Below are positions 1 through 34,462 of a DNA stretch of 34,462 nt, in pieces. The translations under genes and the position numbers were made by a program. Below the pieces are notes generated by a model. It was not told the DNA's origin. It searched no databases and worked only from the letters and a program-made list of their open reading frames with translations. The stretch's first letter is position 1; each line of letters opens with the position of its first letter. Source of the DNA: an uncultured Clostridia bacterium (lineage in GTDB: Bacteria > Bacillota > Clostridia > Saccharofermentanales > Saccharofermentanaceae); NCBI GenBank assembly GCA_947304405.1, contig CAMZBB010000019.1:1-34462 (forward strand). The letters run 5' to 3'.

Positions 1-149
1 TTGAAGGCTGCGGCATCGACAGCGACAAATACAGCGGTCTGGCTTTCGGTATCGGCATCGATCGTATTGCCATGCTCAAGTACGGCATCAACAACATCAA
101 ACTCTTGTTTGAGTCTGATCTGCGCGTGCTTGAACAGATCGACGATTAA
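1..149 (+). CDS. pheS: Phenylalanyl-tRNA synthetase alpha subunit, 3' end only
   Basis: Partial gene entering from the left edge; the reading frame has codons beginning at position 3 and stops with TAA at 147-149. The visible 48 residues contain the class II synthetase motif 3 region ([18 protein letters not shown]), where the conserved arginine binds ATP, followed by the typical short PheS ending (SDLRVLEQ). PheS is the catalytic subunit of the alpha2-beta2 enzyme that charges tRNA-Phe. The complete beta subunit follows 17 bases later, which is the usual pheST operon order. The start and any regulatory leader such as a T-box lie outside the window. Confidence 0.93.
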
Positions 150-166
150 GGTAAGGAGGCAATGAT

Positions 167-2584
167 ATGTTAGTACCATTAAGCTGGCTTAAAGATTATG
201 TAGATATTGACGTTACTCCGGACGTGCTTGAAGAAAAGCTCTTCAGCTGCGGTTTCGAGGTCGAGGAAAAATACGAAGTAGGCAAGGACATCAGCAATGT
301 CGTTGTCGGTGAGGTTAAGATATGCGAAGCGATCGAAGGAACACACCTTCACCTTTGCTCCGTTGATGCAGGCGAGCACGGCATCCTTCAGATCTGCTGC
401 GGCGCGGACAACGTTGCTGCAGGCGGAAAGTATCCTCTTGCTCTGATCGGCGCTCAGGTATATGCAACCGCAAAAGATCACGTAACTGTCGAAGGCGTCA
501 TGACCATAGGTCAGGGCAAGCTCAGAGGTTACGATTCATACGGTATGCTCTGTTCCGGCGTTGAGATCGGCGTTACCGAGGACATGTTCCCGGGAGCAGG
601 TTATAACGGCCTCCTCGTGCTGCCTGAAGACAGCGTTCCGGGTGCGGATGTTAAGCCCATATTAGGCTTGGATGACTATATCTTCGATATCTCGATCACC
701 GCTAACAGACCTGACTGTCAGAGCATTTTCGGAATCGCAAGGGAAGTTGCTGCAGTTCTTGGCAAGGAGATCAAGGAGCCTGCTCTGGATTACACGGAAA
801 GCGATGTTGCTATTGATTTTAATATCCGAGTATCTGCCCCTGACCTTTGCCCGAGATATATCGGACACTATGTTTCTGACGTTACGATTGGCGAGTCTCC
901 ACTCTGGATGAAGCGCCGTCTTGCTCTTGTCGGCTGCTCTGCGATCTCAAATGTAGTAGACATCACAAACTACGTTCTTTTTGAGCTCGGCCAGCCGATG
1001 CATGCGTTCGATTTCTCCTATCTGGAAGGCGGTGAGATCCATGTCCGCCGTGCTGAGGAAGGCGAGAAGATCCAGACGCTGGACGAGAAGGAATTCTCTC
1101 TTACCTCAGACAACCTTGTGATCTGCGACGGAAAGAAACCCGTTGCGCTGGCAGGTATCATGGGCGGCCTCAATTCAGAGATCCTGGATTCAACAAAAGC
1201 TGTCATGTTCGAAGCGGCTAAGTTTGCTCACGACAACATCCGTAAGAGTTCCAAGGCTTTGGGGCAGGTGTCCGATTCAAGCACGAGATTCTCCAAGGGC
1301 GTTGACGAATATACAACGGTCATGGCCATGAAGAGGGCTCTGCATCTCATTGAAGAGTTAGGCTGCGGAAAGGTCTCAAAGACGGCTTTCGATGTAAACA
1401 CAGGCAATTCCATAGAGCCCAGAAAGCTTACTGTAAGTGTTAATAAGGTCAATGGCGTTCTTGGTATTACCGTACCTGATGCTGACATCGTTCGCATACT
1501 GACAGGCCTTAATTTCGCGCCTGAACTGAACGGCGATTCTCTTACGATCGCCATTCCCGGTTACCGTGTTGACATGGAATCTTATCAGGATGTAGCCGAG
1601 GAAGTCATCCGCATGTACGGCTATGATCACATCACGCCTACATTCATCCCGACTGCTAAGGTTACTTCAGGCGGATACAACTTAAAGCAGCGTTCTGAAC
1701 TCAAGATCAGGCGTGATCTTTGCGCTGCGGGTGCTTCAGAAGGCGTACATTATTCGTTCTTCTCACCCTCGGATCTCGATCTTTTGAGAATACCCGAAGA
1801 TGCAACGGAGCGTTTCGCCATTAAGCTCATCAACCCGATCAATATCGATGTTTCACTGATGCGCACTACGCTTGCTCCTCAAATGATCAAAGCAATGGCA
1901 AGAAACCAGAAGAATGGTATCCTGTCCGGCCGTATCTATGAGATGGGCAATAAGTTCCTGCCAAAGTCTTTGCCGCTTACGGAATATCCTGACGAGCGCG
2001 AGACGATCTGCATCGGCGTGTTCGGCGAAAATGAGGACTTCTATTCGCTCAAGGGCCTTGTTGATGTGATAGCTGCTTCGCTCGACATTGATTTCGATTA
2101 CGAGAAGACGGAGAAAACGTTCCTTCACCCGGGAAGGACAGCAAAAGTCATCTGTAATGGTGAGGAAGTAGGTTACCTTGGTCAGGTCCTCTATGAGATC
2201 TGTGACGAACTCGACATGAGAGTCCCTGCTTATGTAGCAGAGATAGACCTCCGCGCTCTGAGCAAATACTACGGCAAGGAAAGAAAGTTTATTCCGCTTC
2301 CGAAATACCTTGAGGAAAAGCGTGACTTCTGCTTCGTTATGGACAAGAGCATAACTAATGCACAGGTCGAAAAGGAGATAAAGGCTTCGTGCGAGTACAT
2401 CACGAAGATCGAACTTTTCGATATCTATGAAGGCATACAGCTCGGACTTAACAAGAAGAGTCTCGCGTATAGCGTAGTCTTCACGCCTAAGGACGAGGAG
2501 TTCAAGCCTGATGTCATCGACGGCTTCGTCAGCAATATCCTCTCCAACCTCGGAGAAAAGTACGGCATCACGCTCCGTGCCTGA
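167..2584 (+). CDS. pheT: Phenylalanyl-tRNA synthetase beta subunit
   Basis: A protein of 805 residues, the normal length for bacterial PheT. It pairs with PheS to charge tRNA-Phe in the cytoplasm and carries the editing site for mis-acylated Tyr-tRNA. The N-terminus (MLVPLSWLKDYVDI) is characteristic, followed by an EMAP/OB-fold tRNA-binding domain (about residues 40-150), the B3/B4 editing domain (with the region SNVVDITNYVLFELGQPMHA), the B5 domain, the synthetase-like core, and a C-terminal anticodon-binding FDX-ACB domain (around KYLEEKRDFCFVMDKSI to the end). A clear ribosome binding site (AAGGAGG, about 153-159) precedes ATG 167. It is cotranscribed with pheS, and a terminator at 2681-2708 probably ends the unit. 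No anomalies are seen. Confidence 0.97.
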   Translation: MLVPLSWLKDYVDIDVTPDVLEEKLFSCGFEVEEKYEVGKDISNVVVGEVKICEAIEGTHLHLCSVDAGEHGILQICCGADNVAAGGKYPLALIGAQVYATAKDHVTVEGVMTIGQGKLRGYDSYGMLCSGVEIGVTEDMFPGAGYNGLLVLPEDSVPGADVKPILGLDDYIFDISITANRPDCQSIFGIAREVAAVLGKEIKEPALDYTESDVAIDFNIRVSAPDLCPRYIGHYVSDVTIGESPLWMKRRLALVGCSAISNVVDITNYVLFELGQPMHAFDFSYLEGGEIHVRRAEEGEKIQTLDEKEFSLTSDNLVICDGKKPVALAGIMGGLNSEILDSTKAVMFEAAKFAHDNIRKSSKALGQVSDSSTRFSKGVDEYTTVMAMKRALHLIEELGCGKVSKTAFDVNTGNSIEPRKLTVSVNKVNGVLGITVPDADIVRILTGLNFAPELNGDSLTIAIPGYRVDMESYQDVAEEVIRMYGYDHITPTFIPTAKVTSGGYNLKQRSELKIRRDLCAAGASEGVHYSFFSPSDLDLLRIPEDATERFAIKLINPINIDVSLMRTTLAPQMIKAMARNQKNGILSGRIYEMGNKFLPKSLPLTEYPDERETICIGVFGENEDFYSLKGLVDVIAASLDIDFDYEKTEKTFLHPGRTAKVICNGEEVGYLGQVLYEICDELDMRVPAYVAEIDLRALSKYYGKERKFIPLPKYLEEKRDFCFVMDKSITNAQVEKEIKASCEYITKIELFDIYEGIQLGLNKKSLAYSVVFTPKDEEFKPDVIDGFVSNILSNLGEKYGITLRA

Positions 2585-2680
2585 TAGCAAAAGGCTTTTT
2601 CTATAAATATAGGTTAGTAGAGCGTGAACAACGCTCGAAAACGCCTTTAAACTCAATAAAATATATGCTTTCAAGAGATT

Positions 2681-2708
2681 AACGCTCGGTTTTCCGGGCG
2701 TTTTCTTT
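2681..2708 (+). terminator. Intrinsic terminator after pheST
   Basis: AACGCTCGG (2681-2689), loop TTTT, CCGGGCGTT (2694-2702) form a 9-bp stem with one G-U pair, followed by a T-rich tract. An earlier small hairpin (GAGCGT 2620-2625, ACGCTC 2631-2636) shares the ACGCTC sequence with this stem, so the 2620 arm could pair with either copy. Confidence 0.8.
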
Positions 2709-2735
2709 TGTCGGTTTTTGTCGGTTTTTGTCGGT
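2706..2735 (+). repeat. Three perfect tandem copies of a decamer
   Basis: TTTTGTCGGT is repeated three times without change at 2706-2715, 2716-2725 and 2726-2735, directly behind the pheST terminator. The same decamer and its complement form the arms of the terminator after purB (34341-34350 and 34367-34376). The tract and the following 58 bases are the only sequence ahead of the membrane-protein gene at 2794. A poor promoter (TTGTCG 2728-2733, 17 bases, CATGAT 2751-2756) could be drawn here but is not convincing. Confidence 0.9.
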
Positions 2736-2793
2736 AAAATCAGGCCTTTTCATGATGTATGATTCTTGAAAATATCTTTCGGGGGGTGAATAT

Positions 2794-3102
2794 ATGTCAA
2801 CACTTGAAACTGCAATAGTATTCGCGATCTTACTGACTATTATTACTTTCTTTGTGACTGCGCCCGAAACTATTGCTTCAGAGTCATTCTATGACTGCAA
2901 ATACGGTTTTGAGGAATACGATTTCCAGAACAAAGACACAAAGCTGCTAAATGAGAAGAAGATCGGCTCGGCCATCTCTTATGATGCTTCGCCGGAGAAA
3001 CTCTGTACTTATCTGACCGGATTGTCTGACAATTTCAGACTGATCTACGGCAGGGCGGCTACCATTGCAAACGGGGTGAAGACTGATGAGAAGAAGAAAT
3101 AA
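2794..3102 (+). CDS. Small membrane-anchored protein, first gene of a TadE-like cluster
   Basis: A protein of 102 residues that I do not recognise as a named family. It has one hydrophobic segment near the N-terminus (about residues 6-24) preceded by a short head with a glutamate (MSTLETAIVF), which resembles the entry of TadE/pseudopilin-like proteins. The rest is a soluble, charged extracellular-type domain ending in a Lys-rich tail. The start ATG 2794 has a strong GGGGGTGA ribosome binding site (about 2782-2789). It overlaps the next gene by 17 bases, so the two are almost certainly translated together. By context it is a component of a minimal Tad-type or TadE-like surface structure; this is inference from position and topology only. 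Confidence 0.75.
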   Translation: MSTLETAIVFAILLTIITFFVTAPETIASESFYDCKYGFEEYDFQNKDTKLLNEKKIGSAISYDASPEKLCTYLTGLSDNFRLIYGRAATIANGVKTDEKKK

Positions 3103-4447
3103 GTTCAGAAAAAACCGTTACGGTGCTTCTTCGGTCTTTTTGGGCATCATATTGTCGGCCGTGATCCTTGTTGAATGCACGTTTTTGAGATTCGTATGGG
3201 AGCTCGATTACATTACCAAGGTCAATAATGCGGTGGAAACACAGGTAGAAAGCATTCTGTGCGAATATAACAGGCAGCTTTTCGACGTTTACGGCGTATA
3301 TGCCTTTACGATCGATGTGGTCGATGATGACGTTTACCGGAAAGCTCTCCTGGCCTGCGGCTATTCCGAAGGCCCCGTGCTTGATATAGGCGGATACCGT
3401 TCGATCGACAGAAAAGCCCTGCGTGACGCGATAAACATGTATTACTCGTACAGAGGAAGCGGGATAACGATCAACAGGATAGCCGATTTCTTCTCGGAGA
3501 TGATAGATGAGCTTGTCAACAACAATGTCCTGAAGATGATCAAGGAATATACTTCGAGCCCTGCGGCAGGATATGTAAGCGACATCATAAAGGGATCTGA
3601 GAAGCTCAGCAGCTGGATCGAGAAGGCGGGAAGCGTTATAGATATTGAAGATGTCGAATCGTACCTGAAGTTTTTTGAATCTCTTAAGAAAGACTGCAAT
3701 GATGATAACGATCTTAAGGAGTTTTCCATCGATATCCGAATAGACAACATGAAGCCTGCAATAGAATTCATAGACAGGATGATGCAGCTTCATGAATCTG
3801 TAGGCAAAACGGAAAATAAGCTCTTATCGCATATCAATACGGCAAATTATCTGTCTTTCAACTTCGACTGTTATCTGAAGCAGGATATCGATTCGACGAT
3901 AAACGGGACTTGTTTTTCCGACATACACAAGAAGAACAAATGCGATACCGAATATATCCTGACCGGCGATACTGATAACAAGGCCAATGTAGGTGTTACT
4001 TTTCTTCTGATGGCGGTCCTGTCGTGCAAGAATTTCCTGACGGATTATCTCAACAAGGACTACAGATCAAAGATCGACGTGATCTCAAAGATACTGTCAG
4101 CCATAATCGCGGCACTTTCGGAAGGAACCGTTCAGATTGATTACAGGATAATAACGGTCATCCTGATCCACTTGATCGCATGCGTCAAATCCATTAAGGA
4201 AATGAAGATTTTGAGGAAGGGTGAACGCATCACCTTGATGAAGTTCAAGAAGAAGAACGTGATCACTGCGGGATATAGGGATTTTCTGTTCTTGTTCATG
4301 CTGGGGGTTCCGGACAGTAAAATGCTCGAAAGAGCTCTTGTGATACTTAAACGTGATTACGGTGACCTTTATACGGGGTTTACGGCTTCGGCCGATGCCG
4401 GATTGAAGAAGATAAAGGTGACCAGAAGCTATGCATTATACGGGTGA
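3086..4447 (+). CDS. DUF5702-like membrane protein (Tad pilus-associated type)
   Basis: A protein of 453 residues. After a strongly basic head (MRRRNKFRKNRYG) comes a hydrophobic segment (about residues 15-35), then a segment ending in EYNRQLFDVYGVYAF that is typical of DUF5702 proteins found in Clostridia Tad loci. The C-terminal part (TAGYRDFLFLFMLGVPDSK, then ERALVILKRDY) also fits the family pattern of a YxDYLRLLLLL...LRALDLI block. A middle region (about residues 290-365) has further hydrophobic stretches. DUF5702 has no established biochemical role; in many genomes it lies beside TadE/TadG-like pseudopilins. It overlaps the upstream gene by 17 bases and abuts the next one. No Tad ATPase (CpaF/TadA) or TadB/TadC is in the window. 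Confidence 0.75.
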   Translation: MRRRNKFRKNRYGASSVFLGIILSAVILVECTFLRFVWELDYITKVNNAVETQVESILCEYNRQLFDVYGVYAFTIDVVDDDVYRKALLACGYSEGPVLDIGGYRSIDRKALRDAINMYYSYRGSGITINRIADFFSEMIDELVNNNVLKMIKEYTSSPAAGYVSDIIKGSEKLSSWIEKAGSVIDIEDVESYLKFFESLKKDCNDDNDLKEFSIDIRIDNMKPAIEFIDRMMQLHESVGKTENKLLSHINTANYLSFNFDCYLKQDIDSTINGTCFSDIHKKNKCDTEYILTGDTDNKANVGVTFLLMAVLSCKNFLTDYLNKDYRSKIDVISKILSAIIAALSEGTVQIDYRIITVILIHLIACVKSIKEMKILRKGERITLMKFKKKNVITAGYRDFLFLFMLGVPDSKMLERALVILKRDYGDLYTGFTASADAGLKKIKVTRSYALYG

Positions 4448-4452
4448 GACAT

Positions 4453-5442
4453 ATGAGAAACAAAAAGGGAAGTGTTACGATCGAATCGGCTATCTGCTTT
4501 ACGCTTGTGGTTATCCTGATCGCCTGCATAGTAAGTGCTATAAATCTTTACAGAACGGATATCCTCATGACCAGGTCAGTCAATCAGTGCTGTGAGAACA
4601 TGGCATTGATATATCCGGTCACTGTAACCGCAGGAGATGCTGCGTCTGTCCTTTTGAATGCCTTCCCGGACACCGGAATAGAAGGGACCAAGGCATCTTC
4701 AGTTATCGGGACCGTTGCCAAGGCGGTGGGCGGGATCAACTCGATAACGGGATTTAAGATTGAAGAATCTGTTCTTGAGAAACTGTTAGCGGGAACGATG
4801 GCCAAAAACATAAAAGAATGCTACAAACAGCGTAACGGAGGCTCATTGTTCTTTTGTCCGGATGATATCGACGTGAGATTCGACATCAGCAGCAAAAGGC
4901 ACATTATCGAAGTCACTGTTGAATATTCAGTGGCAACGATAGCCGGAAGAAAGCATAAGCAGGTGTTCTCGATAATCCCGCTTTATGGTGACGGATCTTT
5001 GATCTTGGAGGGCGATGAACCAAAAAACGGCTCAAAGGACATATGGGGACTTGATAATTTCAGCAGAGGCGAAGCGTTCAGGGATATATTTAATGCGAAT
5101 CTGCCGAAGATTTTCCCGGTTATCGACAATTATTCCGATGGTGACGTAATGTCGCTCAAGACCATTGATCTTACGGCTCCGTACTATAAGTCCGACAAGA
5201 AGATCGAAAGAACGGTCAAGTCAGACATAGACGAACTCGCTGCTTTCAAAGGGGCGGAGAAGACGATAAACGGTAAGGATTATAAGGTTTCCGGAATATC
5301 GGGCAGGACTTTGACGGTCGTGATCCCGGGTAATTCTCCCAAAGACAGGAAAAATGTAATATCATCTCTAAAAGAATATGCCCGTTCCAAAGGCGTAAAG
5401 CTCGTGATAGAAGAATACGGAAAGTCGTCAAAGTACACATAA
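4453..5442 (+). CDS. TadE-like pseudopilin family protein
   Basis: A protein of 329 residues beginning MRNKKGSVTIESAI, with a basic head, a Gly-Ser-x-Thr-x-Glu motif and then a long hydrophobic segment (VVILIACIVSAI). This is the class III/TadE-type signal seen in Tad pseudopilins, where a prepilin peptidase may cut before the hydrophobic part. The remainder is an extracellular-type domain with no obvious catalytic motif; the last 60 residues look like a small alpha/beta fold. An in-frame GTG at 4444 exists, but ATG 4453 is preferred because GGGTGAG (4443-4449 region) is placed as its ribosome binding site. It is the third gene of the 2794-5442 cluster and is followed by a weak hairpin at 5443. 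Confidence 0.75.
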   Translation: MRNKKGSVTIESAICFTLVVILIACIVSAINLYRTDILMTRSVNQCCENMALIYPVTVTAGDAASVLLNAFPDTGIEGTKASSVIGTVAKAVGGINSITGFKIEESVLEKLLAGTMAKNIKECYKQRNGGSLFFCPDDIDVRFDISSKRHIIEVTVEYSVATIAGRKHKQVFSIIPLYGDGSLILEGDEPKNGSKDIWGLDNFSRGEAFRDIFNANLPKIFPVIDNYSDGDVMSLKTIDLTAPYYKSDKKIERTVKSDIDELAAFKGAEKTINGKDYKVSGISGRTLTVVIPGNSPKDRKNVISSLKEYARSKGVKLVIEEYGKSSKYT

Positions 5443-5464
5443 ACGGGCATTTTACCCGTATTTT
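5443..5464 (+). terminator. Weak intrinsic terminator after the TadE-like cluster
   Basis: ACGGG (5443-5447) and CCCGT (5455-5459) form a 5-bp stem with a seven-base loop, followed by ATTTT. It starts directly behind the stop codon. The stem is short, so efficiency is doubtful. Confidence 0.5.
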
Positions 5465-5492
5465 GACAGGATACTTCTCTTTATTTAATTTA

Positions 5493-5521
5493 TTGTATTA
5501 AATTGAATATTGCGTTAATAT
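5493..5521 (+). promoter_or_regulatory. Candidate promoter of the yerC-secA operon
   Basis: TTGTAT (5493-5498), 17-base spacer, TAATAT (5516-5521), placing transcription start about 8 bases ahead of the GGAGG at 5536. A perfect TTGACA at 5463-5468 also exists, but the hexamer 17 bases later (TAATTT) is poor. The whole interval is AT-rich, so the exact promoter is uncertain. Confidence 0.4.
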
Positions 5522-5548
5522 ATATTGGCGATTTCGGAGGTATCTTGC

Positions 5549-5782
5549 TTGAAACACGAAAATACGATCAGAAGGCCGAGTCTGGCCAGTTCAATAATCA
5601 GTGACGATAACAGGACAAACCTGTCTATCGGAGACACCCTCAGAAAGGCTAAGACCAACCTTTTCTTTTCGAGATGTCTGACAGCCATCCTGGCGGTGGT
5701 CATAATTACCCTTGTTTTTGTCGCGTTCTACACAGGATACGCGGCTCCGCTTTTTGACTATGTCAATAATGCAGTCGGGTGA
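5549..5782 (+). CDS. Small single-pass membrane protein, unknown function
   Basis: A protein of 77 residues from a TTG start at 5549, chosen because GGAGG (5536-5540) lies 8 bases ahead; an alternative TTG at 5525 would put the ribosome binding site inside the gene. The first 45 residues are polar and Ser/Arg-rich (probably cytoplasmic), then one transmembrane helix (about AILAVVIITLVFVAFYTGY), then a short outside tail. I do not recognise a family. It is separated from yerC by six bases and is likely the first gene of the secA operon. Its place next to secA hints at a membrane or export-linked role, but nothing in the sequence proves one. Confidence 0.65.
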   Translation: MKHENTIRRPSLASSIISDDNRTNLSIGDTLRKAKTNLFFSRCLTAILAVVIITLVFVAFYTGYAAPLFDYVNNAVG

Positions 5783-5788
5783 TCGGCC

Positions 5789-6241
5789 ATGATCAAGAAC
5801 AAGAACAAAAACGAGAGTAAATTCGCATCCGCTTTTACCGAAAGCGAGCTTGAAGAGCTTTTCGATCTTTATGATGCGATCCTTACCATGGAGAATCCGG
5901 AAGAGATCCACAAGTTCTTCAAGGATCTTTGTTCGGTTAACGAACTCCAGTCGTTTCTTCACCGCTGGCAGATCGTAAGAAGGATTGAGCAGGGGAAGAG
6001 CTACGAAGAGATCATCAAAGAACTGTCCGGTACGACGGAAGGCACCGGAAACGAATTGCCTTCTGATGTGAAACACGGCAGCGGAAGGGTGCGCGGCAAG
6101 GCCAGAAGCAGTACGAAGGTAAGCTCGACCACCATATCCCGCGTCAAGACTTGTTATATCAATCCTGACGGCGGCTACAGAACAGCATTAAAGAGACTTA
6201 ATGAACGAGACAATAAAGAACAAGAGGAGAAATCGGAGTAA
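5789..6241 (+). CDS. yerC: YerC/YecD-family TrpR-like DNA-binding regulator with an insertion
   Basis: A protein of 150 residues; the family (TrpR-related YerC/YecD) is normally about 100. The core fits: ELEELFDLYDAILTM, then FFKDLCSVNELQSFLHRWQI, then SSTTISRVKTCY, the last being the recognition helix of the helix-turn-helix. Between the first HTH helix (YEEIIKEL, about residues 72-79) and the recognition segment lies an extra stretch of roughly 27 residues (about 80-107) rich in Gly, Ser, Thr, Arg and Lys that typical members lack. A basic/acidic tail (about 137-150) is also extra. The family is assumed to be a transcription regulator; its ligand is not known. The gene begins six bases after the small membrane protein and ends exactly where secA starts. 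Confidence 0.85.
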   Translation: MIKNKNKNESKFASAFTESELEELFDLYDAILTMENPEEIHKFFKDLCSVNELQSFLHRWQIVRRIEQGKSYEEIIKELSGTTEGTGNELPSDVKHGSGRVRGKARSSTKVSSTTISRVKTCYINPDGGYRTALKRLNERDNKEQEEKSE

Positions 6242-9037
6242 ATGAGTTTAGTAACAAGCATTTTCGGTACGCATAGCGATCACGAACTTAAGAGGATCAA
6301 GCCCATCGTTGATTCTGTAATGGGTTTGGAAGAAGAGTATTCAAAGCTTAGTGACCATGATCTGGCCGCCAAGACGGATGAGTTTAAGAAAAGACTTGCT
6401 GACGGTGAGTCTTTGGACGATATCCTTCCTGAGGCTTTCGCTACGGTAAGGGAAGCTTCCTGGCGTGTTCTGGGCATGAAGCCTTACAGAGTACAGGTTA
6501 TCGGCGGAATCATCCTTCATCAGGGAAGAATCGCGGAAATGAAGACGGGTGAAGGTAAGACGCTCGTTGCAACAATGCCTGTTTACCTCAACGCATTGAC
6601 CGGAAAGGGCGTTCACGTCGTAACGGTCAACGATTACCTCGCAAAGCGTGACTCTGAGTGGATGGGCAAGATCTATAAGTTCCTCAAGATGAGCGTCGGT
6701 CTTATCATTCACGATATCCCGAACCGCGACCGTAAGGGAATGTATGCCTGCGACATCGTATACGGAACCAACAACGAGTTCGGTTTCGACTATCTGCGTG
6801 ACAACATGGTCGTTAGAAAGGACCAGATCGCACAGCGTGAGCTCAATTACGCGATCGTCGACGAGGTCGACTCCATCCTGATTGACGAAGCAAGAACCCC
6901 GCTCATCATTTCAGGCAGAGGCGTTGAGTCTTCTGATCTTTATAAGAAAGCTGACGCTTTCGTTAAGACTCTCAAGTCTTTTACGGTAGTTGAGACTGAC
7001 GATAAGGTTGATATGGATGACCTGGTCGGTGATGCAGATTACGTTATCGACGAGAAAGCAAAGACTTCAGTCCTGACTGCAAACGGTATTGCCAAGGCCG
7101 AGAAGCATTTCGGCATCGACAACCTTTCCGATTCCGACAACTTCGACCTTCAGCACTATATCAATAACGCTCTCAAGGCTAACGGAAACTTCAAGAAGGA
7201 CGAGCAGTACATCGTTCAGGACGGCGAAGTAATCATCGTTGACGACTTTACCGGCCGTCTGATGCCGGGACGCCGTTACAGCGACGGTCTGCATCAGGCT
7301 ATCGAAGCTAAAGAAGGCGTTAAGGTTGCAAGCGAGAACAAGACACTTGCTACGATCACATTCCAGAACTTCTTCAGAATGTACACAAAGCTTTCCGGAA
7401 TGACCGGTACTGCTTATACGGAAGAAGCCGAGTTCAGACAGATCTATAACCTTGACGTTATCCAGATCCCTACAAACAAGCCCGTTATCAGACAGGATGA
7501 TTACGATGCTGTTTTCAAGTCCGAGAACGGTAAGTATTCGGCACTTCTCCGTACGGTAAAAGAAGCTCATGAGAAGGGACAGCCTGTTCTTGTCGGTACA
7601 GTAAGCGTCGATAAGTCAGAGCTCCTTTCCAGGATATTTACGAAATACGGAATCAAGCACAATGTCCTCAACGCTAAGAACCATATGCGCGAAGCTGAGA
7701 TCGTTGCTCAGGCAGGACGTAAGGGTGCCGTTACGATCGCAACCAACATGGCAGGCCGTGGTACGGATATCATCCTTGGCGGTAACGCTGAATTCCTCGC
7801 TCTCCAGGAGATGAGAAAACTCGGTTATACGGAAGAACTTATCGATGCTTCAACAGCTCACAACGAGACAGATGACGAGCTCGTTCTCGAAGCAAGGGAG
7901 AGATTCAGCTCACTTGAGAAGAAGTTCAAGGAAGAGCTTGCTCCTGAGGCTGAAGAAGTTAAGGAACTCGGCGGACTCTTCATCGTCGGTACAGAGCGTC
8001 ATGAGTCGAGACGTATTGATAACCAGCTCAAAGGTCGTGCAGGAAGACAGGGAGACCCCGGAAGATCAAAGTTCTTCCTTTCTCTTGAGGATGACCTCCT
8101 GAGGATCTTCGGCGGTGACCGTGTTACAGGCCTTGCCGACACTCTGGGCATCGAAGATGATATGGAGATCCAGTTCAAGTCTTTGTCCCGCATGATAGAC
8201 AGCTCACAGAAAAAGCTTGAAGCACTTCATTTCTCATCACGTAAGAACGTCCTTGAATATGACGACGTCAACAATGTCCAGAGAACTATCACTTACGAGC
8301 AGAGACGTCAGGTCATCAACGGTAACGACGTACATGACATCTATCTGCAGATGGTTGACCGTGTTGCATCGCGTATCGTAAATACATACGCTCTTGACGG
8401 AGTTATATCTCCTTCTGAAAGATATACTCTTGGAAGACAGCTTGAAGAGATCTTCGGCGACCTTGACATCGTCAAGAAGGTTCAGGGCGACGAATTTGAG
8501 CTCCCCGATGCAGATGATCTCGCTGAGCAGATCGCAGAAGAAGCTAAGGAGATCATCGCTAAGAAGGATGAGGAAGTTACCCCTGAGGTCTTCAGAGAAG
8601 CTGAGCGTCAGATCCTCCTTCGTACGGTCGATCTTAAGTGGATGGACCACATCGATGCTCTTGATCAGCTTTCACAGGCTATCCGTATGCGCAGCGTAGG
8701 CCAGCATGACCCTGTTGTTGAATATAAGCTCGAGGGTTCTGCAATGTTCGAAGAGATGAACGAGGCTATCCAGAATGATGCCGTTAAGTTCATCATGAGA
8801 GCAAAGTTCACACCTGAGTCTGATTTCGAGGCTAAGGAAGTTGCCAAGAACGTATCTGAGGGTCACGGCAAGGAAGCTGCTGTTACGCCTTCTTCTGCTT
8901 CAACACCCATTCAGGGCACTGCTGCTTCAAACGAGACAAGACAGCCTGTCAGAAGAGAAGCGGGCAGGGTAGGCAGAAATGATCCGTGCCCTTGCGGTTC
9001 CGGCAAGAAATATAAGGATTGCTGCGGTAAGAAATAA
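6242..9037 (+). CDS. secA: Protein translocase ATPase SecA
   Basis: A protein of 931 residues. SecA drives unfolded preproteins through the SecYEG channel by ATP hydrolysis at the inner face of the membrane. Visible landmarks are the Walker A motif MKTGEGKT (residues 100-107), DEVD of motif II (207-210) within VDEVDSILIDEARTPL, motif TNMAGRGTDI, the motif VI arginine finger region (QLKGRAGRQGDPG), the preprotein-crosslinking and helical-scaffold regions, and a C-terminal zinc finger (Cys 916, 918, 927, 928 in CPCGSGKKYKDCC) that binds SecB or ribosomes. Length and zinc tail mark it as canonical SecA1, not an accessory SecA2. The start codon directly follows the yerC stop; its own stop overlaps the punA start by one base. 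Confidence 0.98.
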   Translation: MSLVTSIFGTHSDHELKRIKPIVDSVMGLEEEYSKLSDHDLAAKTDEFKKRLADGESLDDILPEAFATVREASWRVLGMKPYRVQVIGGIILHQGRIAEMKTGEGKTLVATMPVYLNALTGKGVHVVTVNDYLAKRDSEWMGKIYKFLKMSVGLIIHDIPNRDRKGMYACDIVYGTNNEFGFDYLRDNMVVRKDQIAQRELNYAIVDEVDSILIDEARTPLIISGRGVESSDLYKKADAFVKTLKSFTVVETDDKVDMDDLVGDADYVIDEKAKTSVLTANGIAKAEKHFGIDNLSDSDNFDLQHYINNALKANGNFKKDEQYIVQDGEVIIVDDFTGRLMPGRRYSDGLHQAIEAKEGVKVASENKTLATITFQNFFRMYTKLSGMTGTAYTEEAEFRQIYNLDVIQIPTNKPVIRQDDYDAVFKSENGKYSALLRTVKEAHEKGQPVLVGTVSVDKSELLSRIFTKYGIKHNVLNAKNHMREAEIVAQAGRKGAVTIATNMAGRGTDIILGGNAEFLALQEMRKLGYTEELIDASTAHNETDDELVLEARERFSSLEKKFKEELAPEAEEVKELGGLFIVGTERHESRRIDNQLKGRAGRQGDPGRSKFFLSLEDDLLRIFGGDRVTGLADTLGIEDDMEIQFKSLSRMIDSSQKKLEALHFSSRKNVLEYDDVNNVQRTITYEQRRQVINGNDVHDIYLQMVDRVASRIVNTYALDGVISPSERYTLGRQLEEIFGDLDIVKKVQGDEFELPDADDLAEQIAEEAKEIIAKKDEEVTPEVFREAERQILLRTVDLKWMDHIDALDQLSQAIRMRSVGQHDPVVEYKLEGSAMFEEMNEAIQNDAVKFIMRAKFTPESDFEAKEVAKNVSEGHGKEAAVTPSSASTPIQGTAASNETRQPVRREAGRVGRNDPCPCGSGKKYKDCCGKK

Positions 9038-9873
9038 TGATCGAAGATAAGGAAAAACACCTTGAATCAGTTAGGCGCGCCGGCGATTACATCAAAGGCC
9101 TTCTGGGCGGACGAAAGATACCTGAGATATGTATAGTCTTAGGTTCCGGTTTAGGCCCCCTGGCCGGTTCTTGCGAAGAGTATTTTTCCGTACCTTATTC
9201 AGATATTCCGGGTTTTCCCAGATCCACGGCTCCCGGACATGCCGGAAAGCTTATCGTTGGATCCTTGTCCGGCAAGGACGTCTTCATGATGAGCGGCAGA
9301 TTCCACTATTATGAAGGCTATCCGGTTGAGACCGTAGCTTTCTACGTCAGAGTCCTTGGTTCGATCGGGGTAAAGACCCTGTTTCTTACCAATGCCGCAG
9401 GCGGCATAAAGACAGAATCTGTTCCCGCGTTCGTTGCAATAGAGGATCACATATCCTTCTTTGCCGATCCCGTATTGAGAGGTCCGAACATCGAAGAATT
9501 CGGTACAAGGTTTCCTGATCAGAGCAATGTTTATGACAAGGAACTTATCTCGCTCCTTGAAGAATGCGCAAAAGATCTGGGAATAAAGCTTTCACGCGGC
9601 GTTTACGCATATACGAAGGGGCCTCAGTATGAGACTCCCGCAGAGATCCGTGCTCTTAGTATAATGGGGGCTGACTGCGTCGGAATGTCAACAGTTCCGG
9701 AAGCGATATGTGCATCTCACATGGGACTTCGCATTGTCGGAATGTCTTGTGTTACCAACCTGGCTGCAGGGATTTCCAAAGGCCCGCTTTCCGAGAAAGA
9801 AGTACTCGATAACGCGGCAGCCGCTTCAGAGCAGAGCTGCGCGCTCGTAAAGGAATTCATCAGAAGACTATAA
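9037..9873 (+). CDS. punA: Purine nucleoside phosphorylase, class II (trimeric) type
   Basis: A protein of 278 residues. It cleaves inosine or guanosine with phosphate to the free base plus ribose-1-phosphate in purine salvage. The phosphate site GSGLG is near residue 36, the family motif HAGKLIVG follows, then FHYYEGY, TNAAGGI, the base-binding glutamate in YETPAEIR, and CVTNLAAGIS with the asparagine that reads the 6-oxo purine; these point to the low-molecular-mass PNP family rather than the hexameric DeoD family. The ATG overlaps the secA stop codon (TAATGA), indicating translational coupling. Thirteen bases separate it from an S-adenosylhomocysteine hydrolase, which releases adenosine; class II enzymes usually prefer 6-oxopurines, so a direct handover would need an adenosine deaminase. 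Confidence 0.95.
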   Translation: MIEDKEKHLESVRRAGDYIKGLLGGRKIPEICIVLGSGLGPLAGSCEEYFSVPYSDIPGFPRSTAPGHAGKLIVGSLSGKDVFMMSGRFHYYEGYPVETVAFYVRVLGSIGVKTLFLTNAAGGIKTESVPAFVAIEDHISFFADPVLRGPNIEEFGTRFPDQSNVYDKELISLLEECAKDLGIKLSRGVYAYTKGPQYETPAEIRALSIMGADCVGMSTVPEAICASHMGLRIVGMSCVTNLAAGISKGPLSEKEVLDNAAAASEQSCALVKEFIRRL

Positions 9874-9891
9874 AATAAAGGAGCTTTGGCA

Positions 9892-11145
9892 ATGTTTAAT
9901 CACGAAGTTAAGGATATAAGCCTTGCACCTTATGGACTTGAGAAGATCGAATGGGCTTACCGCAATATGCCGGTGCTTCGTGCTATCGAAGCCGAACTGA
10001 TTGAAAAACAGCCTTTCAAGGGACTCAAGATATCCGTTTCGGTTCATGTTGAAGCAAAGACTGCATGCCTTGCCAGAGCACTTGCAAGAGGCGGAGCAGA
10101 GGTCTCGATCACCGGATGCAATCCGTTATCTACTCAGGATGATGTTGCCGCGGCTCTTGCAGCAGGCGGCATGATGAACGTTTATGCAGTTCATGGTGAT
10201 TCTGAAGAAGAATATTTCGGCAGACTCAAGAAGACTCTTGAATTCGGTCCGGACATCGTTATCGATGACGGCGGCGACTTAGCTCTCCTTCTTCATTCTG
10301 AAATGAAGGATCTGGCACCTAATGTCATCGGCGGTTGTGAAGAGACAACGACCGGTGTACACCGTTTGGAAATACTGAAAAAAGAGGGAAAGCTCGCTTA
10401 TCCCGTCATTGCCGTTAACGATGCAAGATGCAAGCACCTTTTCGATAACAGATTCGGTACGGGTCAGTCCGTTTGGACGGCCATTATGGCTACCACGAAT
10501 CTTGTTGTGGCTGGAAAGACCGTTGTCGTTGCAGGTTACGGAATGTGCGGCAGGGGAGTTGCGATGAGGGCAAAGGGCCTCGGAGCAAAAGTCATCGTTA
10601 CCGAGATAGATCCCGTAAAGGCGTGTGAAGCCCTTATGGAAGGCTATTCAGTCATGACGATGGACGAAGCTGCTCCCTTGGGTGATTTCTTCGTTACCGT
10701 TACCGGCTGCAAGGACGTTATCGTTGAGAGGCACTTCCTAGCAATGAAGGACGGCGCAGTTTGCTGCAATGCCGGACACTTTGACTGTGAAGTCAGCATG
10801 AAGGACATCAAGAAGATGGCTGTGTCCGAGTCTGAATTACGACATAACGTCGTAGGTTATAAACTCACGAACGGAAATACGGTCTGCGTTATTGCAGAGG
10901 GAAGACTTGTCAATCTTGCTTCGGGAGACGGACATCCGGTCGAGATCATGGACATGAGCTTTGCTTTGCAGGCACAGTCTGCCATGTATATCGCAACGCA
11001 GCCTTCAAGGCTCCCCATTGACGTATATCAGACTCCTGAAGTCATTGACAACAGGGTTGCGGAGATTCTTCTGAAGACCAAGAACATTAAGATAGACGAA
11101 CTGACTGAAGAACAGAAGAAATACATTTCTTCCTGGGATTTTTAA
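9892..11145 (+). CDS. ahcY: Adenosylhomocysteinase (S-adenosylhomocysteine hydrolase)
   Basis: A protein of 417 residues. It splits S-adenosylhomocysteine reversibly into adenosine and homocysteine using bound NAD, removing the product inhibitor of methyltransferases. The N-terminus (HEVKDISLAPYGLEKIEWA) is family-typical; further landmarks are HVEAKTACL, DIVIDDGGD, the FGTGQS block, the NAD-binding motif GYGMCGRG, and NAGHFDCEV. The length suits the shorter bacterial/archaeal form lacking the insertion found in proteobacterial enzymes. ATG 9892 is chosen over an upstream TTG at 9886 because AAGGAG (9878-9883) is eight bases away. The stop overlaps the start of the acyl-CoA ligase by one base. 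Confidence 0.96.
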   Translation: MFNHEVKDISLAPYGLEKIEWAYRNMPVLRAIEAELIEKQPFKGLKISVSVHVEAKTACLARALARGGAEVSITGCNPLSTQDDVAAALAAGGMMNVYAVHGDSEEEYFGRLKKTLEFGPDIVIDDGGDLALLLHSEMKDLAPNVIGGCEETTTGVHRLEILKKEGKLAYPVIAVNDARCKHLFDNRFGTGQSVWTAIMATTNLVVAGKTVVVAGYGMCGRGVAMRAKGLGAKVIVTEIDPVKACEALMEGYSVMTMDEAAPLGDFFVTVTGCKDVIVERHFLAMKDGAVCCNAGHFDCEVSMKDIKKMAVSESELRHNVVGYKLTNGNTVCVIAEGRLVNLASGDGHPVEIMDMSFALQAQSAMYIATQPSRLPIDVYQTPEVIDNRVAEILLKTKNIKIDELTEEQKKYISSWDF

Positions 11146-12788
11146 TGTCTGAGAATCCTTTATCAGAATATAACGGACTTACCATATACGAATGCATTAA
11201 GTCCAAAGCCGAAGAATATAAAGATCTTACCGCGCTGGAATATTACGGAAACAAGATCTCTTATGCTTCGTTGATCGCGGACATAGACAGATGCGCCTCT
11301 GCCATGTATCTTTACGGCGTCAGGCAGGGAATGCATGTCGCCGTGATCCTGCCGAACATTCCGCAGGCTGTTTTCATTTTCTATGCATGTTCCAAGCTTG
11401 GTGCCGTATGTGATCTTATCCATCCGTTGTCTTCGGTCAGGGAACTTAAGTCATATATTGAAATGACGAACCCGAAGATCGTGTTCGTTTACGATGAATT
11501 ACCCGCAGGGATAACTGTTCTTTCCGGGAAAGTTCAGAAAGCAGTTCTTGTAAGTCCTTCGGAATACCTTCCAAAAATGGCAAAACTGGCCTTTAAGATG
11601 AAATCCGGAGTCAAGAATCCCGCATTTATACGTTTCGAAACATTCCCGGAATTCTTCAAGGAAGGAACAAAACCGTTTGCATATAAAGAAGACGATCTTC
11701 CCGTTGCATCAGATCCGTGCGCGATGCTCTATACGGGAGGAACGACCGGAAAAGCAAAGGGCGTATTGCTTTCATCGTTTAATTTCAACAATAACGCGGA
11801 AGAAGCAATAGAGAGCTGCGAATGCCTGAGAAAAGGCGACAGGTTCTTGGCAGAACTTCCGATCTTCCACGGGTTCGGATTAGGAGTCTGTGTCCATACC
11901 GTACTCATGTACGGAGGTACGTCGATACTTCTGCCGGTATTTAAAGTTAAGAAGTTTGCCCAGCTTATCTCGAAATACAAACCTGCTGTAATTGCAGGCG
12001 TTCCCGCGATCTTCGGCGCTATCGTATCAGGAGATTCCAAAGATATCGACATGTCGTTTGTAAAGCTTGTTATCTCAGGAGGTGACAAGCTTCCTTCAGA
12101 TATACAGGACAAGATGAACGAGATATTGGCAAGCCATGGCAGCAAGGCGGTCGTAAGACAGGGCTACGGCCTTACTGAATGCCTTTCGGGCGTATGCCTT
12201 ATGCCGCCGGGATGCAAAGAACACAACTGCATAGGAAGGCCTTACCGCAATACCAGATTTAAGATCGTTGACCCTGAGACCGGCAGGGAACTTCCCAACG
12301 GTACGAACGGTGAGATCCTTATTTCCGGGCCTTCGGTCATGGTCGGATACTACAACGAACCTGAAGAGAACCGTGACACTCTCAAGATCGATGATGAAGG
12401 AGTTGTATGGCTTAGAACAGGTGACATGGGCAGGATCGGGGATAACGGTCTTTTATATTTCGAGTGCAGGATAAAGAGGATGATCATCACCAACGGATAT
12501 AACGTTTATCCGGGCGTTTTGGAAGATATCATCAGGTCTTGCTCAGGAGTCGCTGATTGTGCAGTCATTGGCGTTCCGGACGAGCTTAGAGGAGAAGTCG
12601 TCCGTGCTTATATTGTTTTCGATAAGGATGTAGATACCGATAGTACTCTTAAAGCAGTTAAGGAAGAGATGAATCTGTCGGTCTCTAAGTTTGCGGTGCC
12701 AAGGAGCTTTGTGGTGCTTGATGAGATCCCAAGGACTAAGCTGGGAAAAGTCGATATAAAGGCGCTGGAAGAATATAAACAGGAATGA
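11145..12788 (+). CDS. Acyl-CoA synthetase / AMP-dependent ligase (ANL superfamily)
   Basis: A protein of 547 residues of the adenylate-forming family, which activates a carboxylic acid with ATP and passes it to CoA. Visible are the P-loop YTGGTTGKAKGVLLS (about 196-210), the A5 motif YGLTE, the ribose-binding RTGDMG, the hinge region GYNVYPGVLED, and the C-terminal catalytic lysine in PRTKLGKVD. The overall look is that of long- or medium-chain fatty acid CoA ligases, but the substrate cannot be read from the sequence; an acyl-carrier or aryl acid is also possible. It is the last gene of the secA-punA-ahcY unit (one-base overlap with ahcY). No terminator is seen before the def promoter at 12802. 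Confidence 0.88.
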   Translation: MSENPLSEYNGLTIYECIKSKAEEYKDLTALEYYGNKISYASLIADIDRCASAMYLYGVRQGMHVAVILPNIPQAVFIFYACSKLGAVCDLIHPLSSVRELKSYIEMTNPKIVFVYDELPAGITVLSGKVQKAVLVSPSEYLPKMAKLAFKMKSGVKNPAFIRFETFPEFFKEGTKPFAYKEDDLPVASDPCAMLYTGGTTGKAKGVLLSSFNFNNNAEEAIESCECLRKGDRFLAELPIFHGFGLGVCVHTVLMYGGTSILLPVFKVKKFAQLISKYKPAVIAGVPAIFGAIVSGDSKDIDMSFVKLVISGGDKLPSDIQDKMNEILASHGSKAVVRQGYGLTECLSGVCLMPPGCKEHNCIGRPYRNTRFKIVDPETGRELPNGTNGEILISGPSVMVGYYNEPEENRDTLKIDDEGVVWLRTGDMGRIGDNGLLYFECRIKRMIITNGYNVYPGVLEDIIRSCSGVADCAVIGVPDELRGEVVRAYIVFDKDVDTDSTLKAVKEEMNLSVSKFAVPRSFVVLDEIPRTKLGKVDIKALEEYKQE

Positions 12789-12801
12789 AGATGACGGACA
12801 C

Positions 12802-12830
12802 TTGCCCGCAAAGGTTCTGAATCATATAAT
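12802..12830 (+). promoter_or_regulatory. Sigma-A type promoter of the def operon
   Basis: TTGCCC (12802-12807), 17-base spacer, perfect TATAAT (12825-12830). The start of transcription would fall near 12837, giving a leader of about 20 bases with GAGG ahead of ATG 12859. It probably serves the nine-gene run up to thiN. Confidence 0.75.
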
Positions 12831-12858
12831 TATTTATATTATTTAATGAGGTAGTTTA

Positions 12859-13347
12859 ATGGCTTTAAGAAATCTAGTAATCGAGGGAGATCCGCTCCTG
12901 CGCAAGAAGTCCCGTCCCGTTGACGAGATTACACCAAGGATCATTAAATTACTTGATGATCTGGCCGATACCATGTATTACGACAACAGAGGCATCGGCA
13001 TTGCAGCGCCGCAGGTCGGCGTGCTTAGACGTGTCTTTATCGTTGACGTCGGAGATGATCACGGAAAGATAGAATTTATCAACCCTGAGATACTCGAAAC
13101 GAGCGGCTCGCAGGTTGGAAGCGAGGGCTGCCTTTCAGTTCCCGGAAAGACTTGTGAAGTTGACAGACCTTTCTATGTTAAGGTCAAGGCTTTGGACCGC
13201 GAAGGCAACGAGTTCGTGTTAGAGGCAGAAGATCTGCTTGCAAGATGCATCTGCCATGAGAATGATCACCTTGACGGTATCCTTTTCATTGATAAGTCCG
13301 TTGACGGCAAAGTCTACAAGGCTGAATCAGACGACGAGGAGGAGTGA
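12859..13347 (+). CDS. def: Peptide deformylase
   Basis: A protein of 162 residues, normal for type 1 deformylases. It removes the formyl group from the N-terminal methionine of nascent proteins at the ribosome exit, using Fe2+ or another divalent metal. All three signature motifs are present: GIGIAAPQVG (residues 45-54), EGCLSVPG (89-96) with metal ligand Cys 91, and HENDH (133-137) with ligands His 133 and His 137 and catalytic Glu 134. It is the first gene of the operon and lies six bases before fmt, which makes the formylated initiator that this enzyme later trims. Confidence 0.97.
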   Translation: MALRNLVIEGDPLLRKKSRPVDEITPRIIKLLDDLADTMYYDNRGIGIAAPQVGVLRRVFIVDVGDDHGKIEFINPEILETSGSQVGSEGCLSVPGKTCEVDRPFYVKVKALDREGNEFVLEAEDLLARCICHENDHLDGILFIDKSVDGKVYKAESDDEEE

Positions 13348-13353
13348 TTCCTT

Positions 13354-14319
13354 TTGACTGATCCCCGCGATTTGAGAATCGTATTCATGGGCACCCCTGA
13401 ATTTGCAGCTGTCAATCTCAGGGCGCTCATATCTGCCGGCTTTAATGTCGTTCTCTGCTGCTGCCAGCCTGACAAACCGGTCGGAAGAAAGCAGATACTT
13501 ACTCCGCCGCCTGTTAAGGTTGAGGCGGAAAAAAGCGGCATAGAGGTCTATCAGCCTGCGACTTTGAGGACTGATGAGGCATTCGTTAAGATCTCCGAAG
13601 CAAAGCCTGACATGATCGTTACTGCCGCTTACGGCAAGATCTTACCCGTTTCAATATTGGAAATACCCAAGTACGGCTGCATCAACTGCCACGGCAGCCT
13701 TCTTCCAGAGCGAAGAGGCTCAGCTCCCGTGCAGAGGGCTGTTATGGACGGCGACAAAGTGACCGGTATTACCATAATGATGATGGCAGAAGGCATGGAT
13801 ACGGGGGATATGCTCGTTCAGAAAGAATTGCCGATCGGCCCCGACATGCACTCGGATGAACTCATGATGGCGCTTGCCGAACTGTCGGCTTCAATACTTC
13901 CAAAGGCTGTGACTGACCTTGCAGAAGGATTGCTGACGCCCGTCAAACAAGATGATTCCAAGGCTACATACTGTCCTCCGATAGCATCCGAAGAAGGTCA
14001 TTTTACATGGGATCTTCCGGCTTCTGTTATCCATAACAAAGTCAGGGCGCTCAGTTCATGGCCCGGTGCTTTTACGGAATCGGGAGACAGGAAACTCAAG
14101 ATCTATGATTCCAGAGTGGTCAGCGAACTACCGGAACATACAGATAAGGATCTGGCGGATAAGGCTTTGCCCGGCGTCATTGTCTACAGTAAAGGCCAAG
14201 ATCTGATAATTAAGTGCGGCGACGGGTTCCTTAAGATCCTCGAATTGCAGTTTGCAGGCGGAAAGAGGCTGGCTTCGAGGGACGTGGCGCACAATTACAA
14301 GCCCGGACAGACAATCTGA
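13354..14319 (+). CDS. fmt: Methionyl-tRNA formyltransferase
   Basis: A protein of 321 residues from a TTG start, supported by GAGGAGGAG about ten bases upstream and by the N-terminal motif RIVFMGTPEFAAV. It transfers a formyl group from 10-formyl-tetrahydrofolate to Met-tRNA for translation initiation. The formyl-transferase motif is INCHGSLLPERRGSAPVQRA with the catalytic Asn and His, followed by GMDTGDML with the catalytic Asp; the C-terminal OB-like tRNA-binding domain is complete. It sits directly behind def and 13 bases ahead of rsmB. Catalytic residues are all present. Confidence 0.97.
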   Translation: MTDPRDLRIVFMGTPEFAAVNLRALISAGFNVVLCCCQPDKPVGRKQILTPPPVKVEAEKSGIEVYQPATLRTDEAFVKISEAKPDMIVTAAYGKILPVSILEIPKYGCINCHGSLLPERRGSAPVQRAVMDGDKVTGITIMMMAEGMDTGDMLVQKELPIGPDMHSDELMMALAELSASILPKAVTDLAEGLLTPVKQDDSKATYCPPIASEEGHFTWDLPASVIHNKVRALSSWPGAFTESGDRKLKIYDSRVVSELPEHTDKDLADKALPGVIVYSKGQDLIIKCGDGFLKILELQFAGGKRLASRDVAHNYKPGQTI

Positions 14320-14332
14320 TCGAGGAGATCTT

Positions 14333-15754
14333 ATGAGCAATCAGATGAGATTCAAAAAGAAGGATATCTTACGCATCATCGAATCCGGCAATGAGAGGGA
14401 ATTGTGCTTTCTCATGCTGTATCAGGTGTATTTTGAAGGAGCTTTCTCTAATCTCGTCCTCAAAAAGGCCGACAAAGCGGCAGCTTCTCTCGGCAAAAAG
14501 CTCGATTTCACAAGAGCGATGCTTTATGGAACCTTAACGTATACTTTTACGATCGATTTTCTCATAAGGCACATAACCAAAGAAGAACCTGACGAGATGG
14601 ATCCTGTTACAAGGACATTGATCAGAATGGCCGTCTGGCAGCTTCAGTTCGGCGATAACATTCCTGATTATGCCGTTACGGATTCGTCTGTTGAGATAGC
14701 GAAAAAGTATAATCACAAGGTCTCGGGATACGTTAATGCGGTTGTCCGCAAATACGCTTCCGCTCCGGAGGCCAAGAAGTACTTAGAACAGTATAAGCCC
14801 GGCATCAGAACATCCTTGAAGCCTGAGATCTACGGCATTTTCAAGAAGGATTTCGGCAAGAGCCGCGCTTATGACATCGGAATGGCTTTCCTGAAGCCTT
14901 CCGGAACCACGATCAGGTTTGATTCTTCAAAGATAACTACAAAGGATCTTATCTCAGAACTCAGCGCCATGGGTATCAAAGCGGTCCCCGCTAAGATCAT
15001 TAAGGATGCAGTCGAGATAACCGGAGGCCTTAAGGGGCTTGAGAATTCCGAAATATATTCAAAATACGGAATGTTTATCCAGGGTGAAGCTGCCATGCTC
15101 GCTTCGCTGATAGCAGCGCCTTCGGAAGGAAATAAGATCCTTGACTGCTGTTCGGCTCCGGGCGGCAAGTCAACGCACATGGCTTCTTTGTGTCATGACA
15201 ACTGCAAGATCCTCTCCTGCGACATTAACGAGGCAAGACTTCAGCTCGTTACCGACAATGCTGAAAGGCTCGGCCTTAAGTCGATATCGGTTAAGTGTTG
15301 TGACGCCTCAAAGATCGCAAAAGAGAATAAAGATCAGCGAAAGTCCTTTGATCTTGTTTTGTGCGACGTACCATGCAGCGGACTGGGCCTTATCGGCAGA
15401 AAGCCCGATATCAGGGAGAAGATCACTTACGAACGTATTGAAGAGCTCCTTCCGATCCAGCAGGCTATCCTGGACAGTGCCGCGAAAATGGTATGTCCCG
15501 GAGGAACGCTCGTTTACTGCACCTGCACGCTCAACAGCGATGAGAATGAGAATCAGGTAAATGCTTTCCTTGAAGAGCACAAGAGCTTCCATACGGTATC
15601 TATCGGCAAATATCTGCCTGATACCATTTCGATGGATGATGACAGAAAAGAATCAGCCGATAACGGCATGATCACGCTTTATCCTGATACTGACGGCTGT
15701 GAAGGTTTCTTCATCTGCAGGATGGAGAAAGACAGAAAGGATGATTCCGAGTGA
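14333..15754 (+). CDS. rsmB: 16S rRNA (cytosine-967-C5)-methyltransferase RsmB
   Basis: A protein of 473 residues starting at ATG 14333, which has GAGGAG (14322-14327) at proper distance; longer forms would run into fmt. It methylates C967 of 16S rRNA with S-adenosylmethionine. Residues 1-150 form a NusB-like RNA-binding domain (with AVTDSSVEIAKKY and SGYVNAVVRK). The Rossmann methyltransferase follows: motif I DCCSAPGGKSTHM (from 271), motif IV DVPCSGLG with Cys 348, and motif VI with the nucleophile Cys 398 in YCTCTL. A terminal region similar to a PUA-type end is short. The stop overlaps the GTG of rlmN by four bases. Confidence 0.94.
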   Translation: MSNQMRFKKKDILRIIESGNERELCFLMLYQVYFEGAFSNLVLKKADKAAASLGKKLDFTRAMLYGTLTYTFTIDFLIRHITKEEPDEMDPVTRTLIRMAVWQLQFGDNIPDYAVTDSSVEIAKKYNHKVSGYVNAVVRKYASAPEAKKYLEQYKPGIRTSLKPEIYGIFKKDFGKSRAYDIGMAFLKPSGTTIRFDSSKITTKDLISELSAMGIKAVPAKIIKDAVEITGGLKGLENSEIYSKYGMFIQGEAAMLASLIAAPSEGNKILDCCSAPGGKSTHMASLCHDNCKILSCDINEARLQLVTDNAERLGLKSISVKCCDASKIAKENKDQRKSFDLVLCDVPCSGLGLIGRKPDIREKITYERIEELLPIQQAILDSAAKMVCPGGTLVYCTCTLNSDENENQVNAFLEEHKSFHTVSIGKYLPDTISMDDDRKESADNGMITLYPDTDGCEGFFICRMEKDRKDDSE

Positions 15755-16788
15755 ACCGGAAGTTTTGTCTGGACCTGACTAAAGAAGAACTTGATATATG
15801 GTGCCGTGACAACGGCATTCAATCCTACAGGGCAGGTCAGATATACAAATGGCTGTCTTCGGGCGTTACCGATACTTCAGACATGAACAACGTTCCGCAG
15901 TCAGTCAGGGCAAAACTTGAGGAAAGCTTCATTTTCGGCAGTTTTGAGATCAGGCAGAAGCTCGTTTCCAAGCTCGACGGGACTACCAAGTTCGTCTTTG
16001 AACTTCACGACGGCAACATAATCGAGACTGTCGTAATGCGTTATAAAACAGGACTTTCAATTTGCATATCCTCTCAGGCGGGATGCAGGATGGGATGTAA
16101 GTTCTGTGCTTCTTCAAAACTCGGCTTCGGAAGATCTTTGACTTCGGGCGAGATGTTTGCGCAGGTTGCGGTGTCCCAGAAGTTAATGGGCGAACGGATA
16201 AGAAGCGTCGTGATCATGGGGATCGGCGAGCCTTTCGATAATTTCGAAAACGTCATGGGCTTTGTGAAGCTCGCAAATGATCCCGAAGGACTTAATCTCG
16301 GCGCCAGGCACATAACGATCTCTACCTGCGGCCTTGTACCCATGATAGACCGTTTTACCGAGCTTGATCTTCAGGTAAATCTTTCCATATCGCTTCACGC
16401 TCCGAACGACGGGATCAGACAGAGCCTGATGCCTATCGCGAACAGATATTCATTAAAAGAGCTGATGGATTCTTGCAGAAGATATACGGCTAAGACCAAC
16501 AGGAGGCTTACTTTCGAGTACACACTTTTCGGCGGCGTCAATGACGGCGATCTTCAGGCGGAAGAACTCGTGAGGCTCTTAGGAAAAGGCTTGTGGCACG
16601 TAAACCTTATAGCCGCAAACGACGTTCCCGGAAGCGATTATAAAGCTCCGTCCAGACAGCGTGTTAAGAGATTTCAAGAGATACTTGAATCCGGCGGGAT
16701 CAACGCTACGCTCAGAAGGGAAATGGGGCAGGATATCATGGCTGCCTGCGGCCAGCTCAGACGCGGAATGGAGAATAAAGACAAATGA
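15751..16788 (+). CDS. rlmN: Dual-specificity 23S rRNA/tRNA adenine-C2 methyltransferase RlmN
   Basis: A protein of 345 residues from a GTG start that overlaps the rsmB stop (GTGA). It is a radical SAM enzyme that methylates A2503 of 23S rRNA and A37 of some tRNAs. The iron-sulphur cluster motif CRMGCKFC is at Cys 112, 116 and 119; the SAM-binding VIMGIGEPFDNFENV is downstream; the C-terminal methyl-carrying cysteine is Cys 333 in IMAACGQLR. The N-terminal helical domain (FCLDLTKEEL to about residue 90) is complete. Members of this family and Cfr share these motifs; the chromosomal operon position favours RlmN. It overlaps prpC by four bases. Confidence 0.96.
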   Translation: MNRKFCLDLTKEELDIWCRDNGIQSYRAGQIYKWLSSGVTDTSDMNNVPQSVRAKLEESFIFGSFEIRQKLVSKLDGTTKFVFELHDGNIIETVVMRYKTGLSICISSQAGCRMGCKFCASSKLGFGRSLTSGEMFAQVAVSQKLMGERIRSVVIMGIGEPFDNFENVMGFVKLANDPEGLNLGARHITISTCGLVPMIDRFTELDLQVNLSISLHAPNDGIRQSLMPIANRYSLKELMDSCRRYTAKTNRRLTFEYTLFGGVNDGDLQAEELVRLLGKGLWHVNLIAANDVPGSDYKAPSRQRVKRFQEILESGGINATLRREMGQDIMAACGQLRRGMENKDK

Positions 16789-17531
16789 TCTATTCCGCCA
16801 GATGTGAGAAAGGCCCGGTCAGGGAGACTAATGAAGACAGTTACGCTGTTAAAGAATCCGGCGTATGCCTTTTGATGGCTGTCGCAGACGGGCTTGGCGG
16901 CGAGGTCTGCGGCGAGATCGCAAGCAAACTGGCAGTTGATACTGTCATGAACGAACTTGTTTCTGACAGTAATGACTTTTCTGATGAAGGTGCTGTCTCA
17001 GAACTCTTTTCGAAGCTCTTTAACAAGGCAAACAAGGAGATCCTCAGATACGGAATGAACGATCCCCAGGCAAGAGGAATGTGTACGACACTTACTGTTG
17101 CGGTCTTGAATGACAGAAAGCTCTTTATAGGTCATATAGGCGACACCAGAGTATATATCTGCCACAAAAGGGATATCCAAAAGCTTACAAATGACCATAA
17201 CAAGGCTGCGGAACTGGTAAAAGAGGGCAAGATCACCGAATCTGAGGCAAAAGTGCATCCCGGACGCAATGTATTGGTCAAGGTGCTTGGTGAAAATGTA
17301 TATCTTAAACCGGATTTTTACAGTTATAATTTAAGTTACGGTGATATAGTCATGCTGTGTTCTGATGGATTATATTCATTCATCGGGAAAGACGACTTTA
17401 TAGCCGCACTAAATAACAGGAAGGATCTTCAGAAGGTCTGTGACAGCCTCATTGATTCCGCTCTGGCGGGCGGCAGTTCGGACAATATGACGATAATAGC
17501 CGGGTTGGTAAGGCCGTCCGGCGGCATATAG
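16785..17531 (+). CDS. prpC: PP2C-type Ser/Thr protein phosphatase
   Basis: A protein of 248 residues, the usual length for bacterial PrpC/Stp. It is a Mn2+/Mg2+-dependent phosphatase that reverses phosphorylation by the neighbouring kinase. The PP2C motifs are in order: RETNEDSY, VADGLGGEVCG with the metal-binding Asp-Gly pair, GHIGDTRVY, LTNDHN, LCSDGLYSF, and SSDNMTII with the last metal ligand. It overlaps rlmN by four bases (ATGA) and is followed by the kinase 12 bases later, the conserved prpC-prkC pairing. No signal or membrane segment is seen, so it acts in the cytoplasm. Confidence 0.96.
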   Translation: MIYSARCEKGPVRETNEDSYAVKESGVCLLMAVADGLGGEVCGEIASKLAVDTVMNELVSDSNDFSDEGAVSELFSKLFNKANKEILRYGMNDPQARGMCTTLTVAVLNDRKLFIGHIGDTRVYICHKRDIQKLTNDHNKAAELVKEGKITESEAKVHPGRNVLVKVLGENVYLKPDFYSYNLSYGDIVMLCSDGLYSFIGKDDFIAALNNRKDLQKVCDSLIDSALAGGSSDNMTIIAGLVRPSGGI

Positions 17532-17543
17532 GGAGTTGGGAAT

Positions 17544-19670
17544 ATGGCAAATCAGGCACATGGCCCGGAGGGCATGATATTTGCGAATAAATACCGCATC
17601 GTAAAGCTCATAGGCAGCGGCGGTATGGCAAATGTTTATCTCGGTATAGACATGAATACCGGTTTGAACGTGGCGATCAAGATACTCAAACCGGAGTTTT
17701 CTTCCGATGAGGAATTTATCCGCCGTTTTGATTCCGAGGCGAAAGCCGTAGCTTCACTCGATCACTCTAATATCGTAAAAGTCTTCGGCGTAGGCCACGA
17801 AGGACAGTTCAGATATATTGTTGAAGAATACGTTGAAGGCATTACGGTAAAGGATCTTATCAATCAGAACGGTCATCTTGACTGGAGAAATGCGGTTCCG
17901 ATCGTAATCCAGATCAGCCTTGCGCTTGATTATGCTCATCAGAAGGGCATCGTTCACCGCGATATCAAGCCTCAGAATATCCTTATCTCACGTGACAAAG
18001 TCTCTAAGATCACCGATTTCGGCATTGCCAGGGCAGCTTCTTCAACAACCATTACAATGACCGGCGGCGTTATCGGATCAGTTCACTATTTCTCGCCGGA
18101 ACAGGCAAGAGGCAGTAAGGTCGGCCCTCAATCGGATATATATTCCATCGGCGTTACCCTTTTCGAGATGGTTACGGGACGCTGTCCTTTTGACGGTGAA
18201 TCGAATGTTTCTATCGCAGTCAAGCATCTGCAGGAGAATCCGCCGCTTGCTTCTTCCATGATGCAGGGAATCCCTATGGGTCTTGATGCCATCATAAACA
18301 AGTGCATGCAGAAGACGCCCGAAAGAAGATATCAGACGATGAGACAGCTCGTTGACGAGCTTGATGCTCTCTTAGTCGATCCTAACGGCGTTTATGGTGT
18401 TATCACGGAAGCACCCGATCACGTTACTCAGTCTGAACCCAACATCTCGTTCAGACAGAATCCCGAATACGACAAGATCTCTGAGATCGAGAAGAGCGCT
18501 GAGGCCATCAGGCTTGCAAGATACAGGGATAACATCCTTCTTGCGCTCATCATTACGGTCATTGCGGGCGTTCTGATCGGACTTGGCATCCTGGTAATCA
18601 AATCCGTGCACAATGCAACGAACATCGAGCAAAATCTCGATTATACCGTTAAGAATTATGTCGGCATGAAGGTCGATGAAGTAATCAAGGAACTTGATAC
18701 CAACAAGATCTATTACCAGATCGAATACGAAAAGAGCGAGGAGTACCAGCCCGGTCTCGTTATAGCGCAGAGCATCAGCGAAGGCGTCGTAATTACTTCG
18801 GGAAGTACATTAAGCAAGCTCATAATCACGGTCTCATCATCTGACGAGACTATCACGTTAGCCGATTATTCAGGCGTGGACTATAAGAATGTTTATACGT
18901 CGCTTACCGCTCTGGATCTTGAGGTATCTTTAAGATCCGAGCCTTCCGATACGGTTAAGCCGGGCATGGTAATCAAGACAGAGCCTGCGGCCGGCACGAC
19001 GGTTCCGAGAAAGTCTGCCGTCGTTATCATTTACGCTACCGAGCCTACGAGCAGCGTTGTTCCTGACGTTGTAGGAAAGAGTGTCAAGGAAGCAAAAGAA
19101 GACCTCGAGAAGAATAATCTTACATTTACGCTTGAAGGTTCCGCGGAAGTCTTAAACCTCAAGGAAACACAGCAGATCGTCCTGCTTACGGATCCTATAC
19201 CCGGAACTTCTGTTGCAAGGAAATCATCCGTCAAGCTTTACATCGGTACGGCTGAAGATTATAAGAACGGCGGTACTCCGACTCCTACGCCTCCGCAGAT
19301 CGTCGTAACGGTTACGGCAAAGGGCAGTGGTACTGTTACCGGAGGCGGCTCGTACAGCGAGGGTACGCAGGTTACTCTCACGGCAACACCTGCTTCGGGA
19401 TTCCAGTTTGATTCCTGGGTAGATGCCGATGGCGAAGTGGTATCCAACACAAGCAATTACACATTCGTAGTGGGAAGCTCCAACGTATCGTTTACGGCTG
19501 TGTTCAAGGCGGCTCCGACTTCCACGCCGATCCCGACACCGGAACCCACGCCTACGCCTGTTCCGACACCTGAACCGACGCCTACGCCGGTTCCCACTCC
19601 TGAGCCGACACCTGTACCGCCTCCGCCGGCTGATCCCGAACCGGGTGAGGGTGACAATGGCGGAAACTGA
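17544..19670 (+). CDS. prkC: PASTA-domain Ser/Thr protein kinase with InlB-type B-repeat and Pro/Thr-rich tail
   Basis: A membrane kinase of 708 residues. Residues 17-275 form a Hanks-type kinase: Gly loop GSGGMA (24-29), Lys 46, HRD 138-140, DFG 158-160, and an activation loop rich in Thr. A transmembrane helix (330-353) leads to three extracellular PASTA domains (about 367-431, 437-498, 504-569) that sense muropeptides or lipid II. Beyond these, where most PrkC/StkP proteins end, lies a divergent InlB B-repeat (about 585-656, with GSGTVTGGGSYSEGTQVTLT and FDSWVDADG) and a tail of PTPEPTPTPV repeats (662-695) that likely passes through the wall. The kinase is paired with prpC and precedes rsgA. 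It regulates wall growth, division or spore germination in relatives. Confidence 0.95.
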   Translation: MANQAHGPEGMIFANKYRIVKLIGSGGMANVYLGIDMNTGLNVAIKILKPEFSSDEEFIRRFDSEAKAVASLDHSNIVKVFGVGHEGQFRYIVEEYVEGITVKDLINQNGHLDWRNAVPIVIQISLALDYAHQKGIVHRDIKPQNILISRDKVSKITDFGIARAASSTTITMTGGVIGSVHYFSPEQARGSKVGPQSDIYSIGVTLFEMVTGRCPFDGESNVSIAVKHLQENPPLASSMMQGIPMGLDAIINKCMQKTPERRYQTMRQLVDELDALLVDPNGVYGVITEAPDHVTQSEPNISFRQNPEYDKISEIEKSAEAIRLARYRDNILLALIITVIAGVLIGLGILVIKSVHNATNIEQNLDYTVKNYVGMKVDEVIKELDTNKIYYQIEYEKSEEYQPGLVIAQSISEGVVITSGSTLSKLIITVSSSDETITLADYSGVDYKNVYTSLTALDLEVSLRSEPSDTVKPGMVIKTEPAAGTTVPRKSAVVIIYATEPTSSVVPDVVGKSVKEAKEDLEKNNLTFTLEGSAEVLNLKETQQIVLLTDPIPGTSVARKSSVKLYIGTAEDYKNGGTPTPTPPQIVVTVTAKGSGTVTGGGSYSEGTQVTLTATPASGFQFDSWVDADGEVVSNTSNYTFVVGSSNVSFTAVFKAAPTSTPIPTPEPTPTPVPTPEPTPTPVPTPEPTPVPPPPADPEPGEGDNGGN
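19533..19622 (+). repeat. Tandem repeat coding the Pro/Thr/Glu tail of the kinase
   Basis: A 30-base unit coding PTPEPTPTPV is present at 19533-19562 and 19563-19592, followed by a degenerate third unit (PTPEPTPVPP) up to about 19622. The copies differ at synonymous positions, so they are old rather than freshly copied. The antisense strand gives a long open frame of Gly/Val dipeptides that is an artefact of this repeat. Confidence 0.85.
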
Positions 19671-19689
19671 TCTTTAGGCTTTGGCATAT

Positions 19690-20616
19690 ATGAATTCTGA
19701 CGGCAGGATAGAAGGGATAATAACCAAAGGCGTTGGCGGCATATATACTGTTCGGATCTGTGACGGATCCGGAATAAGAAAAGTCTATTGTTCCGTACGC
19801 GGGATCTTCAGGCAGAAGGATTTCATTCCTCAGGCCGGTGATACCGTATACATCGAAGAATCAGGTGACGTTGACATACCGTATGTCATAAGCGCGTTTG
19901 GCCCGAGAAGAAATTCGCTTCTTCGGCCTCCGCTTGCCAATGTGGATTTCCTGCTGCTGACATTCTCGGTCATCGAGCCTGTTCCTGACTTAAAGCTTCT
20001 CGATAAGATGCTGATCATTTCAGGCGTTCTAGGAATAAAGCCTGTCATAATCTTTACCAAGAGCGATCTCGGAAAAGAAGAGGCAGACACCCTATACGGT
20101 ATATATAAAAATGCCGGTTTTGATGTTATGATCTCGTCACCTGACAGCCCGGTCTCCAAAGAGACTCTGATGTCACTGACAGGCAGCGGTATTGCTGCTT
20201 TTGCGGGTCCTTCCGGAGTCGGAAAGAGTTCTTTGTGCAACAGGATACTTGGAACAAAAGCCATGGAGACCAGTGAGATCAGCGTTAAGCTCAAAAGGGG
20301 AAAGCATACGACCCGCCATTGCGAGCTTCATGATTTCGGGGAAGGATTCATTACCGATACGCCCGGTTTTACGTCGCTTTCGCTTTTCGAGCTCGGTATA
20401 ACGCATAAAGACATCTGCAAGGGATATCCCGAGATAATGAGATATACTCATGATTGCAGATATGATGACTGCGGCCACGTCGGGGAAGCGGGTTGTGCTG
20501 TGGACGAAGCTTTTCAAAAGTGTATGATAGACGAGGGCAGGATGAACAGATACAGAGAGTTCTATAAAGAGCTTTATGATAACCGTAACAACTACAAACG
20601 GAGGAAGAGATTATGA
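19690..20616 (+). CDS. rsgA: Small ribosomal subunit biogenesis GTPase RsgA
   Basis: A protein of 308 residues from ATG 19690 (an in-frame TTG at 19681 is less likely, as the family starts close to the GIITKGVGGIYTV block). RsgA (YloQ/CpgA) is a circularly permuted GTPase that checks late maturation of the 30S subunit. The OB-fold comes first, then G4 (FTKSDL), G1 (GPSGVGKSSLCN), G3 (DTPGF), and a C-terminal zinc-knuckle (HDCRYDDCGHVGEAGC). In Bacillus it is phosphorylated by the PrkC encoded just upstream. It lies 19 bases after the kinase and overlaps rpe by four bases. Confidence 0.96.
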   Translation: MNSDGRIEGIITKGVGGIYTVRICDGSGIRKVYCSVRGIFRQKDFIPQAGDTVYIEESGDVDIPYVISAFGPRRNSLLRPPLANVDFLLLTFSVIEPVPDLKLLDKMLIISGVLGIKPVIIFTKSDLGKEEADTLYGIYKNAGFDVMISSPDSPVSKETLMSLTGSGIAAFAGPSGVGKSSLCNRILGTKAMETSEISVKLKRGKHTTRHCELHDFGEGFITDTPGFTSLSLFELGITHKDICKGYPEIMRYTHDCRYDDCGHVGEAGCAVDEAFQKCMIDEGRMNRYREFYKELYDNRNNYKRRKRL

Positions 20617-21275
20617 GTGATTTTGAGATAGCGCCGTCGCTTTTGGCAGCCGATTTCGGATATCTCATGCGCGATATCAAGGCAGTTGAAGGTAAAACCG
20701 ATTATCTTCACATTGATATCATGGACGGACATTTCGTTGATAATCTCTCGATCGGAGTACCTGTTGTTGAATCGATAAGAAAATATACGGATATGTTTTT
20801 CGACGTGCATCTCATGCTTACCAACCCGGAGAAGTTTGTTAAGCCTTTTGCTGATGCAGGCGCGAATATGATAACTTTCCACATTGAATGCACGGATGAT
20901 CCCGAAGGGCTTATATCTCTCATAAAATCTTTCGGCCTTAAAGCAGGCATTTCGATCCATCCGCACACACCTGTCGAAAAGGTGATCCCCTTTGTCGATA
21001 AAGTTGACCTCATTCTCGTAATGACAGTTGTTCCGGGATTTGGCGGAAGCAGTTATCTGGACGTTTCCGATGAAAGGATCTCGGCTGTCAGAAAGGCTCT
21101 TGATGCTTCTGGCAGCAAGGCTTTCCTCTCCGTTGACGGCGGCATCAACAAAAAGACCATAAAGGAAGCATACGATTCCGGCGCAAGGTATTTCGTCGCG
21201 GGAACCGCGGTGTTCGGTCACGAAGATCCCGGCAAGGCCGTTGAGGAACTCAGGGAATGCATTACTATGTCGTAA
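20613..21275 (+). CDS. rpe: Ribulose-phosphate 3-epimerase
   Basis: A protein of 220 residues, the standard length. It interconverts ribulose-5-phosphate and xylulose-5-phosphate in the pentose phosphate pathway. The TIM-barrel landmarks are SLLAADFGYL, HIDIMDGHFVDNLSIG with the catalytic Asp, DVHLMLTNPE, VVPGFGG, VDGGINKKT (second catalytic Asp) and GTAVFG. The start has GGAGGA (20601-20606) and the ATG overlaps the rsgA stop. Its end overlaps the thiN start by 19 bases, so all three are translationally coupled. No anomalies. Confidence 0.97.
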   Translation: MSDFEIAPSLLAADFGYLMRDIKAVEGKTDYLHIDIMDGHFVDNLSIGVPVVESIRKYTDMFFDVHLMLTNPEKFVKPFADAGANMITFHIECTDDPEGLISLIKSFGLKAGISIHPHTPVEKVIPFVDKVDLILVMTVVPGFGGSSYLDVSDERISAVRKALDASGSKAFLSVDGGINKKTIKEAYDSGARYFVAGTAVFGHEDPGKAVEELRECITMS

Positions 21276-21907
21276 CGGGCGGCCCGCTTACATCCAAAGC
21301 TTCAGGCATCATTAAAGACGGCGAAGTCATTGCTGCCGACAAAGGCATAGATTTTTGCCTCCAAAACGGCATAACCATTTCTTTGGCAGTAGGAGACATG
21401 GATTCCGTCAGCGCATCCGGTCTTGAAAGAATCAGGAGTTCCGGCATTCCGATAAAGACATATCCTGTCGAAAAAGACATGACGGATACTGAGATAGCAG
21501 TCTCGTTAGTTCCCGATGACTGTGAAATTACGGTAGTCTGTCCTCTTAACGGAAGACTTGATCACATAATCGCCAATCTACAGCTTGCTTCTTCTTTGCA
21601 TGCTTCGGGAAGATCAATAGTCCTTGATGACGGGATTACGGAAGTCCATTTCCTGGCCGGCAGGGATGAGGTAACGATAGGGTTGGATAAGTGGGGATCA
21701 GACTCAGCTATATCGCTGGTTCCTCTGTCGCCGGACAGAAAGGTTTCCGGAGTCACGACAAAGGGACTCTATTATCCTTTGGATGATGCTTCGCTTCAAT
21801 TCGGTTCGACTCTTTCTTTCTCAAACAAGCCTGTGGAAGGAGCCTTGGAAATAGCTGTTTCATTGAATGAGGGTCTTCTCGCCGTGATAGTGAGCCGCTC
21901 AGAATGA
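21257..21907 (+). CDS. thiN: Thiamine pyrophosphokinase
   Basis: A protein of 216 residues. It transfers pyrophosphate from ATP to thiamine to make thiamine diphosphate, the cofactor of transketolase, which acts next to Rpe in the pentose pathway. Motifs are VGDMDSV, the EKDMTDTEIA block (Asp residues binding Mg-ATP), and GRLDHIIANLQL; the C-terminal beta-rich thiamine-binding domain (from about residue 130) is present, with SLVPLSPD and TTKGLYYPL. The ATG at 21257 overlaps rpe by 19 bases. It ends the def-to-thiN operon, with a strong terminator about 70 bases downstream. Confidence 0.93.
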   Translation: MHYYVVTGGPLTSKASGIIKDGEVIAADKGIDFCLQNGITISLAVGDMDSVSASGLERIRSSGIPIKTYPVEKDMTDTEIAVSLVPDDCEITVVCPLNGRLDHIIANLQLASSLHASGRSIVLDDGITEVHFLAGRDEVTIGLDKWGSDSAISLVPLSPDRKVSGVTTKGLYYPLDDASLQFGSTLSFSNKPVEGALEIAVSLNEGLLAVIVSRSE

Positions 21908-21930
21908 TCGAAAATTGAGACTTTTTCTTA

Positions 21931-21959
21931 TTGAATGAGACTGACAGACCTCCTATACT
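21931..21959 (+). promoter_or_regulatory. Candidate promoter ahead of the surface-protein operon leader
   Basis: TTGAAT (21931-21936), exactly 17 bases, TATACT (21954-21959). Transcription would begin near 21966, only about 13 bases before the strong hairpin at 21979. The hexamers match the sigma-A consensus at four and five of six positions. Confidence 0.5.
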
Positions 21960-21978
21960 GAAAATGCGAAACGAATGA

Positions 21979-22018
21979 ACGCACCTTTTGAACCAATGGT
22001 TCAGAAGGTGCGTTTTTT
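21979..22018 (+). terminator. Strong intrinsic terminator, or attenuator, between thiN and the DUF5688 gene
   Basis: A 16-bp stem (21979-21994 with 21998-22013, one G-U pair) with an AAT loop, followed by six T residues (22013-22018). It would end transcripts of the thiN operon. It also lies between the promoter at 21931 and the gene at 22049, with only 16 bases from its T tract to that gene's ribosome binding site. Confidence 0.92.
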
Positions 22019-22048
22019 CATGCAAATAAATATTCAGGAGGACTATCT

Positions 22049-23011
22049 ATGATTATGAGTTACGAAGAGTTCCAGGAGCGTGTGATGAACGAGTTCATCG
22101 ATTATCTACCGGAGAGATACTCGGATTGCATGCTTGAACTTAACCAGGTGCCTAAGCTTAATGAATTGCTGACGGGCATCTCGATCAAACCGAAGAAACC
22201 TTGTAAGGCTTTCATCGCGCCAACGTTTTATATGGAAAGGCTTTACGAACAGTATGAGGAATCGGGTTCGTTCGAGAAGACCATGGCTGATCAGGCAATC
22301 TACCTGGAAGAATCCATCAAGTACATACCGAAGAACATCCTGTCGCTTGATTTCTCGAAAATGAAGCAGAAGATCGTTTTCCAGATCGTCAATACAGCCG
22401 AGAACGTAGAGATGATAGCAAGATGTCCGCACAGGAGTTTTGAAGATCTCTCAGTTGTTTACAGGGCGATCACCGGGATCAGCAAGAACGGAGTGTCGGG
22501 GTTCCTCATAACGAACGATATCGCTTCTGTTGAAGGCCTGACAGAAGATGAACTCTACGATTGCGCATTTGAGAACACAAAGAGGCTTTTCCCTTTCAAA
22601 TGGGAAAGGATCGAGGTCATGATGAGACGTCTGATGAGGAAGTGGGGCGCTGACGAGACAGAGATCAACGAGGCTTTTCCGGGTTATACAAAGACACCTG
22701 AGAAAGAGCGCGTATATGTCGTTACCAACCGTCATGACTTTTTCGGGGCGAATGCGCTGCTATATAAAGACGTGATCGCCGAAATAGCCGAGAAGATCGG
22801 GACTGACTGCTATATCCTGCCTTCTTCAGTGCACGATCTCATAGTCCTTTCGGCTGACAACTATCTCAAGGAGAACAAACTGGCGAACATCGTTAAGACA
22901 ACGAACAAAGAAAGTGTAAGACCTTCAGAGAGATTATCGGACAGCGTCTATATCTTTTCGTTGAGCGATAAGAGCATTTCCAGAGCATCCGTTGAAGAAG
23001 ATGCCTCATAA
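22049..23011 (+). CDS. DUF5688 family protein
   Basis: A protein of 320 residues with no signal peptide or transmembrane helix, so probably cytoplasmic. The pattern (SYEEFQERVMNEFIDYLPE at the N-terminus; VYVVTNRHDFFGANALLY, then IAEKIGTDCYILPSSVHDLIVL near the C-terminus) matches DUF5688, a family common in Lachnospiraceae and relatives and without a known function. The C-terminal half resembles a self-contained alpha/beta unit in which the protein is read as a ready-made bacterial product of unknown role. The start ATG 22049 has CAGGAGGA seven bases upstream. Only 14 bases separate it from the giant surface protein, so the two probably share a transcript; this is the only functional hint. 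Confidence 0.85.
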   Translation: MIMSYEEFQERVMNEFIDYLPERYSDCMLELNQVPKLNELLTGISIKPKKPCKAFIAPTFYMERLYEQYEESGSFEKTMADQAIYLEESIKYIPKNILSLDFSKMKQKIVFQIVNTAENVEMIARCPHRSFEDLSVVYRAITGISKNGVSGFLITNDIASVEGLTEDELYDCAFENTKRLFPFKWERIEVMMRRLMRKWGADETEINEAFPGYTKTPEKERVYVVTNRHDFFGANALLYKDVIAEIAEKIGTDCYILPSSVHDLIVLSADNYLKENKLANIVKTTNKESVRPSERLSDSVYIFSLSDKSISRASVEEDAS

Positions 23012-23025
23012 ACGGAGGCATGCTT

Positions 23026-26000
23026 ATGAAAAAGAAAAAGAAATTACTCCGGATAATTCTGGCGGTGCTGATCGCTTTAAATCAGATGATCTTCTATCTT
23101 CCTTTGAATGCGGATGAGACAGAGACTGCTGACGCTTCTGAATCTGAGACGGTTGCGGAATCTGAAAGCAGTAGTGTCTCAGACAGCACAAATGAGACTA
23201 CGCAAGAGCAGGAAAGTAAGCCCGCTGAGGTTATAAAGCCTGTCAAAAACGGAAAGGAATTCGTAAAAGGAGTATCGAGGCTTTCGCGTAAATACAGGAT
23301 CGCGGCATCTTCCAAGAAAGGCATGCCCAAGATCTCAGGTGCCGAAGGCGTAGATTACGGAGGATCTTGTGTTCTGTCATTCAAGAATAAGAGTGATTAC
23401 GATTCCGCGATAAAAGAACTCAAGAAAAAGAAGATAGGTTACAGCGTTGACGGTGATTTCTCGCTTTGCGGAGATCAGTGCAAAGCATCTTTTGACGTAA
23501 AGATAAATCCACATGCCAAAACAAAGATTGCGGTAATCGATACCGGATCAGAATTAGCAAATGAGAAGATATCTTTGCTGGGTGATGACGGAAAAGACGT
23601 AAACGGCCACGGTACATCGATGTCCGGCCTTATCTTAAGTCAGACTGATGATGCATACATAATCTCTATCAAGGCGATCGGTGATAACGGGAAGGGAAGT
23701 CTTTCTGACGTTTATGCAGCTGTCAGATATGCTATCGACAAAGAAGTCGATTATATTCTGATGGCGATCTCGATCAAGGATAACGGAAACTATGATGAAT
23801 TCGTTTCTCTTGTGGATGAAGGCATCAATAAGGGGATCAGGATAATCGCATCTGCCGGTAATAACAATAAAGACGCTTCCGGTTATCTCCCTGCCGGGAT
23901 CAAGGGAGTCATAACGGCGGGAGCCGTTGATGAAGACGGATATAAGTTTGAATCATCAAATTACGGCAAGTGCGTTGATTATTATATCCCTGCAGATTCA
24001 ACGTCAGAGGCTGCAGCAATTTTATCAGGGCTGATGATCGATGGCAGGGAATCAGGATGCTTAAAGGAATACAAACCGGATGACGAAGAAGACGAAGAGA
24101 ATAAAGAAGGCGAAGAAGAGGAAGATCCTGACGAAGATGAAGGAGACGATGAGTTTACGATAAACAAATCAAAGATGACGTGGCCGACCAAAAAAGAGTT
24201 GAAAGCAGTAGGCTATACCAATTCGGAAGCGTTCGGAAATGCTGTCATCAAGGCATGCAAGGCTATGAAAGGAGTCGATTACGGTACGGGAAACGGCCAG
24301 GCCGACTGCATGAGATATGTTAATCTTGCGTATGCCCAGGCATTAAAGCTTATCTCAGGACTTAAAGTAACGGACGGAAAGATACCCGGCCTAAAAAGGT
24401 CGAACGGCAACGTCACATATAAAGGAACGAGTCTTACGAATTCCAAATACCATCTGGTTGACGGATGCACTACATGGTCTGAAAAATCACCGCATAAGAT
24501 CGGACATCCCGGCGGTATCAATATCAAGGCTAACGGCGGGCTTAAAGCCTCTATCAAGAAGTTGGGCGCGAAAAAGGGAAGCATATTGCTGTTTGGCGGA
24601 AAGAAGGACGGTGAATTCCGCTGGACGCACGCTGCGATCTACGCAGGAACCGGCAAGAAAGTTTATGATGCTCCTGGCGGCAGCATGACCGCAGGTGTTC
24701 CTTATTCAAAGTCTGAAAGCGGATCCGGAAGCAAGACATATACGCATGTGGCCGCGCTCAATTACGCTACATTCAAGGAGAATCCTAAGGTGTCGGTGAC
24801 GAAAGCGTCTACGATGCCCGGAATGACGGGCGATAACGCATGTTATTCGTTAAAGGATACCAAGTACGGACTTTATAATGCTTCCGGGTCGCTTTTGCAT
24901 GAGTTTGTACTTGATGAATCAGGCAAGACAGATACTTATGAGATCAAGGATACAAACCTGAAATATTATGTTCAGGAGATAACGGCCGGCCGCGGATATG
25001 TGGTAAATGAGAAGAAATATAACGTAAACCTCACTTCGGCTGCATCAAATGGAGTGATCACCATAAAAGTCAGTGACGAGCCTGTCTCATCCGAAGGAGT
25101 CCTTCAGATAGAGAAGAAGGATCCGGAAAGTTGGAACGTAATAACCGGGATCAAGCTTTCTGATGCGGTTTTCCGCGTGGATTACTATGACTCGATTAGT
25201 ATCGACAGCTATAAAGATCTGGAATCTGCCGATGGTGAGACTACATACAAGATCAAGGCTACTGCGGATATTACAGGAAAGACTGCAGATGACGGTTCGG
25301 CGCGTTTTGAAATAAGTCCGATGACTTTATCCGATTCTGCAGATGAAGGGTATTTCTCTAACCTGAAAGGCCTTACAAAACTGCCTTTGGGGACTTATGT
25401 GATAACGGAAATCAAAGCACCTGAAGGATATAAGGTCGCTGATCCTTCCAAGCCTCTCATAATGAAGATACATCAGGAGGGAAACAGCGCGGTGGCATAC
25501 TATTCTGCTGATCCTTCCATATATCAGGTGTTAGAAGACAAGATAGTCATTAAAGAAGATTCGGTAAAAGGCAAAGGCTCATTCAGGAAAAAGATAAATG
25601 TAAATGAAGGAGATGACATAGATAAGACCCTCTATAACGCTGAAGGCACGACTTACAACGTTTATCACAAAATAAGCAAAAATCTTGCTTTAAGCATCAT
25701 TTTCGGGAAAGACGGAAAGATATCGGAAGTAAAGTATGCGGAAGGAGTAAAGCCTGAAGGTGACAATGGCGGGAACGAAAGCCTCGTCCTTCCCGTAGGC
25801 GAATATTATGCCAAAGAGATACACTCGGGATACGGGCTTTATCTGGATGCTTCTGAAGTGCCTTTTGAAATAACAGAGAACAACGTATCGGAGATGGAGT
25901 TTTCGGACGAGCCGGTCTTCGCTCGTTTTGACTGCCTGATCAAGAAGGTCAGGAGTAATGACGTATCAGATGATGTTACGGAACTTGTTCCTGTCGAAGG

Positions 26001-28158
26001 AGCGGAATTCAGCATCTTATACTTTGCTGATTTCATTGAAGATGAAAGCTATAAGGAAAAGAATCCTTCCAGATCATGGCTTTTCAAGACCGATCGTGAC
26101 GGCAAGCTTTTCTATGATGAAGAACATTTCGTGAGCGGCAGCAGCCTTTTCAAGAATAAGGACGGAGAATTCGTTGTTCCTCAGGGCACTTATGTGATAA
26201 GTGAGACAAAGGCACCAATGGGGACATCGGCAAGCAAAGAAGTCAGGGTAATAGTCATCCGTTTTGCAAGAGACATAATCAAAGGTTCTGATAACGATCC
26301 TGCAAGGTCGGAAGCATCAAGAAGCACGTTGTTCTCCAACACGGTATCTGAGATCAAAGACGGAATTATCGAGTACTATAACGACTTTGAGTCATCGATA
26401 TCAACGCTTGCTTTGAGTACTGCGAACGGTTCTAAGCATATCGCGGCTGAGACCGGAGTCAGCATAACGGATACTCTCACTTATAAGAATCTTTTGCCCG
26501 GATACCAGTATAAGATCAGGGCCTGGCTTGTAAGATCCGATGGAACCGAAGTGGTCAAGCCTTTTGATACGGTGCTTAAGATCAACACGGAAGAAGAAAG
26601 AAACGGACAGGTAAGCATCCCTTTTGTGATCGATGCCTCTGTTCTTCAGGGCGAAACGCTTACAGTAATGGAAGAAATCTATATCATCGACAAAACGGAG
26701 AAAGAGCTTCTGTACCTGAAGCATGATGACATAAACAACGAAGACCAGCAGGTATATATCCCTCTGGTAAAGACTGAATTCATCGATGAGAAAGTTGACG
26801 GTTTTGATGATGACGAAAAGCTTAAACTTACTTCATACGGCAAAGACGTAAAGCTTACGGATTATGTTTCTTATAAGAATCTGATAGTCGGGAAGAAGTA
26901 TAAGCTGTCAGGAACGATACTGGTAAAGGATACGGGCAAAGCCCTCCTGAATTCTAAAGGAAGACAGTATACTGCGACAGTTGAGTTTGAAGCAGATAAG
27001 AAGGACAGCATTATCAAGGTTGTCTTTGAACATGTGGATCTGACGGAGTTTACTGGTCCTATCGTATGTGTCGAAAAGCTCTCAGCTGATGGCATAGATC
27101 TTGTAACTCACAATGATCTTGATGATAAAGATCAGACATTGACCGTGCCGGGAATAAAAACTTCTGCTGCTGATAATACGAATAAGACAAAGACGCTGAC
27201 TTACACTGAGACAGTGGATATCAAAGATAAAGTCTCATATACAGGCCTCAAAAAGGGAAAGACTTACCAGGTAACGGGAATCCTGATGGATAAGGAAACA
27301 GGCAAGGTCTATACGGATAAAGACGGCGGTCAGTATGTTAAAACGGTCGAATTTGTTCCGGAGGATTCCGACGGCGTGGTGGAGGTGCTTTTCGAGAAGG
27401 TTAAGATCACATATGAATACAAAGAGATCGTCGTCTTTGAGAAACTTTTTGAAGCAAAGAACAAAGTCGTTTTGGCAGTCCACGAGGACATCAACGATAA
27501 GGATCAGACGGTCTACAGGCCTTTTGCATCAACGGTCGCGAGCAGTTCTTCGGGATCAAAGAACATAACCGGGACCAAAGGCAATGTGAAGATCACGGAT
27601 AAAGTGATGTATAAAGGCTTTACGCCCGGCAATACTTATAAGACGGTCGCAACGCTCTACAAAAAAGACGGTACGCAGCTTATGAATAACGGGACACCTG
27701 TAACGAACAGTATATCGTTCACGCCTTCGAATAGAGACGGGACCATTGAGGTGCCTCTTACATTTAATCTCGAAATGATAAGTTACGGAGAATCAGTAGT
27801 CATATTTGAGAATATCTATGATCTTGCGACTGATGAAGAAGTAAAGTCAGGCACGCAAAAAGAAGATATAGAGATCGTCAGACATCACGATCTGAACAAT
27901 AAAGAGCAGACGCTTAAATACAAAAATCCCGTAATACCAAAAACAGGGGAAGGTACTTCTCCTGCAATGGTAATTGGTTTGTTGCTGCTGTGTGCTTCAG
28001 CCGGACCTATGGCATTTGCGATCAGAGCGAAGCGCGGTGCGAAAGGCCAAGCTCGTCGGCAATCGCGAAGAAAGCCTGACGTGAATTCCTTATGGTGCTC
28101 TCTGAAACGCAAAAAGCGAGACGGCAGTAGCCGGGTCTGGAGAAACTGGAGCCCTTAA
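23026..28158 (+). CDS. Giant wall-anchored surface protein: subtilase, NlpC/P60-like, SpaA and VaFE domains
   Basis: About 1710 residues from ATG 23026 (CGGAGG seven bases ahead; ATG 23020 is too close). Parts in order: signal peptide (MKKKKKLLRIILAVL to LNA), Ser/Glu-rich linker (29-66), subtilisin-like domain (about 163-343) with Asp 172 (IDTG), His 195 (NGHGTS), oxyanion Asn 279 (ASAGN) and Ser 327 (DSTSEA), acidic linker (351-376), NlpC/P60-like domain (about 398-583) with Cys 428 (ADCMRYV) and His 535 (THAAIYAG), several SpaA/prealbumin-like domains (about 605-1113; VITEIKAPEGY, VISETKAPMG), four VaFE repeats (1129-1631), sorting signal IPKTG (1637-1641), hydrophobic stretch and basic tail. 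A sortase would link it to peptidoglycan; none is encoded here. The last 40 or so residues run antisense through the end of the aminotransferase gene and look unnatural. Confidence 0.9.
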   Translation: MKKKKKLLRIILAVLIALNQMIFYLPLNADETETADASESETVAESESSSVSDSTNETTQEQESKPAEVIKPVKNGKEFVKGVSRLSRKYRIAASSKKGMPKISGAEGVDYGGSCVLSFKNKSDYDSAIKELKKKKIGYSVDGDFSLCGDQCKASFDVKINPHAKTKIAVIDTGSELANEKISLLGDDGKDVNGHGTSMSGLILSQTDDAYIISIKAIGDNGKGSLSDVYAAVRYAIDKEVDYILMAISIKDNGNYDEFVSLVDEGINKGIRIIASAGNNNKDASGYLPAGIKGVITAGAVDEDGYKFESSNYGKCVDYYIPADSTSEAAAILSGLMIDGRESGCLKEYKPDDEEDEENKEGEEEEDPDEDEGDDEFTINKSKMTWPTKKELKAVGYTNSEAFGNAVIKACKAMKGVDYGTGNGQADCMRYVNLAYAQALKLISGLKVTDGKIPGLKRSNGNVTYKGTSLTNSKYHLVDGCTTWSEKSPHKIGHPGGINIKANGGLKASIKKLGAKKGSILLFGGKKDGEFRWTHAAIYAGTGKKVYDAPGGSMTAGVPYSKSESGSGSKTYTHVAALNYATFKENPKVSVTKASTMPGMTGDNACYSLKDTKYGLYNASGSLLHEFVLDESGKTDTYEIKDTNLKYYVQEITAGRGYVVNEKKYNVNLTSAASNGVITIKVSDEPVSSEGVLQIEKKDPESWNVITGIKLSDAVFRVDYYDSISIDSYKDLESADGETTYKIKATADITGKTADDGSARFEISPMTLSDSADEGYFSNLKGLTKLPLGTYVITEIKAPEGYKVADPSKPLIMKIHQEGNSAVAYYSADPSIYQVLEDKIVIKEDSVKGKGSFRKKINVNEGDDIDKTLYNAEGTTYNVYHKISKNLALSIIFGKDGKISEVKYAEGVKPEGDNGGNESLVLPVGEYYAKEIHSGYGLYLDASEVPFEITENNVSEMEFSDEPVFARFDCLIKKVRSNDVSDDVTELVPVEGAEFSILYFADFIEDESYKEKNPSRSWLFKTDRDGKLFYDEEHFVSGSSLFKNKDGEFVVPQGTYVISETKAPMGTSASKEVRVIVIRFARDIIKGSDNDPARSEASRSTLFSNTVSEIKDGIIEYYNDFESSISTLALSTANGSKHIAAETGVSITDTLTYKNLLPGYQYKIRAWLVRSDGTEVVKPFDTVLKINTEEERNGQVSIPFVIDASVLQGETLTVMEEIYIIDKTEKELLYLKHDDINNEDQQVYIPLVKTEFIDEKVDGFDDDEKLKLTSYGKDVKLTDYVSYKNLIVGKKYKLSGTILVKDTGKALLNSKGRQYTATVEFEADKKDSIIKVVFEHVDLTEFTGPIVCVEKLSADGIDLVTHNDLDDKDQTLTVPGIKTSAADNTNKTKTLTYTETVDIKDKVSYTGLKKGKTYQVTGILMDKETGKVYTDKDGGQYVKTVEFVPEDSDGVVEVLFEKVKITYEYKEIVVFEKLFEAKNKVVLAVHEDINDKDQTVYRPFASTVASSSSGSKNITGTKGNVKITDKVMYKGFTPGNTYKTVATLYKKDGTQLMNNGTPVTNSISFTPSNRDGTIEVPLTFNLEMISYGESVVIFENIYDLATDEEVKSGTQKEDIEIVRHHDLNNKEQTLKYKNPVIPKTGEGTSPAMVIGLLLLCASAGPMAFAIRAKRGAKGQARRQSRRKPDVNSLWCSLKRKKRDGSSRVWRNWSP
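26410..27918 (+). repeat. Four tandem VaFE-type repeats within the surface protein
   Basis: Protein-level repeats at about 26410-26763, 26803-27153, 27181-27525 and 27556-27918. Each opens with a (V)xITDxxxYKxLxxGxxY pattern and closes with a V(V/C)xE block and an HxDxNNxxQ motif (KHDDINNEDQ, THNDLDDKDQ, VHEDINDKDQ, RHHDLNNKEQ). DNA identity between copies is low, so they are long diverged. In related proteins such domains form intramolecular isopeptide bonds and act as a stalk. Confidence 0.85.
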
Positions 28159-29212
28159 CGAGAAGGAGGTTCTTTGAGGCGCATATCTCGGAGAATTTGT
28201 CGTCGGTCAAGCCTTCCGGAGTGTTCATGAAGATATAGAGCGCTCCGTTAGGTTTCACCGCGTCAAATCCGGCATCGATGATGTTCGAATACAAAAGGTT
28301 ACGGCGGTTCTCATAATTGGAGACATCGACCTTTGCGTTCAGGGATTTCTCGATGACGCGCTGCCAGATAGCAGGAGCGTTTACGCTGCCTAATGTCCTG
28401 TTAGACAGAACGATGGCAGCCGTAAGGTCTGCATAATCTTCGTTCTTCGGAGAAACCAGGGTATATCCGATCCTTTCACCGGGAAGTGAAAGGGATTTGC
28501 TCCATGAGAAGCAGACGATAAGGTTATCGATATATTTAAGTGCGCAGGGAACGGTCATTCCGTCGTATACGAGATCGATATAAGGTTCATCAGATATTAC
28601 GTGAACGACGTGATCCTGCTTTTTAAGCATTTCATTCAACTCGGAAAGGAGGGATGAAGGGTAGACGACACCGGAAGGATTGTTGGGCGAATTGATGATG
28701 ATCGCCTTGGTCCTGGGCGTGATAGCGGCTTCGATGCTGCTGATGACGGGCATGAACTTGTCATCTGTCTGTACGATAACTGCCTTGCCGCCGTGATTGG
28801 AAATGTAGCCGTTGTATTCCATGAAGTAAGGTGCGATTACGATGACTTCATCATCCTGGTCAAGAAGGGAATGAAGGACGTCGTTCATGGCAGAAGCAGC
28901 GCCTACTGTCATGCAGATCGCATCACTCTTGATATCAAGACCGGATTCAGCGGACTTCTTAGCTGCGATGGCAGAGCGCGTGGATTCATAACCGCTGTTG
29001 CTCATGTAGCCGTGCATTCCGGGAGTTGGATTGTTGGAAAGTTCTTTTAAAGCATCGCTGACCTCGTGAGGAGGTTCAAGATCGGGATTGCCTATGGAAA
29101 AATCGTAAACTTTGTCAGCTCCGTAGATAGCCTTGAGTCGGTTGCCTTCTTCAAACATCTTGCGGATCTGCGAACCTGCAGACAGTTGCTTTTTAAGCCT
29201 TTCTGAAATCAT
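28022..29212 (-). CDS. PLP-dependent class I/II aminotransferase
   Basis: A protein of 396 residues read on the minus strand. Fold-type I landmarks: KVYDFSIGNPDLEPP near the N-terminus, a GxxxA cofactor cup (VGAASAMN), NSPNNPSG (174-181), SDEPY (207-211), and the PLP-binding lysine 239 in SWSKSLSLPGERIG. It transfers an amino group between an amino acid and a keto acid; aspartate or aromatic substrates are possible but cannot be decided. ATG at 29212 has GGAGGAG upstream on its strand. The conserved family end is at ADELGL; the last residues SHRASL are read from the 3' part of the convergent surface gene, with a 137-base overlap. It is probably transcribed with the GGDEF-EAL gene 44 bases upstream. 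Confidence 0.93.
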   Translation of the reverse strand: MISERLKKQLSAGSQIRKMFEEGNRLKAIYGADKVYDFSIGNPDLEPPHEVSDALKELSNNPTPGMHGYMSNSGYESTRSAIAAKKSAESGLDIKSDAICMTVGAASAMNDVLHSLLDQDDEVIVIAPYFMEYNGYISNHGGKAVIVQTDDKFMPVISSIEAAITPRTKAIIINSPNNPSGVVYPSSLLSELNEMLKKQDHVVHVISDEPYIDLVYDGMTVPCALKYIDNLIVCFSWSKSLSLPGERIGYTLVSPKNEDYADLTAAIVLSNRTLGSVNAPAIWQRVIEKSLNAKVDVSNYENRRNLLYSNIIDAGFDAVKPNGALYIFMNTPEGLTDDKFSEICASKNLLLVKGSSFSRPGYCRLAFCVSESTIRNSRQAFFAIADELGLSHRASL

Positions 29213-29256
29213 AAAGGACTCCTCCGGTAAATAAGATTAGTGAAATTATAAACCTT

Positions 29257-30897
29257 TTATTCGGTATAAACGGGATTTTTGAGCCTGCGCTCGAAAAATC
29301 TCTCGCTAAGAGGCTTATCGTAAATAAAGGACTGGAACCTTGTGCAGCCGCAGAGCATGAGTTCTTTTGCATCTTCTCTGGTCTTAACGCCTTTGCATAT
29401 AACGGTAAAGCCAAGCATCTCGGCAAGATTGATCATGTCCTTGACTATGATGCTGCCGCGCGGATCCTCCAAAGAGAGCTGGCCGAAGTCGAACTTAAGG
29501 TAATCAGCCTTAAGATCCTGCAAAAGATCAAGAGAAGACCTACCGAGACCGAACTTGTCGATCGTTACCTTGACACCTCTTTCGGAAAGCTGCTGAGCAG
29601 CCTGTGTGAGCAGAAGTCTTCCGCCCTTGAAATCAGGTTCGGAGAATTCGATTCCGATGAGTTTTCTGTCAATGTTGTGGCTTTCGATTATGTCGATGAT
29701 GTCGTTGGCAAGGTTTGAATTGAAAAGGTTCTTACTTGCAAAGTTGCAGGTAATGGGGACCATGTCAAATCCAGCTTCGGTCCAGGCTTTAACGGATTCG
29801 CAGACTTTGCGGAGAACGTGAAAATCGATCTTTGTAACTATGCCGGAATTTCTTGCATACTCGATGAATTCATCGGGTGCGGTGATCCTTCCGTCGCGGG
29901 GCCATCTTGCCAAAGCTTCAGCTTCGAACAGGGAAGGGCGGCCTTCCGTTGCAACGACCGGCTGGAAATAGATGAGGAACTTATTCTCATCTACAGCACG
30001 GGATATTGTCTTGGCGATATTCTTCTGGTTGGCGAACGCGGAGTCTTTCTCGCTGAAAATAACGAAATCCTCGCCGCTTCGCCTGGCGATCTGCAGAGAT
30101 ATGGAGCATTCGCCCAAAACATCGTTCGATGTAATGTGTCTGGGATTTACATTCGTAATTCCGGCTCTTGCGGATACGACATGAGAGAAACTGTCGCCGT
30201 CACTCTGGAGCGTAACCTGAACCGCAGAAAGGAAAGCAGTAAGGCTCTCTGTGCGTGAAGTATGGAAAACAACGACAAAGTTGTCTCCGCCGACATGTAT
30301 CGCGAATTCGCCGGACTCTTTATTGACGAAGGAATCTATCTTCTGGGCAAACATCTTGATGGCCTTGCCGGTAATGTCGGAACCGAAGAAACGGTTGAGC
30401 TGGTTAAAACCTTTAAGACTTATGAAAGCGCAGGAGAAGAGGAATCTGTCTTCAGAATCCAGGATCTTTCGCATGTTGACATGGAAATAATTCAGGTTAT
30501 GAAGTCCCGTATCAGGATTGATATAACGCATGTCGCTAAGGAGTTCCTTGATCCTGACGAGAGCCGTGCAGTCACTGACGCATTTGCAGAAAATGGTGGT
30601 CTTGTCGTTGATGTCGGCATCGTTTTCGGGAGCGAAGTTGTGGCGGTAAAAACGCACGATCACATTTACGCCGTCAACGCATTCGACGGTTTTGTCAATG
30701 TAATTGCTGTCTGAATCGCCGTTGATATAAGTAACGGTGCGCTTGATCAGCTTGCCGTCGGCATATACATAATCTTCGATCTTTGAGATTGATAACTGGT
30801 TACAAACAGAAGCGAAAGAATCTCCGTCGAAACGACTGCCGTCAAATGCTTCCAAAGAAGCGGTTATGTCAGTAAAGAGTTTACTGTCTCCGCTCAT
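29257..30897 (-). CDS. GGDEF-EAL protein with degenerate catalytic motifs
   Basis: A protein of 546 residues. Residues 1-120 form an unrecognised N-terminal domain with no membrane segment. The GGDEF domain (about 125-285) has NPDTGLHNLNYF but GGDNF (203-207) in place of GGDEF. The EAL domain (about 292-540) keeps EAL (327-329), Asn 385, Glu 417 and Lys 468, but the DDFG motif is DKFG (447-450) and the EGVE motif is KGVK (502-505). Both changed sites bind catalytic metals or act in catalysis in active enzymes, so synthesis and hydrolysis of cyclic di-GMP are both likely lost; a role as a c-di-GMP-binding receptor or protein scaffold is possible. ATG 30897 has AGGAGC upstream, and a good promoter lies at 30927-30955. 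Confidence 0.92.
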   Translation of the reverse strand: MSGDSKLFTDITASLEAFDGSRFDGDSFASVCNQLSISKIEDYVYADGKLIKRTVTYINGDSDSNYIDKTVECVDGVNVIVRFYRHNFAPENDADINDKTTIFCKCVSDCTALVRIKELLSDMRYINPDTGLHNLNYFHVNMRKILDSEDRFLFSCAFISLKGFNQLNRFFGSDITGKAIKMFAQKIDSFVNKESGEFAIHVGGDNFVVVFHTSRTESLTAFLSAVQVTLQSDGDSFSHVVSARAGITNVNPRHITSNDVLGECSISLQIARRSGEDFVIFSEKDSAFANQKNIAKTISRAVDENKFLIYFQPVVATEGRPSLFEAEALARWPRDGRITAPDEFIEYARNSGIVTKIDFHVLRKVCESVKAWTEAGFDMVPITCNFASKNLFNSNLANDIIDIIESHNIDRKLIGIEFSEPDFKGGRLLLTQAAQQLSERGVKVTIDKFGLGRSSLDLLQDLKADYLKFDFGQLSLEDPRGSIIVKDMINLAEMLGFTVICKGVKTREDAKELMLCGCTRFQSFIYDKPLSERFFERRLKNPVYTE

Positions 30898-30926
30898 TTC
30901 AATGCTCCTGTTCTTTTGATGTTTTA

Positions 30927-30955
30927 ATAGTAAAGGACAAACATATTTAATGCAA
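30927..30955 (-). promoter_or_regulatory. Promoter of the GGDEF-EAL / aminotransferase unit
   Basis: On the minus strand TTGCAT (30955-30950), 17-base spacer, TACTAT (30932-30927). The start of transcription would fall near 30920, with AGGAGC and ATG 30897 behind it. Confidence 0.6.
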
Positions 30956-30973
30956 TAAAGTTAAGAATATAAC
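30946..30973 (+). promoter_or_regulatory. Possible divergent promoter of yraN
   Basis: TTTAAT (30946-30951), 16-base spacer, TATAAC (30968-30973) on the plus strand, overlapping the -35 region of the promoter of the opposite gene. The -35 is poor, so this is tentative. Confidence 0.3.
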
Positions 30974-31023
30974 AAATTTTCAAACTCTCATTAAAATTTA
31001 TTGATTATTTAGCCGGAGGCTTT

Positions 31024-31401
31024 ATGGATAAAGAAGACAAAAGAACTGAGAAAAGGGTAAAAGGCGATAACGGTGAGGATGCCGTGATCAGAATGATGAC
31101 AAAAGAAGGCTATACTCTGCTTTGCAGGAATTTTGAAGTTCATAACGTGGGAGAACTCGATTGCGTTTTCCTTAAAGGCGATGAAGTATATGTGGTCGAG
31201 GTCAGGGCAAGAAGAAATATAGGATACTATCCGTCTTCGCCTGAGACTGTCGACAGAAGGAAAAGAAGAAAGATTGTGATGACTACCGGTTATCTGATAT
31301 CAAAGTACAGGCTATATGAGAAAAACATAGTCTTTCTGGTGGCTTCCGTGACCCACGACTCAAGCGGAATGATTAAAAAAATCGAGCTTATTCCGTTTTA
31401 G
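31024..31401 (+). CDS. yraN: YraN/UPF0102 family protein (endonuclease-like fold)
   Basis: A protein of 125 residues. The family pattern is clear: KGDNGEDAV, then CRNFEVHNVGELDCV, then YVVEVRARRN, and SPETVDRRKRRKI. These give the Asp and Glu residues of a PD-(D/E)xK nuclease-like core (GELD, VEVRAR, where the usual K is R). The biochemical role is not settled; in other bacteria it is located near rnhB or the DNA processing gene dprA. Here it stands alone between a divergent regulator gene and an aminotransferase. GGAGG (31015-31019) lies only four bases before the ATG. Confidence 0.9.
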   Translation: MDKEDKRTEKRVKGDNGEDAVIRMMTKEGYTLLCRNFEVHNVGELDCVFLKGDEVYVVEVRARRNIGYYPSSPETVDRRKRRKIVMTTGYLISKYRLYEKNIVFLVASVTHDSSGMIKKIELIPF

Positions 31402-31453
31402 TGGTACAAAATGTAGAAAAATGTCTTCTTTATAAAAGCAATATGAAATTTGA

Positions 31454-31482
31454 TTGCTTTAAAATTGCATTTTAAATATAAT
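31454..31482 (+). promoter_or_regulatory. Sigma-A promoter of the aminotransferase-purB unit
   Basis: TTGCTT (31454-31459), 17-base spacer, perfect TATAAT (31477-31482). The start of transcription would be about 31489, giving a leader of about 74 bases to ATG 31563. An inverted repeat (31435-31442 with 31453-31460) runs into the -35 box. Confidence 0.75.
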
Positions 31483-31524
31483 TGTTGAGGTTTTTTGGGG
31501 GGACGGGTCTCCAAATTGCAATTT
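31462..31524 (+). promoter_or_regulatory. Palindromic motifs around the aminotransferase promoter, possible operator
   Basis: AAATTGCATTT lies between the -35 and -10 boxes (31462-31472), inside an inverted repeat TTTAAAA/TTTTAAA (31458-31476). A closely similar perfect palindrome AAATTGCAATTT lies about 24 bases after the expected start (31513-31524). The two are 51 bases apart, about five helical turns. No regulator is identified. Confidence 0.4.
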
Positions 31525-31562
31525 AAGTTTATCTGAATTTCATTTTGAAAGAGGAATTTGAC

Positions 31563-32852
31563 ATGAAAAGCTACAGGGAAATGACGGCCGAAGAGTTGAT
31601 CAAAGAGAAGGAAATGCTTGTCTCTCGTTATGAAGAGTACAAGAACATGGCGCTTTCTCTCAACATGACACGCGGTGTTCCTTCGACTGAGCAGCTTGAT
31701 CTCGCCAGCGACATGTATGATCGCTTGAGCGAAAGCGGATTCATGTCCGTAAAGGGCCAGGACGTCAGAAATTACGGCGTACCTGCCGGAATCGACGATG
31801 TCAGGAAGGTTTTCGCTGAGATCCTCGATACAGACATTGATAATGTCTTCATGGGCAATTCCTCAAGCCTTAATCAGATGTTTGACGCTCTGATGAGGTC
31901 AATGGTCTTTGGTGAGATCGAATCCGAGAAGCCCTGGTACGAAGTCGAAGGCAGAAAGTGGCTCTGCCCGGCACCCGGTTATGACAGACATTTCAGGGTT
32001 ACCGAGACATTGGGTTTTGAACTTATTCCCGTACCCATGACGCCGAACGGCCCTGACATGGATGTAGTAGAAGAACTCGTAAAAGATCCCAAGGTTCTTG
32101 GTATCTGGTGCGTTCCTTGCTACAGCAATCCCGACGGCATCGTATATTCGGAAGAAACATGCAAGAGGCTTGCTTCAATGAAGACTGCAGCTCCTGATTT
32201 CAGGATCATGTGGGACAATGCATATGTCGTTCATCACGTGACGGCAAATGACAGCGAGAGGGGACATGTTCCCGATATCCTTAAGCTTTGCGCTGATGCG
32301 GGCTACCCGAACAGACCCTATGAATTTGCTTCTTCGTCCAAGGTTACTTTCGCAGGCGGCGGTATCTCATGCTTTGCGGCAAACCCTGACAACATGGCAA
32401 GAGCAAAGAAATATCTTTCGGTTCAGGCTATCTGCACCAACAAGGTCAACCAGCTTGCTCATGCAAGATATCTGCCTGATGCAAAGGCTGTTGATCAGCA
32501 TATGAGAAAGCATGCCGAGATCTTGAGGCCCAAGTTCGAAGCTGTTCAGAAAGTCCTTAACGACGAATTGGGCGACAACAAAGACCTCTATCACTGGACT
32601 GATCCCAAGGGCGGTTACTTTGTAAGCTTCTATGCTTATCCCGGCACTGCGACAAAGGTCGTTTCTATGTGCAAGGAAGCGGGAGTAGCTCTTACTCCTG
32701 CAGGCGCGAGCTTCCCTTACGGCAAGGATCCGGACGACTCCAACATCAGGCTTTGCCCGTCATTCCCGCCGGTCGAAAACATAATCAAGGCAGTAAGCAT
32801 CCTTGCTGTTTGTGCTAAAATAACAGCTATAGAAAAACTACTCGAGGAGTGA
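31563..32852 (+). CDS. Aminotransferase, AspT (subgroup Ic aspartate aminotransferase-like)
   Basis: A protein of 429 residues. ATG 31563 is used because AAAGAGG (31548-31554) is eight bases upstream; a TTG at 31545 is less likely. The N-terminal MTAEELIKEKEML, then LNMTRGVPSTEQLDL, PAPGYDRHF, MTPNGPDMD, CVPCYSNPDGI, MWDNAYVVHH, PLP lysine 260 in SSSKVTFAGGGIS, and GASFPYGKDP match the family annotated as alanine-glyoxylate/aspartate aminotransferases in Clostridia. In Corynebacterium a member of this group is an aspartate aminotransferase, giving aspartate for purine synthesis. It is followed seven bases later by purB, whose substrate is made with aspartate, so a joint role is plausible. Confidence 0.9.
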   Translation: MKSYREMTAEELIKEKEMLVSRYEEYKNMALSLNMTRGVPSTEQLDLASDMYDRLSESGFMSVKGQDVRNYGVPAGIDDVRKVFAEILDTDIDNVFMGNSSSLNQMFDALMRSMVFGEIESEKPWYEVEGRKWLCPAPGYDRHFRVTETLGFELIPVPMTPNGPDMDVVEELVKDPKVLGIWCVPCYSNPDGIVYSEETCKRLASMKTAAPDFRIMWDNAYVVHHVTANDSERGHVPDILKLCADAGYPNRPYEFASSSKVTFAGGGISCFAANPDNMARAKKYLSVQAICTNKVNQLAHARYLPDAKAVDQHMRKHAEILRPKFEAVQKVLNDELGDNKDLYHWTDPKGGYFVSFYAYPGTATKVVSMCKEAGVALTPAGASFPYGKDPDDSNIRLCPSFPPVENIIKAVSILAVCAKITAIEKLLEE

Positions 32853-32859
32853 TCCCGCC

Positions 32860-34302
32860 ATGTCAAAAGACGTTTATGAGAGCCCCCTGAATTCCAGATA
32901 CGCGAGCAGGGAGATGCAGTTCATTTTTTCTCCCGACAAGAAGTTCCGTACATGGAGACTTCTTTGGATAGCTCTGGCAGAAGCCGAGAAAGAGCTAGGA
33001 TTGGATATTACGGACGAGCAGATCGCTGATCTTAAAGCGCACAAGGAAGACATCGATTACGAAGATGCCGCTGCAGAAGAGAAGATCCGCCGTCATGACG
33101 TCATGGCTCACGTACATTCCTACGGCAAGCAGGTCGCAGGCTCAGGCGCTGACAGGATCATCCATCTTGGCGCTACTTCCTGCTATGTTGGCGACAACAC
33201 TGACATCATCATAATGAGGGATGCTCTCACTCTTGTTAAAAAGAGACTTGTAGTGCTCATCTCCAAGCTTTCCAAGTTTGCTGAAGAGTATAAGGCTATG
33301 CCTACTTTGGGCTTTACACATTTCCAGCCCGCACAGCTCGTGACGGTAGGAAAGAGGGCAACGCTCTGGCTCCAGGATCTTGTTTTCGATCTTGAGACGG
33401 TCGAGAGCGCAATAGCTTCTTTGAAGCTTCTCGGCTGCAAAGGTACTACAGGAACCCAGGCTTCGTTCCTTGATCTTTTTGACGGCGATCACGCAAAGTG
33501 CGTCGAGCTTGACAAGAAGATCTGCGCTAAGATGGGATTTGAGTCATCTTACTACGTGTCCGGTCAGACATATTCCAGAAAGATCGATTTCCTCGTACTT
33601 TCGGCACTTGCTTCGATCGCACAGAGCGCTCATAAGTTCTCCAATGACATAAGGCTTTTGCAGCATTTAAAGGAGATCGAGGAGCCTTTCGAGAAGAATC
33701 AGATCGGCTCTTCCGCAATGGCTTACAAGAGAAACCCGATGAGATCCGAGAGGATCGCTTCGCTCTCAAGATACGTGATCGCAGACGTTCTCAACCCTGC
33801 AATGACTTCATCTGAGCAGTGGTTCGAGAGGACTTTGGACGATTCCGCCAATAAGCGTATCTCCGTTCCCGAGGCATTCCTTGCGATTGACGCCATCCTT
33901 GGCATCTATACCAACGTTGTTTCAGGCCTTGTCGTATATCCCAAGATGATTGAGAAGCACATCCTTGACGAGCTTCCGTTCATGATGACCGAGAATATCA
34001 TGATGGAAGCGACCAAGAAGGGAGGCAACCGTCAGGAACTCCACGAAGAGATCCGCCAGCTTTCCATGCAGGCAGGCTCAGTCGTCAAGAACGAAGGCAG
34101 GCCCAACGATCTTCTTGAGAGGATCGCGGCTGATCCCAAGTTTGGCATGACTATGGATGAGCTCGTTGCTTTAAGAGATCCGAAGCTTTACATCGGCAGA
34201 TGCCCCGAGCAGGTCGACGCATTCCTTAATGAGTGCGTAAAGCCTTTGCTTGCTGCGCACGAAGCGGATCTTGCAGTCGATGAAGTTGAACTGAAAGTCT
34301 GA
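32860..34302 (+). CDS. purB: Adenylosuccinate lyase
   Basis: A protein of 480 residues. It removes fumarate from adenylosuccinate and from SAICAR in purine synthesis. The fumarase/aspartase superfamily signature is GSSAMAYKRNPMRSERI, with the catalytic serine in the flexible loop; RRHDVMAHVHSYG carries a catalytic His, and TPTLGFTHFQPAQ (with the second His) is in the middle. The length and motif agree with the human-type subgroup rather than the shorter Bacillus type. GAGGAG stands in front of the ATG. It is cotranscribed with the AspT-type aminotransferase, and ends in a strong terminator. Confidence 0.96.
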   Translation: MSKDVYESPLNSRYASREMQFIFSPDKKFRTWRLLWIALAEAEKELGLDITDEQIADLKAHKEDIDYEDAAAEEKIRRHDVMAHVHSYGKQVAGSGADRIIHLGATSCYVGDNTDIIIMRDALTLVKKRLVVLISKLSKFAEEYKAMPTLGFTHFQPAQLVTVGKRATLWLQDLVFDLETVESAIASLKLLGCKGTTGTQASFLDLFDGDHAKCVELDKKICAKMGFESSYYVSGQTYSRKIDFLVLSALASIAQSAHKFSNDIRLLQHLKEIEEPFEKNQIGSSAMAYKRNPMRSERIASLSRYVIADVLNPAMTSSEQWFERTLDDSANKRISVPEAFLAIDAILGIYTNVVSGLVVYPKMIEKHILDELPFMMTENIMMEATKKGGNRQELHEEIRQLSMQAGSVVKNEGRPNDLLERIAADPKFGMTMDELVALRDPKLYIGRCPEQVDAFLNECVKPLLAAHEADLAVDEVELKV

Positions 34303-34338
34303 TCAAGTAAAATATCAGAAAAACACGATTTAGTTGAG

Positions 34339-34384
34339 ATACCGACAAAACTGAGCAAATCGCGGTTTTTGTCGGTATTTTTTT
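34339..34384 (+). terminator. Intrinsic terminator after purB
   Basis: ATACCGACAAAA (34339-34350) and TTTTGTCGGTAT (34367-34378) make a perfect 12-bp stem with a 16-base loop, followed by seven T residues. The right arm contains the same decamer as the tandem repeat behind pheT. Confidence 0.88.
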
Positions 34385-34413
34385 CATGCCTTAAGCATCC
34401 GGAAAGAGATTTT

Positions 34414-34451
34414 TACCGATAAGATTTGGAAAACCTCATTATTTATCGGTA
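34414..34451. repeat. Inverted repeat near the right edge
   Basis: TACCGATAA (34414-34422) and TTATCGGTA (34443-34451) form a perfect 9-bp inverted repeat with a 20-base loop. The arms resemble those of the purB terminator, with one base changed (TACCGACAA there). It could be an end signal for a gene beyond the edge on the opposite strand, or an operator; the T tract is weak. Confidence 0.55.
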
Positions 34452-34462
34452 GTATTTCGAGA

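What the first reader, a model, noticed from the sequence alone, without database searches (positions are those of the whole stretch)
23026..28158. Sortase-anchored protein that joins two different peptidase domains to a SpaA/VaFE stalk
Seen: signal peptide, a subtilisin-like domain with Asp 172, His 195 and Ser 327, an NlpC/P60-like domain with Cys 428 and His 535, SpaA-like domains with E-x-K-A-P isopeptide motifs, four VaFE repeats and IPKTG. Known: VaFE/SpaA stalks usually carry an adhesin or thioester head. Inference: here the head appears to be a protease plus a wall hydrolase or amidase, suggesting a surface-displayed processing or toxin-like machine, possibly one that releases or matures itself.
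Basis: partly seen in the sequence, partly recalled or inferred. Interest (0 to 1): 0.6.

Follow-up and report, generated by a model that had tools for sequence, protein, structure and literature searches.

The report
Stalked surface protein with two peptidases
A rumen bacterium makes a long wall-anchored stalk whose tip carries a subtilisin-type protease and a cell-wall-cutting enzyme side by side, and at the same chromosomal place its relatives swap these tips for others, including a covalent adhesin, so the stalk looks like a platform for exchangeable working heads.

Summary
The gene at 23026-28158 (+) encodes 1710 aa: signal peptide, pro-subtilisin (S8) domain, NlpC/P60 domain, four SpaA domains, four T-Q ester-bond (VaFE) domains, IPKTG anchor. 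Pfam, a predicted structure (S8 part matches unprocessed pro-subtilisins, Z 25) and 33 homologues with invariant Asp/His/Asn/Ser support the protease. NlpC/P60 is weak on this sequence alone (16 bits, cut-off 23) but solid through relatives, a profile search of solved structures and a predicted fold (Z 9-10); Cys428 and His535 are invariant in 26 sequences. The source genus is Saccharofermentans-like rumen bacteria. New here: at one fixed locus (RsgA-Rpe-ThiN-DUF5688-X-aminotransferase) X always has the same kind of stalk, but its head is NlpC alone, S8+NlpC (window clade) or S8+thioester domain. Across 38 S8-headed relatives the second head is NlpC (16), thioester (14) or unknown (8), never both. 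The 'matures itself' idea gains support for the S8 part only: a prodomain ending in a conserved [LIV]-C-[GSA] motif, a likely self-cleavage site. Release from the stalk and a toxin role are unsupported. Likely a surface-displayed protease plus peptidoglycan hydrolase; targets unknown. A new variant of a known kind.

The parts
23026..28158 (+). whole gene, 1710 aa surface protein
   Evidence: single open frame; GGAGG 7 nt before ATG 23026
23026..23115 (+). signal peptide (approximate)
   Evidence: sequence: MKKKKKLLRIILAVLIALNQMIFYLPLNAD
23290..23469 (+). pro-subtilisin-like prodomain ending in FSLC|G (aa 145-149)
   Evidence: model matches unautoprocessed pro-subtilisins, Z 25.5 from model residue 31; motif [LIV]C[GSA] in 35 of 36 aligned members
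23470..24054 (+). Peptidase S8 (subtilase) catalytic domain
   Evidence: Pfam 2.7e-15; fold; PDB profile search 3e-25
23539..23541 (+). catalytic Asp172
   Evidence: invariant in 34 sequences
23608..23610 (+). catalytic His195
   Evidence: invariant in 34 sequences
23860..23862 (+). oxyanion-hole Asn279
   Evidence: invariant in 34 sequences
24004..24006 (+). catalytic Ser327
   Evidence: invariant in 34 sequences
24055..24168 (+). acidic, variable linker between the two heads
   Evidence: alignment A1; low pLDDT
24169..24819 (+). NlpC/P60 domain
24307..24309 (+). nucleophile Cys428, at the start of a helix in the model
   Evidence: invariant in 26 sequences; helix 47-58 of the model
24628..24630 (+). 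His535, on the central strand
   Evidence: invariant in 26 sequences; strand 149-158 of the model
24847..25071 (+). SpaA domain 1
   Evidence: Pfam PF17802
25090..25460 (+). SpaA domain 2 (approximate), E-I-K-A-P at 25408-25422
   Evidence: second SpaA stretch; motif
25654..25911 (+). SpaA domain 3
   Evidence: Pfam 24.4 bits
25990..26259 (+). SpaA domain 4, E-T-K-A-P at 26203-26217
   Evidence: Pfam 33.5 bits
26410..26763 (+). T-Q ester-bond (VaFE) domain 1
26803..27150 (+). T-Q ester-bond (VaFE) domain 2
27160..27522 (+). T-Q ester-bond (VaFE) domain 3
27535..27921 (+). T-Q ester-bond (VaFE) domain 4
27934..27948 (+). sortase motif IPKTG, followed by a hydrophobic stretch and a basic tail
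   Evidence: motif and tail present in the seven orthologues
22049..23011 (+). DUF5688 gene, likely in the same operon (14 nt before ATG 23026)
   Evidence: Pfam 1e-72; adjacency to TQ-stalk genes across the genus

Best explanation
It is a wall-anchored display protein. Secretion and a sortase fix IPKTG to the wall. Four SpaA and four ester-bonded domains form a stiff stalk that carries two enzymes at the tip: a subtilisin made as a zymogen, and an NlpC/P60 peptidase. The S8 domain most likely cuts itself after the conserved [LIV]-Cys (Cys148) and sheds its prodomain. The mature tip then cleaves proteins, and the NlpC/P60 part cleaves peptide bonds of peptidoglycan outside the producing cell (neighbouring cells or shed wall), for food or competition. 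Shown: domain make-up, folds in predicted models, invariant catalytic residues, and that the head is exchanged at a fixed locus while the stalk type stays. Inferred: enzyme activity, self-cleavage, anchoring in this strain, and targets.
For: Both heads are recognised by fold and by invariant catalytic residues over 34 and 26 sequences. The S8 part aligns with unprocessed pro-subtilisins over prodomain plus catalytic domain (Z 25.5, 253 residues, 3.0 A), and 35 of 36 aligned prodomains end in [LIV]C[GSA]. All four T-Q domains keep the His-(8)-Gln pair that matches His572/Gln580 of Cpe0147. The anchor and stalk are conserved in seven orthologues. The NlpC profile finds peptidoglycan hydrolases in the PDB (C. 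difficile autolysin 5e-10, Spr 1.5e-8, MepS, LytE, CwlO). At the same locus, lineages without S8 keep NlpC as the first domain after the signal peptide, so an NlpC tip on this stalk stands on its own.
Against: No activity was tested. The window's own NlpC score is below Pfam's cut-off, and the usual Ser-Gly after Cys is Met-Arg here. Catalytic distances were not measured. A location beyond the own wall is inferred from stalk length only. The target (neighbour, diet, host or own wall) is not indicated by any sequence feature found; no wall-binding domain was seen. No sortase is in this assembly, though it also lacks dnaA and purA, which flank the sortase gene in relatives.
Confidence: 0.45

Rival explanations
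1. Own-wall enzyme: the NlpC/P60 head trims the producer's own peptidoglycan (cell separation or wall turnover) and the S8 head processes surface proteins of the same cell.
For: The PDB relatives of the NlpC domain include autolysins and growth-linked endopeptidases. The gene follows PASTA-kinase/phosphatase genes, a wall-sensing pair, in the same order across the genus.
Against: A stalk of eight Ig-like domains and a C-terminal anchor place the heads away from the own wall. Autolysins usually have wall-binding repeats, none seen here. The head is replaced by a thioester adhesin domain in sister lineages, so the function is not essential for division.
Confidence: 0.2
2. In-cis processing: the S8 domain is mainly a maturation protease for its own chain, unmasking or trimming the head behind it (NlpC or thioester domain).
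For: S8 lies directly before the second head in all members, whether that head is NlpC or a thioester domain. A prodomain with a conserved end motif supports self-cleavage.
Against: The linker between S8 and the second head is variable and keeps no conserved cleavage motif. NlpC-only relatives at the same locus do without such a protease.
Confidence: 0.15
3. Adhesin: the NlpC-like domain does not cut peptidoglycan but, like the thioester domain found in its place in relatives, uses its cysteine to bind or acylate a partner.
For: NlpC and thioester heads are mutually exclusive in the same position of the same stalk (16 versus 14 members).
Against: The domain keeps the Cys/His pair of a hydrolase and lacks the thioester Cys and Gln motifs. 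All strong fold and profile matches are peptidoglycan hydrolases or amidases.
Confidence: 0.12

Closest known systems
TIE proteins (thioester, isopeptide, ester domain adhesins; eLife 2015 PMC4450167)
   Same: secreted, LPXTG-type anchor, stalk of isopeptide-type and ester-bond domains with the functional head at the N-terminus
   Different: no thioester domain here; the head is S8 plus NlpC/P60. S8 before the thioester domain, as in sister proteins, is not mentioned in the papers searched
Streptococcal/lactococcal cell-envelope subtilases (C5a peptidase, PrtP; review PMC9082167)
   Same: S8 protease with a prodomain, displayed on the wall by a sortase (own knowledge and abstract)
   Different: compact S8 domain without PA or Fn3 domains in the Pfam scan; followed by a second enzyme and a SpaA/T-Q stalk
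NlpC/P60 (C40) peptidoglycan hydrolases such as C. difficile Acd24020, Spr/MepS, LytE, CwlO
   Same: papain-like fold, Cys at the start of a helix, His on the central strand
   Different: larger domain with long insertions, displayed on a stalk, Ser-Gly after Cys not kept
Cpe0147-type T-Q ester-bond stalk domains (PF18202 / VaFE)
   Same: four clear domains with Thr, His and Gln in place
   Different: nothing notable

Membership tests
Peptidase S8 (subtilases) | subtilisin fold | tested here: met
   Foldseek E 2.9e-13, VIA Z 25.5 to pro-subtilisin E; Pfam 2.7e-15
Peptidase S8 (subtilases) | Asp/His/Ser triad and oxyanion Asn | tested here: met
   D172, H195, N279, S327 invariant in 34 sequences
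Peptidase S8 (subtilases) | N-terminal prodomain that is cleaved off | tested here: inconclusive
   prodomain fold aligned and end motif conserved; cleavage itself not testable
NlpC/P60 (C40) | NlpC/P60 papain-like fold | tested here: met
   domain model pLDDT 82.5, pTM 0.82; VIA Z 9-10 to NlpC/P60 hydrolases; Foldseek prob 0.97-0.99 but E only 1e-2
NlpC/P60 (C40) | catalytic Cys and His | tested here: met
   C428 and H535 invariant in 26 sequences
NlpC/P60 (C40) | third polar residue after the His strand | tested here: inconclusive
   Asp548 in the window, Glu/Gln/His in relatives; geometry not measured
NlpC/P60 (C40) | Pfam score over cut-off | tested here: inconclusive
   window 16.1 bits, cut-off 23; relatives 27.5 and 28.5 bits
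NlpC/P60 (C40) | peptidoglycan peptide cleavage | not testable with these tools
   needs an enzyme assay
TIE proteins | thioester domain with [YFL]C and Gln motifs | tested here: not met
   absent in the window protein; present in 14 relatives
TIE proteins | isopeptide and ester-bond stalk | tested here: met
   SpaA x4, TQ x4
T-Q ester-bond domains | Thr nucleophile, His, Gln | tested here: met
   His-(8)-Gln in all four and a Thr near each start; numbering of Cpe0147 from PMC12679949
Sortase substrates | LPXTG-like motif, hydrophobic stretch, basic tail | tested here: met
   IPKTG at 27934-27948
Sortase substrates | a sortase in the genome | tested here: inconclusive
   none in this MAG, but dnaA and purA, its neighbours in relatives, are missing too; 79 of 82 genus genomes have one
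Cell-envelope subtilases (C5a peptidase/PrtP) | PA and Fn3-type domains after S8 | tested here: not met
   no such Pfam match at E<=1

The most novel reading that the evidence does not exclude
A stalk platform with exchangeable heads: a self-maturing subtilisin tip is paired, at one fixed chromosomal locus, with either a covalent thioester adhesin or a peptidoglycan hydrolase. The bacteria would thus switch over evolution between gripping a partner and cutting its wall, with the protease preparing the target surface in both cases.
Probability: 0.25. Interest if true: 0.72.

Novelty: new variant of a known kind. Interest (0 to 1): 0.52.

Why it matters
Stalks of this type are known as carriers of adhesins. 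Here the same kind of stalk carries two enzymes, and relatives at the same locus carry a thioester adhesin behind the same protease. This gives a natural set of head swaps in which to test what the protease adds, and suggests that some 'VaFE repeat surface proteins' of gut bacteria are enzymes rather than adhesins. It also ties DUF5688, a family of unknown function, to these stalk genes.

Tried and rejected
A first scan of genome contigs with the single window head found no relative; a second one with the alignment found 39 loci. A degenerate, inactive S8 was considered and rejected because Asp, His, Asn and Ser are invariant. A chance match for NlpC was rejected by the 26-sequence alignment and the PDB profile search; phmmer with the single domain gave only chance hits. 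I first thought that the thioester domains of sister proteins had lost their Gln (TH instead of TQ in the helix motif); PMC4450167 shows that the thioester Gln lies in a later motif, which is present in all 14. Absence of sortase in the genome was traced to a missing stretch of the assembly. Promoter and terminator scans gave nothing that bears on the gene. Most hits of the viral-contig scan match the S8 domain only. The literature searches found no description of S8 with a thioester or NlpC head on a T-Q stalk, but most subscription papers are not held.

Full report
Numbering.

What is there. The open frame 23020-28158 has Pfam matches to Peptidase_S8 (2.7e-15), SpaA (four stretches, 2.3e-16) and the T-Q ester-bond domain (four stretches, 2.4e-81), and NCBIfam calls the last one VaFE repeat (8.8e-89). 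IPKTG, a hydrophobic stretch and a basic tail close the chain.

The protease head. An alignment of the window with 33 relatives keeps Asp172, His195, Asn279 and Ser327 without exception. The AlphaFold2 model of ORF residues 61-690 (pLDDT 81.8) matches unautoprocessed pro-subtilisin E (Z 25.5, 253 residues, 3.0 A) and pro-Tk-subtilisin over prodomain and catalytic domain. The prodomain ends in a [LIV]-Cys-[GSA] motif in 35 of 36 aligned members, followed by variable sequence. That is where a prosubtilisin is cut, so I infer self-cleavage after Cys148.

The NlpC/P60 head. The window domain alone is below Pfam's cut-off (16.1 against 23 bits), but 21 of 26 homologous domains match NLPC_P60 and full-length relatives pass it. 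Cys428 and His535 are invariant in all 26. A profile of the 26 finds NlpC/P60 hydrolases in the PDB (C. difficile autolysin 5e-10, dipeptidyl-peptidase VI 1.5e-9, Spr 1.5e-8). The domain model (pLDDT 82.5, pTM 0.82) puts Cys428 at the start of a helix and His535 on a strand, and matches peptidoglycan hydrolases at Z 9-10 (Foldseek probability 0.98, E only 0.01). Distances could not be measured.

The stalk. Each T-Q domain has a Thr near its start and His-(8)-Gln near its end, as His572/Gln580 in Cpe0147 (PMC12679949), so ester bonds are plausible.

Where it comes from. The related records are rumen and other ruminant-gut MAGs and isolates named Saccharofermentans, Ruminococcaceae or Clostridiales. 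Of 148 relatives searched, 49 have a match to the head, nearly all in the same genus. Five further loci with 35-44% identity are named Eubacterium, Clostridiales or Lachnospiraceae.

Head exchange. Of 38 S8-headed proteins, 16 carry NlpC, 14 carry a thioester domain with both the [YFL]C and the Gln motif, and 8 have other or cut heads; none has both. Pfam names the thioester domain TED_2 in one case over its cut-off (28.0 against 27 bits). The gene lies at a conserved place: PP2C, PASTA kinase, RsgA, Rpe, ThiN, DUF5688, X, aminotransferase, EAL. There X is S8+NlpC in the window and seven relatives, S8+thioester in nine genomes, and NlpC without S8 in at least fifteen, plus two with diverged NlpC heads. 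A tree of four neighbouring genes places the S8+thioester group inside the NlpC-only lineages and the S8+NlpC group apart, so the head changed at least twice. A tree of the S8 domain puts the window's S8 with S8 proteins found elsewhere in the same genomes (support 0.97), which suggests replacement by a paralogue. These trees are quick FastTree runs with some weak nodes.

Surroundings. DUF5688 occurs once in this genome, as does the T-Q gene, and they are neighbours. In the genus, 65 of 81 listed T-Q genes have DUF5688 within 15 kb; about 1.8 are expected for random placement. The list is truncated and many cases are orthologous, so the number is descriptive. In NlpC-only lineages a sortase gene lies directly beyond the T-Q gene. 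This MAG has no sortase, but dnaA and purA, which flank the conserved sortase in relatives, are missing too, so the gap is most likely in the assembly.

Mechanism. The most likely reading is a surface-displayed protease plus peptidoglycan hydrolase acting outside the cell. The anatomy is well supported; activity and targets are inferred.

Known or new. The parts are known families; the combination, and the exchange with thioester heads at one locus, was not found in the papers searched. I rate it a new variant of a known kind.

Noticed in passing
22049-23011: DUF5688 gene adjoins the stalk gene; across the genus DUF5688 lies near T-Q stalk genes far more often than expected by random placement (65 of 81 within 15 kb, about 1.8 expected), often with a sortase.
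   Followed up: partly
4444-5442: 332-aa protein with a C-terminal CDI toxin EC869-like nuclease domain (PF21111, 2.2e-12), next to a DUF5702 protein.
   Followed up: no
17544-19670: PASTA-domain Ser/Thr kinase with an added Flg_new_2 (divergent InlB B-repeat) domain at its C-terminus (3.6e-20).
   Followed up: no
28022-28158: The surface gene and the convergent aminotransferase gene overlap by 137 nt; the basic C-terminal tail of the surface protein lies in the overlap and is conserved in seven orthologues.
   Followed up: no
L132:794-6181: A 1796-aa S8+NlpC relative lies on a 467-kb contig of the viral collection (IMGVR_UViG_3300021431_002946); megaphage or misassigned bacterial contig, not resolved.
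   Followed up: partly
L048, L049, L050, L051, L052, L069, L070, L071: Eight S8-headed stalk proteins have a second head that is neither NlpC nor thioester and is not named by Pfam; some are cut by contig ends.
   Followed up: no
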